The notes under the pieces: generated by a model
The model's input: the letters and a program-made list of their open reading frames with translations, nothing else
Database searches by the model: none
What the model was told of the DNA's origin: nothing
In this document: positions 1 through 64,000 of the stretch, piece by piece
Layout: the number at the start of each line of letters is the position of its first letter
Numbering within the stretch: position 1 is the first letter of the stretch
Source: Saprospiraceae bacterium
GTDB lineage: Bacteria > Bacteroidota > Bacteroidia > Chitinophagales > Saprospiraceae
Assembly (NCBI GenBank): GCA_020627705.1
Contig: JAHDGJ010000001.1
Location: 153,861 to 217,860 of the forward strand
Length of the DNA stretch: 64,000 nt
Direction of reading: 5' to 3'
Program-made: the position numbers and the translations under genes

Positions 1-183
1 ATTGCACGAGAAATGAAAGAAAGCGGAAATGCACCTGAGGCAAGCAATGATATAAATGCATCCTCTAACGGGCATTCTGAAAGAGATGTAGTGCAAAAAT
101 TAGAGGATTTGGCAAGACTTCACAAGGAAGGCATCATAACAAAAACCGAATTAGAAAAAGCGAAAAAGAGAATTCTCAAATAA
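1..183 (+). CDS. C-terminal end of a SHOCT-domain protein (partial)
   Basis: Only the last 60 codons are in the window; frame 1 is open from base 1 to the TAA at 181-183. The final ~28 residues (QKLEDLARLHKEGIITKTEL and on to KAKKRILK) match the SHOCT short C-terminal domain, a helical hairpin often found at the end of membrane or secreted proteins and thought to mediate oligomerisation. The preceding stretch is rich in N, S, G and E and looks like a linker. The rest of the protein lies upstream of the window, so its function cannot be given. The next gene converges on it with 8 bases between stop codons. Confidence 0.75.
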   Translation: MAREMKESGNAPEASNDINASSNGHSERDVVQKLEDLARLHKEGIITKTELEKAKKRILK

Positions 184-191
184 AGCAATTC

Positions 192-2288
192 TTAAAACCT
201 AATTCTAATCTGAGACTTAAGTGTAGTTTGATGAGGTTCTAAAATTCGTTCATTTCCAGTGCCAATAGAAAGAGGTCTTACTATGTCTCCATTTGTTTCT
301 CTTTTAAATTGAAGATCAGTCCGTGCAATTCTAAATTCAAAGGTCCATGTACTGTTTGGATCAAAACGAAGATTCAAATAATATCTTCTTCCTCTTCCGC
401 TAAATTGTGGAATGTAAAACTCATAAATTAAATCATTTTCGAAGGCATAAATTCTCGAGTCGCTGTCGAAAGTATCAAACAGCGAATACCTTGCTGTACA
501 CGAAAATTTCGATTCTATGGGTTTATATATTACATCCTGAAAAATCAAATAGCCATTGGAAGTCTTTCCAATTTCTTCATGTCTGGCTAATTCTATTCTA
601 TTTCTTAAGCGGATGCCTTTGCTTAAGTTGTGGTCAAAGTGCAGACGTAATCGATGTAGATTAAAAAACTGCAGCTTGTCAATATTGTTTTCGGCAACCG
701 GACTATTTTCTTGTTTTCTTTCAAATTTGTACTGCAGGTAAAAGTTAAATTTGCGTTTCTTGTAATAATTGACATTAACCAAAAACTCTTTACCTGAGGA
801 TGGGGCATCTTGTCTAAATCTCAACCACTGATGTTGCCAAATATCAAAATAGGAGCTTACCGTCCAATGTAAATGGGGTCTCAAAATAACACCTGTATAA
901 ATGCCTCTTTCGTTTACGGCACCATTGGTCTCTGCAAACGCATTTGGATTAATTGCCTGGTATCTTTCAGAAAAATTACGATACAAAATAGAAAAGTCCA
1001 TTTTCTTATCCATACCAATCAATAGGCCAGATAAATGTGCCATAGCACCATTGTCGCTTCTTGCGCTTTCCCCAAACCAATGTAGGTTTTGCCATCTGTA
1101 AGCGTAATCAACACTTAGATTGGTTAGTTCCTTACCCTCAAAACGATATCGATTATAGGGGTTCCCATCCCTAATCAAATCTTTATCAAACTGCGTGTAT
1201 AAAGCATTTACACCTACATCAAAATTTCGTTTTTTAAACCTAACATTAAAACCTGCACTTATTTGAGCCAGTTGGCCTTTTTTCTCTAACTCAAGGGCTG
1301 TACGGTGATTTCCATTCGTCGTAATGGAGCTAAATTGTTCCAAGCCAGATTCAGTTGAAATGGTATCCAGAAGAATGTTGGCATCCAGCTTTCGATAAGA
1401 AGCAAAAGCAGTGGTATTTATATGAGAGCCAAAAGCCAGGGTAGTAGCCACGCCTCGGAAGAAATTTATCTCATTTACAGAATTATAACTTCTAAGTTTT
1501 CTACCGCCTTTTTTGATGTCCATTACAAAAGCACTTTTGCTGCTTCCAAAACCATTGTGAAGGATCAAACCTTGACCCAAGCTCACATTATAATCTCCTA
1601 TAATGATGTCCTTGATTTGTTTGGAGTATTCCTTTAGATGAATGTGACCACTGTAGAAATCGAATCCTTGAGCATTGTTTTCGCCAAAAAAACTTTCTCC
1701 TGCATCCTTTTCGGCCAGTAGTCCAATTCGAAATCGGTTCTCGTGATATAGCCTATATCGAAAGTACATTTTGTTGGGATCCCCTACATAGCCATTGGTT
1801 CTTGATTCATCATAGCCCACTTGATCCTCTAATATTCGTCGCCACTTAAAGAACATCTCCGATTTGCTGTTTGCAAGCATCTTTGGAATACTCAAATTAT
1901 AATCTTGTAATCCAGATTCAACCGTTACAAAGGGCTCCAATACCTTGATGGATCTTAGGTCAAATGACGGAATGCTTTGCAATTCATGGGTGCTTAAAAA
2001 CTTGCCAAACTTCGTTCGATGTTGAATCAATTGTCCAATTTGGACGTCATTAAACAGTCTACTTTCTTTTAAATCTGATTCTTCTGCTGTATTAAGATTT
2101 AGCGGATGTTTTAAATACAATTCTAGATCCTCGTAAAGTGTGTTAAATTCTAATTCGTCCCCTGTATCCAGGTTTTCTATCAAGGCTTCTATTTGATTCT
2201 CCTCTAGTTGAAGTTGCATATCCTTCAATTCTTGCGCAGATATTGAAAATGAAAAAAATATAAAAAGAATTGTAGGTATATGCTTCAA
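192..2288 (-). CDS. Exported helix-hairpin-helix protein with outer-membrane barrel-like C-terminus
   Basis: 698 residues. Residues 1-18 are a signal peptide ending near SISAQ. Residues ~58-122 carry helix-hairpin-helix repeats: HPLNLNTAEESDLKESRLF is the ComEA-type first motif and a second follows around HRTKFGKFLSTHELQSIPSF. Residues ~150-698 are alternating aromatic/polar strands ending in the phenylalanine expected of a BAM substrate (QIRIRF). Helix-hairpin-helix proteins of this size are widespread in Bacteroidota without an assigned role. A periplasmic DNA-binding or protein-binding domain tethered to an outer-membrane barrel is an inference. The gene stands alone and faces away from glutamine synthetase. 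Confidence 0.7.
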   Translation of the reverse strand: MKHIPTILFIFFSFSISAQELKDMQLQLEENQIEALIENLDTGDELEFNTLYEDLELYLKHPLNLNTAEESDLKESRLFNDVQIGQLIQHRTKFGKFLSTHELQSIPSFDLRSIKVLEPFVTVESGLQDYNLSIPKMLANSKSEMFFKWRRILEDQVGYDESRTNGYVGDPNKMYFRYRLYHENRFRIGLLAEKDAGESFFGENNAQGFDFYSGHIHLKEYSKQIKDIIIGDYNVSLGQGLILHNGFGSSKSAFVMDIKKGGRKLRSYNSVNEINFFRGVATTLAFGSHINTTAFASYRKLDANILLDTISTESGLEQFSSITTNGNHRTALELEKKGQLAQISAGFNVRFKKRNFDVGVNALYTQFDKDLIRDGNPYNRYRFEGKELTNLSVDYAYRWQNLHWFGESARSDNGAMAHLSGLLIGMDKKMDFSILYRNFSERYQAINPNAFAETNGAVNERGIYTGVILRPHLHWTVSSYFDIWQHQWLRFRQDAPSSGKEFLVNVNYYKKRKFNFYLQYKFERKQENSPVAENNIDKLQFFNLHRLRLHFDHNLSKGIRLRNRIELARHEEIGKTSNGYLIFQDVIYKPIESKFSCTARYSLFDTFDSDSRIYAFENDLIYEFYIPQFSGRGRRYYLNLRFDPNSTWTFEFRIARTDLQFKRETNGDIVRPLSIGTGNERILEPHQTTLKSQIRIRF

Positions 2289-2476
2289 ATCAAATGTTGT
2301 TCATCACAAAGTAAGGAATGCCTTCAATATGTTATTATATGTGCATCAAAAAACTTCAATCCATAACAAACGCCATATACTTAATCCCTTGTAAAACAAG
2401 AAGATAGAGCGTCTGAGTTCGTTTTAGCGATCACATTTCCGTTTCTTTTCCATAGGATTAAAGTACGTGTCGAAAT

Positions 2477-2484
2477 TACTTTTG
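2477..2484 (+). promoter_or_regulatory. Bacteroidota -7 promoter element upstream of glutamine synthetase
   Basis: TACTTTTG matches TAnnTTTG exactly and lies 23 bases before the glnII start codon. No clear TTG -33 element is visible at the usual distance. Confidence 0.6.
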
Positions 2485-2507
2485 CAGCAACATTAACAAT
2501 ACAAAAT

Positions 2508-3602
2508 ATGGCTGTTTCTAAAAAACTAACTAAACATAAACTGGAATACATCTGGTTGGATGGCTACAAGCCAACACAATCTATTAGATCTAAAACAAAA
2601 GTTTTAGACGGAAGCAAATTCTCTGGCAAACTAAAAGAATGTCCTATGTGGGCTTTTGACGGTTCTTCAACCGAACAAGCTCCAGGTGGATCTTCGGATT
2701 GTCTGCTTAAACCTGTCGCAATCTATAACGATCCACAACGAGTAAATGGCTGGTTGGTAATGTGCGAAGTTCTAAGTGCTGATGGTACGCCTCATCCATC
2801 CAATGGTAGAGCAACCATAGATGATGATGATAATGATTTTTGGTTTGGATTCGAACAAGAATACTTTTTATACGATACAGAAATAAACAAACCTATTGGG
2901 TTCCCCAAAAGAGGTTATCCAGCACCACAAGGACAGTATTATTGCTCTGTAGGTGCAAGAAATGCATTTGCGCGCGAAATGGTTGAAGAGCATTTAGACG
3001 TTTGTCTCGCTGCAGGTTTGAATCTTGAAGGAATTAATGCAGAAGTAGCTACAGGCCAATGGGAGTATCAAATTTTTGCGAAAGGAGCCAAAGCAGCTGG
3101 CGATCAAATTTGGGTTGCAAGATATTTGTTGGAAAGAATAGGAGAGGACTATGGTTTGGCTGTCAATCTACATCCTAAACCATTGGGTAAAACCAAAGAT
3201 TGGAATGGATCAGGGATGCATGCAAATTTCTCAAATAAGAAATTGAGAACTTCAGGTAAAAAGGCGGATTATGATAAGATCTGTTCATTGTTTGGTACAA
3301 AGGAACGAATTCAGCAAGCCATCGCTTGTTATGGAGCTGACAACGATCAAAGATTAACAGGTAAGCACGAAACACAGTCAATAAATAAGTTTTCTTACGG
3401 TGTTTCTGATAGAGGCGCATCGATAAGAATTCCTATTGCCACAGTTGAAAATAAATGGAAGGGATGGCTAGAAGATCGAAGACCATCTTCAAACGCAGAC
3501 CCATATAAAGTGGCAGCATCAATCATTGCAACGGTGAAAAATAAACCTTACGATTGGAAACCTTTCGATTGGAGAAAGAAAAGAAGAGCTTCTAAAAACT
3601 AA
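2508..3602 (+). CDS. glnII: Type II (eukaryotic-like) glutamine synthetase
   Basis: 364 residues. It condenses ammonia with glutamate using ATP in the cytoplasm. The family signatures are those of GSII: FDGSSTEQAPG (~50-60), the metal-ligand motif GFEQEYF (~114-120), INAEVATGQWEYQ (~176-188), LHPKPLG and DWNGSGMHANFS (~221-242), then RLTGKHETQSINKFSYGVSDRG and EDRRPSSNADPY near the C-terminus. The length is that of GSII and well below GSI (~470) or GSIII (~700). An exact TAnnTTTG element precedes it and an intrinsic terminator follows, so it is probably transcribed alone. No PII or AmtB gene is nearby. Confidence 0.93.
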   Translation: MAVSKKLTKHKLEYIWLDGYKPTQSIRSKTKVLDGSKFSGKLKECPMWAFDGSSTEQAPGGSSDCLLKPVAIYNDPQRVNGWLVMCEVLSADGTPHPSNGRATIDDDDNDFWFGFEQEYFLYDTEINKPIGFPKRGYPAPQGQYYCSVGARNAFAREMVEEHLDVCLAAGLNLEGINAEVATGQWEYQIFAKGAKAAGDQIWVARYLLERIGEDYGLAVNLHPKPLGKTKDWNGSGMHANFSNKKLRTSGKKADYDKICSLFGTKERIQQAIACYGADNDQRLTGKHETQSINKFSYGVSDRGASIRIPIATVENKWKGWLEDRRPSSNADPYKVAASIIATVKNKPYDWKPFDWRKKRRASKN

Positions 3603-3609
3603 TATGCAA

Positions 3610-3638
3610 AGCCTCAGTATTTTTACTGGGGCTTTTTT
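3610..3638 (+). terminator. Intrinsic terminator after glnII
   Basis: A 9-base-pair stem (3610-3618 with 3625-3633, one T-G wobble) with a 6-base loop runs into a T tract at 3633-3638, eight bases after the glnII stop codon. Confidence 0.85.
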
Positions 3639-3718
3639 ATTAAGAGCTTTTATGGTTTTCTCATACTAAATTCGTCGCATTGATGTTTATTCCTTGTTGG
3701 TCAATTAGTACCCTAGAT

Positions 3719-6184
3719 ATGAAAAGAGTTTTACTGCTTCACTTATTACTCCTGTTGTTTATCGGTGCTATGGGGCAAGTAAAAGGCTTTGTAAAAGATA
3801 CAAATGGAGAGGCGCTGCCGTATGCGACCATATATGTAGAAAATTCTTCCATTGGAACTTCGACGAATACAGAGGGATACTTCGAACTTAAGGTACCCGC
3901 AGACGCAAAGGTCTTAGTCTTTCAATACGTAGGTTACATTACAAAAAAACATCAACTAAACGTAGCCATCAATGAAAATGAGCTCTTAGAAATTTTCTTG
4001 GTGGTACAATCACAGGGTATTGAACAAGTTACTATCTCTGCCAATGCAGAAGACCCAGCATATGCTATTATTAGGAATGCCATAGCTCAACGCGAAAAGA
4101 ACAAAAAGGAAATAAGCAACTATAAAGCTGATGTTTACATCAAAGGACTTGTTCGTATAAACGACGCGCCTTCAAAGTTTATGGGGATGAACATCGGTGA
4201 TATGGAAGGCATATTGGATTCCACAAGAAATGGCATTGTGTATTTATCCGAATCTAAGTCTACAATTTATGCAAAGGAGCCCGACAAGTTCAAAGAAGTT
4301 ATGTACGCTTCAAAGGTTTCGGGGGATATGGATGCTATAAGTTTTAACCAATTCTCTGACGTCAATTTTTCCTTTTATGACGAGTTTATTCGATTCAATA
4401 GAAATTTGGTTTCACCCCTTGCAGACCAGGCATTTAGATACTATAGATTTAAGTTGATCCAAAGTTTTGTAGACGAAAGAGGGCAGCAAATCAACAAAAT
4501 TGAAGTCATTCCCAAAAGTAAAAATGACCCTATCTTTTCAGGATTTATTTACATTATGGATGACGGTTGGAGGATTCACTCCACGGATCTTTCTACTACT
4601 GGATTAGCTGCCAAAAACGCCTTGTTTGAAAGCCTATCATTCAAACAAATTTATATTCCTGCCGAAAACAACAAATGGGTCCTTTTTTCTCAAATTATGG
4701 AATTCGAATTAAAGATTTTGAGTTTCAAATTCAATGGGTACAATACCAGCTTTTTGAGTGATTATTCTTTTGAGGCGCTTGATGATGGTCTTTTTACAAG
4801 AGAAGTATTTAAGGCAGACGCCAAGGCGAGCGAAAGAGATTCAAGCTTCTGGAATACTTCGAGGCCAATATCTATTACCAATGAAGAACAGCGAGACTAC
4901 AACCGAAAAGACAGTTTAGAAGTGTTGTGGAACAGCGAAACCTATCGAGATTCTGTAGATCGCGCTTCAAATAAATTCAAAATCTTTGATTTATTATTTG
5001 GTTATACCTACAGCAACTCATTTGACAAACTTTATATTAGTTATAAATCGCCATTAAATAGTTTGCTATTTAATGCCATACAAGGTTATAACGCCAATCT
5101 TGATTTTAGAATTAGAAAATGGAATAAGGATCAAACGTCCTATTTCATGGTAGAACCATCATTCAATTACGGGTTTACTGAAAAGAAATTTAGACCTAAA
5201 GTAAGCTTCACCAAATTATATGATGCCTTAAATTATCCAAGACTCTCTTTTTCTCTTGGTAGAGAATTGAGACAAGTAAATAATGCAAATCCCATGTCTG
5301 TTTTTACAAACAGCATCGAAAGTTTGTTTTTCAAAAATCATTATTTGAAGTTATATGAAGCAGACTTTGTCAATCTCAAATTTACTCGTGAATGGGAATA
5401 TGGAATCAGAACAGGAATAAAACTAGAACATCAAAGAAGACATGGACTTCCGGTAAACACTTCCTTTAGTTATAGAAGAAAAGAGGCATTTTATCAATCC
5501 AACAACCCTTGGAACCCAGAACCAGGATCCGACATATTTTTCTTAAATGACGATATCTCTACAATTAGTATAGATCTTCGATTTAAACCGAAACAAAGCT
5601 ATATGACCTATGGAAAGGAGCGATATCGACAACGTTCTAATTGGCCAGATTTCGTTTTAAAATATTTGGGTGGCAGTTCGTTTACTTCTTCAGGTTCATC
5701 TTTCAACAAAATCCAATTGGGTATTATAGACCGTCGAACAGATTTGAATTTATGGGGATATCTGTCTTACAATTTTGAGGCAGGGTATTTCATATCTAAA
5801 AAGAACTTGAATCCATTAGACCAATTTCATTTTATTGGGAATCAATCTTCCCTCATAATTGACCCTAATTTTCTTAATCGATTTTTATTGTTGCCAGATT
5901 ATGCTTTAAGTACTGACGACGCTTACTTTAAATCATCCATCGCATTTCACCTTGAAGGGAAGTTGTTTGACAAAATACCATTGCTTAAAAATACTGGCAT
6001 GAGTTCTGTTTTTGCATATCGACAAGTGCAAACCCAGGACGGCCAGCATCATGAGGTTTCTTTTGGAATAGAAAACATAAAACTTTTTGGAATACCTATG
6101 CTTCGAGTGGATTATGCTTGGACTCCAAAAAATAAATATTTCCGAAAGCACGGTCTATTCGTATCCTCTACAAGCAGCTTCTAA
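3719..6184 (+). CDS. DUF5686 and carboxypeptidase-like regulatory domain outer-membrane protein
   Basis: About 821 residues from the ATG at 3719. An upstream in-frame ATG at 3680 adds 13 residues but places MKRVLLLHLLLLLFIGAMGQ, an obvious signal peptide, internally, so 3719 is preferred. After the signal peptide comes a carboxypeptidase-D regulatory-like beta-sandwich (VKGFVKDTNGEALPYATIYV, to about residue 90), then the long DUF5686 region whose second half is rich in barrel-like strands. Such proteins are abundant in Bacteroidota outer membranes and have no established substrate. The stop codon overlaps by 4 bases the stop of the convergent small gene. Confidence 0.85.
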   Translation: MKRVLLLHLLLLLFIGAMGQVKGFVKDTNGEALPYATIYVENSSIGTSTNTEGYFELKVPADAKVLVFQYVGYITKKHQLNVAINENELLEIFLVVQSQGIEQVTISANAEDPAYAIIRNAIAQREKNKKEISNYKADVYIKGLVRINDAPSKFMGMNIGDMEGILDSTRNGIVYLSESKSTIYAKEPDKFKEVMYASKVSGDMDAISFNQFSDVNFSFYDEFIRFNRNLVSPLADQAFRYYRFKLIQSFVDERGQQINKIEVIPKSKNDPIFSGFIYIMDDGWRIHSTDLSTTGLAAKNALFESLSFKQIYIPAENNKWVLFSQIMEFELKILSFKFNGYNTSFLSDYSFEALDDGLFTREVFKADAKASERDSSFWNTSRPISITNEEQRDYNRKDSLEVLWNSETYRDSVDRASNKFKIFDLLFGYTYSNSFDKLYISYKSPLNSLLFNAIQGYNANLDFRIRKWNKDQTSYFMVEPSFNYGFTEKKFRPKVSFTKLYDALNYPRLSFSLGRELRQVNNANPMSVFTNSIESLFFKNHYLKLYEADFVNLKFTREWEYGIRTGIKLEHQRRHGLPVNTSFSYRRKEAFYQSNNPWNPEPGSDIFFLNDDISTISIDLRFKPKQSYMTYGKERYRQRSNWPDFVLKYLGGSSFTSSGSSFNKIQLGIIDRRTDLNLWGYLSYNFEAGYFISKKNLNPLDQFHFIGNQSSLIIDPNFLNRFLLLPDYALSTDDAYFKSSIAFHLEGKLFDKIPLLKNTGMSSVFAYRQVQTQDGQHHEVSFGIENIKLFGIPMLRVDYAWTPKNKYFRKHGLFVSSTSSF

Positions 6185-6393
6185 TTCTTAGAATCTTCGT
6201 TTTGAAGCCTTACATAATACATTAAGATCAATCCAAACATAACGAGCAAGATTTTGATTATTAGCCCTACTAAAGGGTTTTGATCTAGCCAAGAAAGAAA
6301 ACTAATACGTAAGCCAACAAGAGAAAGAATCAATGCAATCATTCCCGTTGCAAATAGCAAATACCCCAAGACACTTAATACAGCTGTTTTCAT
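6181..6393 (-). CDS. Small two-helix membrane protein
   Basis: 70 residues. Two hydrophobic helices (about residues 3-28 and 41-61) are separated by a short SFLSWLDQNP segment, and the tail is polar (RLQNEDSKN). I do not recognise a functional family; small inner-membrane proteins of this layout are common in the phylum. It is divergent from the FecI-like sigma gene and converges on the DUF5686 gene with a 4-base overlap. Confidence 0.65.
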   Translation of the reverse strand: MKTAVLSVLGYLLFATGMIALILSLVGLRISFLSWLDQNPLVGLIIKILLVMFGLILMYYVRLQNEDSKN

Positions 6394-6488
6394 ACCTTAT
6401 TTTTGTTGTCAATTTTGACAAACACTGTAACAAAACAATGGCTAAAAAGTTATTTTAACTAATTTGACACAAAGAAAATTAAAAAGTT

Positions 6489-6992
6489 CTGAGCGGAATA
6501 GATAAACCCATCTTTGAAGAATTATTTGAGGCGTACTACAATCCTTTATGCAACTTTGCATTGAAGTATCTTAAGGATGAGCAGGCTGCTGAAGATGTCG
6601 TACAAGATGTGTTCGTTAAATTCTGGATGAAACGAAATGATGTTGACCACGACAAAAATGTGAAGTCTTTTCTATTTCAAAGTACACGCAATAGGGCTAT
6701 TGAATTGATAAGACGTAATAAGGTTGAAACCAAATACCTCGATAGTATAGATAAGTTGGAAGCGTGGCAAAATGAGGATTTAGGTGAAGTGTCAGAACGA
6801 TACATATTAATGGAAAAATTAAATAATTCAATGCGACAATTGCCCCCTAAATGCCAAGAGGTATTTAGGATGGGGAAGTTAAGTGGCTTAACTTACAGAG
6901 AAATTGCCAACGCGCTTGATATTTCCATTAAAACAGTGGAAAACCAGATGGGAAGGGCCTTGAGATTACTAAGACAAAACTTGAGCAATTAA
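6489..6992 (+). CDS. FecI-type ECF RNA polymerase sigma factor
   Basis: Sigma region 2 is clear in IFEELFEAYYNPLCNFALKYL followed by DEQAAEDVVQDVFVKFW, and region 4 in LPPKCQEVFRMGKLSGLTYR and the EIANALDISIKTVENQMGRA recognition helix. The conserved N-terminus lies upstream of the first in-frame TTG (6561). Between the in-frame stop at 6480-6482 and that TTG there is no ATG, GTG or TTG, so a CTG at 6489 (167 residues) is the most plausible start; this is uncertain. The fecR-like gene follows after 4 bases. In FecI/FecR systems the sigma factor transcribes the adjacent TonB-receptor operon when an outer-membrane signal arrives. Confidence 0.85.
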   Translation: MSGIDKPIFEELFEAYYNPLCNFALKYLKDEQAAEDVVQDVFVKFWMKRNDVDHDKNVKSFLFQSTRNRAIELIRRNKVETKYLDSIDKLEAWQNEDLGEVSERYILMEKLNNSMRQLPPKCQEVFRMGKLSGLTYREIANALDISIKTVENQMGRALRLLRQNLSN

Positions 6993-6996
6993 TCAG

Positions 6997-7965
6997 ATGA
7001 ATTTGGATAACATATTTGCGAATTTTTTCAACAACACAGCTTCAAAAGAAGAATTGGAGAATCTAGAACGTTGGAAAGCGGAGAGCGACGAAAACATTAA
7101 AGCGCTCAAGGAGATGGAAAATATTTGGAAATTAAGCGATGATATGAAAGAATACAAATCATTCAATACCTCCAAAGCTTTAATGAAAGTCAATTCTAAA
7201 ATTGTAGATCAAGAATTGGCAAAAGAAACTCAAAAACCAAAGTCAATAATAAGATACTTGATGCCTCTGGCAGCATCGCTTGTGTTGATTGCAGCCGTAG
7301 TTTGGGGCGTTCAAAATTTCCAGTCTGGTGAAGCAAGAATTACCCAATATGTTGCAGAGCAAGAAGTAAAAAACATAACCTTAGAAGATAATTCTATCAT
7401 CACCTTAGACAAGGAGGCAAAAATAAATTTGGTATCCAGTTTTGAAAATACACGTGATGTAGAAGTAGAGGGCCGGGTTTATTTTGATGTTTCAAAAGAC
7501 AAAATGCGTCCCTTCAAAATTATTACCGAAAATGGAACTATAAGTGTTTTGGGGACACAATTCGTAGTAGAATCTGACTTAAATAGCACTATCGTTTACC
7601 TCAAAGAAGGTGAAGTTAGTTTTACTCACAACTCTAGAGTTGTGCAATTACTACCTGGTGACGCCGTACGATCAGATGATCAAGGGATTACAAAATTTAA
7701 AGTACTTATCACAAATATTGATTCTTGGAGAAGCAATACATTATCCTTTGAAAAAACAAAGGTTAGCGACTTATTCCAAACACTATCAAAGCATTTTGAT
7801 TTGGAGTTAGATATCAAGAATAAAGGGTTTCAATTTGATTGTTCCATTTCATCTACCTACAACAACATGGGCATCAAAGAAATTTTAGACGAACTAAAAC
7901 TGGTCTTTGATATTAAGTATACGCTTAAAAATGGAAGATTAACCATACATACGCTCTCTTGCTAG
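6997..7965 (+). CDS. FecR-family anti-sigma/sigma-regulator membrane protein
   Basis: 322 residues. The cytoplasmic N-terminus (1-85) has the expected ERWKAESDENIKALKEMENIW helical region, followed by one transmembrane helix at about 86-105, a periplasmic FecR domain (about 115-215, with GTQFVV and the LKEGEVSF motif) and a C-terminal DUF4974 domain (about 245-320, LSFEKTKVSDLFQTLSKHF). It should hold the upstream sigma factor and receive the signal from the STN domain of the downstream receptor. The start codon lies 4 bases after the sigma stop. Confidence 0.92.
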   Translation: MNLDNIFANFFNNTASKEELENLERWKAESDENIKALKEMENIWKLSDDMKEYKSFNTSKALMKVNSKIVDQELAKETQKPKSIIRYLMPLAASLVLIAAVVWGVQNFQSGEARITQYVAEQEVKNITLEDNSIITLDKEAKINLVSSFENTRDVEVEGRVYFDVSKDKMRPFKIITENGTISVLGTQFVVESDLNSTIVYLKEGEVSFTHNSRVVQLLPGDAVRSDDQGITKFKVLITNIDSWRSNTLSFEKTKVSDLFQTLSKHFDLELDIKNKGFQFDCSISSTYNNMGIKEILDELKLVFDIKYTLKNGRLTIHTLSC

Positions 7966-8008
7966 GTAATTTCTTGCGTTAAAATTTCTTTTCTCTTATT
8001 TTCCCTAA

Positions 8009-10645
8009 ATGAAAATGAGGGTTTGCATAGTAGTCGTACTGAACACTTTTTTATCCTGTGGCATTTGGGCCCAAAAGTCTCTGCTTTTTGATGTTGTTAG
8101 CCTGTCCAATAAGCCCCAAACGGTCGAAGCGTTCCTTTTAGAACTTGAGCAGGTGGCTGACATCCAAATTACTTTTAGCCCTTCTCAAATTGACCTAAAA
8201 AAAAGGGTCAAACTTAATTTGAGTACACAAGATATTGCAGCCCATTTAAAAGCCATATTAAAGGGTCAAGCTATCCGTTATCAAATACCTACAAAGTCTA
8301 TTAAAAGAATAGTTTTAGTCAAAGATCCAAAGTTATTAAAGCGAACAATTAAGGGACTAATTATAGACGAACTTACAGGCGACCCATTGATAGGAGTTTT
8401 AGTCAGAGATAAGCAAAGCAATAACACATGCTATTCTGATGACAATGGCTTTTTTAGAATCTCTACCGATATTGGCAATGGTCAATTGGAATTTAGTTTG
8501 CTTGGCTTTGAAACCAAAATTAAAAACGAACCCACCTTTTCTGATGCAATATCCAAGGTTACATTAGATTTCGATAATTACTTGCCAGATATTCTTATTA
8601 CAGGATCCGAGATTAAAAAATTCGTTGGTATTCCTGGTGAAAACATTTACATGCGCAATATCTCCTCTTACACCAATTTCTTAGGTGAAAACAATGTTAT
8701 GGAAGAAATCAAAACTTCTACAGCCATTCAATCGGGGAATGAAGGAGAAATTGGCTTCTTGGCTAGAGGTGGAAGCAGCGATCAAAATCTAGTGTTATAC
8801 GAGGGTGTTCCGATGTATGTAACAGATCATACCGCAGGGCTGTCCAGCATTTTTGTTGCTGATGCTGTTAAGGACGCTGTTTTGTACACCGATGAATTTC
8901 CGTTAAAGTATGGTGGCAGACTTAGCTCTGTATTAGATATAAAATTAAAAAACGGAAAACGAGATAAAACTACTGGTACGATTAATACCTCGATAACAGG
9001 ATCTAATCTATTCCTGAGTGGGCCACTTTCAGATAAGTTGAGTTATAATATTTCGGGAAGATTATCTTGGATAGACCTGTACATTGATCCTATTTTGAAA
9101 AGAAGCTTCAATTATGAGGATAGTCAAATTGCTTACCAAGATTTCTCGGGAAAATTATTCTACCAAATAGACCCTGTAACACAATTGTCCATCACAGGAT
9201 ATACGGGAAACGATATTTTGAAATTGCAAAGAACTTCTAGTGAAGTACAAGAATCTAAGGTTTTTGAAGTAGGGGATTTGAATCAGATTGAATGGAGTTC
9301 AAAATTTTTAGCCCTTAATTTTCAGTCCTTCTTAAATTCCAATTGGATATTCAAGAGTCATTTAAGTGCGATGAATTACAAGCATATTTCTAGAGGAAAT
9401 TATTTCTTCAACGAATTTGATGCAGAAACAAACGATACACTACGCTTTAACAATTTAGACATATTGAGTTATTCTGAGATCAACGATGTCAATGCATATG
9501 CCGATTTACAATATGTTCCAAACGAAAAAATACAATTTAATCTTGGAGGTGGAAGACTCATACATAAGTTTACTCCAACCATAAGGCAAGAAACGACAGA
9601 ATCATTTCAAGACTTTGAAACCATTGTAAATGGTGACTCTAGTTTGGTCTCTTCAGAACGATACTTGTACGCAGAGCTGATTTCCACGCCTTCTAAATAT
9701 TTTAAAATTAATGCAGGTTTTAGGACGAGTAATTATAGTGTTAGAAATAAAACACATTCGTTTACTGAACCCAGAATTAATTTTAATTGGAAGCCAAGAC
9801 CACATCATGCATTTAATCTTTCGTACAATCAAATGGTACAGTATGTACATCGTTTGGTAAATCCTAGTGGGGGTTTACCTGCTGACTTATGGGTCCCTTC
9901 AACTGAAAACATTCTTCCAGAATTCGCTACTCATTTTTCCTTTCGTTATACCTATCAAAAGCGTGACTTCAAACTATCTTTTGCCGCTTATCAAAAGTCT
10001 TTTGATCAGCTCTTAGACTATACCAATTCCTTCGACTTATTCTTAGCAGTCCTTAATCAAGGGAATTTTGTACCTGTATATAATACAAGCAACGAATGGG
10101 AGAGACGAGTTTCAACTGGGACAGGGATTTCTAGAGGCCTAGAATTGTATCTCGCTAAATCATTAGGGGAATCCAAATTTCGACTTTCATATGCTTTGAG
10201 TAGAACCACTCGAACATTTGAAGACATCAATGAAGGAAAAGAATTTCCTTTTCGTTTTGATAGAACGCATGATCTAAACTTCTCTTTCAATACACCTATT
10301 TCTGACAAATGGGATTTTGCAATGCGTTGGATCTATGGTACAGGAAATACGCTTACCTTGGCTATTGAGCAGTTTCGAACACCCGAAGGGCTTCTTTTGC
10401 TCAACGCAAACGGACGCAACAACTACAGATTAGTGCCTTTCCATCATTTAGATTTACATGTAAATCGCATCTTCAAAATCCGTAAGATGGACTGCAGAAT
10501 GTCACTAGGCCTCTACAATGCATACAATCGTCTTAATCCTGTGTATGCTTTTCTATACCTAGACCCCAATCGTAACGATCTAAAAATCAGACAAGTAAGC
10601 CTGTTTCCTATCATCCCACATCTTGGTTTTACTGCTTCGTGGTAA
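8009..10645 (+). CDS. TonB-dependent receptor with STN signalling domain (FecA-like)
   Basis: 878 residues: signal peptide (1-21), STN domain (about 25-105, VEAFLLELEQVADIQITFSP), carboxypeptidase regulatory-like domain (about 113-190, IKGLIIDELTGDPLIGVLV), plug (about 200-310, with FLARGGSSDQNLVLYEGVP and YGGRLSSVLDIKL), then a 22-strand-type barrel to the C-terminus. The STN domain and the sigma/anti-sigma genes immediately upstream make this a trans-envelope signalling receptor. The transported ligand is unknown; nothing in the sequence shows iron-siderophore use in particular. The start could also be the second ATG, two codons later. Confidence 0.92.
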   Translation: MKMRVCIVVVLNTFLSCGIWAQKSLLFDVVSLSNKPQTVEAFLLELEQVADIQITFSPSQIDLKKRVKLNLSTQDIAAHLKAILKGQAIRYQIPTKSIKRIVLVKDPKLLKRTIKGLIIDELTGDPLIGVLVRDKQSNNTCYSDDNGFFRISTDIGNGQLEFSLLGFETKIKNEPTFSDAISKVTLDFDNYLPDILITGSEIKKFVGIPGENIYMRNISSYTNFLGENNVMEEIKTSTAIQSGNEGEIGFLARGGSSDQNLVLYEGVPMYVTDHTAGLSSIFVADAVKDAVLYTDEFPLKYGGRLSSVLDIKLKNGKRDKTTGTINTSITGSNLFLSGPLSDKLSYNISGRLSWIDLYIDPILKRSFNYEDSQIAYQDFSGKLFYQIDPVTQLSITGYTGNDILKLQRTSSEVQESKVFEVGDLNQIEWSSKFLALNFQSFLNSNWIFKSHLSAMNYKHISRGNYFFNEFDAETNDTLRFNNLDILSYSEINDVNAYADLQYVPNEKIQFNLGGGRLIHKFTPTIRQETTESFQDFETIVNGDSSLVSSERYLYAELISTPSKYFKINAGFRTSNYSVRNKTHSFTEPRINFNWKPRPHHAFNLSYNQMVQYVHRLVNPSGGLPADLWVPSTENILPEFATHFSFRYTYQKRDFKLSFAAYQKSFDQLLDYTNSFDLFLAVLNQGNFVPVYNTSNEWERRVSTGTGISRGLELYLAKSLGESKFRLSYALSRTTRTFEDINEGKEFPFRFDRTHDLNFSFNTPISDKWDFAMRWIYGTGNTLTLAIEQFRTPEGLLLLNANGRNNYRLVPFHHLDLHVNRIFKIRKMDCRMSLGLYNAYNRLNPVYAFLYLDPNRNDLKIRQVSLFPIIPHLGFTASW

Positions 10646-10670
10646 ACTAATATTTATTAGTTTGTTTTTT
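10644..10670 (+). terminator. Possible terminator or attenuator between receptor and DUF4249 gene
   Basis: A perfect but AT-rich 8-base-pair stem (10644-10651 with 10656-10663, loop ATTT) overlaps the receptor stop codon and is followed by G and six T (10664-10670). It would limit transcription of the downstream lipoprotein gene. Confidence 0.55.
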
Positions 10671-10709
10671 GACTAAAAAGGCATTTTACATTATCTTTAG
10701 AAGGAAGCT

Positions 10710-11606
10710 ATGAAAAACCTCTTTTCCATATTACTTATAATGGTACTCAGTGCTTGTGTGCATGATACGGATATTGTGGTTGGAGAGTTTCAATCCCAGC
10801 TTGTAATCAACTCTATATTTGAGCCTGGCAAAACATGGAGTATCGCTTTGTCAAACTCCAAGGACATCACAGATAATTCTACCGCGATTGAGGAAATAAC
10901 AGATGCTTCGGTAATTATTATCGAATCTCAAAGCCGAAAAATCAAAGAACTAGAACATTCTGAGAAAGGGATTTATCGATCCAGCGAACCGGCTGAGCTT
11001 GGTATGGAATACGAACTAGAAGTAGCCCATCCAGACTATGGCGTTGCTTCTGCTTTTACAACAGTACCTTCAGAAATAGAATTGACTTCGATAGATACCA
11101 GTATTGTTGAACTTGATGGCGCCAAAGTTTTAAAAGTCGATTTTAATATAGTGGACAATGAAGAAGAGGAAAACTTTTACGTTTGGGACCTAGTGAGCAG
11201 TCAGGAAGAAGAAATAGACATACTTCCATCAGAAGAAGCCTATCTTACTTCAGTCGATGGCAATGTTGAAATTACTTCTGATCGAGCTAATGTTCAGCAA
11301 TCAAAGATTTTCATTTCTGACAGAGATTTTAATGGCACAGAATACAACACAAGCTTTATATCTTTTAGAAATATTGAAAATTTCCAAAACGGCAACCCCA
11401 ACAATCCTAACGAGCAATTAGATCTTAAGTTGAGGGTCTTAAGTGTCTCTGAAGAATTATATAACTATTTAAAAAGTGTTGAAGAATCATACAGATCACA
11501 AAACATCAACACCTCTTCTGTCAATCCTGTAGAAATTGACTTTAACATCACCAACGGCCTAGGGATTTTTGGTGCATACAAACAAAAGCTTGTTGACATC
11601 GAATAG
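10710..11606 (+). CDS. DUF4249 family surface lipoprotein, partner of the upstream receptor
   Basis: 298 residues with a lipoprotein signal (MKNLFSILLIMVLSAC, Cys16). The DUF4249 pattern is visible: an N-terminal beta-sandwich beginning LVINSIFEPGKTWSIALSNS, the TEDASVIIIES-like strand, and the middle VDFNIVDNEEEENFYVWDL segment. DUF4249 genes are almost always directly behind a TonB-dependent receptor; the lipoprotein may act as a surface lid or ligand-capture subunit, by analogy with SusD, though this is inference. It lies 64 bases behind the receptor with a weak terminator between them. Confidence 0.88.
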   Translation: MKNLFSILLIMVLSACVHDTDIVVGEFQSQLVINSIFEPGKTWSIALSNSKDITDNSTAIEEITDASVIIIESQSRKIKELEHSEKGIYRSSEPAELGMEYELEVAHPDYGVASAFTTVPSEIELTSIDTSIVELDGAKVLKVDFNIVDNEEEENFYVWDLVSSQEEEIDILPSEEAYLTSVDGNVEITSDRANVQQSKIFISDRDFNGTEYNTSFISFRNIENFQNGNPNNPNEQLDLKLRVLSVSEELYNYLKSVEESYRSQNINTSSVNPVEIDFNITNGLGIFGAYKQKLVDIE

Positions 11607-11623
11607 ACCTCAAGTCTATTTTT
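11603..11623 (+). terminator. Weak intrinsic terminator after the DUF4249 gene
   Basis: A 6-base-pair stem (11603-11608 with 11614-11619, loop of 5) overlaps the stop codon and is followed by a short T run. It sits between convergent genes. Confidence 0.4.
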
Positions 11624-11637
11624 CAACTATTCCAGAC

Positions 11638-13041
11638 TTATAAATGTATGACCTCATCAAAGGCAGCCGCGGTAGCTTCCATCACCGCTTCGCTCATTGT
11701 TGGGTGAGGATGAACCGCTTTTAAAATTTCGTTTCCAGTGGTCTCCAATTTTCTTGCTGCGACTATTTCGGCGATCATTTCGGTCACATTAGAACCCACC
11801 ATGTGTGCACCGAGCAACTCACCATACTTTGCATCATAGATTACCTTTACGAATCCCTCTTTTGCACCAGAAGCACTAGCTTTTCCTGATGCAGAGAATG
11901 GAAACTTACCGACTTTTAATTCGTATCCTTTTTCTTTTGCTTGAGCCTCAGTATAACCTACACTGGCAACCTCTGGGCTACAATACGTACAAGCCGGAAT
12001 ATTGTTATAGTCCATCGGATCAGGATGGTGCCCGGCTATTTTCTCTACACAAATAATCCCTTCGGCACTTGCAACGTGCGCAAGGGCAGCACCAGGGGTA
12101 ACATCTCCAATCGCATAAATACCGGAGACATTCGTTCTATAGAATTCATCGACTTGAATTAAACCTTTCTCAGTTTTTATTCCGAGTGCTTCAAGGCCTA
12201 TGTTTTCTGTATTAGGTTTTACACCTGTTGCCGACAAAACAACATCGCATTTTATTTCCGTAATCTTATCGTCCTTTCGGCTTTTTACCTTTACTAGTAC
12301 TGATTTGCCTTTCTTCTCTACCGATTCAACAGAGGCATTAACCATTACATTGATACCCGTTTTACCTAGAACCTTTGTAATTTCTTTCGAAACATCTTTA
12401 TCTTCTCTAGGCAGAAGGCCATTTTCCATAAACTCAACAACTGTTACCTCTGTCCCCATAGAATTGTAGAAGTAAGCAAACTCTACTCCAATCGCACCTG
12501 CACCAATCACCAACATTTTTTTAGGTTGCTTATCTAAGCTCATAGCCTTTCTGTAACCAATAACAGTTTTACCATCAATAGGTATATGCGGTAAAGCATT
12601 GGATCTCCCACCGGTAGCTATAATAATGTGTGGCGCATCATATTCTTTCTTTTTGCCATCCTTATCTGTGACCACTACTTTTTTACCTCGTGCAAGACTT
12701 CCTTCTCCATCAATCACTGTTATTTTGTTTTTCTTCATCAAGAATTGCACCCCTTTACTCATCCCATTTGCTACGTCTCGGCTTCGTTTTATCACACTTG
12801 TAAAATCAGCTTTAGCACCCGATACAGATATTCCATAATCTTCAGAGTGATTAATGTAATTAAACACTTGAGCGCTCTTCAATAAAGCCTTCGTAGGAAT
12901 GCAACCCCAGTTCAAACAAATACCTCCTAGAGACTCTCTTTCAACAATTGCGACATTCATTCCGAGTTGTGAAGCTCTAATGGCGGCAACGTAACCTCCA
13001 GGACCGCTTCCAATAATGATTAAATCAAAGGTATTCTCCAT
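11638..13041 (-). CDS. lpdA: Dihydrolipoyl dehydrogenase (E3)
   Basis: 467 residues, the usual length. It reoxidises dihydrolipoamide in the pyruvate, 2-oxoglutarate and glycine cleavage complexes using FAD and NAD+. Visible are the FAD-binding GSGPGGYVAA (~11-20), the redox disulfide GGICLNWGCIPTKALLKSA (~40-58), the NAD-binding GAGAIGVEFA (~180), the second FAD motif YAIGDVTPG and the C-terminal active-site HPHPTMSE. The E1-beta gene pdhB lies ~35 kb away, so the complex is encoded at dispersed loci. A good promoter precedes it. Confidence 0.95.
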   Translation of the reverse strand: MENTFDLIIIGSGPGGYVAAIRASQLGMNVAIVERESLGGICLNWGCIPTKALLKSAQVFNYINHSEDYGISVSGAKADFTSVIKRSRDVANGMSKGVQFLMKKNKITVIDGEGSLARGKKVVVTDKDGKKKEYDAPHIIIATGGRSNALPHIPIDGKTVIGYRKAMSLDKQPKKMLVIGAGAIGVEFAYFYNSMGTEVTVVEFMENGLLPREDKDVSKEITKVLGKTGINVMVNASVESVEKKGKSVLVKVKSRKDDKITEIKCDVVLSATGVKPNTENIGLEALGIKTEKGLIQVDEFYRTNVSGIYAIGDVTPGAALAHVASAEGIICVEKIAGHHPDPMDYNNIPACTYCSPEVASVGYTEAQAKEKGYELKVGKFPFSASGKASASGAKEGFVKVIYDAKYGELLGAHMVGSNVTEMIAEIVAARKLETTGNEILKAVHPHPTMSEAVMEATAAAFDEVIHL

Positions 13042-13058
13042 AGCTATTTATTAGGCCG

Positions 13059-13089
13059 CAAATATACCGTTTCAAGTCCGATGTTTCAA
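13059..13089 (-). promoter_or_regulatory. Promoter of lpdA
   Basis: On the minus strand TATATTTG (13066 to 13059) matches TAnnTTTG, with TTG (13089 to 13087) exactly 20 bases upstream. The element ends 17 bases before the lpdA start. Confidence 0.7.
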
Positions 13090-13112
13090 TCTCAAAAACA
13101 AGGAATTGTTCT

Positions 13113-14285
13113 TTACTTGTAATAATTCAATTGAGCTCTAGCGATGCCATTTATTGGTCGTTTAACCTCAAGGTATTTTGTGCTTCCTTCCCAAACCATT
13201 CTTGCTTTATCATCTATTATGGCTATTGAATTTCCATAAATTATTCTTGCAAACCCCTTATGAAAACCAAAAGCCAGACGACCATGTAAAGGGATGGCTG
13301 TATTTCCCAAGGTATCGATGTATCCCCATCTATCATTTAGAGCTACCACCGAAAAACCATCTTCAAAAGGATATATCAAATCAAAATGCGGTTGTAGAAT
13401 TTCATCACTATTCGATGAAATCAACCCAACCTTGGATTCATCAAGAAAGCTCCAAAGTCCATGGCCCACATAATTCAGTAGGTGACTAGCGCAAGGCATA
13501 CGTTTTTTAGAATGGAGCATGTAGAAATACCCTTTATCCTGAAACTTTATGTAACAATGTTCTTCATTTCCAACTATCAGTTCATCAATTCCAGCAAGTT
13601 CCATAGTTGCAATGCCTTGCTTGACATTATAAATTTTGTAGCCCTCACTGACATTAAACGTGGCTAAATATTGTGAAGAAATCCAAAAAACATCAGTGTC
13701 TTTGATCAGTTCTTGACCTGATTGATCTAATAAAACTTTTCCCTCGCTATCATCAGCGAGAACCATATCATTCTCAAAATCATTAATTGCAGTATACTTT
13801 GGCGGAATAATCCATTCTTTGCGCTTATTAAGTATGCCACAGGATCCATTGGTACAAGCGCGAGCTAATCCATTTACGAATGTTGAAACAAAAGAAAAAT
13901 CTAGGGTATCTAATATTTTTCCTTCATAGGTCAAACGTAAATATTGATCTTCAAACGTCTTGGCAAGTACTTCTTCGTTTTCCGAATGCATCAATTCTTT
14001 GTACCGATGGGGAATTACTACTTCACCGGATAATGTAATCAAACCCCATTTGCCCTTATAATTTACCGGCACAAGTTGGTTCTTAGGATCACGTATATTG
14101 TCGTAAATAGGTTTTACTAATTGTTCTCCTTTTAAATTAATAAGTGTCCAAGCACCGGGCGGAGATTCATAATCTTCAAAATATCTAAGTTCTTGTTCAG
14201 AAATATTCTCTGAATTACAAGAAAAAAGAAGCCCTAACAAACACACAAAGTAGAATATGTTTCGTTTTAACAACATTGATTTCAT
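13113..14285 (-). CDS. WG-repeat lipoprotein
   Basis: About 390 residues from the ATG at 14285; a longer frame from 14348 would overlap the divergent gene and bury the signal peptide. The start MKSMLLKRNIFYFVCLLGLL leads to the lipobox FSC. The body consists of WG (KWG) repeats: YKGKWGLITLSGEVVIPHRY, GILNKRKEWIIPPKY, KVGLISSNSDEILQPHFD and RWGYIDTLGNTAIP. WG repeats form beta-rich folds of unclear function in bacterial envelopes. An alternative start is ATG at 14276. Confidence 0.8.
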   Translation of the reverse strand: MKSMLLKRNIFYFVCLLGLLFSCNSENISEQELRYFEDYESPPGAWTLINLKGEQLVKPIYDNIRDPKNQLVPVNYKGKWGLITLSGEVVIPHRYKELMHSENEEVLAKTFEDQYLRLTYEGKILDTLDFSFVSTFVNGLARACTNGSCGILNKRKEWIIPPKYTAINDFENDMVLADDSEGKVLLDQSGQELIKDTDVFWISSQYLATFNVSEGYKIYNVKQGIATMELAGIDELIVGNEEHCYIKFQDKGYFYMLHSKKRMPCASHLLNYVGHGLWSFLDESKVGLISSNSDEILQPHFDLIYPFEDGFSVVALNDRWGYIDTLGNTAIPLHGRLAFGFHKGFARIIYGNSIAIIDDKARMVWEGSTKYLEVKRPINGIARAQLNYYK

Positions 14286-14289
14286 ATCT

Positions 14290-14838
14290 ATGTTAAATCT
14301 ATTCAAAATACTCCTTTTACTTACGAATTTTGGATCTTCTCCATCCAATTACTTATCTGTAGACGAAAGTTTTATTGTTTCTTTCCCAGAATTTCATATT
14401 GAAAAATCAGATACTATTCAAACAAATGGCCAAGAGTTAATCATTTATCAAGCCTTTCATAAATGTTCTTCTGACAAGCAATGTACACACCATGTTGAAG
14501 GGACGACGTATAGCTTAACCTATTACGAAATAGAAAACTTCAAATTTCAGGAAGATTATAGAAACTACTTTGATGATTTATCACAATCTATCATTTCACA
14601 AAGAGAAGCAGACCTTGCCGGAGAATTACAATATCTTTCTAAAGAGGATTTCAAAGGTCTGCCTTCAAGAATGCTACGGATAGACCAAATAGATCAGGCC
14701 TCACAAATGGCGTGTAAGGCACGAATATTAACTTTTAAAAACTATTTTGTGGTATTGCAAGTGGTGGGTTTGAAAACTGAAATTCGAAAATCACTGGCTT
14801 TAAAATTTCTAAATTCATTCCAACTACTAAACGATTAA
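14290..14838 (+). CDS. Small exported protein of unknown function
   Basis: About 182 residues from ATG 14290. The N-terminus MLNLFKILLLLTNFGSSPS resembles a signal peptide. The mature region is soluble-looking with a Cys/His cluster (CSSDKQCTHH) and another cysteine near MACKARI. I do not recognise the family. The start codon is only 4 bases from that of the divergent WG-repeat gene, so at least one promoter must lie inside the other gene. The coaD gene follows after 45 bases on the same strand. Confidence 0.6.
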   Translation: MLNLFKILLLLTNFGSSPSNYLSVDESFIVSFPEFHIEKSDTIQTNGQELIIYQAFHKCSSDKQCTHHVEGTTYSLTYYEIENFKFQEDYRNYFDDLSQSIISQREADLAGELQYLSKEDFKGLPSRMLRIDQIDQASQMACKARILTFKNYFVVLQVVGLKTEIRKSLALKFLNSFQLLND

Positions 14839-14883
14839 GAATTAATATATAGTCATACCTTTGAGCATATTCAGGCAAAAAAT

Positions 14884-15363
14884 ATGTCGAAGAAAATTGC
14901 TGTATTCCCAGGGTCATTTGACCCCATAACTCTAGGCCATATTGATCTAGTCAAAAGAGCTACACGGATATTCGATGAGATCATCGTTGCTGTAGGTGTT
15001 AACTCTTCCAAAAAGTATTTATTTGATTTGGATCAACGGATCAAATGGTTAGAGGAAGTTTTTAAAGAATTTCCAGAGGTTCATGTGGATAGCTTTTCTG
15101 GTTTAACCGTAAATTTTTGCAAAGAAAAAAATGCAAATTTTTTACTTAGAGGTTTACGAAATGCCTCCGATTTTGACTACGAAAAAACCATTTCTCAATT
15201 AAACACCATCATTGGGGACAATTTGGAAACTGTCTTTTTAATTAGCAAACCAGAGTTTTCTCATATCAGCAGTACTATTGTCAGAGAAATAATTAAAGGC
15301 AAGGGCGATGTTTCTCCTTTTGTGCCTGACAATATTGTAAAAGAAATTAATTCATTAAAATAA
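14884..15363 (+). CDS. coaD: Pantetheine-phosphate adenylyltransferase
   Basis: 159 residues, the normal length. It transfers AMP from ATP to 4'-phosphopantetheine to give dephospho-CoA, the penultimate step of coenzyme A synthesis. The nucleotidyltransferase motif FPGSFDPITLGHID (8-21, TxGH), LLRGLRNASDFDYE and the ISSTIVREI motif are intact. It is 10 bases ahead of pruA and probably co-transcribed with it. Confidence 0.96.
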   Translation: MSKKIAVFPGSFDPITLGHIDLVKRATRIFDEIIVAVGVNSSKKYLFDLDQRIKWLEEVFKEFPEVHVDSFSGLTVNFCKEKNANFLLRGLRNASDFDYEKTISQLNTIIGDNLETVFLISKPEFSHISSTIVREIIKGKGDVSPFVPDNIVKEINSLK

Positions 15364-15373
15364 ATTTTAGAAA

Positions 15374-17005
15374 ATGGCGAATGCTTTTTTTGATGTACCC
15401 ATAGCAGTTAACGAAGAGGTAAAATCATATGCACCCGGTAGTCCTGAGAAAAAAGAATTGAAGGCAATGCTTAAGAAACTTAAAGGGCAAGAGCGTGATA
15501 TTCCAATGTTTATAGGAGGGGAGAAAGTCTACACAAAAAACAAAATAGACATTCATCCACCGCATGAACTCAAGCATAAGTTAGGTGCTTACAACAAAGG
15601 CACAAAATCACATGTGCGTAAAGCTATAGATGCAGCACTCGCGGCAAAGGAAGACTGGGAAGAAACTCCTTGGCAAGAGCGTGCTGCAATATTTTTAAAA
15701 GCTGCAGATTTGGTTTCGGGACCCTATAGAGCTCGCATGAATGCGGCAACAATGTTGGCACAATCTAAAAATGCATATCAAGCAGAAATTGATGCTGTTG
15801 CAGAATGGGCAGATTTCTTACGATTCAATGTTCAATACATGACCGAAATGTATATGCAACAGCCAGAAAGTGCACCAGGTATTTGGAATAGGCTAGAATA
15901 CAGACCTTTAGAAGGCTTTGTGTTTGCCTTAACTCCCTTTAATTTTACATCCATTGCCGGCAATCTACCAGGAGCTCCAGCTTTACTTGGTAATACCGTG
16001 GTATGGAAACCAGCAGAAACTCAAATATATTCTGCAGAAGTTATTATGGAAATTTTTGAAAGAGCAGGGCTTCCAGATGGAGTAATTAACTTGATTTATG
16101 TTGAAGGACGCACGGCTGGCGATGTTATATTTTCGCACCCAGAATTTGCAGGGTTGCACTTTACTGGTTCAACTGGAGTATTCCAAAAACTTTGGCAAAC
16201 GATTGGTGAAAATATTGCCAATTACATTTCGTATCCAAGGATTGTTGGAGAAACTGGTGGCAAAGATTTTATAGTTGCTCATCATTCTGCCGATCCGATA
16301 GAATTAGCCGTTGCTATGGCGAGAGGAGCCTTTGAATACCAAGGACAAAAATGCAGTGCAGCGTCAAGAGCTTATGTACCAAAATCATTATGGAAAGAGG
16401 TTTCTAAAAGATTGATCGCAGATGTGAAGTCATTCAAGATGGGCACGGTCGAAGATTTTAGAAATTTTATAAATGCGGTAATTGATGAAAAAGCTTTTGA
16501 TAAAATCACTTCATTTATAGCTCAAGCAAAGAAAGACAAATCAGCTAAAATATTAGTTGGCGGGAAATACAATAAGAAAAAAGGATATTTTATTGAACCT
16601 ACAGTAATTCAAACCACGGATCCAATGTATGCAACGATGTGCGAAGAATTATTTGGCCCTGTATTAACTGTGTATGTTTATGAGGATGAGGATTTTGAGG
16701 ATGTACTACAATTAGTAGATAATACTTCGCCCTATGCTTTGACTGGAGCTTTATTTGCCAAAGACAAGTATGCGATGGAATTTGGAAGTGTTATGTTAAA
16801 AAATTCTGCGGGTAACTTTTACCTAAACGATAAACCTACAGGTGCGGTAGTGGGGCAACAACCTTTCGGTGGTGCTCGGGCTTCGGGTACAAACGACAAG
16901 GCGGGTTCTATTTTAAACTTGTATAGATGGGTTTCTCCAAGGACAATGAAAGAAAACTTCAATCCTCCCAGAGATTATAGATATCCTTTTATGCAAGGAA
17001 AATAG
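15374..17005 (+). CDS. pruA: L-glutamate gamma-semialdehyde (P5C) dehydrogenase
   Basis: 543 residues. It oxidises 1-pyrroline-5-carboxylate/glutamate semialdehyde to glutamate with NAD+, the second step of proline catabolism. The catalytic glutamate is in GETGGKDFIV (E293) and the nucleophile in GQKCSAASR (C327); the EELFGPVLTVYVY and QPFGGARASGTNDKAG segments are those of the free-standing P5CDH family. No proline dehydrogenase gene is in the window. A terminator follows. Confidence 0.95.
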   Translation: MANAFFDVPIAVNEEVKSYAPGSPEKKELKAMLKKLKGQERDIPMFIGGEKVYTKNKIDIHPPHELKHKLGAYNKGTKSHVRKAIDAALAAKEDWEETPWQERAAIFLKAADLVSGPYRARMNAATMLAQSKNAYQAEIDAVAEWADFLRFNVQYMTEMYMQQPESAPGIWNRLEYRPLEGFVFALTPFNFTSIAGNLPGAPALLGNTVVWKPAETQIYSAEVIMEIFERAGLPDGVINLIYVEGRTAGDVIFSHPEFAGLHFTGSTGVFQKLWQTIGENIANYISYPRIVGETGGKDFIVAHHSADPIELAVAMARGAFEYQGQKCSAASRAYVPKSLWKEVSKRLIADVKSFKMGTVEDFRNFINAVIDEKAFDKITSFIAQAKKDKSAKILVGGKYNKKKGYFIEPTVIQTTDPMYATMCEELFGPVLTVYVYEDEDFEDVLQLVDNTSPYALTGALFAKDKYAMEFGSVMLKNSAGNFYLNDKPTGAVVGQQPFGGARASGTNDKAGSILNLYRWVSPRTMKENFNPPRDYRYPFMQGK

Positions 17006-17033
17006 TACTTAACTATACAATAATACATTTTAA

Positions 17034-17070
17034 GCGGTCTTCCTTTAATTAGGTTGACCGCATTTTTTTT
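17034..17070 (+). terminator. Intrinsic terminator after pruA
   Basis: GCGGTC (17034-17039) pairs with GACCGC (17056-17061), with further CCT/AGG pairing inside the loop, followed by a run of eight T at 17063-17070. Confidence 0.75.
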
Positions 17071-17088
17071 AAATAATTTTAAAAGGAT

Positions 17089-17116
17089 GCAACCCTCAAA
17101 AAAATCTTGTGTCTTT
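17089..17116 (+). promoter_or_regulatory. Candidate ECF-sigma promoter of the 17.2 kb sigma operon
   Basis: GCAACC (17089-17094), a 16-base spacer, then GTCTTT (17111-17116), ending 38 bases before the sigma start codon. Similar pairs precede the other non-FecI sigma gene and the TPR gene, which suggests autoregulation. This is inference from pattern only. Confidence 0.5.
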
Positions 17117-17154
17117 AAAAGCGTAATGATCAAAACAAAGAACGAATTCTATCA

Positions 17155-17694
17155 ATGATTCAAAGCCAAGCATATCAAATTCACGATGTGATAAATGCCT
17201 GTAAAAAAGGAGAACGCAAGGCTTTCAAGACTTTATATGATCAATATAGTGATGCTATGTATGCAGTTTGTTATAGGATGACAGAAAACAAGCACGATGC
17301 CGAGGATGTTCTTCAAGAAAGTTTTTTGTCTGCATTTTCAAAAATTCACCAATATACCCAAAGCAGCACGTTTGGAGCTTGGCTAAAACGAATTGTAATC
17401 AATACCTCACTAAATTTTTTAAAAAGGAAAAAGATAAATTTCATTGAATTCCCTGAAGAGAAAATGCGCCATAATGATGACAATGTTGAAACCTACGTCG
17501 AACACGATTTAGAAAAAATAAAACAAGCAATAAAGAAGCTGCCCAATGGCTACAAACAGATTATAATCCTTTACCTGATAGAAGGGTATGACCATACAGA
17601 AATAGCAGAGATTTTACACATCTCAACTAATACAAGCAAATCTCAATACAGTCGAGCTAAGAAAAAATTAATTGAAATATTAAAGAATAATTAA
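17155..17694 (+). CDS. ECF RNA polymerase sigma factor (RpoE-like)
   Basis: 179 residues. Region 2 is seen in FKTLYDQYSDAMYAVCYRMT and the DAEDVLQESFLSAFSKIHQY segment, region 4 in LPNGYKQIIILYLIEGYDHT and EIAEILHISTNTSKSQYSRA. Its stop codon overlaps the ATG of the next gene (TAATG), so translation of sigma and its partner is probably coupled. The four genes from here to 19980 look like one operon dedicated to an envelope response. The signal and regulon are unknown. Confidence 0.9.
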   Translation: MIQSQAYQIHDVINACKKGERKAFKTLYDQYSDAMYAVCYRMTENKHDAEDVLQESFLSAFSKIHQYTQSSTFGAWLKRIVINTSLNFLKRKKINFIEFPEEKMRHNDDNVETYVEHDLEKIKQAIKKLPNGYKQIIILYLIEGYDHTEIAEILHISTNTSKSQYSRAKKKLIEILKNN

Positions 17695-18233
17695 TGGATC
17701 AATTTGAAAAACATATAAGATCAAACAAAGAATACTTTGACGAACCCTTTAATGGGAAAGACAAACTTTGGGAAGCATTAGAAAAGGAGTTACCAGCTAA
17801 ACAAAAATCCTTTTCCTTAAGATGGAAAAGGGGCTTGTTGGGTTTGCTGGCACTATCTTTCCTCGCCTTGCTGGGTTGGAAAAACTATGTGCAAAAGCAG
17901 GATATAGAAACGCTTCATTATGCACTTGAGTTAAATATAGAACTCAATGACATCAATGCACATTATGGGACCCTTGTCTCAAACAACCTAACAAAGCTTG
18001 AATCCAATGTAAAATTAAGTCTTAAAGAAAAACAAGAATTCATGCATTTTATAGATGACCTGGCTCAAGAACAGGAATTGTTAAGAAATGAACTTAAAGT
18101 CAATCTTGATAATGAGAAAGTTCTTGATGCCATCATCGAAAACTTTAATCAACAAATAATTCTGATTGATCAGTTTGTAAAAAGATTAGAAAACGAAACA
18201 AATACACAAGATGAAAAAGGTATATCTCTATAA
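17694..18233 (+). CDS. Putative membrane-anchored anti-sigma partner
   Basis: 179 residues. A polar N-terminus (1-45) with the KLWEALEKELPAKQK pattern precedes a single transmembrane helix at about 48-63, then a long periplasmic region rich in E, L, N and Q that should form helices or a coiled coil (about 66-170). Position, coupling to the sigma gene and topology suggest anti-sigma function. The N-terminal pattern (LWxxIExEL, basic stretch, membrane helix) recurs in the protein at 60968-62476. No zinc-finger anti-sigma motif is present. Confidence 0.6.
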   Translation: MDQFEKHIRSNKEYFDEPFNGKDKLWEALEKELPAKQKSFSLRWKRGLLGLLALSFLALLGWKNYVQKQDIETLHYALELNIELNDINAHYGTLVSNNLTKLESNVKLSLKEKQEFMHFIDDLAQEQELLRNELKVNLDNEKVLDAIIENFNQQIILIDQFVKRLENETNTQDEKGISL

Positions 18234-19299
18234 AGCGATCGCAACGTTGTATATATGTTTACTAAGTTGTTTATGCTATCCGCAGAGCAAGGCTTCTAAA
18301 TTGCAAAATGAAGTTTTATCATCAAAAAGCATCGAAAAAGCAATCGTTCAAAACAAGTATGGCGATGTAAGCGTTTCGCAATCACCAAATGATTCGATAT
18401 ATGTTTCCTATCAGATAGAAGCCAGTAAAAAGGACTTAGATCATGCTGAAGAATTGTTGGATCGGATCAATACCAGCATAAACTCGTCAAGTTCCCTTCT
18501 ATTTATTGATGTGACGCTTGCTAAGTCCGAACGAAAATTTTTTGACCGCGTATTTAGTAGAATAGAGACGGGGGATGATAAATCTGATGTTAATATAAAT
18601 CTTGATCTAAAACTACCGCAAAAAGTCAACGTAGAAATCAATAATGAATTTGGCAATATTTTAATGGATTTAAAAGTTGAAAAATTTGAATGCACTTTAA
18701 AACACGGAGACTTACGTGTCACCGAAAATCTAAGTGAACTGGATTTGACACACCATTATGGTAGAGCAATATTGCGAGATGCAAACCAAGGAAGAATTAT
18801 ATTAAAAAACAGTCGATTCGAATGCGGTTCTATGACAGAATTGAATCTAATCTCAAAAGGCTCAGAAATCGAAATAAACACAGTCGAAAAATTAAGATTT
18901 GAATCCAAAAAGGATGAGGCTCAAATTAGTGCACTCGGAGGTGCTAACATACAGCTCAATTTTTCTGGACTCAGGTTAAATTCGATTTCAAAGAATTTGG
19001 ACGCCCGAATAAAATTGAGTGATTTGCGCATTGATCACTTTGAAGGAAAACAACAAGAACTTGATATAGACCAGGACAATTCCGAAATCGACATTGACCT
19101 TTCTAATACCTCTTTTAAAATAATTGGCAACATGGAAAAAGGAACATTTAGAGTCCCTGATCTTACCAAAGATGCCAATGTAGAAATCCTTGACGAAGAC
19201 AAAAACAAGAGGTTGATAACAGGTACCTATGGCAATGATGTACCGGGCACCATAGAAATAAAAGGAAAGAAGGGATATGTCCTTCTGAGAGACTATTAA
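18211..19299 (+). CDS. Exported beta-helix-like (DUF4097-like) protein
   Basis: 362 residues. A signal peptide (about 1-25, ending CYPQS) is followed by repeated short beta strands with N/D turns: VQNKYGDVSVSQSPNDSIYV, VNVEINNEFGNILMDLKVEK, LKHGDLRVTENLSELDLTHH, and so on to KGKKGYVLLRDY. This resembles the parallel beta-helix of DUF4097 adhesin-like proteins; the family call is tentative. It overlaps the upstream gene by 23 bases, supporting one transcript with the sigma factor. Confidence 0.6.
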   Translation: MKKVYLYKAIATLYICLLSCLCYPQSKASKLQNEVLSSKSIEKAIVQNKYGDVSVSQSPNDSIYVSYQIEASKKDLDHAEELLDRINTSINSSSSLLFIDVTLAKSERKFFDRVFSRIETGDDKSDVNINLDLKLPQKVNVEINNEFGNILMDLKVEKFECTLKHGDLRVTENLSELDLTHHYGRAILRDANQGRIILKNSRFECGSMTELNLISKGSEIEINTVEKLRFESKKDEAQISALGGANIQLNFSGLRLNSISKNLDARIKLSDLRIDHFEGKQQELDIDQDNSEIDIDLSNTSFKIIGNMEKGTFRVPDLTKDANVEILDEDKNKRLITGTYGNDVPGTIEIKGKKGYVLLRDY

Positions 19300-19323
19300 A
19301 AAATCACCATTAAAATTTTAATC

Positions 19324-19980
19324 ATGAAAAACGTATTCACAGTATTATTCGTACTTACTACCAGCTTTATATTTGCACAATCAGATTTTTCTTCAGTAAA
19401 TCAAGAAGAGAAAATAAATGAATTTGAATCCTTTAGCCCAAAAATTTCTAGCAATGGAATCTATGTTGGTCTTGGAGGTCTTTTTTCCTCTTACGACAAT
19501 AAGGAGTTCGTAGGTTTTCAAAGCAGAATTGCCTATGTCATGAATCATTCTTTTGAAATTGGTTTGGGTGGAGAAATTTTTACCAATAATAACATTGCCA
19601 ATATTGGAAACGAAAACACACAACAATTTTATGGGAGCCTCGGCTCTTTGCACTTAAAAGGTAAAATAATGGGATTCAAAAAAATACACTTTAGTGTACC
19701 TGTTAGTTTTGGTGGTGGCGCTGTCGGGGTGGATCAAGCAAACAACAAATTATTTAACAAAGGAAATGAGTTTGCTGAAGAAAATTGGGATCCGGTACTT
19801 TTTATGGATGCAGGGGTAAACATAGAGTTTAACATCAACAGATTTATCGGTTTTGAAGTGGGTGGAAAATATAGACGTTCAACTAAATTTGATTTAGCTG
19901 ATTATGACTTGACGAATCTCAATGGAATGTCTTTTTCAGCGATGTTAAAAGTTGGGCTATTTAATTTTGGCAGACACTAA
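19324..19980 (+). CDS. Small outer-membrane beta-barrel protein
   Basis: 218 residues with signal peptide (MKNVFTVLFVLTTSFIFAQ). Glycine- and aromatic-rich strands (YVGLGGLFSSYD, SFEIGLGGEIFT, FIGFEVGGKYRR, SFSAMLKVGLFNF) fit an 8-strand barrel. It is the fourth gene of the ECF sigma operon, 24 bases behind the beta-helix gene, and may be the outer-membrane end of that system. No specific family is recognised. Confidence 0.65.
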   Translation: MKNVFTVLFVLTTSFIFAQSDFSSVNQEEKINEFESFSPKISSNGIYVGLGGLFSSYDNKEFVGFQSRIAYVMNHSFEIGLGGEIFTNNNIANIGNENTQQFYGSLGSLHLKGKIMGFKKIHFSVPVSFGGGAVGVDQANNKLFNKGNEFAEENWDPVLFMDAGVNIEFNINRFIGFEVGGKYRRSTKFDLADYDLTNLNGMSFSAMLKVGLFNFGRH

Positions 19981-19988
19981 TCGACATG

Positions 19989-20028
19989 GGGTTTGGTCAT
20001 AGGACAAAATTATTTTATGACCTGACCC
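19989..20028. repeat. Imperfect inverted repeat between the sigma operon and the second TonB receptor
   Basis: GGGTTTGGTCATA and TATGACCTGACCC face each other across a 14-base centre; GGTCATA (19995-20001) pairs perfectly with TATGACC (20016-20022) and the flanking GGG/CCC also pair. There is no good T run, so it may be an operator or a weak terminator. Confidence 0.5.
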
Positions 20029-20146
20029 AACCTTTTCAAAGTGTGCACCGATAAACCAAGTAATAAGTTTAACCTTTGCCTAACAAGTATTAGGAATATC
20101 TTATGAATTCTTGAGTGCATCTTTGAAATGTTGAAAACATAAAATT

Positions 20147-22522
20147 TTGAAAAATCTACTACTACCAATTTTACTACTTGTTTTTATTTCTATGGTTTAT
20201 GAAAGTACCGCACAGACTTATACGGTAAGCGGATATATCAAAGACCAAGACACCGGCGAAACATTGATATCGGCTAATGTTTTTGAAAACGAACTCTCTT
20301 CAGGAACAATAAGCAATACTTACGGATTTTATAGCATTAGCCTTCCTCCCGGAAAGGTTACCCTGACTTACTCTTATATAGGGTATCAAAATGTAACCAA
20401 AGAGATTGAGTTAACAGGAGATGTAAACATCAATATAGATTTACCAACTTCGATTTCGTTTGAAGAGGTTGTCATCACTGCTGATAAAAATTCTGAAGGA
20501 CGAATTGAAGAAAAGACTCAAATGAGTACCGTTGAAGTACCTATAGAGCAAATTAAAAAACTTCCAGCCTTGTTGGGTGAAACTGATGTGATTAAAGCCT
20601 TACAACTTCTTCCTGGTGTTCAATCGGGTGGAGAAGGACAAAGCGGATTATATGTTAGGGGAGGCAGTCCAGACCAAAATCTGATTCTTTTGGACGGGGT
20701 ACCAGTGTACAATGCCAATCATCTCTTTGGATTTTTCTCTGTCTTCAATGCAGACGCCATTAAAGATGTAAAGCTTATAAAGGGCGGTTTTCCTGCACGA
20801 TATGGTGGAAGATTGTCTTCGGTATTGGAAATAAATATGAAAGAAGGAAATTCGAAAGAATTTCATGGCGAAGGATCTATTGGGATCGTTGCTTCCAAAC
20901 TAACCTTAGAAGGACCTATTAGCGATAAGACCTCATTCATTGTTAGCGGAAGAAGAACCTATATAGATCTATTGGCCCGTCCATTGATAAAGCAAAGTTT
21001 AAGAGATGAAGGAGTGGATGGGAATACAGGATATTTCTTTCACGATATAAACGCCAAAATCAATCATACGTTTTCGGATAAGGATAAAATATATCTCAGT
21101 GTTTATCAAGGTAGAGATCTATTTTACCTCGATAGTAAAGAGCTAGATGAAGACCCTGCAGACGTTCTAAATTTTGGATTAGGGTGGGGTAACATTACGA
21201 CGGCTTTACGTTGGAATCATGTAATTTCTCCAAAACTATTTTTAAACACCACGGCGACTTTCAGTAATTATGATTTTGATGTTAGTTCTGGTTTTGCATC
21301 CGAATATTCTAATCCAGAATTAAATGAAGAAATTTCTATAGACTATGACTCAGGCATTAGAGATTATGCCTTAAAACTTGACTTTGATTATTTACCAAGT
21401 CCTGATCATTACATCAAATTTGGAACCAGTGTCATTCAACACAATTTCAATCCAGGCAGTTTTTTGCTCATGCAAAAAGATCCTGAAAATGAAGTAGAAT
21501 TTAGTGAGACCATCTCTCAAGACAAAGTTGATGCAATCGAAATCGCAGCCTATGTTGAAGATGATTTTGTTATTGGTGAAAGACTGAAAATAAATACTGG
21601 GCTTCATTTTTCGGGCTTTGCCCTAGACAACAAAAGTTATTTCTCTTTACAACCACGATTTAGTTCAAGATACCTCCTTGACAACGGACTCGCTTTAAAA
21701 GCTTCGTTTGCCACCATGCAACAATACATTCATTTATTGTCGAACGAGGGAATAGGATTACCTACAGACTTATGGCTTCCTTCCACAGAAAAAGTAAAAC
21801 CGCAAAGATCCTGGCAAGCAGCCATAGGTCTTGCTAAAACTTTAGGTGATGGCTATGAAATAAGCGTAGAAGGGTACTACAAAGAAATGGATAATTTAAT
21901 TGCCTACAAGGATGGGTCTGGTTTGTTCGAATTTACAGATTGGCAAGAAAGATTGGTTTTTGGAGAAGGGGAATCCTATGGCGCTGAAGTTTTCCTCCAA
22001 AAGAAAAAGGGTAGATTCAATGGTTGGATTGGATATACCTGGGCCAAGTCTAACAGACAATTTGAAGATTTAAATTTTGGTGAGAAATTTCCGTACACGT
22101 ATGATAGAAGACACGATATTTCGGTAGTAGCTACTTACGAACTTACGGATAGGATTAACTTGTCTGGAACTTGGGTTTATGGTACAGGAAACGCTGTTAC
22201 CCTTGCTACCTCAAACTATGTTGGGATTTATCAAGACGGCACAGGGGTATCTCGAGAAGAATTATCCTTCTTTCGCGAACGCAATAACTTTAGGATGAGA
22301 AATTATCATCGAATGGATATTGGCATCAGTTTTAGTAAAAAGAAAAAGCGTTATAGCCGTACTTGGTCTTTCGGAGCTTATAATACTTACAACAGAAAGA
22401 ATCCATTTTTTATATATACAGAAACGGATTTCAACGAATCTACTGGAGAGCGGGAGATTGATTTTAAACAGGCAAGTCTATTTCCTATTATTCCTTACGT
22501 TACTTACAGCTTTAAATTTTAA
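20147..22522 (+). CDS. TonB-dependent receptor without STN domain
   Basis: 791 residues starting at a TTG codon; an in-frame stop at 20132-20134 leaves no ATG, and TTG gives the expected MKNLLLPILLLVFI signal peptide. A carboxypeptidase regulatory-like domain (about 24-105, VSGYIKDQDTGETLISANVF) is followed by the plug (LYVRGGSPDQNLILLDGVPV, YGGRLSSVLEINMKEGN) and a barrel ending YSFKF. It is a paralogue of the receptor at 8009-10645 but lacks the STN domain and has no sigma/anti-sigma pair. A DUF4249 gene follows after 4 bases. The ligand is unknown. Confidence 0.9.
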   Translation: MKNLLLPILLLVFISMVYESTAQTYTVSGYIKDQDTGETLISANVFENELSSGTISNTYGFYSISLPPGKVTLTYSYIGYQNVTKEIELTGDVNINIDLPTSISFEEVVITADKNSEGRIEEKTQMSTVEVPIEQIKKLPALLGETDVIKALQLLPGVQSGGEGQSGLYVRGGSPDQNLILLDGVPVYNANHLFGFFSVFNADAIKDVKLIKGGFPARYGGRLSSVLEINMKEGNSKEFHGEGSIGIVASKLTLEGPISDKTSFIVSGRRTYIDLLARPLIKQSLRDEGVDGNTGYFFHDINAKINHTFSDKDKIYLSVYQGRDLFYLDSKELDEDPADVLNFGLGWGNITTALRWNHVISPKLFLNTTATFSNYDFDVSSGFASEYSNPELNEEISIDYDSGIRDYALKLDFDYLPSPDHYIKFGTSVIQHNFNPGSFLLMQKDPENEVEFSETISQDKVDAIEIAAYVEDDFVIGERLKINTGLHFSGFALDNKSYFSLQPRFSSRYLLDNGLALKASFATMQQYIHLLSNEGIGLPTDLWLPSTEKVKPQRSWQAAIGLAKTLGDGYEISVEGYYKEMDNLIAYKDGSGLFEFTDWQERLVFGEGESYGAEVFLQKKKGRFNGWIGYTWAKSNRQFEDLNFGEKFPYTYDRRHDISVVATYELTDRINLSGTWVYGTGNAVTLATSNYVGIYQDGTGVSREELSFFRERNNFRMRNYHRMDIGISFSKKKKRYSRTWSFGAYNTYNRKNPFFIYTETDFNESTGEREIDFKQASLFPIIPYVTYSFKF

Positions 22523-22526
22523 TATC

Positions 22527-23435
22527 ATGATCAAATTCAAAACTATTATATATTCGTTTTTGTGCTTGAGTTTATTCTCTTGTGAAGATTTCTTTTCTAC
22601 AACCCTTGATATAGATCCACCGACCTCTGAAGATCTTCTTGCAGTACATGCCTTTGGCAGCACACGTACAAATGAACTAGAGGTTTTGGTTGGCAGAACA
22701 TTGAGTGTAGATAAAGTCGCTGACAACACCTCGTTTGTAAACGATGCAGTAGTTAAATTGTATTTGGGTGAAGACTTAATACACGAACTAGAATCTATTC
22801 CTGAGCCTTCCATAAACACACGTTTCAATTTTTACATGCCTGATGACATTCATGTATTTGAAAAAGGATCAGAATACAGAATAGAGGTAGAGGCCCAAGG
22901 CTATCCCTTGGCTACAGCCGTTTGTCAAATACCAAATGACATCAATCCAACAGCGGTTATTTTTGAAGAAGACGCAGGAACTGATTTTGACGGTTATGAA
23001 TACAGTGGGATAAATATAAAATTCAACGATCCTTCAGGAGAGGAAAACTTCTATGAAATGACTGCTTTATACGGATATCCAGATGGATCTGGAGAATTAA
23101 GGTTTGACCATAGGTACACAGAATTTATTGATGCAAGCATACAATATGGTATCGATAATTTGATTGCCAACGACAACACTTTTGACGGTGACGAAAAAAC
23201 ATTTGAGTTGCAAATTGGAAGAATTTCTCCTGAATTCGAACCGGACGAACTCGAAAAACTATATCTCAATTGGAGAATCACAACAGAAGCTCACTTTTTA
23301 TTCAATAAGACTGTCAATGCATTGTATCAAAATGAGGACGATCCATTTTCTTCACCTGTACAGGTTTATTCGAACATCGAAAATGGCGTAGGCTTGTTTT
23401 CGATAGTAAATGAAACCTTTCTTAAGGTGGATTAA
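22527..23435 (+). CDS. DUF4249 family lipoprotein, partner of second receptor
   Basis: About 302 residues from ATG 22527, immediately after the receptor stop. The frame extends further upstream inside the receptor gene, but MIKFKTIIYSFLCLSLFSC is a typical lipoprotein signal and fixes the start. The DUF4249 layout is the same as in the gene at 10710: the ELEVLVGRTLSVDKVADNTS sandwich and the middle DPSGEENFYEMTALYGY region. Its stop overlaps the stop of the convergent rhomboid gene by 4 bases. Confidence 0.87.
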   Translation: MIKFKTIIYSFLCLSLFSCEDFFSTTLDIDPPTSEDLLAVHAFGSTRTNELEVLVGRTLSVDKVADNTSFVNDAVVKLYLGEDLIHELESIPEPSINTRFNFYMPDDIHVFEKGSEYRIEVEAQGYPLATAVCQIPNDINPTAVIFEEDAGTDFDGYEYSGINIKFNDPSGEENFYEMTALYGYPDGSGELRFDHRYTEFIDASIQYGIDNLIANDNTFDGDEKTFELQIGRISPEFEPDELEKLYLNWRITTEAHFLFNKTVNALYQNEDDPFSSPVQVYSNIENGVGLFSIVNETFLKVD

Positions 23436-24058
23436 TTTAAAATTGAAAACAATTGATCTATAAATATGGGCCCTAGACGTGGCAAAAAAACTAGTGTCGT
23501 AGCGATACCAAACATGGCACCCCAAAAATGTGCTTGATGATCAATCCCATCTGAGGCTGCTCTTTTACTTGCAAACGAGGAATAAAAAATAAAAAGAATG
23601 GCAAACAAAATAGCAGGGATTGGAGGAAAAGCAAACATTGCCCATGGGGCATACATACAATAGATGATCATTATTCCTGAAGTACCTCCTGAAGCACCTA
23701 AACTGGAGTATCTCGGGTTGTCTTTATGCTTGAGATAACTTGGGATGTCTGCAAAAAGTATGGTAGCCAGATATACAAGAAGATACAAGTTTCGGCCTAT
23801 AATTTCTCCATACTCGAGCACATAGAATTTCTCAGCTAAGTTCCCAAATTGATACAAGACGATCATATTAAAAAGTAGATGCATGCCATCTCCATGGATA
23901 AATCCAGAGCTAATCCAACGGTAAAATTCTCCGGATCGCTTTTCTTGATACGGATAGTGTAATAATCGGGATTTTAATTCGGGATTTTGAAAACAAGAAT
24001 ACGAAACCAGACAAGTAACAAGCACAAGGATATTGGTAACGCTTAGTTCTAGATTCAT
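23432..24058 (-). CDS. Rhomboid-family intramembrane serine protease
   Basis: 208 residues with about six hydrophobic helices. The catalytic serine is in SLGASGGTSG (S123 of the GxSG motif) and the partner histidine in GIDHQAHFWGAMFG (H177). The loop/TM2 motif HGDGMHLLFNMIVLYQFG (HxxxN type) is present. Rhomboids cleave membrane proteins within or near the bilayer; the substrate here cannot be inferred from context. The gene precedes rlmH's downstream end with a 41-base gap on the same strand. Confidence 0.9.
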   Translation of the reverse strand: MNLELSVTNILVLVTCLVSYSCFQNPELKSRLLHYPYQEKRSGEFYRWISSGFIHGDGMHLLFNMIVLYQFGNLAEKFYVLEYGEIIGRNLYLLVYLATILFADIPSYLKHKDNPRYSSLGASGGTSGIMIIYCMYAPWAMFAFPPIPAILFAILFIFYSSFASKRAASDGIDHQAHFWGAMFGIATTLVFLPRLGPIFIDQLFSILN

Positions 24059-24099
24059 TTCATATTGATTATAGAAGAAAGATAAATAGAATCAGTTTA

Positions 24100-24573
24100 C
24101 TATTCGTTGTGATATTTCTCATTTCGAAGTATCGTAAAACTGCGGTACAACTGCTCTAAGAATATAATACGTATCAATTGATGAGAAAAGGTCATTGTTG
24201 ACAAAGACAGTTTCATATGTGACAGAGCTAAGATTTCAGCATCAAAACCATATGCACCCCCAACAACAAATACGATTCGTTTGGTAGATATATTTAGGTG
24301 GTGTTGAATCCAATCAGCAAATTTGAGGGATCTCAGAGATTTGCCATTTTCATCAAGTAGTACAAGAAAGTCTGATTTTTCTAATTGCGCTTTAATCAAT
24401 TTGGCTTCTTCCTTTTTCTTTAACTCTGGAGTAAAACCCATTTTATTCTTTGGAAGCACGACAACCTTGTTGTCAAATTTTACATAGTTCTTAATTCGAT
24501 TTGAAAAATCTGCAATGCCTTCCGCAATATAAGATTTGGAAGTTTTACCAACTTGCAAAAAAATGATTTGCAT
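24100..24573 (-). CDS. rlmH: 23S rRNA (pseudouridine-1915 N3) methyltransferase
   Basis: 157 residues from ATG 24573, exactly the family length; a longer frame from 24606 would start within the upstream terminator. SPOUT-fold signatures are present: VVGGAYGFDAEI and the C-terminal RIIFLEQLYRSFTILRNEKY with the terminal HNE. It methylates pseudouridine 1915 in helix 69 of assembled ribosomes with S-adenosylmethionine. It lies 18 bases behind a strong minus-strand terminator that ends a short leader unit, so read-through or a hidden promoter is needed for expression. Confidence 0.95.
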   Translation of the reverse strand: MQIIFLQVGKTSKSYIAEGIADFSNRIKNYVKFDNKVVVLPKNKMGFTPELKKKEEAKLIKAQLEKSDFLVLLDENGKSLRSLKFADWIQHHLNISTKRIVFVVGGAYGFDAEILALSHMKLSLSTMTFSHQLIRIIFLEQLYRSFTILRNEKYHNE

Positions 24574-24590
24574 ACTTACATAGGGTCTAT

Positions 24591-24624
24591 AAAAAAAACA
24601 AAGCAACTAATTTTCATTAGTCGC
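24591..24624 (-). terminator. Strong intrinsic terminator in the rlmH leader
   Basis: On the minus strand GCGACTAAT (24624-24616), loop GAAA, ATTAGTTGC (24611-24603) forms a 9-base-pair stem with one G-T pair, then TTTG and eight T (24602-24591). It lies directly in front of rlmH, and the stop codon of the 17-codon ORF (24619-24617) falls in its 5' arm. Confidence 0.85.
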
Positions 24625-24670
24625 TTCGTAACCACCATTTCCTAGAATTCATGTCCAACAAAAACGCCAT
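24617..24670 (-). CDS. 17-codon leader-peptide-like ORF upstream of rlmH
   Basis: Minus-strand ATG at 24670 encodes MAFLLDMNSRKWWLRSD and stops inside the terminator stem. It starts about 16 bases after the predicted transcription start and contains adjacent tryptophan codons. A 7-base-pair hairpin (GUUCAAC with GUUGGAC) would place the start codon in its loop. Either a small RNA of about 96 nt or an attenuator leader peptide could explain this. Translation is unproven. Confidence 0.45.
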   Translation of the reverse strand: MAFLLDMNSRKWWLRSD

Positions 24671-24692
24671 GTTGAACTGAACGCTGGAGGCA

Positions 24693-24724
24693 CAAATATA
24701 AGCTTAGTGTTAAATAAACACAAA
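24693..24724 (-). promoter_or_regulatory. Promoter of the rlmH leader unit
   Basis: On the minus strand TTTG (24724-24721), a 20-base spacer and TATATTTG (24700-24693) match both elements of the Bacteroidota vegetative promoter. Transcription should start near 24686. Confidence 0.75.
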
Positions 24725-24841
24725 GAAATGTTAAAATTTATAGCGTGGGCAATAAATCCATATTCTAACTTTTGAAGGGTCCTCAAAATATTCTTTGGTT
24801 GACAAACCTATATTAACTATAAAACGTTCTTTCTTTGGTTT

Positions 24842-24863
24842 ATTATTATTTTAGAATAATAAT
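24842..24863. repeat. Perfect AT-only palindrome upstream of sixA
   Basis: ATTATTATT (24842-24850), loop TTAG, AATAATAAT (24855-24863). It lies 34 bases before the sixA-like start and may be an operator or an extruding AT hairpin. I see nothing else in the stretch between the rlmH leader promoter and the sixA start. Confidence 0.5.
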
Positions 24864-24896
24864 TTATGCTTTATAACAGAGGCGACAAAAAGTAAA

Positions 24897-25397
24897 ATGC
24901 CAGAAATTTTTAGTTTAATTCGACATGCAAAATCATCCTGGAGTGATCTAACTATAAGTGACCATGATCGACCACTCAATAAACGAGGTAAATTTGATGC
25001 TCCACTTATGGCCAAACGCTATAGAATGAAGCATTCTTTGCCGCCGATGATTCTTTCTAGCACCGCTAAAAGAGCATTTTTTACAGCAAAAGAATTTTCA
25101 AAAATTTACGGAATGTCAAAGAATGACATCAAGCAAGATACATCCTTGTATCATTGCGACGAAAACCAAATTGAAGAACATGTTGCTTTACTACCAAATA
25201 GGATAAAACATGTGTTGCTCTTTGCTCATAACCCTGGAATAACATACTTTGCAAACAACTACTCCAAAATAAATATTGACAATGTACCTACAACGGGTAT
25301 CGTCACTTTTACCTGTTCTACACAACAAGAAACTTGGGAGTCATTTGTGGATAACATGATGCTCACAGAATTTATATACCCAAAAATGTTCAAGTAA
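24897..25397 (+). CDS. SixA-like histidine phosphatase family protein
   Basis: 166 residues. The phosphohistidine-forming LIRHAKSSWSD motif (7-17) and the later LLFAHNPGITYFA histidine motif define the histidine phosphatase superfamily, SixA branch (short form without cap domain). SixA removes phosphate from phosphohistidine in phosphorelay or PTS proteins in E. coli; whether this one acts on the nearby two-component kinase is unknown. Its stop codon overlaps the ATG of the next gene (TAATG). Confidence 0.85.
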   Translation: MPEIFSLIRHAKSSWSDLTISDHDRPLNKRGKFDAPLMAKRYRMKHSLPPMILSSTAKRAFFTAKEFSKIYGMSKNDIKQDTSLYHCDENQIEEHVALLPNRIKHVLLFAHNPGITYFANNYSKINIDNVPTTGIVTFTCSTQQETWESFVDNMMLTEFIYPKMFK

Positions 25398-25759
25398 TGA
25401 CTGGCATAAGAATTTCTCTTTTCTTTATAACACTTATATTTTTTGGTGCCTGTTCAAAACCCATGCCTCTCGAAAACTATTCTGATGACCAACTGATTGA
25501 AATATTATTTGATGTTCACGTAGCCAACAATATGGTAAATGCCAATTCTAAAGAAATTCGAGATTCTTTGAAGAGAGTGTATTTCGAGCAATTACAAGAA
25601 ATCCATGATTTATCGGCTTCTCAACTTGATTCCATCATTGATTTGGTTCATCTTGACAACAAAAGACATATCAGAATTTATGATAGCTTATCCATAAAAG
25701 TTCAAGCTATGATTGATTCAGAAACAATTAAAGAAGAATCAAATAACCGCAATAAATAA
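25397..25759 (+). CDS. DUF4296 lipoprotein
   Basis: 120 residues. The signal MTGIRISLFFITLIFFGAC ends in a lipobox cysteine (C19). The mature part is helical and matches DUF4296 (DQLIEILFDVHVANNMVNAN, then the LDSIIDLVHLDNKRHIRIYD helix). Function is unknown. It is translationally coupled to the sixA-like gene and followed after 66 bases by the response regulator. Confidence 0.85.
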   Translation: MTGIRISLFFITLIFFGACSKPMPLENYSDDQLIEILFDVHVANNMVNANSKEIRDSLKRVYFEQLQEIHDLSASQLDSIIDLVHLDNKRHIRIYDSLSIKVQAMIDSETIKEESNNRNK

Positions 25760-25825
25760 AACTTAATAATATCGTAACCTGAGTGATGAAAATCTGATTT
25801 CATTCTTGCTTACTTTTAACTAGTA

Positions 25826-26518
25826 ATGGAAAAGCAACAAATCAAAATTCTAATTGTCGATGACGAACCGGATATTGTAGAGTTTCTTGGGTACAATCTT
25901 AAGAAAGAGGGTTATACTATTGATACAGCTAGTGATGGAAATCAAGCCATTACCAAAGCCCTTTCTTTTAAGCCTGATTTAATTATTTTGGATATAATGA
26001 TGCCAGGTAAGGACGGTATCGAAGTGTGTCAAGAATTACGAGCAGATAAGCAATTTGGCAACACGTTGATAGCTTTTCTCACCGCTAGAAATGAATCGTT
26101 TACAGAAATTCTAGCACTAGATAATGGAGGCGATGATTTTATCAATAAGCCTATCAAACCAAACGTACTAAAGAGTAGAATAAAAGCCCTTCTTCGAAGG
26201 AATAAGGTCTTGAATGAAAAAAATCAAGCTTCTAATGTATTGACCTTGGGTGATCTTGTTATAGATCATGACAAGATGGAAGTTCAGATTGCCAATGAAC
26301 TCGTAACAATGGCTAAAAAAGAATTTGAGTTATTATCTCTTTTGGTATCCAAGCCAGGAAAAGTTTTTAAAAGGTCCGAAATAATGTCTAAAGTCTGGGG
26401 TGATGATGTTATCGTGGGGGACAGAACCATAGATGTTCATATTCGAAAACTAAGAGAAAAATTAGGGAGTAACTACATCCAAACCTACAAGGGTGTGGGC
26501 TATAAATTCAAACAATAG
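25826..26518 (+). CDS. OmpR/PhoB-type response regulator
   Basis: 230 residues. The receiver domain (6-120) has the acidic pair in IVDDEPD, the phospho-accepting aspartate in LIILDIMMPG (D56) and the conserved lysine in FINKPIKPN. The winged-helix DNA-binding domain occupies ~135-228 (KKEFELLSLLVSKPGKVFKR, RTIDVHIRKLREKLG, YKGVGYKF). It abuts the kinase gene, whose GTG follows the stop directly. The pair resembles PhoB/PhoR, but no phosphate transporter genes are near and the signal is not established. Confidence 0.93.
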   Translation: MEKQQIKILIVDDEPDIVEFLGYNLKKEGYTIDTASDGNQAITKALSFKPDLIILDIMMPGKDGIEVCQELRADKQFGNTLIAFLTARNESFTEILALDNGGDDFINKPIKPNVLKSRIKALLRRNKVLNEKNQASNVLTLGDLVIDHDKMEVQIANELVTMAKKEFELLSLLVSKPGKVFKRSEIMSKVWGDDVIVGDRTIDVHIRKLREKLGSNYIQTYKGVGYKFKQ

Positions 26519-27550
26519 GTGTTTAAGAATATTACCATAAATAGAGTAGCCTTTCTGATTGCACTCGTCGCTACTTTTTTCTCCGCCTTGATTCTCATTT
26601 ATCAAGAAAAATTCTTTGCGAAGATTCATTCTTCATATAAAGTCTTGGGGCTTGTGGTGATATTATTTGCTTTTTTTTTCGTGTTTCGCTACATCTTAAG
26701 AATTGCAGTATTTAAGCGGATAGATCTTATTTACAGACAAATCAGAGGAGCGCAATACGTAGAATTGGATTTTGATGAAAATACATCTTTGGACAAGGTA
26801 AATACAGAAGTGGCGAATTGGGCTTTTAAAACCAAGGAAGAAATCAAAAATTTAAAATCCTTATCACAGTATAGAAAAGAATTTGTTGGAAATATCTCAC
26901 ACGAACTCAAAACACCTATATTTTCAATACAAGGGTATTTACACACCTTATTAGAAGGAGGAATACATGATGAAAACATCAATATTTCCTATTTACAAAA
27001 AGCACTGTTTAATCTAGAAAGACTTGAATTAATAGTTGACGACTTAGATACTATCAATCAATTAGAGACTAATAAGGATGCGATACAAATTACCGTTTTT
27101 GATATCAACGAACAAGTCAAAAAGGTATTTCGAGAATTAGAAAAAGTAGCAAAAGATGCTAAGATAAAACTGATCTCTAGTCAAAATGATGATATGCCAG
27201 TCTTGGTAAAAGGAGACAAAAATCGAATCAATCAGGTGTTCTATAACTTAATCATTAACTCAATTAAATATGGTCAGGAAAATGGAACTACTAAAGTGGT
27301 TTTCCATGCAATGGATGATCATTTTGTTATTGAGGTAATTGATGACGGTATTGGTATTTCTAAAGAACACCTTAAACATCTTTTTGATAGATTTTATAGG
27401 GTAGATTCCAGCAGATCTCGTGCATTCGGAGGTTCAGGACTAGGACTTTCTATTGTTAAGCATATACTTGAGACGCACAACCAAACCATTTCAGTAAAAT
27501 CCGAACCTAACCTAGGAACGACCTTTACTTTTACACTTGACAAACCTTGA
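26519..27550 (+). CDS. Sensor histidine kinase, PhoR-like
   Basis: 343 residues from a GTG directly after the response regulator stop. Two transmembrane helices (about 9-27 and 42-60) enclose almost no periplasmic loop, so the signal is probably sensed in or near the membrane. The DHp H-box is EFVGNISHELKTPI (H128); the ATPase domain shows the N box (NQVFYNLIINSIKYGQ), EVIDDGIGI and GGSGLGLSIV. The reading frame ends within a 10-base tandem repeat. Confidence 0.93.
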   Translation: MFKNITINRVAFLIALVATFFSALILIYQEKFFAKIHSSYKVLGLVVILFAFFFVFRYILRIAVFKRIDLIYRQIRGAQYVELDFDENTSLDKVNTEVANWAFKTKEEIKNLKSLSQYRKEFVGNISHELKTPIFSIQGYLHTLLEGGIHDENINISYLQKALFNLERLELIVDDLDTINQLETNKDAIQITVFDINEQVKKVFRELEKVAKDAKIKLISSQNDDMPVLVKGDKNRINQVFYNLIINSIKYGQENGTTKVVFHAMDDHFVIEVIDDGIGISKEHLKHLFDRFYRVDSSRSRAFGGSGLGLSIVKHILETHNQTISVKSEPNLGTTFTFTLDKP

Positions 27551-27576
27551 CAAACCTTGACAAACCTTGTCAAACC
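27541..27576. repeat. 10-base tandem repeat across convergent gene ends
   Basis: The unit CAAACCTTGA occurs at 27541-27550 and 27551-27560, with CAAACCTTGT at 27561-27570 and a partial CAAACC copy after it. The first copy contains the kinase stop codon and the last runs up to the stop of the M23 gene. TTGACA (27558-27563 region) and TGTCAA also form a short inverted repeat that could serve as a weak hairpin. Confidence 0.8.
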
Positions 27577-28914
27577 CTAAGGGGCTGTAGCTAGAGGAGT
27601 AAATTCAATCTCAGAAGGCGGTATCGCATCTAATTGATACACTATATCATCTCGATGCTTAAAATATTTAGGAAGGTCCTCATCCTTCATAGGCTTAGAA
27701 GGAGGGAATACTTCCCTTAAATGATTGATCTGTTTGCCATTTTTCCAGAATCGAAAACACACATGAGGCCCAGTTGCTAAACCTGTAGAACCTACATATC
27801 CTATGGTTTGCCCTTGTTTGACCTTAGTACCGTTACGCATTCCTTTGGCATAATTATGCATGTGTAGATATTGCGTTTGATACGTTTTGTTATGTTTAAG
27901 CTTAATATACTTGCCGTTTCCTTTGGTGTAGCCCTTACGGCTAACCACGCCATCTGCCACTGCACGTATAGGGGTTCCACGTGGGGCAGCATAATCCGTC
28001 CCTAAGTGTGCTTTTCTTCTTTTCAGAATAGGATGAAATCTATTGCGGTTGAAGCGGGAAGATATCCTAGAATATTTCACTGGAGAACGTAAAAATGCCG
28101 AACGATTAGCACGACCTTCTTCATCATAAAACCCGTCATATTCTCCATCCTTATAATAAATGGAATAATGTTCTCCCTGGCCGTTCTTATAATAAGCGCC
28201 CAAAATTTGGCCTATCGAAATAGGTTTGTCTTCAATGTACTTTCTTTCAAAAATTAATTTAAACTCATCTCCTTTCTGCGTATGGTAGAAATCAACTGAA
28301 GAAGCCAAAGCATCTTCCATTTTATCAATAATAGAGGGAGTTAAACCATTATCTATCATGGCATTCCAAAGGGAAGTCTTAATGGTTCCTTGAGCTGTTT
28401 CTATGCAACTTTCATATTCCACCTCTGCTTTCGTCACACTAATAGAGTCACCAAACTCATAAGTGATGTAATTGAAAGGATTGGGTTGATACACGAAACA
28501 AAACGGATTAGCACAACTGTCTTTTTTGACAAAGGTCAAATTTTTACCTGCACGAATCATTCTCACACTGTACACATCTTTAGCCTCTGTGGCAAGTGAA
28601 GATACCGTTTGCGCATCGACATTATACAGAGATAAAATATCACCCAAAAACTGATTCGGCTTAACTTTTAATTCTTCGAAATAGAATTTGTCTTTTTCAA
28701 ATCCAAACCGTTTTTCAACTTTAGGAACTTCAGTAGTTTCATTTTTAGATGAGGTATCCAAATTACACGAAAGACCATGAAATACTCCAATCCCGATGAC
28801 AAACAACATCAGGGCAGTCAAAAATTCAGACGGCAAATAGGAATATTCAAAATCAGGTAACTCTTCTTTCAATGTGCAAGTGTATTTGGCTCTAAAAAAG
28901 ACCGAAAATAACAA
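27577..28914 (-). CDS. M23 family metallopeptidase (peptidoglycan endopeptidase-like)
   Basis: 445 residues. An N-terminal hydrophobic helix (about 33-50) ends in HGLSC; a start at ATG 28809 would make this a lipoprotein signal. The middle (about 80-270) resembles the LysM/OapA-like region of MepM-type enzymes, and the M23 domain follows: HLGTDYAAPRGTPIRAVADG carries the HxxxD metal ligands and QYLHMHNY the catalytic histidine. The usual HxH is HVC in GPHVCFRFWKNG. The role is probably cleavage of peptide cross-links in murein. Confidence 0.88.
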   Translation of the reverse strand: MLFSVFFRAKYTCTLKEELPDFEYSYLPSEFLTALMLFVIGIGVFHGLSCNLDTSSKNETTEVPKVEKRFGFEKDKFYFEELKVKPNQFLGDILSLYNVDAQTVSSLATEAKDVYSVRMIRAGKNLTFVKKDSCANPFCFVYQPNPFNYITYEFGDSISVTKAEVEYESCIETAQGTIKTSLWNAMIDNGLTPSIIDKMEDALASSVDFYHTQKGDEFKLIFERKYIEDKPISIGQILGAYYKNGQGEHYSIYYKDGEYDGFYDEEGRANRSAFLRSPVKYSRISSRFNRNRFHPILKRRKAHLGTDYAAPRGTPIRAVADGVVSRKGYTKGNGKYIKLKHNKTYQTQYLHMHNYAKGMRNGTKVKQGQTIGYVGSTGLATGPHVCFRFWKNGKQINHLREVFPPSKPMKDEDLPKYFKHRDDIVYQLDAIPPSEIEFTPLATAP

Positions 28915-29008
28915 AGATTTATTTTACCAAATCCAAATTATTTCCAAAATAAGTATTCAATTTTAATACCATATAGAAAAATCGTAATATGTTATTCATT
29001 TTTGTCTT

Positions 29009-29833
29009 ATGATTATCAATTGTAATAGCAAGTTATTGGATCTATCTACGCCCAAAATTATGGGTATAATAAACCTTTCTACAGACTCATTCTATGCCGA
29101 GGGTTCCAGTCATTCGTTAAAAGACACTTTGACGAAAGTAGAGAAACATATCATGGATGGAGCAGAAATAATTGATATAGGAGCAGCTTCAAGCCGCCCC
29201 GGTTCAATACCAAAATCAGCAAAGGATGAATTGAAAATATTGAAGCCAGCAATAAAGGAAATCAGACAAAACTTCCCTGAAATCTTACTTTCAATAGATA
29301 GTTATCATCCTGAAGTATTTGAAGATTTAATGGAATTTGAAATCAACATAGTTAATGATATTTCTGCTTTTGAAAATGAAGGATTGCTGCAGTGGCTTTC
29401 AACCAGCAATTGTGCCTATGTCCTAATGCATAAAAAGGGAAGCACGCAGAACATGCAAAACAATCCATCTTACACCAATATTAAACTGGAACTCATTAGT
29501 TTCTTTAAAACAAAACTTAGAGCTCTTAAATCATATGGCGTGCAAGACATCATTATCGATCCCGGTTATGGCTTTGGCAAAACGTTAGACAACAATTATG
29601 AAATACTGCAAGGATTAGAGGTATTTAAAATATTAGATTGTCCTATTCTTACAGGCATATCACGTAAATCCATGATATACAAGCTGCTTGATTGTGATTC
29701 AAAGGAAGCTTTGAACGGCACTTCGGCTTTGCATATGATCGCCTTAACCAAGGGGAGCAAATTACTTAGAGTGCACGATGCCCTACAAGCAAGCCAATGC
29801 ATTAAATTATATTCAAAACTTCAAGAATTTTGA
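29009..29833 (+). CDS. folP: Dihydropteroate synthase
   Basis: 274 residues. It joins p-aminobenzoate to 6-hydroxymethyl-dihydropterin pyrophosphate in folate synthesis. The signatures are PKIMGIINLSTDSFYAEG (substrate loop 1), IIDIGAASSRPGS (loop 2), LSIDSYHPEV, NDISAF, IIIDPGYGFGKT and the LTGISRKSMIYKLL phosphate-binding segment. Overall length and motifs look functional. It stands between the divergent M23 gene and the tamB-like gene, which has its own promoter. Confidence 0.95.
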   Translation: MIINCNSKLLDLSTPKIMGIINLSTDSFYAEGSSHSLKDTLTKVEKHIMDGAEIIDIGAASSRPGSIPKSAKDELKILKPAIKEIRQNFPEILLSIDSYHPEVFEDLMEFEINIVNDISAFENEGLLQWLSTSNCAYVLMHKKGSTQNMQNNPSYTNIKLELISFFKTKLRALKSYGVQDIIIDPGYGFGKTLDNNYEILQGLEVFKILDCPILTGISRKSMIYKLLDCDSKEALNGTSALHMIALTKGSKLLRVHDALQASQCIKLYSKLQEF

Positions 29834-29876
29834 TAATTATGGGTGTTTACCCTCGTTTATGCTATACACAATAGTC

Positions 29877-29884
29877 TAACTTTG
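29877..29884 (+). promoter_or_regulatory. -7 promoter element of the tamB-like gene
   Basis: TAACTTTG fits TAnnTTTG exactly and ends 10 bases before the start codon, predicting a very short leader. No clear -33 TTG is seen. Confidence 0.5.
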
Positions 29885-29894
29885 TTGAGTTCCT

Positions 29895-32800
29895 ATGGAG
29901 ATGCAAAAAAAGCCCGTCAAAAACATAAAATCAAAGCCAAAAAAACGCTCTTGGTTCAGAAGGCTTTTGCTTTTCTTGGGGATCGTATTTTTATTGCTTG
30001 CCATTTGCTTGTTGCTTCTTCGTATACCTGCTGTTCAAAATTGGTTGGCTGACAAAATAACACGTAATCTTTCCGAAAAAACCCAGACCAATATAGAAGT
30101 TGGTCATATAAATTTAGATATCAGAAAAGGCTTTGTACTTGAAGATTTTTTAATCGAAGAAGCTGACAAAGACACGTTGATTTATGCCAAGAGTCTTTCT
30201 ACTGGATTAACTTCAAATCTATATTCTCTTTTTAGTAATCAACTTTTTTTGGATCATATTCTTCTTGAGAATGCCCAAATTAATCTGGAGCGAAAAAAGG
30301 ATGAAACCCAAACCAATTTGAGTTCATTCTTAAATAAACTTGGAGGTTCAAATACCAGTACGAGCAACGCAGAACCAATGCAAGTAGACCTCAATGCGCT
30401 TTCTTTAAATCAAGTTTCCATTCAATTCAACGATGAGCACAATGCGCAAACTTTGGATTTTGATCTTGACAACGCAACCATAAAGTTTGAAAACATTTCG
30501 GATAAGGCGCAGCCTATCATTATCTCTCAATTGTTTTTAAATAAACCAGTAATTAAGATTTTAAAAACAGGCAGCAATTCGGCATCGATCATGGTCGATG
30601 ATCAAATAAAAAATCCCCCTAAGGATAGCGCTGTACTTCAGGCAATTCGCATAAAAGAATTTCAGATAATTCAAGGAGAGTTTACATTCAAGGATTTGAA
30701 TAAAAAGAAAACAACGGATTCGGATCATCTTGATTACAACAACCTAAACATTAAGAAGGTGAACCTCTTAATCAATGATTTCGATTTTGAAGATGTGACA
30801 GATCTAACGTTTGAGTTAGAAAGATTTGCTTTCGAGGATGACAATAAATTTATCGTTCAAAACATTTCTAGCTCCAACGTTTCGTTGAGTGATCGAAAAC
30901 TTGAATTTAAAGATTTCAAATTCCAAACGGAGGACACGAAAATTGGGAATTACTTGGCCTTCAATTTTTCAAGCTTGTCTGATTTTTCAAAATTTGGTAA
31001 GAAGATTCAATTTGATTTAAAACTCAATGAAACAAACCTTTCTTTAAAAGATTTGAACTATTTCATACCCGGGCTAACGCAAAATGATTTCTTTTTAAAA
31101 AACAAGGACAAGAGGATAGATATAAGTGGACGGATAATCAATTCTATCGATCAATTAGCTGGACGAGATGTTAAATTGAAAATTGGTGACATGACCACTT
31201 TCGATGGCTCGTTTGACACCCGTAATTTGATCTCTTCGAGAGATGCCTTGCTAAACATAAAAGTAGAAAAGCTACAGACCAATGTTTTTGCTTTAAAATC
31301 ATTGGTACCCAATTTTAATCCTCCAGAAAACTTCTATAAACTAGGCAACTTAAATTTTAACGGAAGATTTGACGGTTATTTAGAGAATTTTGTGGCCTAT
31401 GGTACACTTATCTCTAATCTTGGTAAAGCAGAAATGGACATCTATCTTGATGTTCAAGATGGAGCAGATCGAGCGAATTATTCGGGTGACTTAAGTTTGG
31501 AGAACTTTGACCTCGGCATCTGGAGTGATAATCCTGACCTAGGACGTATTACCCTAGAATCCTTTATTGAAGATGGCCAAGGACTCACACTTGACAATGC
31601 CAAGGCAAACTTGGATGCCAATGTAGAAAGCTTTACGTATCGAGGGTATGAATACAAGGATTTTACCATGGACGGAAAAGTGGACAAAAATCAATTTGTA
31701 GGATTATTTAGGATTAAAGATCCAAACGCAGATTTTCTTTTTGATGGCGAGATATTATTGCTAGACGGAGTACCACAATTTGATTTTGTAGCTGACATCC
31801 AAAACATTGATTTAAAAGCCCTTCAAATCTCGAATGAATTTGAATCGATTACAGGTAAAATTAATGTAAATGCATTCGGCAAAGATCTTGAATCTTTGGT
31901 GGGACAAGGACTAATTCAAGGTTTAAAGTTTAAACACAAACAAAACGAACATAACATACAAAGTCTATTGATCGAAAGTTCGCTTGAGAAGGAAAATATC
32001 AGATCTCTAAAAGTGACCTCGGACATTGTAAACGCAGACATGAGAGGTGAAATGAACTTTCGAGAGATGATTAACGAGATCAAAAGAGTTGTCAAAGAAA
32101 GCTATCCATATTATTTTAATGAGCTAGAAATCAAAGAACAATCAGATAGAAAGGATCAAATTTTTGTTTACGAAATCAATATTCTGGATTCAGAGAATTT
32201 TTTATCCCTAGCTGGATTAGACCAATTGAGAGTAGTAAATATGGAGTTGAGAGGTTCCTTCGATACAAAAGAAAAAGAATTCGTTGTAGACAGCAACATC
32301 GAAAAACTCATCAACAAAGCTGATACGCTTTATAATGCAAGAGTTAATTTGTTTAATCTTCAATCCGTCGGCAAATTTATCACCAAAGTGGATTCTATGA
32401 GATTGGGCGGTAGATTATTTAATCCTGTTAAATTAAGTACCAATCTTAATGAGCAAGAGATCGAATTTAACATCAGCTCGTCAGAAGTTTTTGACTCCCT
32501 TCAAGTACTAGATCTTTCTGGAATTGTTATTCCAAGCAATACTGGGTATGCCATTCGTATGGATGACAGCAATTTAGAAATGTTGGGTTCTAAATGGAAG
32601 TTTGCTAAGGGCAATACGCTCATGATCGGAGAGGACTATATTGAAGCCAACAGAATGTCTCTGATCGATGAGAAAGGAAACAGAGAGATCGTAATTGATG
32701 ACATTAACAAAAGAGGCTTGAGAATTGATTTAAATAATTTTGATTTCCTCACGGTCAATGGGATTATAGATTACGACAAAATAGACTTTAGTGGTCGTGG

Positions 32801-34760
32801 CGATGTAAATGTTGAAGTAGATAATATTTTCAATGTCCAAAATATAGTTGCTCGTTCTGAAATACCTGAATTGAGACTCAACGAAACCCTTTATGGCAAA
32901 CTACAGTTGTACGCAACAAAGCAGGGTCCTGACTATTTTGTGGACATTGGCATAATGGGAGAGAGTATAGATCTCATTTTAAAAGCTTCAGTTGATGGAG
33001 CGGCCAACGAAGTCACTGGGCGTCTAAATGCCACTGGCGTACCATTTAGTTTGTTTGGAATGATTATTCCCGAAGGCTTATCTGATATAGAGGGAACCCT
33101 GCGTACAGATGTGGCATTATTTGGTTCTTTGGACGATCCCAAAATGGATGGCGAGCTCAGAATCATGAATGGTCAATTGATAATAGACTACTTGGGTGAA
33201 GCTTTGTCTACTCACAACCAACCCATTAAAGTCACCAATGAATTGATCACATTTAAAGACACTGAGATAACCGATCATTTAGGAAACCCTGCGTATATCA
33301 ATGGAGTGATGACCCATGATTTTTTAGCGGATTTTGAAATGGACGTTGAAGTTGAAGGAGAGGATGTCATTTTACTTAATACAGAAAAAGGGGATAACCC
33401 ATATTATTACGGCTTAGGACGAGGCCAGGCACATGTGCATTTTACAGGACCATTTTCAAATGCGGATATGGTTCTTAACTGCACAACTGGACCAGAAACC
33501 AAAATCAAAATTCCAGTTCAAAATTATGAAACCGGCTACGAAGAAAGTTTCATTCAATTTATTAATAAAGAAGCTCTACTCAACCGAGGCGACGATGTTT
33601 CTTTGGATAGTTTCAAACTGGAAGGCCTCGATGTAGAAATGAATGTCAGCATTACCCCTGAATCAGAATTGCAAATCATTTTTGACGAAAAACTAAATGA
33701 TGTATTGAGAGGTAAGGGTACTGGAAATGTTCAACTTTATATTACAAGGGAAGGCGAGTTTTATACCTATGGAGATTACGAAATAGAACAAGGGGATTAC
33801 CTATTGACCATTTTCAATTTTGCCGGAAAGGCATTTCAAATTAGGCAAGGAGGCACCATTCGTTGGACTGGAGATCCGATAAATACAAATCTCAACATCA
33901 AAGCCGATTATGTCTTACAGTCCAACCTTACTGTTTTCTTGGCAGAATTTTTAGACCCTACCATTTCATCAGAAACCGCAAGGGCTGAGGCTGGGCGAAA
34001 AAAGAGGGTCAATCTCATCATGGATATCGGCGGTACACTCTACAACCCAATCGTAAACTTTGATATAGAATTTCCAGACATAGAATCTGCGGAATTAAAA
34101 GGCTATGTAGAATCCAAAATGAGAAGTTTAAAAAGCAATCCCAATGCCCTAAATGATCAGGTTGCCGGTTTGTTGACTTTCAACACCTTTTTGCCTTCGA
34201 CAAATAATCAACGTTTGGATGTTTATACCAGTAATTCGCTGGTTCAACTGACCAACACCACTGTGAGTGAATTTGTATCCAACCAGTTGTCTTTTCTTTT
34301 GACCAGTCTTATTAACGAAGCCATTGGTGAGAACAATGTCATCAGTTCTATAGATGTTGAATTAGGCCTAAACTCCAACAACAATCTATTTAACCAAGAC
34401 GCCGCATTATTAGATCTATTTAATCCAGATGAAATACAATCCTATTTAAATGCCCGATTTAAATTTTTGGACGAGAGATTTTCTATAAGAGTAGGAGGCA
34501 ATTATATCAGACAAGGCAATTTTATCGAAGGCTCACAATTTATAAATGACCCTGCATTCGTGGGTGACTTGGCTATTGAATATGATGTAACTGAAGACCG
34601 TAGATTGAAACTACGCTTTTACAATAGATTTGATCGGGACGAAGTATCTGGCAACCCGAAAAACAAATCTGGCCTAGGTCTAAGTTGGCGAAAAGAATTC
34701 GGGAGTCTCGTAGATTTTGGAGACCAACTCCAAAACAAATTATTAGATCTGGAGAATTAA
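29895..34760 (+). CDS. tamB: TamB-like translocation and assembly module protein (DUF490)
   Basis: 1621 residues. A basic N-terminus ([12 protein letters not shown]) precedes one transmembrane helix (about 22-43), then an AsmA-like start ([20 protein letters not shown]) and a very long beta-rich body with repeating strand pattern, ending in the DUF490/TamB C-terminal domain ([55 protein letters not shown]). TamB-type proteins form a lipid-carrying groove across the periplasm and support outer-membrane assembly. No TamA/Omp85 gene is adjacent. Its stop overlaps aroC's stop by 4 bases. Confidence 0.9.
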
Positions 34761-35836
34761 ACGTTATCCAATCGAGCTCTCAAAATATGATCTACCAAGG
34801 TTAATGCAGCCATCGCTTCAACGATTGGTACAGCTCTTGGAACCACGCAAGGATCATGTCTTCCTTTTCCTGAAACCTCGACCTGCTCACCCGATGTGTT
34901 TATAGAATCTTGATTACGCATGATGGTAGCCACTGGTTTAAACGCTACATTAAAGTAGATTTCCATTCCATTACTTATACCGCCTTGAATGCCGCCGGAG
35001 AAATTGCTTTTGGTTGATACTCCTCCTTCTTGATCAGCTACAAAGAGGTCATTGTGTTGGCTTCCTTTCATAGTTACAGCATCGAATCCAGAGCCATATT
35101 CAAACCCTTTCACTGCATTAATCGAAAGCATTGCTTTCCCTAAATCTGCATGTAATTTATCAAACACAGGAGCACCAATACCAATCGGACAACCAATAAT
35201 CGAACAGTGTATTTTACCACCTATGGTATCTCCATTTTTTTTAACCTCTTGAATGTGTTGTACCATTTCTTCGGCTAATTTGGCATTGGGACATCTTACG
35301 ATGTTGTTTTCAATTTCTGCAATCGATATCGGATAATTGTCATTCAAGGCAATGCTTCCCACTTGAGAAACATAGGCATGTATGGCAACTTTTTGGGCAT
35401 TCAAAAACAACTTGGCTATGGCACCTGCTGCAACTCGTGCTGCAGTCTCTCTAGCCGAAGAACGACCACCACCTCTGTAATCTCGATGACCATATTTTTG
35501 AGTGTAGGTATAATCAGCATGAGAAGGACGAAATTGATCCTTGATGTGGCTGTAATCCTTGGATTTTTGATCCTTGTTTTTAATTAGGATGCAAATTGGA
35601 GTACCGGTAGTAATGCCTTCAAAAACCCCAGAGACTATTTCAAACTGATCCGCTTCTTTTCGTTGAGTTACAATTTTTGATTGCCCTGGTTTCCTACGAT
35701 CAAGTTCTGATTGTATAAAATGCTCATCTATCACCAATCCACTAGGACAACCATCAATGACGACACCGATAGAATGCCCATGTGATTCTCCAAAAGTATG
35801 TATCCTAAATACCTGACCCAAACTATTACCTGCCAT
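34757..35836 (-). CDS. aroC: Chorismate synthase
   Basis: 359 residues. It converts 5-enolpyruvylshikimate-3-phosphate to chorismate with reduced FMN. The three family signatures are present: [18 protein letters not shown], the [20 protein letters not shown] segment and the later [20 protein letters not shown]. Length is normal. It runs against the tamB-like gene and is divergent from mutS2; its promoter lies close to the start codon. Confidence 0.96.
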
Positions 35837-35843
35837 ATTACCT

Positions 35844-35851
35844 CAAAAGTA
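35844..35851 (-). promoter_or_regulatory. -7 promoter element of aroC
   Basis: On the minus strand TACTTTTG (35851-35844) matches TAnnTTTG; it ends only 7 bases before the ATG, which predicts a leaderless or nearly leaderless transcript. Confidence 0.5.
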
Positions 35852-35905
35852 CTACGAGAAATGAACAATTTTCTTGACTTGCCCTTACATTTACATCTCG
35901 TTAGT

Positions 35906-38281
35906 ATGGAAATGTTGCCAAAGGATATTGAATCTAAACTAGAATTTGACAAAATCAGACAAATTCTAGTAAAGTATTGCTTCGGAGAGGATGCTAAAAA
36001 GTATTTGCAAGAGGCACCGGTATATCACGATTTTAAAAGAATAAGCACACTTTTAGACGAAGTAGAATCATGTAGAAATCTCTTTGCAAAAAACCACAGC
36101 CTATCGATTGGACCTTATCAAAGTATTAAAGAAGAGTTAGAATGGCTTCTGTCCAAAGGAAGAATACTGGAAGTAGAATCAATTCTTAAAATCCAAGAGG
36201 TACTCCTTATTCTGGATCATATCAAATTTGCATTCAACGAAAAACTCAAACTTGAGTTTTCTCCCTTAGCCAAAATCATTCAACGCATCGAAATCCCTTC
36301 AGAAATTTCGAAAGCAATTGGGAAAATATTCGATATTGATGGAAGTATTAAACAAAACGCCTCTCCAGAACTGTCGAAAATTTTCAAGCTGATAGGTCAG
36401 AAAAGCCGAGCTCTAGAATCATCTTTTCGATCGATTTTACAGAAATATCAAAAAAAGGGTTGGTTAAGTGAAAGCCTAGAAACCTTAAGAAATGGAAGAC
36501 GGGTCCTAAGTGTCAAAGCGGAGAATAAGCGCAAAATTAGAGGCATCATACATGATGAATCGACAACTGGAAAAACTTCATTTGTAGAACCTGATGAGGT
36601 GATACAATTAAACAATGATCTTTTTGACCTCGAAAACGACAAAAGAAAAGAAGTTTATAAACTCATTAAAGAGTTGTGTAGCTTTCTACGTCCTTATAGA
36701 GATGATATTTTAAAAGGCTACGAAATTTTAGTAGAACTAGATTGCATCAATGCTAAAGCGAGATTCGCTATTGATCTTGAAGCCGTGCGCCCTAAACTTG
36801 TGAATAAGCCCAATTTTGGTTTTCAGATGGCCTACCATCCTTTATTAAAATGGATGAATGATGGACAAGAAAAGAAAACTATTCCTTTCAATTTAGACCT
36901 ACATGGACCCAACAGAATCCTGGTAATAAGTGGGCCAAATGCAGGAGGTAAATCCGTTTCAATGAAGGCTGTTGGTTTGTTGCAGCTCATGACACAATCA
37001 GGCTTATTAATACCTGTAGATGAAAATTCGGAAGTTGGAATATTTAAAAAAATATATTGTGACATAGGTGACCAACAATCCTTAGAAGATGATTTAAGTA
37101 CGTATAGCTCTCGGTTAAAAAACATGAAGGACTTTCTTTCAAAAGCAGATAAAGAAGCCTTGATTCTCATCGATGAGTTTGGTTCGGGAACAGATCCAAA
37201 AATCGGTGGTGCTTTAGCGGAAGCCATGTTAAAAGAATTTAATACAAAGAAGTGCTTTGGAGTGGTGACTACACATTATTCAAACATTAAATTCTTTGCC
37301 TTTAAAAATCGAGGGATTGTTAACGGTTCGATGTTGTTTGATAAAGAAAAACTAAAACCAAGTTATATCCTTAAAGTGGGCAAACCTGGAAGTTCTTTTG
37401 CTTTTGAAATTGCCAATAAAATTGGTTTTTCTAAAAGTGTCATGCAATACGCCAAACGAAAAACGGGTAAAAATGAAAAAGCAATTGATGATCTACTTAC
37501 CAATTTACAAGGCGACAAACAATCTGTAGAGCGTAAAATCGCTGAGCTTCAAGAAAAGGAAAATAAATTGGAACGGTTAATCCGAAATTATGAGAACCTC
37601 TACGCTCAATTAGAATTTGATCGCAAAAAATTAAAATTAGAAAGAAAAGCGAAAAACCTCAAAAAGGCAGATGAGGAACAAAGTGCCTTAAAAGCGTTGA
37701 TCAAAGAATTACGTCAAAAAGAAAACCTTGAAGAAGTTGAACGAATGGTTTCGCAAAAAGCCACTTCAGAGAAATCCTTGAAAAATGAAATCGTTGCTTT
37801 AAAAGAAGAAGTTTTCTATAAAGACAAATATGATATCGAAGAATTTACCGTCGGTGGATTTGCCAAACTTCGAGAGGGTGGAGCAGTAGGTAAGATTTTA
37901 GGCATCAAGAAAAATAATGTCGAAATCGCATTTGGACTGATACAAATGCAACTAAATTGTAAAGAGCTTATACCTACAGGAGAGCCCATCGAAATAAATG
38001 CTAAGCGTTCGGTTACTACAGACATCAATTTTAAACATGGATTTGAAAGTAAGCTTGACATCAGGGGATATACTATTTCCGATGGTTTAGATTTTGTGCA
38101 AGAATTTTTGGATACAGCCTTAATCCAAAATGTTTCAGACCTTACGATAGTACATGGAATCGGTACTGGAAAACTTAGACAAGCAGTACATCAAAAATTA
38201 AAGGAGTATAAAGAAATTAGTAAAATATGGCATCCGCCAGAAGAGTTTGGTGGCCAAGGCATAACCCGCATTCAGTTGTAG
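35906..38281 (+). CDS. mutS2: MutS2-type DNA-binding ATPase with Smr domain
   Basis: About 791 residues from ATG 35906 (MEMLPKDIESKLEFDKIRQ), the usual MutS2 beginning; the open frame continues upstream into the aroC start region and is less likely. A core/lever region leads to the ATPase with Walker A (SGPNAGGKSVSMKAVGL), Walker B (ALILIDEFGSGTDPKIGGAL) and the TTHYSNIK switch, then a long coiled coil (about 520-640) and the C-terminal Smr nuclease-like domain (LDIRGYTISDGLDFVQEFLD, HGIGTGKLR). MutS2 acts on branched DNA or on stalled, collided ribosomes; it lacks the mismatch-recognition domain. Its stop abuts the stop of the SDR gene. Confidence 0.94.
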   Translation: MEMLPKDIESKLEFDKIRQILVKYCFGEDAKKYLQEAPVYHDFKRISTLLDEVESCRNLFAKNHSLSIGPYQSIKEELEWLLSKGRILEVESILKIQEVLLILDHIKFAFNEKLKLEFSPLAKIIQRIEIPSEISKAIGKIFDIDGSIKQNASPELSKIFKLIGQKSRALESSFRSILQKYQKKGWLSESLETLRNGRRVLSVKAENKRKIRGIIHDESTTGKTSFVEPDEVIQLNNDLFDLENDKRKEVYKLIKELCSFLRPYRDDILKGYEILVELDCINAKARFAIDLEAVRPKLVNKPNFGFQMAYHPLLKWMNDGQEKKTIPFNLDLHGPNRILVISGPNAGGKSVSMKAVGLLQLMTQSGLLIPVDENSEVGIFKKIYCDIGDQQSLEDDLSTYSSRLKNMKDFLSKADKEALILIDEFGSGTDPKIGGALAEAMLKEFNTKKCFGVVTTHYSNIKFFAFKNRGIVNGSMLFDKEKLKPSYILKVGKPGSSFAFEIANKIGFSKSVMQYAKRKTGKNEKAIDDLLTNLQGDKQSVERKIAELQEKENKLERLIRNYENLYAQLEFDRKKLKLERKAKNLKKADEEQSALKALIKELRQKENLEEVERMVSQKATSEKSLKNEIVALKEEVFYKDKYDIEEFTVGGFAKLREGGAVGKILGIKKNNVEIAFGLIQMQLNCKELIPTGEPIEINAKRSVTTDINFKHGFESKLDIRGYTISDGLDFVQEFLDTALIQNVSDLTIVHGIGTGKLRQAVHQKLKEYKEISKIWHPPEEFGGQGITRIQL

Positions 38282-39073
38282 TTACCTGCGATCAAATTTC
38301 CTTCCAGATCGATCAATAAAATTACTATTGGCTTGTTGGGTTCCCATCATAACAACATCCTGAATGTTTACATGTCTAGGTTGACTGGCAATATAATATA
38401 CCATCTTGGCTACGTCTTTGGATTTCAACGGATTAAAGTCCTCATATATTTTGGCCTTTTTCTCATCGCCATGAAATCTGACCTTTGCAAACTCTGTCTC
38501 TTCTACATGCCCAGGAGATACTTGACTTACCTTAATGCCAGATTTATGTAAGTCAATGCGCATGGCTCGACTTAAAGCTTCAACAGCGTGCTTGGAGGCG
38601 CAATAAACATTACCATTAGGATACACTTCATGACCCGCAGTAGAACATGTATTGATTATATGTCCTTTTCCTTTCTTGACCATCATTGGCGAAATCAATC
38701 GTGTCATATACAAAAGCCCTTTTAGGTTTGTATCAATCATCGTTTCCCAATCGTTTATATCGCCTTCATGTATCGGCGCTAAGCCACTGGCCAAACCTGC
38801 ATTGTTGAAAAGAATATTGATTTCTTGAAATTCGCGCGGAATCTTATTGATGGCCTCTTTACATTCCTTAAAATTTCTTATATCAAAAGATAAATCTAAA
38901 ACGCTTACGCCAAACTTTGATTTAAGTTCTTTCTTAAGGGCTTTCAGTTTAGATTTTCGTCGACCTGTAATAATCACCTTGTATCCATTCTTGGCAAACC
39001 TTTTGGCTGTAGCCTTACCTATTCCAGATGAAGCACCTGTGATCAAAATAACTTTTCCGATTTTATTGCTCAT
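38282..39073 (-). CDS. SDR-family NAD(P)-dependent oxidoreductase
   Basis: 263 residues, a classical short-chain dehydrogenase: the nucleotide-binding LITGASSGIGKA (about 9-20) with a downstream RRKSK that favours NADP, NNAG (about 90), the catalytic serine in CSTAGHEV and the YCASK tyrosine/lysine pair. The family is close to the YdfG/serine-type dehydrogenases, but the substrate cannot be read from sequence. Its start overlaps the stop of the TlpA-like gene by 11 bases, so the two are co-transcribed. Confidence 0.88.
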   Translation of the reverse strand: MSNKIGKVILITGASSGIGKATAKRFAKNGYKVIITGRRKSKLKALKKELKSKFGVSVLDLSFDIRNFKECKEAINKIPREFQEINILFNNAGLASGLAPIHEGDINDWETMIDTNLKGLLYMTRLISPMMVKKGKGHIINTCSTAGHEVYPNGNVYCASKHAVEALSRAMRIDLHKSGIKVSQVSPGHVEETEFAKVRFHGDEKKAKIYEDFNPLKSKDVAKMVYYIASQPRHVNIQDVVMMGTQQANSNFIDRSGRKFDRR

Positions 39074-40385
39074 CCACTAGTACCTTAAGCGTGCGTTCAA
39101 ACTCTGTTTTAAATCCTTCAAATTTGCTGGTAGCGGGTCCATTGAATCCCGTATGAATTTTTCGAATCCTGTTATCTCGATCTACAAAAAGTAGCGTCGG
39201 ATAAGAGATGATCTTGTTTAGCATTGGAAATTTTTCTGAAGCCAATTTCTTACTAGCATAACCACCATACAAGACCTCATAATCCAAGCCCATCTTATCT
39301 TTATATCGCTTTAAGGCAGCAATTGATTTTTCTTCATCCTTATATCTTTCAAACCCAATTACAATTACTTCTACATCATCCATCGGGTTATTTTCAAAAT
39401 ATTCTGTGATGAAATTCATTTCATCTCTGCAATTGGGACACCACGTTCCCATAATCATGACCAATTTAACCTTGTCCTCAAATGGGCGATCTGTGAGGCT
39501 AACAAGTTCTTTATTGGTATTCATAAATGAAAAAGAGAGCTGATCACTTCCTACAACATTGGTTAATTGGAAGGGGTTAGTAAGATTTCCTTTTTCAACC
39601 CGATTGGCACTCCAGCTGGAGGTATAATGCTTCCCAGATCTAAATACTCCAGTCAAGACATCTTTCTCAATTTCTTTTGCCTCAAATAAGAATGCATGCG
39701 AACCATCAAAGCATGATAAAAATGCCTTGTTATCAAAAACACTGCCTTCCAAATAACGATAGTCTCCCGTTTCTGTAAGAAAGGTGCCAGTTAATTTGTT
39801 GCCTTCTTGTTTAAACTCTCCAACTGCAGGATACTCATCCTCAGTATCCACTTCAAAAGCAACATTCCAATCTCCCGTTAAATTTGAGCTGGCCTCTTTT
39901 CCAAAAGTGAAGAATCGCTCATTTTTACCGTGATAAGCGATAAAGGGAATTTGGTAATCTTCTTTGTAATTAACAATCCAATTGCCTTCGATGACTCCAT
40001 CTTCATAGATGCCCTTGATGTAACTATCATACACGGGAAAATTAAAAATAATAGTATCCTTAGCCGTCTGTTTGTCCCTTCCGAATCGTATGTCTTCAGC
40101 CTTAACCTTAATTTTTTCGTTTGCATTGAGCAACACAATATGAAACTCATCCTCGGAATCATAAACCAATTCAAAATTAAAGGGTAGTTCACTTTTGTAA
40201 TCAAACTCCTTTTTATATTCAACTTCTTCTGGAGTTTTGGCAAACGAAACTGGTTTGTCATCAAGTTTTAATACCGCACGCCAAATCCCTGGGGGTAATT
40301 TAGAAAATTGATTGGGAGCTTCAACACAAGAATTAAACCCAAGAGTTAATACCAAGGCCAATATGATAAAATATTTCTGTTTCAT
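39063..40385 (-). CDS. TlpA-like thioredoxin-fold lipoprotein
   Basis: 440 residues. The lipoprotein signal MKQKYFIILALVLTLGFNSC is followed by a beta-rich DUF4369-like N-terminal half and a thioredoxin domain at about 300-440 with the active site WCPNC (315-319) and the cis-proline in YPTLLF (~395). It should act as a periplasmic or outer-membrane-attached thiol-disulfide reductase. The start overlaps the stop of the upstream gene (TAATG on the minus strand). Confidence 0.88.
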   Translation of the reverse strand: MKQKYFIILALVLTLGFNSCVEAPNQFSKLPPGIWRAVLKLDDKPVSFAKTPEEVEYKKEFDYKSELPFNFELVYDSEDEFHIVLLNANEKIKVKAEDIRFGRDKQTAKDTIIFNFPVYDSYIKGIYEDGVIEGNWIVNYKEDYQIPFIAYHGKNERFFTFGKEASSNLTGDWNVAFEVDTEDEYPAVGEFKQEGNKLTGTFLTETGDYRYLEGSVFDNKAFLSCFDGSHAFLFEAKEIEKDVLTGVFRSGKHYTSSWSANRVEKGNLTNPFQLTNVVGSDQLSFSFMNTNKELVSLTDRPFEDKVKLVMIMGTWCPNCRDEMNFITEYFENNPMDDVEVIVIGFERYKDEEKSIAALKRYKDKMGLDYEVLYGGYASKKLASEKFPMLNKIISYPTLLFVDRDNRIRKIHTGFNGPATSKFEGFKTEFERTLKVLVDEQ

Positions 40386-40909
40386 TAGGAAGACCTTTCG
40401 CCAACGAAGTAATCATCTTTGCGTTTAAACAACACATTGAAAGTGGTCAAACTACCATAAATCCGAGTGATATATTGCTGAAGATTAACCTTTTCTTCAT
40501 CAGTTAACTTGGAGCTGTTTATGCGTTGCTCCATAACACGTAATCTATCCCGCACCATAACGATTTTATGAAAAAAACTATCGATTGATATTTCTTTTGC
40601 TTTTAGTCCTTCTTCTCCAGGCTTTAAAATCAACATTCCATCATTCCACTTATCTCCAAGCTCTACGGTTTCAGATACTCCAGCATAGGTTTTTAAAATT
40701 TTCACCAATGCTTTTTCAGCTTCAGTAAAACTTACTGCTTCTTCATGAGGAATAGCTTCTGTTATTTCCCATGCATCAAAGTTTTTCCCAACAGCTTTGA
40801 TTCCATATTGAATAAAGCACACTTGATACGCTGCGACATCAACCTCTATAACTACACCACTGCCGAAAGCAGGATGTTCTACTCTAGAGCCAATACCTAA
40901 AATCTCCAT
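40385..40909 (-). CDS. Conserved small cytoplasmic protein with Tudor-like N-terminus
   Basis: 174 residues. The N-terminus (GSRVEHPAFGSGVVIEVDVA) resembles the Tudor/KOW-like domain found at the C-terminus of UvrD/PcrA helicases and in other nucleic-acid-associated proteins. The remainder is helical and charged (DRLRVMEQRINSSKLTDEEK). No catalytic motif is visible; an RNA-polymerase or nucleic-acid interaction is a guess. It is coupled to the TlpA-like gene and follows the T9SS protein by 7 bases. Confidence 0.65.
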   Translation of the reverse strand: MEILGIGSRVEHPAFGSGVVIEVDVAAYQVCFIQYGIKAVGKNFDAWEITEAIPHEEAVSFTEAEKALVKILKTYAGVSETVELGDKWNDGMLILKPGEEGLKAKEISIDSFFHKIVMVRDRLRVMEQRINSSKLTDEEKVNLQQYITRIYGSLTTFNVLFKRKDDYFVGERSS

Positions 40910-40916
40910 ATTCTTT

Positions 40917-43460
40917 CTAATTCGATTTAATAAATAATTCTGACTTATTGAACCCCTCGTTTTGGATTCTTAAGACATATGTTCCTTCCACTAAATTACT
41001 TACATCAAAGCTGTGATTATTACTTTCAGCAACTGATTTTAGCATTGATTTGCCATCGACTGAAAACACTTCAATCTGGGAACCCAAAAGTTTGTCTGAC
41101 GAAATCTGCAAAACATTTTGGACAGGATTGGGAAATAGAGATACATCAATATTATCAAATTGACCAGTACTGTTTGAGGAAGTACCCACTACCTCAAAAT
41201 CCCAAACGCCTCTTCCGTAAGTACCAAATCTTGCCATTTTTAAAAGTGGAATATATTCGACACTCCAAAAACGAGTGAAAGGAGCCGAAGAGCCTGATAG
41301 GGGATACCACATATCCTCAGCTTCAACATATACAAATGGACCTACTTCTGTTGCAGCAAAAAGTAAAGATTCATCCTCGTTTGCAGCTATAGCAAATACC
41401 ATTGTGTTTGGAAGTCCATTGGACATCTCTTGCCATGATTGCCCTTTATCAGTGGATTTCACCACACCTGGACCAGAATATCCTGAGCCAGATAAGTACA
41501 CTTTGTTTTCATCAATTTTGGAGGCAAGGAGGTCAGAGCCATATAGATAATTCCCACCGGGCATATTTAAAGCCGTTTGAACGAAGCCGTTCCCTCCATT
41601 GGTCGATTTATAAACTTTACCATTGTCAGTGGCCACATACCAAACATTGTGATCAAATGGATTTACCTCCATAGCAGAAATATTCCCTCCACTAACGGAG
41701 AAATCAAAGGGAAGTGCTTCAGCTTGAATACTACCGCTTACATACCTCATTTCTATGATATGTCGCCCTGGCAAAGAATCCACATTTCCACCTGCGATAT
41801 AGGCTGCATTTTGCTCTTGATCAGGATGAGGAATCATAGGTGGAATCCAAACAGATTCATTGGGCGAATTTATGTCGTATGAAGCAGTATATCCCTGCCA
41901 TTCATTAAATGGGCTATCGTAATATGTCATCCATCCGCCAGGATAAACCGTCCAAAGTTTTGTATGATTCTGGGTGAAAATTATGTGGCCATAATCTCCA
42001 GAAATCACTTGATCAAAATCAGCAACAATAGGATGCCCCACCAATCTGCCTCTCTGGAATCCTTGGTCTTGAGAGCCGGCAAATACATAGGTCACATCAT
42101 TTGGAGAAGTGGCTACCGAATAAAATTGATTGACATTTAACCCCTCCAGAGAAATATTTTGATTGTTGTCTCCGCCATCATAACTTATGCTTAATCCACC
42201 ATGGTTACTTATGAGTAAAAAGGGCTCCCCGTCAATAGTCTTAAACTCATTAAAAAACATAATATCAGCATGAAGCTTTGAAGCCACATTATCGTAATAC
42301 TCCCACCATTCATTGACTAGATGCCAACTCTCTCCTCCATCAGTACTTCTGTAAGCATTAACTGCGCCAGTAAGCATTACATCAGGATTCGAAGGAGATA
42401 CATATACCCCTACACGCCAAGGATTGTGCGGCAATACACTTAAAAAGTTCCAAGTCTGACCAAAGTCATCTGTATAATGAAACTCCTCATCGCCATTTGT
42501 AGTAAATAATCGAAGGGTAGAATCATCTAATTTCGCTCCATCCAAATCTCCTCTTCGCCCTCCAAACGACATCGGTGAGTTTGAATTTACTAATTGAAAG
42601 GAATTCAAATTGGGATCCCATTTCCAAATATTACTTTGGGCATTAGAGATTTGTTCCATTAAATAAACATCATCAGTTCCATGCGGATTACAAATGGCAA
42701 TTTGTCGAATAGACGCAACAAAGCTTATTACTGATTCGAAAGAGGAACCGTAGTCATCAGAATGATAAATTTCTATGGGCCCAGGATTTCCTCGCCTTGC
42801 GATAAAAAACAATTCTATCGAACCATCAGCTTTGGTTAGCTTAATTGGATCTTTTATTGAGTTGCCACCATTGTTTTCTTGTATTCCTGCAGAAGGCACG
42901 AAGCTTGCTCCTTCATCATCCGAATAAACCGGTCTTCCTTGAGTAGAAACAATCAACCTTCCCGATGGCATCCTAAACAGCATTTCTTGGTCAATTCTTA
43001 AGTCTTCATTAATTGCCTGCCAGCTTGAACCATTTCGAGCGCCTTTCCATAAATTAAATCCATCCGAAATGGTATATACCACATCGTTTATTGGATCATA
43101 CTCAGTGGCATGAATTGAACCTGCTTGATTTTTACTCCCACGTTCAAACCAAACTCCGCTGAGGTGGTTCTCTACAATAGTTTCTAACTCACCCGGCTCT
43201 CTGCTTCCAACATCCTCGATTCTATTGGACTTATACTTACGTAATTCTGCGCGATTTGCTGCATCAATATTTTCCCAAGACACACCAGGTGCCGTTTGAT
43301 GCATCTTTTCCATCCAAGCTTTTCGATCCGGTTTGGTTCCATCTTCCATATCCATTTTGACGATAGTATCAATAGGAGGAGGCAAGACCATTTCTTTCTT
43401 TTCTTTGCACGAAATAAATACAAAAATCATGGACAAAAGAAGACAAGTAAGTTGTTTCAT
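40917..43460 (-). CDS. Sortilin/BNR-repeat beta-propeller protein with T9SS C-terminal signal
   Basis: About 847 residues from ATG 43460 (the longer frame from 43514 hides the signal). The N-terminus MKQLTCLLLSMIFVFISC carries a lipobox. The body has repeated BNR/Asp-box blades (YSDDEGASF, YRSTDGGESWHL, YKSTNGGNGF, VKSTDKGQSWQEM) as in sortilin/VPS10-like propellers. The last ~75 residues form a type A T9SS sorting domain (VSLFPNPVQNVLQIS, SFDVSNLVEGTYVLRI). It is expected at the cell surface; its binding partner or enzymatic activity is not evident. Confidence 0.85.
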   Translation of the reverse strand: MKQLTCLLLSMIFVFISCKEKKEMVLPPPIDTIVKMDMEDGTKPDRKAWMEKMHQTAPGVSWENIDAANRAELRKYKSNRIEDVGSREPGELETIVENHLSGVWFERGSKNQAGSIHATEYDPINDVVYTISDGFNLWKGARNGSSWQAINEDLRIDQEMLFRMPSGRLIVSTQGRPVYSDDEGASFVPSAGIQENNGGNSIKDPIKLTKADGSIELFFIARRGNPGPIEIYHSDDYGSSFESVISFVASIRQIAICNPHGTDDVYLMEQISNAQSNIWKWDPNLNSFQLVNSNSPMSFGGRRGDLDGAKLDDSTLRLFTTNGDEEFHYTDDFGQTWNFLSVLPHNPWRVGVYVSPSNPDVMLTGAVNAYRSTDGGESWHLVNEWWEYYDNVASKLHADIMFFNEFKTIDGEPFLLISNHGGLSISYDGGDNNQNISLEGLNVNQFYSVATSPNDVTYVFAGSQDQGFQRGRLVGHPIVADFDQVISGDYGHIIFTQNHTKLWTVYPGGWMTYYDSPFNEWQGYTASYDINSPNESVWIPPMIPHPDQEQNAAYIAGGNVDSLPGRHIIEMRYVSGSIQAEALPFDFSVSGGNISAMEVNPFDHNVWYVATDNGKVYKSTNGGNGFVQTALNMPGGNYLYGSDLLASKIDENKVYLSGSGYSGPGVVKSTDKGQSWQEMSNGLPNTMVFAIAANEDESLLFAATEVGPFVYVEAEDMWYPLSGSSAPFTRFWSVEYIPLLKMARFGTYGRGVWDFEVVGTSSNSTGQFDNIDVSLFPNPVQNVLQISSDKLLGSQIEVFSVDGKSMLKSVAESNNHSFDVSNLVEGTYVLRIQNEGFNKSELFIKSN

Positions 43461-43522
43461 GGTGATTCGTTTGACCCTATTAAAATAAATAACAAATATT
43501 ACATTGTTGTTCAAATCTCTAG

Positions 43523-44836
43523 TTAACCAGTATAATTGTCGTCCCAGTTTTTTGCCTTTGGTTCTCCGAGCTTTCCAATGGATTTGGCAACAACCATACT
43601 TACCGCAGCATCACCAGTAACATTAATCATCGTACGGCACATATCAAGTGGTCGATCAATGGCAAATATCATGGCAAGTCCAATGGCCAATTTATCAGCG
43701 GGCAAGCCAATCGCTTCCAGTACAATAACTAGCATAACCATACCTGCACCAGGCACAGCGGCAGAACCAATGGAGGCAAGGGTAGCGGTTAAGATTATAG
43801 TTAGCTGATCCGAAAAACTAAGTTCAAAATCTAGTGCCTGAGCAATAAAAACCGCGGCAACTGCCTGATACAAACTGGTGCCATCCATGTTAATCGTTGC
43901 CCCAACAGGACAAACAAAACTGGAAACTTCTTTTTCTACACCCAAATGCTCCTCAACTCTTTCCATGGTAACGGGCAGTGTAGCCGCAGAAGAACTCGTA
44001 GAAAATGCAAGGAGTTGCGCTGGGCTTATTCCTTTAAAAAAAAATTGAGGACTCTTTCCTGTGTATGATTTTACCACGATTGCATGGATAGCTATCATGA
44101 CTGCAAGTCCAGCCAAAACTGTTGCAGCATATACAAGGAGGGCTTGTAAGAGTTCCGGGTTGGAGGTTTCAACAACCAAAGAAGCCAAAAGCGCAAAAAC
44201 GGCATAAGGCGCTATAAGCATAATGAGATCAACCATTTTTAAAATGACCTCATTTAAACCATCAAATAAATGTGCCACCGGCTTACGATGCTCAGGTTTT
44301 ATAAGTAGCAAACTGATCCCAAAGAAAATTGTAAAGAATATAATTTGCAACATGCTTCCATTATCCGAAGCTGCTGCAAAAAAGTTCTGTGGAACCATAT
44401 CAACAACAAATTGCAAAGGGCCTTTCTCTTGTTGATCCATCGCTGCACTTACTTTTTTTTCTGCATCGCCAGAAAACGCTGAGGTTAGTTCTTCCAAAGT
44501 TTCAGAACTTATACTGTTACCCGGTTGAATTATATTGACCATTAACAAACCTATGCTTATGGCTACGACAGTAGTGAGCACATAGATTAAAATAGTCCTG
44601 CCACCAATCTTAGAGAATTTGGAAATGTCTTGTAAATCAGCGATTCCCTTAACCAAAGAAACAATAATGAGGGGAATAGCAATAAGCTTCAATAAGCTTA
44701 TGAATATTTGACCAATAGGTTTTACCCAATCTTGAACCAATGAAGGTCCCCAATTAAACTTTGAAAGAAATATCCCGAATAAAACACCTGCAACCATCCC
44801 AATGAGGATTTGCCAATGCAAAGCCAATTTTTTCAT
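43523..44836 (-). CDS. Dicarboxylate/amino acid:cation symporter (DAACS family)
   Basis: 437 residues with about eight membrane helices and two hairpins. The signature regions are the serine-rich LAFSTSSSAATLPVTMERVE, the GATINMDGTSLYQAVAAVFI motif and VPGAGMVMLVIVLEAIGLP. Family members (GltP, DctA) import glutamate, aspartate or C4-dicarboxylates with H+ or Na+. The sequence alone does not separate these substrates. Confidence 0.92.
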   Translation of the reverse strand: MKKLALHWQILIGMVAGVLFGIFLSKFNWGPSLVQDWVKPIGQIFISLLKLIAIPLIIVSLVKGIADLQDISKFSKIGGRTILIYVLTTVVAISIGLLMVNIIQPGNSISSETLEELTSAFSGDAEKKVSAAMDQQEKGPLQFVVDMVPQNFFAAASDNGSMLQIIFFTIFFGISLLLIKPEHRKPVAHLFDGLNEVILKMVDLIMLIAPYAVFALLASLVVETSNPELLQALLVYAATVLAGLAVMIAIHAIVVKSYTGKSPQFFFKGISPAQLLAFSTSSSAATLPVTMERVEEHLGVEKEVSSFVCPVGATINMDGTSLYQAVAAVFIAQALDFELSFSDQLTIILTATLASIGSAAVPGAGMVMLVIVLEAIGLPADKLAIGLAMIFAIDRPLDMCRTMINVTGDAAVSMVVAKSIGKLGEPKAKNWDDNYTG

Positions 44837-44864
44837 AATGCTGATTTTGATACAAAATACAAAA

Positions 44865-45542
44865 TTAGCTTTTGTGGGCCCGAGTCATTTCTCTTTTGCC
44901 AGGAGGTCCAGGCAGGGCCTCAACCGTATAACCAATTTCTCGAAGAGTACGTTTAAACTTCCCTTGCGCGCAATAAGTAACTAGGGTAGCGTTATTATTT
45001 AATATTGTATAAAGGCTACGATGTAAGGCCTCTTCCCAAAGGACAGGTTGAGTGCCTGGACCAAATGCATCAAAATAAATTAAATCATAGGGTTGATCAT
45101 GTTGGATATGATGTATGTCCTCATGGACTACTTGGAATTCAAAATACGCCGACAGCTGAATTGTTTCGTTGTTCCTACAGTTGTGCATTTGATCAAATGA
45201 ACTTTGAAATGGCTTTAAATGCTGCAAATGGCAAAAATTTAACTCGGCAGCCAATGTTTTACTGATCGGAAATTGTTCCACACCTACGTATCGAACTTTC
45301 CTTTTCATTTCCTCAGCATAAGCTTGACTTAACAAGGCATTCAAACCAGTGCCAAAACCCATTTCAAAAACATTTATGCATTCTTTGTTGGGCAATTTAC
45401 GCATAGACTCTCTCAAACCAGCGTCGATAAACACATGGTTTGACTCCGTTAATGCTCCATGTTTGGAATGATAACTAACTTTAAAATTTTCGGACCTTAC
45501 GGAATGACTTCCGTCTTCGGAAACAAAGATTTGGTTTTTCAA
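44865..45542 (-). CDS. mnmD: tRNA 5-methylaminomethyl-2-thiouridine methyltransferase (stand-alone MnmD)
   Basis: 225 residues. The SAM-binding FEMGFGTGLNALLSQAYA, the LIYFDAFGPGTQPVLWEE motif and the C-terminal YTVEALPGPPGKREMTRA are typical of MnmD, the methyltransferase half of MnmC. It finishes the mnm5s2U34 wobble modification. The oxidase half MnmC(o) is absent, as usual in this phylum. Its ATG overlaps the stop of ytxJ. Confidence 0.93.
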   Translation of the reverse strand: MKNQIFVSEDGSHSVRSENFKVSYHSKHGALTESNHVFIDAGLRESMRKLPNKECINVFEMGFGTGLNALLSQAYAEEMKRKVRYVGVEQFPISKTLAAELNFCHLQHLKPFQSSFDQMHNCRNNETIQLSAYFEFQVVHEDIHHIQHDQPYDLIYFDAFGPGTQPVLWEEALHRSLYTILNNNATLVTYCAQGKFKRTLREIGYTVEALPGPPGKREMTRAHKS

Positions 45543-45874
45543 AGCATTTGAGCTCTTACCTCTTCTGCCTGAATATCAAGATGAGACTCATCATAAATGA
45601 CTTCACCATTTTTGAGCACCACAATTTGAGGAGATTCGTGGTGTACTTGAAATCGCTCCGCTATTTCGTTTGAGATCGTACGAAACTGAAGTAAATCAAG
45701 ATAATAGTATTCTCCAGCATTTTCGTTTGCAGACACGAGTTCATCCATACGCATTTTTGCTGCAAAACTTATGGGACAAGTCGTGCTGTGCTTAAAAATG
45801 GCAATTGATTTACTCTGCGAATCTCGAACAATGTCTTCCAACTGTTCTATATTCTCCAGATTTTTCCAAGACAT
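45539..45874 (-). CDS. ytxJ: YtxJ-type (DUF2847) bacillithiol-system thioredoxin-like protein
   Basis: 111 residues. A thioredoxin-like fold with a single active cysteine in FKHSTTCPISFAAKM (TCPIS) and a cis-proline in HESPQIVVLK. YtxJ proteins are monothiol bacilliredoxin-like proteins associated with bacillithiol producers; presence here hints that the organism makes bacillithiol, but no bsh genes are in the window. It sits 3 bases behind a small lipoprotein gene and overlaps mnmD. Confidence 0.9.
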   Translation of the reverse strand: MSWKNLENIEQLEDIVRDSQSKSIAIFKHSTTCPISFAAKMRMDELVSANENAGEYYYLDLLQFRTISNEIAERFQVHHESPQIVVLKNGEVIYDESHLDIQAEEVRAQML

Positions 45875-45877
45875 GTA

Positions 45878-46024
45878 TTACTTTAAAAAAGGTAAACTAA
45901 TGATTGGAGCAGCCTTAAATTCATTGTTAGGGCATCCAGTTCCTCTGTTGCAGGAACTTAAAACAGATACTACCAGCAACAAGGCAAAAAACTTGGCCAT
46001 TAATTTTGATGTTCGTTTGTTCAT
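45878..46024 (-). CDS. Small (48-residue) lipoprotein upstream of ytxJ
   Basis: Minus-strand ATG at 46024 (or 46000) to TAA at 45880-45878. The protein starts MNKRTSKLMAKFFALLLVVS and continues to VLSSC, a canonical lipobox with charged n-region and hydrophobic core. The mature peptide has only 24 residues (CNRGTGCPNNEFKAAPIISL then PFLK), with a second cysteine six residues after the lipidated one. It is 3 bases upstream of ytxJ, has an exact -7 promoter element and heads the ytxJ-mnmD operon. Function unknown. Confidence 0.75.
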   Translation of the reverse strand: MNKRTSKLMAKFFALLLVVSVLSSCNRGTGCPNNEFKAAPIISLPFLK

Positions 46025-46061
46025 AAGATTTAATTTATGTTTTCCTAAACGCAAAACGCTG

Positions 46062-46069
46062 CAAAATTA
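46062..46069 (-). promoter_or_regulatory. -7 promoter element of the small lipoprotein-ytxJ-mnmD operon
   Basis: On the minus strand TAATTTTG (46069-46062) fits TAnnTTTG and lies 37 bases before the lipoprotein start. No -33 TTG is evident. Confidence 0.5.
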
Positions 46070-46127
46070 TTACAGTATATGCACTTTTACATATTATTAA
46101 CCATTTTAATTGGAAGGCAATAATTAT

Positions 46128-47441
46128 ATGAGAATACATTTGATAGCAATAGGTGGCGCAGCGATGCATAACATTGCTTTAGACTTAGCAACAAAACATA
46201 TAGTCACGGGTTCGGATGATGAAATATACAACCCCTCAAAAGCCAGGTTAGAAAAAGCCGGACTGTTGCCGTCAGAAATGGGATGGCATCCTGACCGCAT
46301 TACTGAAGATATTGATATTGTTATTTTGGGCATGCACGCCAAATCAGATAATCCTGAGTTATTGAAGGCGCAAGAATTGGAGTTAAAAATAATGTCCTAT
46401 CCCGAATTTATATACCAGCATTCCAGAGACAAGAAGAGAATAGTAATCTCAGGAAGTCATGGAAAAACGACCACAACGTCAATGATTCTCCACGTTTTAA
46501 AGGATCATAAACTTGAATTTGATTATTTGGTGGGAGCTCAAATTCAAGGATTTGACAAAATGGTGAAACTTAGCGATGCACCTATCATTGTACTCGAGGG
46601 TGATGAATATTTAAGTTCTGCGCTAGATAGAAGACCTAAAATGCTACATTATCAAGCCAATATTGCAGTTATGACGGGAATTGCATGGGACCACATCAAT
46701 GTTTTTAAGACTTTTGAAGATTACAAAGAGCAGTTTAAACTCTTCATAGATAATTTGAGAGAAAAGGATAAACTCTATTATTTCCAAAGGGATCAAAACA
46801 TCATAGATCTTATTGATACCACTAAAGAGGACAAATTTGTTTCTTACCAAGAATGGTCAGATAATTCTGAAGAATTACTGGTTTTTGGGAAACATAATCT
46901 TCAAAATGTCCAAGCGGCCCAATTGGTTTGTCAAGATTTAGGCATTTCTAAAGAAGCATTTGCTCAAAGCATTACATCCTTCTCTGGAGCAGGAAAGCGC
47001 TTAGAAACCATTTATCAAAAGGATACCAATAAAGTATATCTTGATTTTGCTCATGCCCCTTCAAAACTTAAAGCAACATTAGAGGCAGTTAGAAGCAAAC
47101 ATCCTCAAAAGAAGCTTATCGCATTTTATGAGTTACATACATATTCTAGTTTGAATAAAAAGTTTTTAAGTCATTACCAAGACTCCATGAATTTGGCGGA
47201 TGAAGCGTATGTTTTTTTCGATCCTTATACGATTCGAATGAAAGGCTTGGAAGATCTAAATCCTGCAGAAGTTCAAGAAGGATTTAATAATCCTGAGGTG
47301 ACCATCTTAAATTCAAAACAAGAATTTATTGCATGTATGAAGCGTATAGAATTAAAAGAAACCATTGTACTATTGATGTCCTCTGGAAAATTTGGAGGAG
47401 TCAATCTTAGAGACGAAGTTCAAACGTGGTTTAATTCGTAA
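46128..47441 (+). CDS. mpl: UDP-N-acetylmuramate:L-Ala-D-Glu-mDAP ligase (murein recycling)
   Basis: 437 residues from ATG 46128 (MRIHLIAIGGAAMHNIALDL); an upstream TTG at 46110 is less likely. Mur-ligase features are the N-terminal Rossmann motif, the ATP-binding GSHGKTTTTSMI (~112-123), the LEGDEYLSSALDRRPK motif and the C-terminal LDFAHAPSKLKATLEAV. The GDEY motif and overall length fit Mpl, which reattaches the recycled tripeptide to UDP-MurNAc, better than MurC. Confidence 0.92.
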   Translation: MRIHLIAIGGAAMHNIALDLATKHIVTGSDDEIYNPSKARLEKAGLLPSEMGWHPDRITEDIDIVILGMHAKSDNPELLKAQELELKIMSYPEFIYQHSRDKKRIVISGSHGKTTTTSMILHVLKDHKLEFDYLVGAQIQGFDKMVKLSDAPIIVLEGDEYLSSALDRRPKMLHYQANIAVMTGIAWDHINVFKTFEDYKEQFKLFIDNLREKDKLYYFQRDQNIIDLIDTTKEDKFVSYQEWSDNSEELLVFGKHNLQNVQAAQLVCQDLGISKEAFAQSITSFSGAGKRLETIYQKDTNKVYLDFAHAPSKLKATLEAVRSKHPQKKLIAFYELHTYSSLNKKFLSHYQDSMNLADEAYVFFDPYTIRMKGLEDLNPAEVQEGFNNPEVTILNSKQEFIACMKRIELKETIVLLMSSGKFGGVNLRDEVQTWFNS

Positions 47442-47459
47442 GATTTGCTTTGCTTGTAT

Positions 47460-47467
47460 TACTTTTG
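47460..47467 (+). promoter_or_regulatory. -7 promoter element of pdhB
   Basis: TACTTTTG, an exact TAnnTTTG match followed by CA as in the glnII promoter, ends 17 bases before the pdhB start. Confidence 0.6.
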
Positions 47468-47484
47468 CACTTCAAAAATTAACT

Positions 47485-48471
47485 ATGTCCAGAATCATTA
47501 ACTTAAGAGATTCATTAAGGGAAGCCATGATTGAAGAAATGCGAAGAGATGAAAACGTATTTCTTATGGGGGAGGAAGTTGCACAATACAACGGTGCGTA
47601 TAAGGTAAGTAAAGGGATGCTGGATGAATTTGGACCAGAACGAGTTATAGATACTCCTATTGCGGAGCTTGGTTTCGCTGGAATAGGTGTAGGTGCGGCT
47701 ATGAATGGTTTGAAGCCCATAGTAGAGTTTATGACTTGGAACTTTGCAGTATTAGCCTTTGATCAAATTATAAACAACGCAGCCAAAACATTATCTCAAT
47801 CTGGTGGCCAGTTTAAATGCCCAATAGTATTTAGGGGCCCTTCTGGATCTGCTGGACAATTAGCCCAGCAACATTCTCAAACTTTTGAGAGTTGGATGGC
47901 AAATTGTCCAGGATTAAAAGTGATTTCGTGCATTGATCCTGCTGATGCTAAAGGCCTATTAAAGTCTGCCATTCGAGATGAAGATCCAGTTTGTGTCATG
48001 GAATCTGAGATCATGTATGCCTTAAAAGGAGAGGTTCCTGAGGAAGAATATTTAACGCCAATTGGCAAAGCAAGAATAAGAAGAGAGGGTAGTGATATAA
48101 CCTTGATCTCATACAATAAAATGGTTTTAGAATGTGATAAGGCGGCGGAAGAATTGGCAAAGGAAGGAATTTCTGCTGAAGTTATTGACCTTCGGACCAT
48201 TCGACCAATGGATCATGAAACAATCATAAACTCTGTCCGTAAAACCAATAGATGTGTAGTAGTGGATGAAGCTTGGCCTTTCGCAGGTGTTTCGGCAGAA
48301 GTGACTTATAATATTCAAAAATTTGCCTTTGATTATCTAGATGCTCCAGTAATAAGGGTAAACAGCGCAGATACGTCTTTAGGATATGCGCCAACCTTTG
48401 TCGAAGAATGGTTGCCAAATCCAACGAAGATTATACGTGCCGTAAAGGAGGTAATGTATGTCGAAAGGTAA
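47485..48471 (+). CDS. pdhB: Pyruvate dehydrogenase E1 component, beta subunit
   Basis: About 328 residues from ATG 47485; the frame is open further upstream into mpl but MSRIINLRDSLREAMIEEMR is the standard beginning. The E1-beta features are MGEEVAQYNGAYKVSKGML, RVIDTPIAELGFAGIGVGAA, FMTWNFAVLAFDQI and RGPSGSAGQLAQQHSQTFES. With thiamine diphosphate and the alpha subunit it decarboxylates pyruvate. The alpha and E2 genes are not in the window; lpdA is 35 kb away. Confidence 0.95.
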   Translation: MSRIINLRDSLREAMIEEMRRDENVFLMGEEVAQYNGAYKVSKGMLDEFGPERVIDTPIAELGFAGIGVGAAMNGLKPIVEFMTWNFAVLAFDQIINNAAKTLSQSGGQFKCPIVFRGPSGSAGQLAQQHSQTFESWMANCPGLKVISCIDPADAKGLLKSAIRDEDPVCVMESEIMYALKGEVPEEEYLTPIGKARIRREGSDITLISYNKMVLECDKAAEELAKEGISAEVIDLRTIRPMDHETIINSVRKTNRCVVVDEAWPFAGVSAEVTYNIQKFAFDYLDAPVIRVNSADTSLGYAPTFVEEWLPNPTKIIRAVKEVMYVER

Positions 48472-48478
48472 GTAAGCC

Positions 48479-49576
48479 TTAGACGTTAAATCTAAAGTGC
48501 ATCACATCTCCGTCTTGTACTATATACTCCTTTCCTTCAATGTTTAGCTTACCGGCATCTTTGCAGGCACTTTCCGAACCGTAAGAAACATAATCCTCAT
48601 AAGGAATTACCTCCGCTCGAATAAACCCTTTCTCAAAATCGGTATGAATTACACCTGCAGCTTGAGGTGCCGTAGACCCCATTAAAACCGTCCAAGCCCG
48701 GACTTCTTTTTCACCTGCAGTGAAGTAGGTTATCAAATTTAAAATAGCATAGCAAGAACGAATAACGCGATTCACGCCAGGTTCTTTGAGCCCCATCTCT
48801 TCAACAAATTCCATCCGCTCTTCTTTGGTATCCAATTCGGCAATATCGGCTTCGATCCCAGCAGATATTAATATCACCTCAGCGTTTTCATCCTTAACCA
48901 GTTCTTTGAGTCTTGCAGTAAAATCATTGCCTGAGGTGGCACTTCCTTCATCTACGTTGCAAACATAAATTATGGGTTTCGCTGTTAGAAGATACAAGTC
49001 TTTAAACAAGCCCTCTACTTCGTCCTGTTCTTCAATGCTTCGAGCAGGTTTGGCGTCTTCCAAATGTGCCAGTATACGTTGAATAAACTCAACCTTTTTT
49101 AATTCTGCTTTATCTCCACCCTTTGCAGCTTTTTTTGCCTTTTCTAAGCGCTTTTCTAAGGTATCTATATCCTTGAGAATCAATTCGGTATCTATAATCT
49201 CTTTATCTCTTACTGGATCTACACTTCCATCGACATGCACTACATTATCATCCTCAAAGCAGCGCACGACATGTACGATGGCGTCCACTTCCCGAATATT
49301 TGACAAAAATTGATTTCCCAATCCTTCGCCTTTACTTGCACCTTTAATCAAACCAGCAATGTCTAAGATTTCCACTGTGGTTGGGATAACTTTTTGAGGA
49401 TTGACCAATTCAGCCAATTTGTCTAATCTTTCATCCGGTACAGTGATTATGCCAAGATTAGGATCTTTGGTTGCAAAAGGATAATTCGCAGCCAGCGCTT
49501 TAGCTGAAGTTAAAGCATTAAACAAAGTCGATTTGCCCACATTTGGCAATCCTACAATTCCGCATTTTAATGACAT
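48479..49576 (-). CDS. ychF: YchF/OLA1-type ribosome-binding ATPase
   Basis: About 365 residues from ATG 49576. The P-loop GLPNVGKSTLFNALTS, the DIAGLIKGASKGEGLG switch region, the altered G4 motif CNVDE (NxxE, giving ATP rather than GTP preference) and the C-terminal TGS domain (VIHTDFEKGFIRAEVIPYED, VQDGDVMHFRF) are present. It associates with ribosomes and modulates stress responses in other bacteria. Its stop converges on pdhB with 7 bases between. Confidence 0.96.
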   Translation of the reverse strand: MSLKCGIVGLPNVGKSTLFNALTSAKALAANYPFATKDPNLGIITVPDERLDKLAELVNPQKVIPTTVEILDIAGLIKGASKGEGLGNQFLSNIREVDAIVHVVRCFEDDNVVHVDGSVDPVRDKEIIDTELILKDIDTLEKRLEKAKKAAKGGDKAELKKVEFIQRILAHLEDAKPARSIEEQDEVEGLFKDLYLLTAKPIIYVCNVDEGSATSGNDFTARLKELVKDENAEVILISAGIEADIAELDTKEERMEFVEEMGLKEPGVNRVIRSCYAILNLITYFTAGEKEVRAWTVLMGSTAPQAAGVIHTDFEKGFIRAEVIPYEDYVSYGSESACKDAGKLNIEGKEYIVQDGDVMHFRFNV

Positions 49577-49597
49577 CGCATTTGTGTTTTGAAGGCG

Positions 49598-49605
49598 CAA
49601 AGATA
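49598..49605 (-). promoter_or_regulatory. -7 promoter element of ychF
   Basis: On the minus strand TATCTTTG (49605-49598) fits TAnnTTTG and lies 21 bases before the start codon. Confidence 0.5.
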
Positions 49606-49637
49606 TTTATTTACCTTGCATTCATTCCAGCTTCGAT

Positions 49638-50231
49638 ATGAATTATCTAGCACATATTTATCTTTCTTTTGATGATGATCAAATTATGATTGGAAATTTT
49701 ATTGCAGATTTCCTAAAAAACAAAGAAGTAGAGGCATTACCCTTAAGTATACGCAACGGCGTAGAGCTGCATCGGAAAATTGACAGCTTTACTGACACTC
49801 ATCCAATCTTTAGATCAAGTACCAAATTATTCCATGAGAGACATGGAAAATACGCATCCGTTTTAACCGATATATATTACGATTTGCTACTGATTAATAA
49901 TTGGACTTTATACAGTCAAGAAAGCCTAAAAAACTTTACAGAACGTCAATACCCCATACTACTCAAATACAAAAAGCATCTTCCGAAAAAATTAAAAATT
50001 CGAATAGATAAAATGATCGAAGACAAATTTTTATTGAGATACAGTACCCCAAAGGGCTTGATGTGGTCTTTGGAATGGATGGATAAAAGAACAAAATTCC
50101 CTTCGAGATTTGTGGAATCTATAAAAGACTTTCAAAAAAATGAGGTCATTCTAAATCAACACTTTAATGAATATTTCCCCTTGTTAATTGAATACGCTAA
50201 AAAAGCATATGCGGATTACCCTTCAAAATGA
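49638..50231 (+). CDS. acpH: Acyl-carrier-protein phosphodiesterase
   Basis: 197 residues. The N-terminal MNYLAHIYLSFDDDQIMIGN FIADF pattern, the GVELHRKIDSFTDTHPIFRS motif and the ASVLTDIYYDLLLINNW segment (HD-like metal ligands) define AcpH, which removes the 4'-phosphopantetheine arm from holo-ACP. Length is normal. Its 3' end overlaps the 3' end of the convergent porT-like gene by 16 bases. Confidence 0.88.
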   Translation: MNYLAHIYLSFDDDQIMIGNFIADFLKNKEVEALPLSIRNGVELHRKIDSFTDTHPIFRSSTKLFHERHGKYASVLTDIYYDLLLINNWTLYSQESLKNFTERQYPILLKYKKHLPKKLKIRIDKMIEDKFLLRYSTPKGLMWSLEWMDKRTKFPSRFVESIKDFQKNEVILNQHFNEYFPLLIEYAKKAYADYPSK

Positions 50232-50956
50232 AAGGATATCGTAAAAATTTGAGAACCGATCTGCTCTAACACTCTCGACTCATTGAGGTTATCATTATAA
50301 ATCAAAAGATTATTGATTCCGCGGGAAAATTTAATTTCGGGAGAGAAAATAAAATAAGGAAAGAAAAATTGCATACCTGCACCCACTTCAAGTTGAAAAT
50401 CGTGTGGGGAGATTTTAATCAAGCTGTTGGCTTGACGTGTTTTACTGTTGCTTTGCACATCAAAGGAATACTTTAATCCAGCAACAAAAAAGGCTTTTTT
50501 GTCTTTGTATGCTTCAGATTTAAATCTTAGTTGCAAGGGTAAATCAAAAAACACGGACTCGATTCGACGTCTAAGCAACATGTTTTCTTCAACAGCCGAA
50601 GTAAATTCAAATTGTCTTTCAGTAAAAGAAAAACCAGGCAAAACTCTGAAATCAAAATTATTACCAATTTTCATATTGCTAATAATGTACAGATGAAAAC
50701 CAGGACCATAAGCGGATTCTGCTACGTTGATGCTGTCGTTGGCAATAAAATTTTTAGAATGATTTATCCGATAACTTGAAGAATTTAGACCCAAGGATAT
50801 GCCAAAATAAAAGGGCTTTTTTTGAAAATCGAAATAATTATAATTCCCTTTTGAACCTGACAATTGTGCGTTTCCTACATTCGACAAAAACAAAAACAGG
50901 ATGGCTACTTTGATCCCGTGTAAATAGTGCAAATTCCTAAGGTTTGAGATTTCCAT
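50216..50956 (-). CDS. porT: PorT-like outer-membrane protein of type IX secretion
   Basis: 246 residues. A signal peptide ends at NVGNAQ, followed by a barrel-type protein with KPFYFGISLGLNSSSYRINH, VFFDLPLQLRFKSEAY and a C-terminal TISFHFEG. Position directly behind ubiE is the conserved place of porT in Bacteroidota, and the N-terminal strand pattern fits. PorT is needed for T9SS function. If it starts at ATG 50956 it overlaps ubiE by 52 bases; a TTG at 50932 reduces the overlap. Confidence 0.8.
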   Translation of the reverse strand: MEISNLRNLHYLHGIKVAILFLFLSNVGNAQLSGSKGNYNYFDFQKKPFYFGISLGLNSSSYRINHSKNFIANDSINVAESAYGPGFHLYIISNMKIGNNFDFRVLPGFSFTERQFEFTSAVEENMLLRRRIESVFFDLPLQLRFKSEAYKDKKAFFVAGLKYSFDVQSNSKTRQANSLIKISPHDFQLEVGAGMQFFFPYFIFSPEIKFSRGINNLLIYNDNLNESRVLEQIGSQIFTISFHFEG

Positions 50957-51639
50957 TCTGTATTCTTAAATCCTACTTCTTTTAAAATAGTGTCTAATTT
51001 ATCGTAATCTGGGAAGGCTTGAACTGATTCATAAAGATACGTATATGCTTTCGGATCTTTAGACTTAATCCTACCTATAACGGGCAAAACATATTTAAAG
51101 TATGCGTGAAACAATTGTTTAAAAGGAAATAATGTGGGTTTCGAAAACTCTAAGATCACCAATTGGCCATCCTTTGCTAGGACGCGTCTCATTTCGGTAA
51201 GGCCTTTTTTCAGGTTTTCAAAATTTCGTATTCCAAAGGATACTGTTAGCGCATCGAAAGAGTTGTCTTCAAAAGGCAGCGCCTCAGAGTCACCGACTAC
51301 TAATTTAATTTGATCCTCTAAGCCTCTTTTTTTAACCTTCTTATTACCAAATGCAATCATTTCACTTGATATGTCCAATCCAGTAACTTGTAAGCCATCT
51401 ATTTGCTTGCATGCCTCAATGGCTACATCCGCCGTTCCTGTGGCAATATCTAATAAGGTCGAAGGAGCAGAATCTCTTAATTTTTTTATCGCATTTTTTC
51501 GCCAAATGGTATCGATTCCCAGCGTGAGCACTCTATTCAATAGGTCGTAATTAGGAGCAATTCCATCAAACATTTGAGTGACTTGTTCCTTTTTAGAACG
51601 TTCAGAATTGTAGGGTCGGACTTCAGAAGTATCTGGCAT
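50905..51639 (-). CDS. ubiE: Demethylmenaquinone methyltransferase
   Basis: 244 residues. The SAM motif I LLDIATGTADVAIEA, GLDISSEMIAFGNKK and the family signatures YDLLNRVLTLGIDTIWRKNA and ALTVSFGIRNFENLKKGLTE are intact. It completes menaquinone synthesis by C-methylation (menG). A TACCTTTG element (51651-51644) lies only 4 bases before the ATG. It is followed by porT, probably in one transcript. Confidence 0.95.
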   Translation of the reverse strand: MPDTSEVRPYNSERSKKEQVTQMFDGIAPNYDLLNRVLTLGIDTIWRKNAIKKLRDSAPSTLLDIATGTADVAIEACKQIDGLQVTGLDISSEMIAFGNKKVKKRGLEDQIKLVVGDSEALPFEDNSFDALTVSFGIRNFENLKKGLTEMRRVLAKDGQLVILEFSKPTLFPFKQLFHAYFKYVLPVIGRIKSKDPKAYTYLYESVQAFPDYDKLDTILKEVGFKNTEWKSQTLGICTIYTGSK

Positions 51640-51643
51640 AAGA

Positions 51644-51651
51644 CAAAGGTA
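51644..51651 (-). promoter_or_regulatory. -7 promoter-like element at the ubiE start
   Basis: On the minus strand TACCTTTG (51651-51644) matches TAnnTTTG, 4 bases before the annotated ATG. Either translation starts later than annotated or this match is not the promoter. Confidence 0.35.
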
Positions 51652-51750
51652 TAATTATACAAGGTTTAGCACTCTGAAAGGTTTAAAACTTTTCAAAAAT
51701 TCGATGTTATTTCTACTTGCCGAAAGCTTTAAAAAGACATGTATTTTCCG

Positions 51751-51758
51751 TACTTTCG
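51751..51758 (+). promoter_or_regulatory. -7-like promoter element of gyrA
   Basis: TACTTTCG differs from TAnnTTTG by one base and is followed by CA as in the glnII and pdhB promoters; it ends 34 bases before the gyrA start. Confidence 0.45.
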
Positions 51759-51792
51759 CACCTTGATTTGGGAAAAATATAATTATATATAA

Positions 51793-54288
51793 ATGGCTAA
51801 TGATCAGAGGATTATACCGGTAAACATCGAAGATCACATGAAATCAGCATATATCGATTATTCGATGTCTGTTATTGTGGCTCGTGCTTTACCGGATGTT
51901 AGGGATGGATTGAAACCCGTACATCGAAGAGTATTGTATGGAATGAACGAATTGGGCCTTACCAGTGGTAAAGCACACAAAAAATCTGCCCGTATTGTTG
52001 GAGAGGTATTAGGTAAATATCACCCGCATGGTGATACCTCAGTATATGACTCCATGGTTCGGATGGCGCAAGACTGGTCGCTGCGATATCCTTTGGTAGA
52101 TGGACAAGGAAACTTTGGCTCGATGGATGGAGATAGTCCGGCAGCTATGAGATATACAGAAGCAAGACTTCGAAAAATATCCAACGAGATTCTCGCAGAC
52201 ATCAAAAAGGATACCGTTGATTTTGCTTTAAATTTTGATGACTCATTAGAAGAACCCACCGTTTTGCCTACAAGAATTCCGACCTTATTGGTCAATGGAG
52301 CTTCTGGAATCGCAGTGGGAATGGCAACCAATATGCTTCCTCACAACTTAACAGAAGTTTGTGAAGGAGCCAAAGCACTTATTGATAATCCTGATATAAC
52401 GATTGAAGGATTAATGGAATACATCAAGGCTCCGGACTTCCCAACGGGTGGGACAATCTATGGCACTCAAGGTGTCAAAGAGGCCTTCGAAACTGGAAGA
52501 GGTAGAGTAGTGGTCAGAGCGAAAGCAGAAATCATCGAAACCAACGGCAAAGAGCAAATTATCATCAACGAAATTCCATACCAAGTAAACAAGGCCAACT
52601 TGGTTGCCAAAATTGCAGAGCTTGTAAATGAAGAGCGCATCAAAGGAATTCAAGACATCCGTGATGAATCCGATAGGAATGGTTTGCGGATTGTAATCGA
52701 TGTAAGAAAAGATGCCATTGCGAATGTAGTTCTGAGTAAATTGTTTAAATACACGCCCTTACAAAGTTCGTACGGTGTAAACAATATTGCCTTAGTCAAT
52801 GGTAGGCCTCAGTTACTCAACCTAAAGCAGATTTTAGAAGAGTTTATTAAGTTCCGACTAGAAGTCATTCAAAGAAGGACAGCCTATGATCTCAAAAAAG
52901 CCGAAGAACGAGCCCATATCTTAGAAGGGTTAATCATTGCAGTTGATAATATTGACGAAGTAATTCGACTAATAAGGAGTTCGAAAACAGTCGATGAAGC
53001 TCAAGAAAAATTGATGGCTGCTTTTGATTTGAGTGAAATTCAATCAAAAGCAATTCTAGAAATGAGGCTCCAAAAGTTGGTAAGCCTTGAGATGGATAAA
53101 TTGAAGACAGAGTACGCTGAACTTCAAAAACTAATTGCAGACCTTAAGGACATCCTAGCCAATGAAGGCCGTCAAAGAGAAATAATAAAAACGGAATTAA
53201 CAGAAATGATTGATACCTACGGCGATGAGCGTAGGACTGACATTAGTTTCGCTGATGGCGAAATAAGCGTGGAGGACATGATTGCTAATGACGAAATGGT
53301 GATTACAATTTCTAAGTTAGGATACATCAAGAGGACCAAGTCTTCTGAGTATAAAGTACAAGGAAGAGGCGGTAGAGGTTCAAGAGGTGCGAAGACAAGA
53401 GATGAAGATTATGTAGAGCATATGATGATTGCCAACAATCATAATTACTTATTGCTCTTTACAGAATTGGGGAGATGCTTTTGGATGAGAGCATACGAAG
53501 TTCCGGAAGCTACAAAGACATCACAGGGAAGAGTTATTCAGAATTTGATTAATATACCCAAAGAGGATAGTGTCAAAGGATTTATCATCATTAAAGACCT
53601 AACAGACAAAGAATTCCAAGAAAACAATTACATCTTCTTTGTCACAAAAAAGGGAATGGTTAAGAAAACCTCAGTTGAAGCCTTTTCGAGACCAAGAACA
53701 AACGGAATCAATGCCATCACGATTAATGAAGGGGACGAGTTGATCGAAGTACGCCTTACTGATGGAAATTCTGAAGTACTTATTGCTAATCGTAATGGAA
53801 GAGCCATTAGATTTGAGGAGAGTAAAGTTAGAGCGATGGGTAGATCCGCTGCTGGAGTTAGAGGCCTTAAGCTAGATAATGAAGAAGACCATGTAGTGGG
53901 TGCCATTGTTCGTACAAAAGACATTTGGGACAACAATGTCTTTGTATGTTCGGAAAATGGTTTAGGCAAAAGATCAAATATTGATGAGTACAGACTAACC
54001 AACCGAGGGGGTAAAGGAGTAATCACAATGAACGTTACTGAAAAGACTGGAAAACTTTTTGCTATAAAGTCCGTGAACGATCAGGATGATCTGATGATAA
54101 CCACTAAAGAAGGGATTATGATTAGGTCTGCAATTTCGGACATGAGGGTTATGGGTAGAGCGACGCAAGGAGTCAAGGTAATTAATTTAAAAGATGGAGA
54201 CCGCATAGCGGATGTTGTTGTGATTCGTAAAACAGAAGAGGAGATGGAGAGCACAACAGAGCAATCCGGAAATTCAGAAGAAGAATAA
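51793..54288 (+). CDS. gyrA: DNA gyrase subunit A
   Basis: 831 residues. The breakage-reunion domain begins [20 protein letters not shown] and has the quinolone-region [19 protein letters not shown] and the active tyrosine in [11 protein letters not shown] coiled coil follows around 360-480, and a six-bladed C-terminal beta-pinwheel from about 500, whose GyrA box is QGRGGRG (QRRGGKG in E. coli). The pinwheel favours GyrA over ParC. At the residues corresponding to E. coli 83 and 87 there are D/S-type residues in HGDTSVYD, read as wild type for this phylum. Confidence 0.95.
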
Positions 54289-54305
54289 AAGGTGTTAACA
54301 TTTTG

Positions 54306-54335
54306 GCAACATTTTTCATTTAAAACCTGTCGTTA
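54306..54335 (+). promoter_or_regulatory. Candidate ECF-sigma promoter of the TPR gene
   Basis: GCAACA (54306-54311), a 17-base spacer, then GTCGTTA (54329-54335), ending 54 bases before the TPR start. It resembles the elements ahead of the sigma genes at 17155 and 63033. Confidence 0.45.
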
Positions 54336-54389
54336 TAATGATACACCACCAAAAATCTATAGTAGACTAGTTAAAACATTTATCAAGAC

Positions 54390-55604
54390 ATGAAAAAAAC
54401 TTTGATTGTATTATTGAGCTTCTTTGTATTCGTTGGTGCTTCTCAAGCACAAGAGTATAAAAAGCTAATGAAAAGTGCCAATAAGGCATTAAGCAAATAT
54501 GTAAAAGACCCTAAAGCCAACAAAGACCAAGCGTCTATGGCCGTGGATTATGTAACTCAGGCTTTAGCAATGGATGATTCGGCTCCTGCATTATTAAATC
54601 TTAAAGGTGATATCTATAATGCCATTGCGGATGCAGAAATCAAGGAATCCATTATTAATTCAGGCTATAAGTTAGAATCACCTCAAGCAGCGAGTTTAGC
54701 TTATGCTGCGTACAAAAGTGCCTACGCTTCGGATGATAAAAAAGCTAAAAAAGCGGCGCTCAAAGGCCTAGAAATGAATATTCGCCATTTGGACAATACT
54801 GCCATTACGCATTACACGAGTAAGGATTATCCTAAAAGTTTTGAGCATTTCTCTATGGTCTTGGAAGCACATGAATTTTTAAATGCCAATGGTGGCAACA
54901 GCTTTATGAAAGAAGATTCAACAGTAGTAGATAAAATATTCTCTACTGCAGTAACAGGGTATTATGGAGATCAAGGAGACAAAGTCGTCCCGTACTTAGA
55001 TAAATTATACTCCATGGATTCTAAAGAACCATTAGTATATGAGGCACTTTATAATTTGAAAGGCGAAGACAAATACCTTAACGAAGGAAGAGCAAAATTC
55101 CCTGGGGACAAAGGTTTAATGTTTGCTATGATCAATGAGAAGATCAAGAAAAACGATATGGCCGGTGCACAAATGGAATTAGAAAATGCTATAAAAGCAG
55201 AACCAGATAATGTATCGGTAATAGTAACCGCTGGAAGCGTTGCAGAAAAACTAGGCGATGCTGATGGAGCAGCAAAGTATTATAACATGGCCTTAGAAAA
55301 AGATCCTAAAAACTTTGATGCAACCTACAGTTTGGGTGCAATGTATTACAACAAAGCTGCAGCAATGACGGAAGAGCTTAATTCGTATGCTAATGATTTT
55401 TCAAAAGCAGGAATGAAAAAATATGATGATTTAAAAGCTGTCATGGACGACCTTTTTGATCAATCTTTACCATTCTTTCACAGTGCAGATTCTATTAATC
55501 CTAAAGATTTTGGAACATTAACAGCACTTAAAGAGCTTTATGCGAGAAAGAATCAAATGGATAAATCCAAAGAATTCAAGGACAGATTAGATTCGTTGAA
55601 ATAA
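54390..55604 (+). CDS. Exported tetratricopeptide-repeat protein
   Basis: 404 residues with a signal peptide (MKKTLIVLLSFFVFVGASQA). Helical TPR units span most of the chain, for instance ALAMDDSAPALLNLKGDIYN, MELENAIKAEPDNVSVIVTA and YYNMALEKDPKNFDATYSLG. It is presumably a periplasmic protein-interaction scaffold. The role is unknown; a candidate ECF-type promoter upstream suggests envelope-stress control. A strong terminator follows. Confidence 0.85.
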   Translation: MKKTLIVLLSFFVFVGASQAQEYKKLMKSANKALSKYVKDPKANKDQASMAVDYVTQALAMDDSAPALLNLKGDIYNAIADAEIKESIINSGYKLESPQAASLAYAAYKSAYASDDKKAKKAALKGLEMNIRHLDNTAITHYTSKDYPKSFEHFSMVLEAHEFLNANGGNSFMKEDSTVVDKIFSTAVTGYYGDQGDKVVPYLDKLYSMDSKEPLVYEALYNLKGEDKYLNEGRAKFPGDKGLMFAMINEKIKKNDMAGAQMELENAIKAEPDNVSVIVTAGSVAEKLGDADGAAKYYNMALEKDPKNFDATYSLGAMYYNKAAAMTEELNSYANDFSKAGMKKYDDLKAVMDDLFDQSLPFFHSADSINPKDFGTLTALKELYARKNQMDKSKEFKDRLDSLK

Positions 55605-55642
55605 GAAATCAACAATTTAAAAGTATAACTGAATTATAACTG

Positions 55643-55671
55643 AAGGCTGAGTAAAATTACTCAGCCTTTTT
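55643..55671 (+). terminator. Intrinsic terminator after the TPR gene
   Basis: AAGGCTGAGT (55643-55652) pairs perfectly with ACTCAGCCTT (55659-55668) around a 6-base loop, followed by T residues to 55671. It stands between convergent genes. Confidence 0.85.
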
Positions 55672-56798
55672 CATTGATGGCTGGAAATTCTATTGTAATA
55701 TGCCTTTTCAGAGTACTTGGACCAGTTGCCGACTTTGTTCGAAAAATCCTGAAAAGATTGGTAAACTTTTGCGCTCATTGAATCCTTGGAGGTAATTTCG
55801 TCCAATACTTCCTTTGTTTTTTCTTTCAGAACATCTAAAACCTCTTGTGGAAACAAGCGCAACTCGGCTGTGCTTTCTTTTCTTATCTTTTGTAAATACT
55901 CATTGTTTTTGGCTTCAAATTCATGAAAACTCCACATCCCCATTGCATGAGATGCCATTTCTATCATTTTTTGTAAATCCTTAGGCAATTTTTCAAATGC
56001 TTTCTTATTAACAACATTTTCAAGAATTGACCCTGGCTCGTGCCACCCAGGTGAATAATAGTACTTTGCAATTTTATGCAAACCCAATAGATAATCGTGG
56101 TAAGGTCCGATCCATTCTGTAGCATCAATAACTCCACGCTCCAAACTTGTATATAACTCGCCGCCAGAGACCAGTACCGCAGCTCCACCAGCCCTTTCTA
56201 AAACCTTCCCTCCAAGACCTGGAATACGCATTTTGAGCCCTCTTAAATCTTTAGAATTGTTAATTTCTTTGTTAAACCAACCTCCCATTTGCACTCCTGT
56301 ATTGCCACAGATAAATGGAACAAGATCCAAGGCCCCGTACAATTCTCTCCACAGTTCATATCCACCACCATTTAAGATCCAAGCATGCATTTGTTGTGCA
56401 TTCATGCCAAATGGTATAGAGGCAAAAAATTGTGAAGCAGGAGCCTTGCCCGCCCAATAATATGATGCTGCATTATACATCTCTGCAGCGCCACTAATTA
56501 CTGCTTCAAATGATTCAAGGGGTGGAACCAATTCTCCTCCTCCAAAGACCTTCAATTCTAATCTTCCATTGGACATGATTTTTAAGGTCTCGGCAAAACG
56601 ATTACAAACCTCGCCCAAAACAGGGAAATTGGGAGGCCAAGTGGTAACCATTCTCCATCTATACTTTTTATTGGTAATAATATTGGGTGCACTAATATTC
56701 TTTTGACCTTCATCCTTGCATCCATTTAGCAATAAGGTTGAAGCTCCCAATGCGACCGAGGATTTTACTAGAAACTTTTTACGAGATATCTTTTTCAT
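55671..56798 (-). CDS. TRAP-type (DctP family) substrate-binding lipoprotein
   Basis: About 375 residues from ATG 56798 (ATG 56804 also possible). The N-terminus KKISRKKFLVKSSVALGAS resembles a Tat signal (RK rather than RR) and leads to a lipobox NGC. The body is the DctP fold: RWRMVTTWPPNFPVLGEVCN, VFGGGELVPPLESFEAVISG, LKMRIPGLGGKVLERAGGAA and the WIGPYHDYLLG segment close to the mannitol/chloroaromatic and 2-keto acid TRAP subfamily. No DctQM permease genes are adjacent, so it is an orphan here. Confidence 0.87.
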   Translation of the reverse strand: MKKISRKKFLVKSSVALGASTLLLNGCKDEGQKNISAPNIITNKKYRWRMVTTWPPNFPVLGEVCNRFAETLKIMSNGRLELKVFGGGELVPPLESFEAVISGAAEMYNAASYYWAGKAPASQFFASIPFGMNAQQMHAWILNGGGYELWRELYGALDLVPFICGNTGVQMGGWFNKEINNSKDLRGLKMRIPGLGGKVLERAGGAAVLVSGGELYTSLERGVIDATEWIGPYHDYLLGLHKIAKYYYSPGWHEPGSILENVVNKKAFEKLPKDLQKMIEMASHAMGMWSFHEFEAKNNEYLQKIRKESTAELRLFPQEVLDVLKEKTKEVLDEITSKDSMSAKVYQSFQDFSNKVGNWSKYSEKAYYNRISSHQ

Positions 56799-56848
56799 GA
56801 CCAAAACATAATTAAAAATCTTATATATTCAATTTCTAAATCTAAAAT

Positions 56849-59392
56849 ATGAAGATCACCAGTAGCATAAGCTTTTTGATCCTTTTTCTTCTCTTTACTT
56901 TTGGTGGATGCAAACCGAAAGATTCCAAAAAGACATCAAAGATTCCTGGTGCTTTCAAGGCGATGCAACTGCAGAGCTTTGCTAGAGCCTTCCCTAATTC
57001 TGACATTCCCAAAGGGGCATTTGGAGCTGCGATTGATTACTACGAAAGCAATTTTCAATCTGTAGATCACAGTCCTGTAGATCCATGGGAAACCATGGGC
57101 CCCATCAATACTGCGGGAAGAACTTTGGCACTTGCAGTAAATCCACAAGCGGATTCAACGGTATATCTCGGCTCGGCAAGTGGAGGCCTTTGGAGAACTA
57201 GAAAACTTGGTTTAGATATTTCTTGGGAGTACATGCCGATTGCCAATGGTGTATTAGGAGTCAGCAGCATTGCTTTTGCCGCTGGCGACAGCACCCAATT
57301 ATACGTCGGTACGGGAGAAGTCTATAACAATGAAATTACAGGCAACGACGGTGCATATAGAGCCACCAGAGGAAGTTATGGTGTAGGCATATTCAAATCT
57401 AGCAATGGAGGCGCGACTTGGGAGCATGCCCTAGACTATAGTTATCAAAATAAAAAAGGAATCCAAGTCATTAAAGTAGATCCTAACAATGATCAAATTG
57501 TTTATGCTGGAGTGACAGATGGATTGATCAAATCTACTGATGCAGGCAACACTTGGAATTACGTTTTAGATGTTCCTATGGTGACAGATCTGGAAATCCA
57601 AGACCAAAACTTAGTTGTGGCTTGCGGTAACTTAGGAAGTGAAAATGGCGGAATTTATAATTCTCAAGATGGAGGTACAAGCTGGTCAATAAATATGGAC
57701 GATGCTATTCCAAGCGCATTTGGAGGTAAGATACTTTTAGCATCATATCCCCAGGATCCTAATATAATCTATGCAAGCGTTGGAAATGGATTTAGTTTTA
57801 GTGATGGGGCCACTTGGTTGCTTCGATCAGACGATGGCGGACAAACATGGGAAACCAGAAGTACGTTTGACTATTCTAAGTGGCAAGGTTGGTTCTCTCA
57901 TGATGTTTCCGTAGACCCAAATAATCCAGACATAATCTCTCTTGTAGGCATAGAAATATATAAAAGCACCGATGCCGGTTCTTTGATTACACTCAAAGCA
58001 AATGGAGGAGTAACCATGGGCATTCCGCAACCAAATGTTCCGGATGGCCCTCCCGACTATTCTCATAGCGACCACCATGTAGCGATGTATCACCCGACGA
58101 TTGAAGGACTAATACTTTACGGAAACGATGGGGGATTGTTTTTAAGTTCGGACGGAGGAGAAACATTTAGGAGTGCAAATGGAGGGCTTCAAACGACGCA
58201 ATACTATAACGGTTTCTCCGTATCTCATCAAAATCCAGACTTTGCCATGGGTGGATTGCAGGACAACAGCACTTCCATACATCGCGGAAATGGTTTGTGG
58301 CAAAGGGCAATTGGTGGCGATGGAAGCTGGACCGGAATTAATTTTAACAATGACGATATTGTATATGGTTCTTATCAAAACTTAAATATTGCGGCATCCA
58401 ATAACAACGGTTTTAGTTTTTTTATTTTGGACGTACCACACGAGGGTAACCCAATATTTATCGCGCCGTATCAGATTTCAGAATCAGACCCAAACATAAT
58501 TTATGGAGGTGGTCAATATCTTTATAAGAGCACAGATGCCGGAAACAATTGGGAAGCATCCTCATCAACAATTCATCCCGATGGAGACCCCATTTATGCC
58601 ATGGCTATTTCTTCCACTGACCCCAACCAGCTTTATGTATCGACCGCTCCTTATAACGGCAAAGGCGAAATATATCGTTCGTTAGATGGGGGAGACTCGT
58701 GGAGCAATGTTTCCCAGGGCTTACCCAATAGATTTATTAATGACATATATATTGATCCTAGTGATGATCAAACCATTTATGTCGTACTCAGTGGGTTTGG
58801 CAGTGGCCACGTTTTTAAAAGTGAAAATAGAGGGGCTAGTTGGAATGACATCTCAGCTAATCTGCCGGATTTGCCAACCAATGCTGTTTTGGTTGATCCT
58901 TCAAACCCAGATCATGTGTACATAGGTAACGACATCGGGACTTTTTATACCTTAGATGGAGGCGCCAATTGGGAAGACTTTAATGAAGGTATCCAAGGGT
59001 CCACCATAATTATGGATCTGGAATATTCTCCAATCGACAACAAAATTTGGGCTGCTACGCATGGTAGGGGAGTCTTTAGAAGAGAAATGATTCCTCAGCA
59101 AACCTCATTAAACGATATCGATAAAGATGTTAGTGTTGATTTATCAATCTTTCCGAATCCTATATTAAAAGGAAACCCAATCACTGCTCAAATTGGCTCA
59201 ACAAAAAGACAAAGGGTTCAACTTTTAATGCAAAACCAGCTTGGAGAAGAAATACTAAAAACGGAGTTAAATATTTCTGAGGGCGTAAACTCTTTTAAAT
59301 TTGAAACCGTTAATTACAGCAAAGGCATTTACTTTTTCACCCTTCAGGATACCAAAGGAACAAAGTACAGCAAATCAGTAATAATTAATTAA
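56849..59392 (+). CDS. Second sortilin/BNR-repeat beta-propeller protein with T9SS signal
   Basis: 847 residues. The signal MKITSSISFLILFLLFTFGGC carries a lipobox. Blades with Asp boxes follow one another (KSSNGGATWEHA, KSTDAGNTWNYV, RSDDGGQTWETR, RSLDGGDSWSNV, YTLDGGANWEDF), interleaved with VDPNNPDII-type strands, as in sortilin-like and exo-sialidase-like propellers. The C-terminus (VDLSIFPNPILKGNPITAQI to KYSKSVIIN) is a type A T9SS sorting domain. It is a likely paralogue of the protein at 40917-43460. No sialidase catalytic set was identified. Confidence 0.85.
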   Translation: MKITSSISFLILFLLFTFGGCKPKDSKKTSKIPGAFKAMQLQSFARAFPNSDIPKGAFGAAIDYYESNFQSVDHSPVDPWETMGPINTAGRTLALAVNPQADSTVYLGSASGGLWRTRKLGLDISWEYMPIANGVLGVSSIAFAAGDSTQLYVGTGEVYNNEITGNDGAYRATRGSYGVGIFKSSNGGATWEHALDYSYQNKKGIQVIKVDPNNDQIVYAGVTDGLIKSTDAGNTWNYVLDVPMVTDLEIQDQNLVVACGNLGSENGGIYNSQDGGTSWSINMDDAIPSAFGGKILLASYPQDPNIIYASVGNGFSFSDGATWLLRSDDGGQTWETRSTFDYSKWQGWFSHDVSVDPNNPDIISLVGIEIYKSTDAGSLITLKANGGVTMGIPQPNVPDGPPDYSHSDHHVAMYHPTIEGLILYGNDGGLFLSSDGGETFRSANGGLQTTQYYNGFSVSHQNPDFAMGGLQDNSTSIHRGNGLWQRAIGGDGSWTGINFNNDDIVYGSYQNLNIAASNNNGFSFFILDVPHEGNPIFIAPYQISESDPNIIYGGGQYLYKSTDAGNNWEASSSTIHPDGDPIYAMAISSTDPNQLYVSTAPYNGKGEIYRSLDGGDSWSNVSQGLPNRFINDIYIDPSDDQTIYVVLSGFGSGHVFKSENRGASWNDISANLPDLPTNAVLVDPSNPDHVYIGNDIGTFYTLDGGANWEDFNEGIQGSTIIMDLEYSPIDNKIWAATHGRGVFRREMIPQQTSLNDIDKDVSVDLSIFPNPILKGNPITAQIGSTKRQRVQLLMQNQLGEEILKTELNISEGVNSFKFETVNYSKGIYFFTLQDTKGTKYSKSVIIN

Positions 59393-59401
59393 CCAACTTA
59401 C

Positions 59402-59881
59402 ATGTCAAAAAAATTCGAAGAACCTAATGGCCTAAATGATGTCGGCCAATTTCATGATACGTTTAAACTGCCGGTATTGGATCAACCAATAATTCCTGGC
59501 GAAGATCGATGTAAACTAAGAGTCAACTTAATAGAAGAAGAGCTAAATGAATTAAAGGATGCAATCAGGGACAATGACTTAGTCGAAGTAGCAGACGCTC
59601 TATGTGACATACAATATGTACTATCGGGGGCTATTCATGAGTTTGGATTGGGTTCAAAGTTTAAGGCACTCTTTGATGAAGTGCAGCGATCAAACATGAG
59701 CAAAACCTGCAAAACATTGAAAGAAGCTGAGGATACGCGAAAACACTATTTAGAAAAAGATGGAACTGAATCACATATTGAAGAGAGCCATGGCGAATAC
59801 CTGGTTTATAGAAACTCGGACAAAAAAGTATTAAAGTCTGTCAATTATTCTCCAGCAGATTTAAAGTCTATTTTGGATTAA
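59402..59881 (+). CDS. MazG-like nucleoside triphosphate pyrophosphohydrolase
   Basis: 159 residues. The all-alpha NTP-PPase motifs are present: LRVNLIEEELNELKDAI (ExxE12-28) and LVEVADALCDIQYVLSGAIH (the ExxD pair). The middle and C-terminal extension (ESHGEYLVYRNSDKKVLKSV) fit the phosphoribosyl-ATP-pyrophosphohydrolase-like branch. It probably cleaves a nucleotide triphosphate to the monophosphate as house-cleaning; the substrate is not identified. It lies 9 bases behind the T9SS protein gene. Confidence 0.85.
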   Translation: MSKKFEEPNGLNDVGQFHDTFKLPVLDQPIIPGEDRCKLRVNLIEEELNELKDAIRDNDLVEVADALCDIQYVLSGAIHEFGLGSKFKALFDEVQRSNMSKTCKTLKEAEDTRKHYLEKDGTESHIEESHGEYLVYRNSDKKVLKSVNYSPADLKSILD

Positions 59882-59917
59882 AAAAAAGTGCCTGTCTAAA
59901 TCATTATTTAGACAGGC
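59881..59917 (-). terminator. Intrinsic terminator of the 59.9-63.0 kb minus-strand operon
   Basis: A perfect 12-base-pair stem (59890-59901 with 59906-59917, loop of four) is followed on the minus strand by A, C and a run of seven T (59887-59881). It lies about 40 bases downstream of the minus-strand lipoprotein stop. No T run is present on the plus side. Confidence 0.85.
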
Positions 59918-59957
59918 GGCTCCCATTTACGAATAAAAATACTTCTTGTACTCTTAA

Positions 59958-60920
59958 CTATAGAGTATTTAATATTTCATTTATTTCTTCGATTGTCTTT
60001 CTTTCAGGTTCTAAAAACTCTTGATTATTACTAGACAATACTACATTTTTCATTCCAAAATAATACACTCCATTATCAAGTGAGGTAACACTAATAATAT
60101 CAACTTCATCTCCAATAGGCATCATTTGGTAAGGATCACAGAATTGCTCTAAGTCTGGATTTCCTGACAGCGAAACCACACTTCTTCTTTCTTTAAATAC
60201 TACGAATAGCGCGGTGTTTACGTTAGTAAATATTTCAGGCAATTCAACACATATTCCAGTCTGTTCGTTTTGGGCAATGTTGCTAAATACATCACAATTG
60301 ACCCAGGTCAAACTATCCATTTCAAAATCATAACCTACAACCTCAATACTATCCGTAGCATTTCCCCACACTGCAGTTTGGATTCCCTCGGAATAAAGAT
60401 CCCAATTATAACTTGAAGAAGAATCATCTCCATAAAAAAGCATCATTTCATCATTTGGATTTAAATCCGAAAGTTGAACCGAAATACTTTTGTTAGGACT
60501 CAAACTATAGTTTAGGGTTCTAGAAACATTAGAAGCTTTCAACAAAATCACTCCTCCTGTTTCCAATAGCGCCCCATCCGAAATTGTAGGTTTGTTGAAA
60601 CGAATCAAATCACCTTTCTCCTTTAAAATCCTATATTCCAATCTAATATCCTCATCGACAAGAAGTTGTTGATCCTCATCAACAAAGGCCTTAGAAGGAA
60701 CTTCAATACGACTAAAGTCTTCTGTTTCTATTACCGTTCCTAATTCCGAATTAAATAATCGAACATTTGCAGGATCTTGAACATCCGAGTAAAATGTTCC
60801 GACTTCACCATCAGCACCTGTAGTTACAAATTCTGAACTGTCCTGATAACAACTTGATAGGAACATTAAGATTGCCACAAACGGGAGACAAGATTTAAGT
60901 ATTCCTTTTTTTAAAACCAT
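59958..60920 (-). CDS. Lipoprotein of unknown function, end of the third ECF sigma operon
   Basis: 320 residues. The signal (KKGILKSCLPFVAILMFLSS) ends in the lipobox cysteine of SSCYQ. The mature part is beta-rich and acidic (IRLEYRILKEKGDLIRFNKP, ILLKASNVSRTLNYSLSPNK), suggesting an immunoglobulin-like or carboxypeptidase-like surface protein. I recognise no family. It follows the barrel/anti-sigma-like gene by 47 bases on the same strand and ends before a strong terminator. Confidence 0.7.
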   Translation of the reverse strand: MVLKKGILKSCLPFVAILMFLSSCYQDSSEFVTTGADGEVGTFYSDVQDPANVRLFNSELGTVIETEDFSRIEVPSKAFVDEDQQLLVDEDIRLEYRILKEKGDLIRFNKPTISDGALLETGGVILLKASNVSRTLNYSLSPNKSISVQLSDLNPNDEMMLFYGDDSSSSYNWDLYSEGIQTAVWGNATDSIEVVGYDFEMDSLTWVNCDVFSNIAQNEQTGICVELPEIFTNVNTALFVVFKERRSVVSLSGNPDLEQFCDPYQMMPIGDEVDIISVTSLDNGVYYFGMKNVVLSSNNQEFLEPERKTIEEINEILNTL

Positions 60921-60967
60921 TTTTTTTACTTCTACTATTAAGATTCTTAAACTTTTGAATTCGCTGC

Positions 60968-62476
60968 CTAAAACCGATATCGTATACCTGAGTTTAGTCC
61001 AAGTACTACGTAGTTTTGATTCAAAGGATAATCTCCTAAGGTAAAGGATTGAGTAAAATACCGAATACTTGGCTTGAAATAGAAATCTATTCCTTCAATC
61101 CAATGATACATAAGACCTGCACTGGCATATGTGCTAATCCCTAAACTGTTTTTAAAGGCTCTATAACTTCCATTTTCATCGGAAGTAAACCAGTTTCTTT
61201 GACCTGTAGGATCGAAGAATTTCCCACGTTGCTCAGCATGTAGATTGAGGTAAATCCCTGCATCAAAACTATATGACCACTTTTTACCTTTATATAATTC
61301 GAAACCAACCAACACAGGTAAATCAAAAGATTTATATCGATTGATAATTTCCTCTTTTTCACTACCAAATTCGGTGTACGTATAAATATCTAAAGTGTCG
61401 CCAGTGATCGGGTCGGTATCTACTACCGTAATATCTCTTTGCGATTCTGGATCTTGATAACTAAACTTTTCATTGATCTGAGAATAGTTTAGTCCAATTT
61501 TGAATGATATACCCCTAGGCGTCATAAACATCATTCTTGCCCCCATACTATAACTTAAAAGTGTGGACTCACTATCGTTTCTATCAATTTGATTCTGCAT
61601 GATAGAACTGTCTCTTGACTTAGCTGTTAAGGATCTCAGCGCAACTTCAGGCGAATAATAAGCTTCTAGATATAAACCCATTTTATCCTTTACCCAAGAA
61701 GGGCAATCCGAACCTTTCGCAGCAAATAGATTCAAATTCAAATCAAGTTTTTGCTCTGTATTCAATGGCACCATGGTGCTCATTGGTAAACCACGAGAAC
61801 TTGCAACAACATTACTTTCTTGGATCTTAATGGTTTCTATTGAAGTATTTCCCCTTGATTCCTTGCTCTTCTCCTGATTGCTCTTCAAAAGCAACTTATT
61901 TAAATCAATTGAAGAACCTCTCTTTTTATCAACAAATATGGGTTCTGTAAACACTATCTTTCTTTTGTTTTGCCTTTTATCCTTTTTTACTCGAACAGCA
62001 GATGTATTTAAGGGATCATTTAAAAAGGCAGTATTCGTTGATACAGAAGTTATAGGGTTTAGATTGTCTGTTTCGTTTTTCTTTAACTTTTCTACTTTAT
62101 TTGATTCATCCGCATACTTAATAGAAATTGGATGCTCAACAAATTCTACAGAATCTGAGGTATACACATCTGGGCTACTTGCTGAAGATTTTAGTTCTTT
62201 TGAAAACTGTACGTTTAATTCACTTTGCGTATCAGCCACCACTTTTTCTAGAAGCGAAGTTTCCTGGGCAACTTCAGGATTTGAAGTCGTACTAAAATAA
62301 GTTACACCGCCAACAATCAATATAATTCCCAACAATGCCAATGCATAAAGCCAAAATGGCCTCCTTTTTTTAACCGGATGCAACTCCGACTCAATATTAT
62401 CCCACAGGTTACTGGGGTAATCGCTGGAATAATTTTCCAGTTTAGATTTGAAAATATTGTCAAAGTCTTTGTTCAT
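60968..62476 (-). CDS. Candidate trans-envelope protein: anti-sigma-like anchor plus outer-membrane barrel
   Basis: 502 residues. The N-terminus (1-40, SNLWDNIESELHPVKKRRP) resembles the start of the sigma partner at 17694; one transmembrane helix spans about 41-61. A ~200-residue S/T/N/K-rich linker follows (62-265). From about 266 to 502 there are typical barrel strands (MGLYLEAYYSPEVALRSL, SYSMGARMMFM, LPVLVGFELYKGKKWSYSFD, SIRYFTQSFTLG) with a C-terminal YRF. Its ATG overlaps the stop of the sigma gene by 4 bases. A single chain from cytoplasm to outer membrane is an inference from topology. Confidence 0.75.
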   Translation of the reverse strand: MNKDFDNIFKSKLENYSSDYPSNLWDNIESELHPVKKRRPFWLYALALLGIILIVGGVTYFSTTSNPEVAQETSLLEKVVADTQSELNVQFSKELKSSASSPDVYTSDSVEFVEHPISIKYADESNKVEKLKKNETDNLNPITSVSTNTAFLNDPLNTSAVRVKKDKRQNKRKIVFTEPIFVDKKRGSSIDLNKLLLKSNQEKSKESRGNTSIETIKIQESNVVASSRGLPMSTMVPLNTEQKLDLNLNLFAAKGSDCPSWVKDKMGLYLEAYYSPEVALRSLTAKSRDSSIMQNQIDRNDSESTLLSYSMGARMMFMTPRGISFKIGLNYSQINEKFSYQDPESQRDITVVDTDPITGDTLDIYTYTEFGSEKEEIINRYKSFDLPVLVGFELYKGKKWSYSFDAGIYLNLHAEQRGKFFDPTGQRNWFTSDENGSYRAFKNSLGISTYASAGLMYHWIEGIDFYFKPSIRYFTQSFTLGDYPLNQNYVVLGLNSGIRYRF

Positions 62477-63033
62477 ACAGCAATTTTTTGACTGTCCAAT
62501 ACTTTTTCTTGTAAGATCCTACGAGCTTTAACCAGTTGAGATCTTGAGGTACTTTCTCCAATTCCCAATTTCTCACCTATCTCTTTGTGACTAAATCCTT
62601 CTATGACATACATATTAAAAACAATTCTATAGCCCTCTGGCAAACTCTCTATCATGCCCAATAATTCTTCTTCACCCAAATTCGATAAGACTGTAGACTC
62701 AATAGACCCTTGATAGGTCTCATCGATTCCTATTTTTTCGTGGGTAAATGATTTTCTAGATACTTTTTTAAGCGCGGTATTGATCATGATTTTCCTAACC
62801 CAACCTTCAAATGAGCCTTCAAATTGAAATTTTTCAAGATTTCGAAACATCTTGATGAAGCCTTCTTGCATTATATCTTGCGCTTCTAAATGATGACGAG
62901 CATATCGGCGACATACTACCATCATTTTAGGAGCATGCAACTCAAAAAGATCCCTTTGACATTTTCTGTCTCCGGATATACAAGCTTTTATGAGCTCCTT
63001 TTCGTTCAATATATTCGACTTTAATGGGGACAC
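62473..63033 (-). CDS. ECF RNA polymerase sigma factor
   Basis: 186 residues from a GTG at 63033; an in-frame stop just upstream leaves no ATG. Region 2 is seen in ISGDRKCQRDLFELHAPKMM and the ARHHLEAQDIMQEGFIKMFR segment, region 4 in LPEGYRIVFNMYVIEGFSHK and EIGEKLGIGESTSRSQLVKA. It heads the operon with the barrel-fused partner and the lipoprotein. A candidate autoregulatory promoter precedes it. Confidence 0.9.
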   Translation of the reverse strand: MSPLKSNILNEKELIKACISGDRKCQRDLFELHAPKMMVVCRRYARHHLEAQDIMQEGFIKMFRNLEKFQFEGSFEGWVRKIMINTALKKVSRKSFTHEKIGIDETYQGSIESTVLSNLGEEELLGMIESLPEGYRIVFNMYVIEGFSHKEIGEKLGIGESTSRSQLVKARRILQEKVLDSQKIAV

Positions 63034-63052
63034 TAGTCTAATTGGTTATCTA

Positions 63053-63082
63053 TATGACCCGAAGTTATATCATAACGCTGCC
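63053..63082 (-). promoter_or_regulatory. Candidate ECF-sigma promoter of the 63.0 kb sigma operon
   Basis: On the minus strand GGCAGCG (63082-63076), then after 16 bases GGTCATA (63059-63053), ending 20 bases before the GTG. It resembles the pairs at 17089-17116 and 54306-54335. Confidence 0.45.
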
Positions 63083-63095
63083 TAAAAACTAAAAT

Positions 63096-63920
63096 TTATT
63101 CTTCCTCAATAATTGCCTCATCAACTATTTCATTACCATCTCCATCTCTATCAATAAAACCTGCCGCCTTTACTTGGTCTTTAACTTCTTCACCTTTAGA
63201 GGCTAGAACCTCTGTATTTTCATTGATGGTAATTTTTCCTTCTGAAAAAGCACCGTGATCTCCGTCGGCAAATTTCTCTGCCTTGGTAAAGAAATCATCC
63301 GTACCCTCGAGCATTGACCCACTAGCATCCAAATCATCCTCGGCAAATTCTCTCTTAGGCTTGGCATCCTGTTCGGCCTTAAATGCTTCCGCTTTTTCCA
63401 TCGTCTCGTTAAACTTCTCAGAAACATAAGTGGACGCTTCTTGGGCTTTGTCCAATAATTTGTCCTTGGCTTCCAAAACTTTTTCTCCCACGGTCTCAGA
63501 TAGATCGCCAAATTTATCTTTGGCATCACCCCCAACGTCAAGTACTTTTTCTCCAACATTTTCTGAAATTTCACCAAATTTTTCCGATAAATTAGATCCT
63601 ACTTCCATCACTTTTTCTCCGACAGTCTCGGAAAGATCACCAGCTTTTTGTGCTAGATCAGAGTTACTCACTTTATCATAAACATCAGAAAGACCGTCTT
63701 TTGATTTCTCAAAAACATCGGATCCTTTTTCTAAAATTGAATCACGCAAACCAGAAGTTCCGTCTTTTAATTTTTCGCCCATAGTAGATAATACGTCTCC
63801 TGCATTATCTACGAGTTCCGAACTTTTTTCTTTGGCAAAGTCTGCTGTTTTGTCTGCGGCTGACTTGGCAACTGATTTCTTTACAAAAAGAAGTTTTTTT
63901 ATCTCATTGAAAAATCCCAT
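63096..63920 (-). CDS. LEA-like repetitive helical protein
   Basis: 274 residues. The N-terminus (MGFFNEIKKLLFVKKSVAKS) is amphipathic and basic without a signal peptide. Residues ~20-165 are hydrophilic with 11-residue periodicity typical of LEA/apolipoprotein-like amphipathic helices, including three 22-residue copies (95-116, 117-138, 139-160) around SETVGEKVxEVG. The C-terminal part is acidic (EEVKDQVKAAGFIDRDGDGN, then EAIIEEE) with a single EF-hand-like DxDxDG stretch. Such proteins are linked to desiccation or membrane stress in other organisms; here that is inference. Confidence 0.75.
   Translation of the reverse strand: MGFFNEIKKLLFVKKSVAKSAADKTADFAKEKSSELVDNAGDVLSTMGEKLKDGTSGLRDSILEKGSDVFEKSKDGLSDVYDKVSNSDLAQKAGDLSETVGEKVMEVGSNLSEKFGEISENVGEKVLDVGGDAKDKFGDLSETVGEKVLEAKDKLLDKAQEASTYVSEKFNETMEKAEAFKAEQDAKPKREFAEDDLDASGSMLEGTDDFFTKAEKFADGDHGAFSEGKITINENTEVLASKGEEVKDQVKAAGFIDRDGDGNEIVDEAIIEEE
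63441..63638 (-). repeat. Three tandem 66-base coding repeats (22 residues each)
   Basis: Each copy encodes a segment like DLSETVGEKVMEVG followed by an 8-residue variable part; copies 1 and 2 end in KFG. The DNA copies are diverged but aligned without gaps. Confidence 0.75.
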
Positions 63921-64000
63921 AGCTTATTTTTTGAAGTAATTTTAAACAACAATAAATGTAATCTTTAATTATGTCAACTAATAGTATTTATGTGATGCTC

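Follow-up and report, generated by a model that had tools for sequence, protein, structure and literature searches.

In FecI/FecR/FecA systems, a surface signal reaches an ECF sigma factor through an inner-membrane anti-sigma protein. Another class, named Dma or Reo, was reportedly founded in a PNAS paper of 2024. The founding paper is cited in PMC12045153. According to the available text of PMC13088901, Dma proteins consist of an anti-sigma segment, a membrane helix, a long disordered tether and a barrel, and are encoded beside ECF21 sigma factors; Dma1 and Dma2 are known from B. thetaiotaomicron. A P. vulgatus protein, described in 2022 and predicted to span the periplasm with an outer-membrane barrel at its C-terminus (PMC9308784), is named Reo in PMC13114119. 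In this class, the sigma regulon becomes active once the anti-sigma gene is disrupted, and BcpT, with lipid A-core as its receptor, raises the sigma gene 33-fold; many other BcpT-induced genes are also induced by bacteroidetocin A, a BamA inhibitor (PMC9308784). BcpT or Bd-A raises the ecfO-reo genes more than any others, and Reo is described as likely to sense outer membrane stress (PMC13114119).

The DNA analysed here, called the window, is a stretch of 64,000 nucleotides from a Saprospiraceae bacterium (assembly GCA_020627705.1, contig JAHDGJ010000001.1, positions 153,861 to 217,860). The original prediction, made from its sequence alone, was that one gene encodes a single chain reaching from the cytoplasm to the outer membrane and controlling an ECF sigma factor. 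This is the best-supported reading of the locus, and it matches the published Dma/Reo class.

Gene, predicted structure and class membership

The fused anti-sigma/barrel ORF is located at 60968-62476 on the minus strand and encodes 502 aa with the C-terminal end RYRF. The ECF sigma ORF (62473-63033, minus strand, 186 aa, GTG start as listed) overlaps it, as had been noted at the outset; the overlap is 4 bp (62473-62476). The sigma ORF was matched by Pfam Sigma70_r2 (E 4.2e-14) and Sigma70_r4_2 (E 2.9e-15) and by NCBIfam sigma70-ECF (E 3e-25), and is assigned from these family matches as ECF at the general level. The fused protein, searched alone, gave only sub-threshold barrel matches in Pfam, among them OMP_b-brl_2 at E 0.031, under the cut-off, and none in NCBIfam. 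OMP_b-brl_2 was matched at E 0.01 or better by 21 of the 54 members of the family profile described below, the window protein not being one of the 21. No FecR domain (PF04773) was matched in the fused protein by Pfam up to E 0.1. A FecR anti-sigma/transducer identity was rejected on the lack of this domain and on the eight-stranded barrel carried on the protein's own chain. A FecI/FecR/FecA system consists of three proteins and includes both a FecR domain and a TonB-dependent receptor; neither was found in the fused protein.

The fused protein was modelled with AlphaFold2 (AF2) from an alignment of 54 sequences. Residues 1-40 (62357-62476, minus strand, as are all parts of the gene) are a putative cytoplasmic sigma-binding module of two short helices, 3-14 and 24-32 in the model, with the pattern D..F(K/R)xKL...PxxLWxxI. 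Residues 41-63 (62288-62356) are a predicted helix that, from the model, the charge and the rarity of AxA motifs, would sit uncleaved in the inner membrane. Residues 64-262 (61691-62287) would form a disordered periplasmic tether, with pLDDT <50 over most of their length (68-101, 104-230, 242-257 and 259-262). Residues 263-502 (60971-61690) are predicted as an eight-stranded barrel, placed putatively in the outer membrane on the basis of AF2, VIA-align, Foldseek and conservation; the strands run from 267 to 501, and ten-residue blocks have pLDDT 93-98 from residue 271 on. The barrel is modelled with high confidence, the N-terminal helices and the membrane helix with fair to good confidence. 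Against solved structures, the modelled barrel came closest to OmpA (VIA-align Z 17.3, rmsd 2.5 A over 170 aligned residues), followed by NspA, OprF and OmpW; Foldseek was run as well. These OmpA-type matches speak to the fold of the predicted barrel and not to its function. A sequence search of solved structures with profiles A1 and A2 gave weak matches only, which were judged to be chance.

The model thus carries the anti-sigma-like segment, the single membrane helix (predicted at 41-61 beforehand) and the C-terminal barrel (266-502) that had been read from the sequence. The linker of about 200 residues, described as low-complexity, stands as a disordered stretch of residues about 64-262 but not as a repetitive one: its composition is rich in S, K, L, N, V and E and has no repetitive character. 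CnrY, a class II anti-sigma domain whose helices wrap sigma2 and sigma4, is not known to have a tether or a barrel. It is a two-helix anti-sigma (PMC7406223), and the window protein has two short predicted helices in its N-terminal module.

Conservation was read from the ORFs matched in the fetched loci (74 distinct, 70 with at least 400 aa kept). The barrel holds R299 and G328 in 70/70, E303, P387 and N411 in 69/70 each, and N379 in 66/70. C258 (61703-61705), the sole Cys of the protein, lies at the border of tether and barrel and is kept in 58/70; the tether is otherwise little conserved. The N-terminal module is repeated in some fused relatives, with three copies detected in L099 (and a fourth by eye), three in L093 and two in L009, which suggests a self-contained unit.

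Profile A1, built from 54 same-family proteins, was run against 392 genomes of the phylum, and at least 166 matched at E 1e-4; the weaker of these matches may include chance, and many cover the N-terminal part alone. The genes at the Dma2 place in genomes G383 and G375 were identified by gene order. In G383, the order sigma, Dma, DUF4943, DUF4858 and nitronate monooxygenase equals the five-gene order of BT_1559 to BT_1555 (PMC13088901), and A1 matches the gene at the Dma2 place with E 4.6e-11 in the whole genome and E 2.7e-20 for the ORF in a small set. The same locus is present in G375 with a weaker match (E 8.5e-5 in the genome, E 5.6e-12 for the ORF), the sigma and Dma genes being assigned by profile and DUF4943 and DUF4858 by Pfam. 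As a marker of dma2, DUF4943 (PF16301, confirmed by family search) led to the dma2 order in these two of six fetched loci, the other four being without it.

By the profile match as well as by its layout, the window protein is placed in the Dma class. With Dma2/Das2 (BT_1558/BT_1559) it shares the anti-sigma segment, one helix, the long disordered tether, the barrel, the adjacent ECF sigma and further operon genes (PMC13088901), but it is longer (502 aa vs 351-356 aa at the Dma2 place in G383 and G375), and its downstream gene encodes a ZU5-like lipoprotein without a DUF4943 match. Reo/EcfO of P. vulgatus and B. fragilis is likewise described as spanning all compartments and having a C-terminal outer-membrane barrel, with a sigma regulon that is active on loss of the anti-sigma and that includes regulation of surface lipoproteins (NigD) (PMC9308784, PMC13114119), whereas the downstream lipoprotein of the window has no Pfam match of any kind, NigD included. 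The fused architecture is already in print, which the original prediction could not know, and the locus alone is no discovery; it is a well-conserved example of the class outside gut Bacteroides. This analysis adds a lower limit to tether length, counterparts that look split, a lipoprotein as partner and the extension of the class to Balneolaceae.

Topology and proposed signal path

The barrel needs export, and the protein has no other candidate export signal than helix 41-63, so this helix might be a cleaved signal peptide, with the barrel independent of it and the N-terminal part a mere leader. Residues 1-40 are conserved (L13 and W25 each in 63/70, D6 in 55/70, I28 in 54/70), which argues against a discarded leader, since that would not need conservation. 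The same module also occurs in barrel-less proteins, and a sigma ORF lies upstream in 69/70 relatives (at most 35 bp away in either direction in 65/70, with the identical 4-bp overlap in 44/70). An AxA near the helix end is present in only 5/70, so the signal-peptidase motif is not conserved. The mean net charge is +2.9 in the 12 residues before the helix and -0.8 in the 12 after it, and the inside is the more positive in 64/70. Judged from these sequence features, a cleaved signal peptide is highly improbable, and a helix retained in the membrane is favoured, as first proposed.

Tether lengths, which rest on a hydrophobicity-picked helix and on the alignment of the barrel start, were 115-240 residues in the 70 relatives. 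The shortest, at 115, belongs to L028, the sole relative without a visible sigma and one with a weak helix; the next shortest is 129. A second set of 41 relatives, made up of Balneolaceae and of genera that we take to be Cytophagales and Sphingobacteriales, had tethers of 133-388 residues, and four short relatives outside both sets had 128-137. A floor with none below 115 in the 70 and 41 relatives, together with an open upper tail, is as would be expected of a chain bridging the periplasm. The charge, the rarity of AxA, the conservation of the module and the tether floor agree with one another, and from them we infer a protein spanning both membranes.

The locus is probably a Dma/Reo-type sensor of outer-membrane stress that holds the sigma factor until the barrel or the tether is disturbed, the trigger being proposed by analogy with the published members. 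Residues 1-40 would retain the adjacent ECF sigma at the inner membrane, helix 41-63 would anchor the chain, residues 64-262 would cross the periplasm as a flexible tether, and the eight-stranded barrel of predicted structure, residues 263-502, would lie in the outer membrane. If the barrel failed to assemble or was pulled off, or if the surrounding outer membrane was damaged, the inhibitor would be inactivated, most likely by protease, with the exposed tether cut first and the membrane helix afterwards. The freed sigma might then transcribe its own operon, including the ZU5-like lipoprotein, and envelope-protective genes, on the analogy of Reo and Dma1/2.

The most conserved positions of the protein are in the barrel (R299 and G328, each in 70/70), and they bear on the main rival to stress sensing, in which conserved outer-face residues of the barrel bind a specific external molecule and the tether relays a conformational change or tension, cleavage not being the trigger. 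The model puts R299 and E303 within or directly behind helix 290-302, between strands 1 and 2, a region that would be on the outer side if the N-terminus enters from the periplasm, and their invariance could mean ligand sensing instead. At least five fused copies are present in the host genome, in keeping with a set of sensors for different ligands. Divergent relatives, however, retain the conserved barrel residues too, which a structural or assembly role fits at least equally; the published inducers of the class amount to envelope damage (PMC9308784, PMC13114119), and some 200 disordered residues are ill suited to transmit a conformational change. Ligand reception is for these reasons considered unlikely.

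Barrel-less relatives and the second locus of the window

Barrel-less proteins of 225-281 aa with the same module were examined in 29 loci (9 + 20), a subset of those listed in the phylum search. They match A1 over residues 1-67 (E 1.7e-14). A sigma is upstream in 29/29, and the next gene is visible in 28/29, the contig ending at L229. All 28 next genes have a signal-peptide-like start. A signal peptide with a barrel-like end was seen in 26/28 of them vs 4/38 of the next genes at most 200 bp from fused genes (Fisher p 5e-12); the rule is crude and ad hoc, and the sets come from different families, so the figure is a contrast and not a matched control. Pfam at E 0.01 matched OMP_b-brl_2 in 13/28 and OMP_b-brl in 2/28 of these separate genes. 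The module thus seems to have two kinds of association with a barrel, one within a fused chain and the other with the product of an adjacent gene.

The search for relatives with the two halves as separate genes, proposed with the original prediction, is answered in part: the barrel-less module is found beside a secreted, mostly barrel-like gene. The separate barrels (profile A4) were aligned with the fused barrel by hhalign at a probability of 24% (E 8e-4, 85 columns), a level at which a common family is not shown; a plain division of the fused gene in two is therefore not established as the origin of the split form. A natural split of the fused gene at L089, in genome G064, was rejected, the ORFs being in different frames and the second ORF having no signal peptide. 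The frame change at L089 (616-2042, minus strand) is near the tether end, and this locus is a broken gene or a sequence error. The tails of the barrel-less proteins end by eye in family-specific conserved stretches, which we would guess to be candidates for barrel docking.

The barrel might also be a mere anchor that keeps the anti-sigma stretched, with the sensed event in the periplasm, either a protease cut of the tether or a redox change at C258. The keeping of this single Cys in 58/70 at the tether/barrel border, within a tether otherwise little conserved, and the existence of barrel-less relatives with long tails agree with such an arrangement. C258 is lost in 12/70 while the barrel invariants stay, though, and the barrel seems to be wanted in fused and split arrangements alike, since the barrel-less relatives adjoin a secreted and mostly barrel-like gene. 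A role of the barrel as anchor only is accordingly rated as quite improbable.

Class I anti-sigma domains stand beside 6% of Bacteroidetes ECFs vs 32% over all phyla, and the available text of PMC7406223 suggests broken synteny or other anti-sigma classes as the explanation. The N-terminal module is a candidate for one such other class. As a tentative proposal, held at somewhat less than an even chance, the module may be a general, unnamed anti-sigma domain of Bacteroidota type that occurs either fused, as in Dma, or split, with a long periplasmic tail whose conserved end docks on the secreted barrel of the next gene; both forms would carry the state of the outer membrane to an ECF sigma by a physical chain, and the domain would fill part of the class I anti-sigma gap. 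Among open-licence literature, including the partial texts of PMC9308784, PMC9723704, PMC10101095 and PMC7712824, no split system with a separate barrel was found; the fused type is described in PMC9308784. In the split-looking relatives, unlike the fused protein, the barrel gene could be deleted without touching the anti-sigma. NCBIfam matched none of seven sigmas (five from split loci) at the strict limit of E 1e-30. A similar N-terminal part heads an 895-aa protein at L163 (G166:C8, 936-3623). By eye, this protein presumably has carboxypeptidase-regulatory, TonB-plug-like and von Willebrand-like segments.

A second locus of the window carries the module without a barrel. An N-terminal profile (residues 1-63 of the 70 relatives) was run on the 131 window ORFs of at least 60 aa and ranked the fused protein, itself in the profile, first (E 5e-23), the ORF at 17694-18233 (plus strand) second (E 9.5e-9), and a FecR protein third (E 0.0019). 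The N-terminal pattern that the original prediction held to be common to the fused protein and 17694-18233 is thus beyond chance. This barrel-less anti-sigma is preceded by a second ECF sigma at 17155-17694 (plus strand, by Pfam), and two genes downstream of it a separate secreted protein (19324-19980, plus strand) is a candidate outer-membrane barrel, being the best of the 131 window ORFs against the separate-barrel profile, with a weak match (E 0.0078) and no Pfam match. From these matches the 17155-19980 locus may be a split system. A sigma/FecR pair is located at 6561-7965 (plus strand; Pfam Sigma70, FecR/FecR_C), a local counterpart to the FecR systems with which the fused protein had been compared. 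Next comes an 878-aa protein that bears carboxypeptidase-regulatory domains, and the whole (6561-10645, plus strand) adds a layout of FecI/FecR type to the one-chain and barrel-less types of this window.

Distribution and operon neighbours

A first contig scan with the single window protein as the query found no relative. At least 123 of 150 same-family genomes matched the window protein at E 0.001 or better, some with partial coverage. In the host genome, five sigma/fused-anti-sigma pairs with profile-supported barrels are on C4, C24, C17, C34 and C18, and two more likely pairs, by layout and length only, are on C17 near 107 kb and on C3. In the phylum search, seven loci of one family had the sigma and the full architecture. 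Balneolaceae/Balneolales contributed 17 of the 41 loci of the second set (L177-L193), for instance Rhodohalobacter sulfatireducens and several Fodinibius, and A1 aligns with the barrel of fused Balneolaceae proteins at E 1.5e-14. The class extends to Balneolaceae. The available text of PMC13088901 has the class solely among Bacteroidota; the conflict is partly taxonomic, as NCBI places Balneolaceae in the phylum Balneolota and the genome collection used here places them in the phylum of the window.

Downstream of the fused gene and co-oriented with it is a lipoprotein gene (59958-60920, minus strand; lipobox Cys24 by eye). Its model (pLDDT 88.9) has a ZU5/GAIN-like domain at 49-213 and a transthyretin/CnaB-like domain at 217-309. 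The first domain reached VIA-align Z 9-10 (up to 9.9), little above the "common" level of the tool, and Foldseek gave nothing for the lipoprotein at E 0.001 or below. Of 60 fused loci in which a downstream ORF is visible, 24 have a member of the lipoprotein family within the next two ORFs, a count that includes the 21 loci from which the lipoprotein profile was built; among the split loci it is 0/29. The family also directly adjoins fused genes in L097-L099, from three genomes that belong to the same order but to another family. Longer relatives of the lipoprotein in the host genome immediately precede the sigma genes of three further fused copies (C24, C34 and C18; E 3e-10 to 8e-7). The Reo and Dma1 sigmas drive NigD proteins (PMC13088901, PMC13114119), and by this analogy the ZU5-like lipoprotein would be an output of the window sigma. 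Pairing of C258 with a Cys of the lipoprotein was considered and dropped; L093 and L094 lack both inner residues of the lipoprotein, C224 and C261, a joint loss suggesting a bond between these two.

The sigma gene is immediately preceded by a co-oriented gene for an amphipathic, apolipoprotein-like protein (63096-63920, minus strand) with sub-threshold Pfam matches to Apolipoprotein and YtxH. Relatives of this protein were found by phmmer upstream of the sigma in the fused loci L006, L076, L089, L031 and L069.
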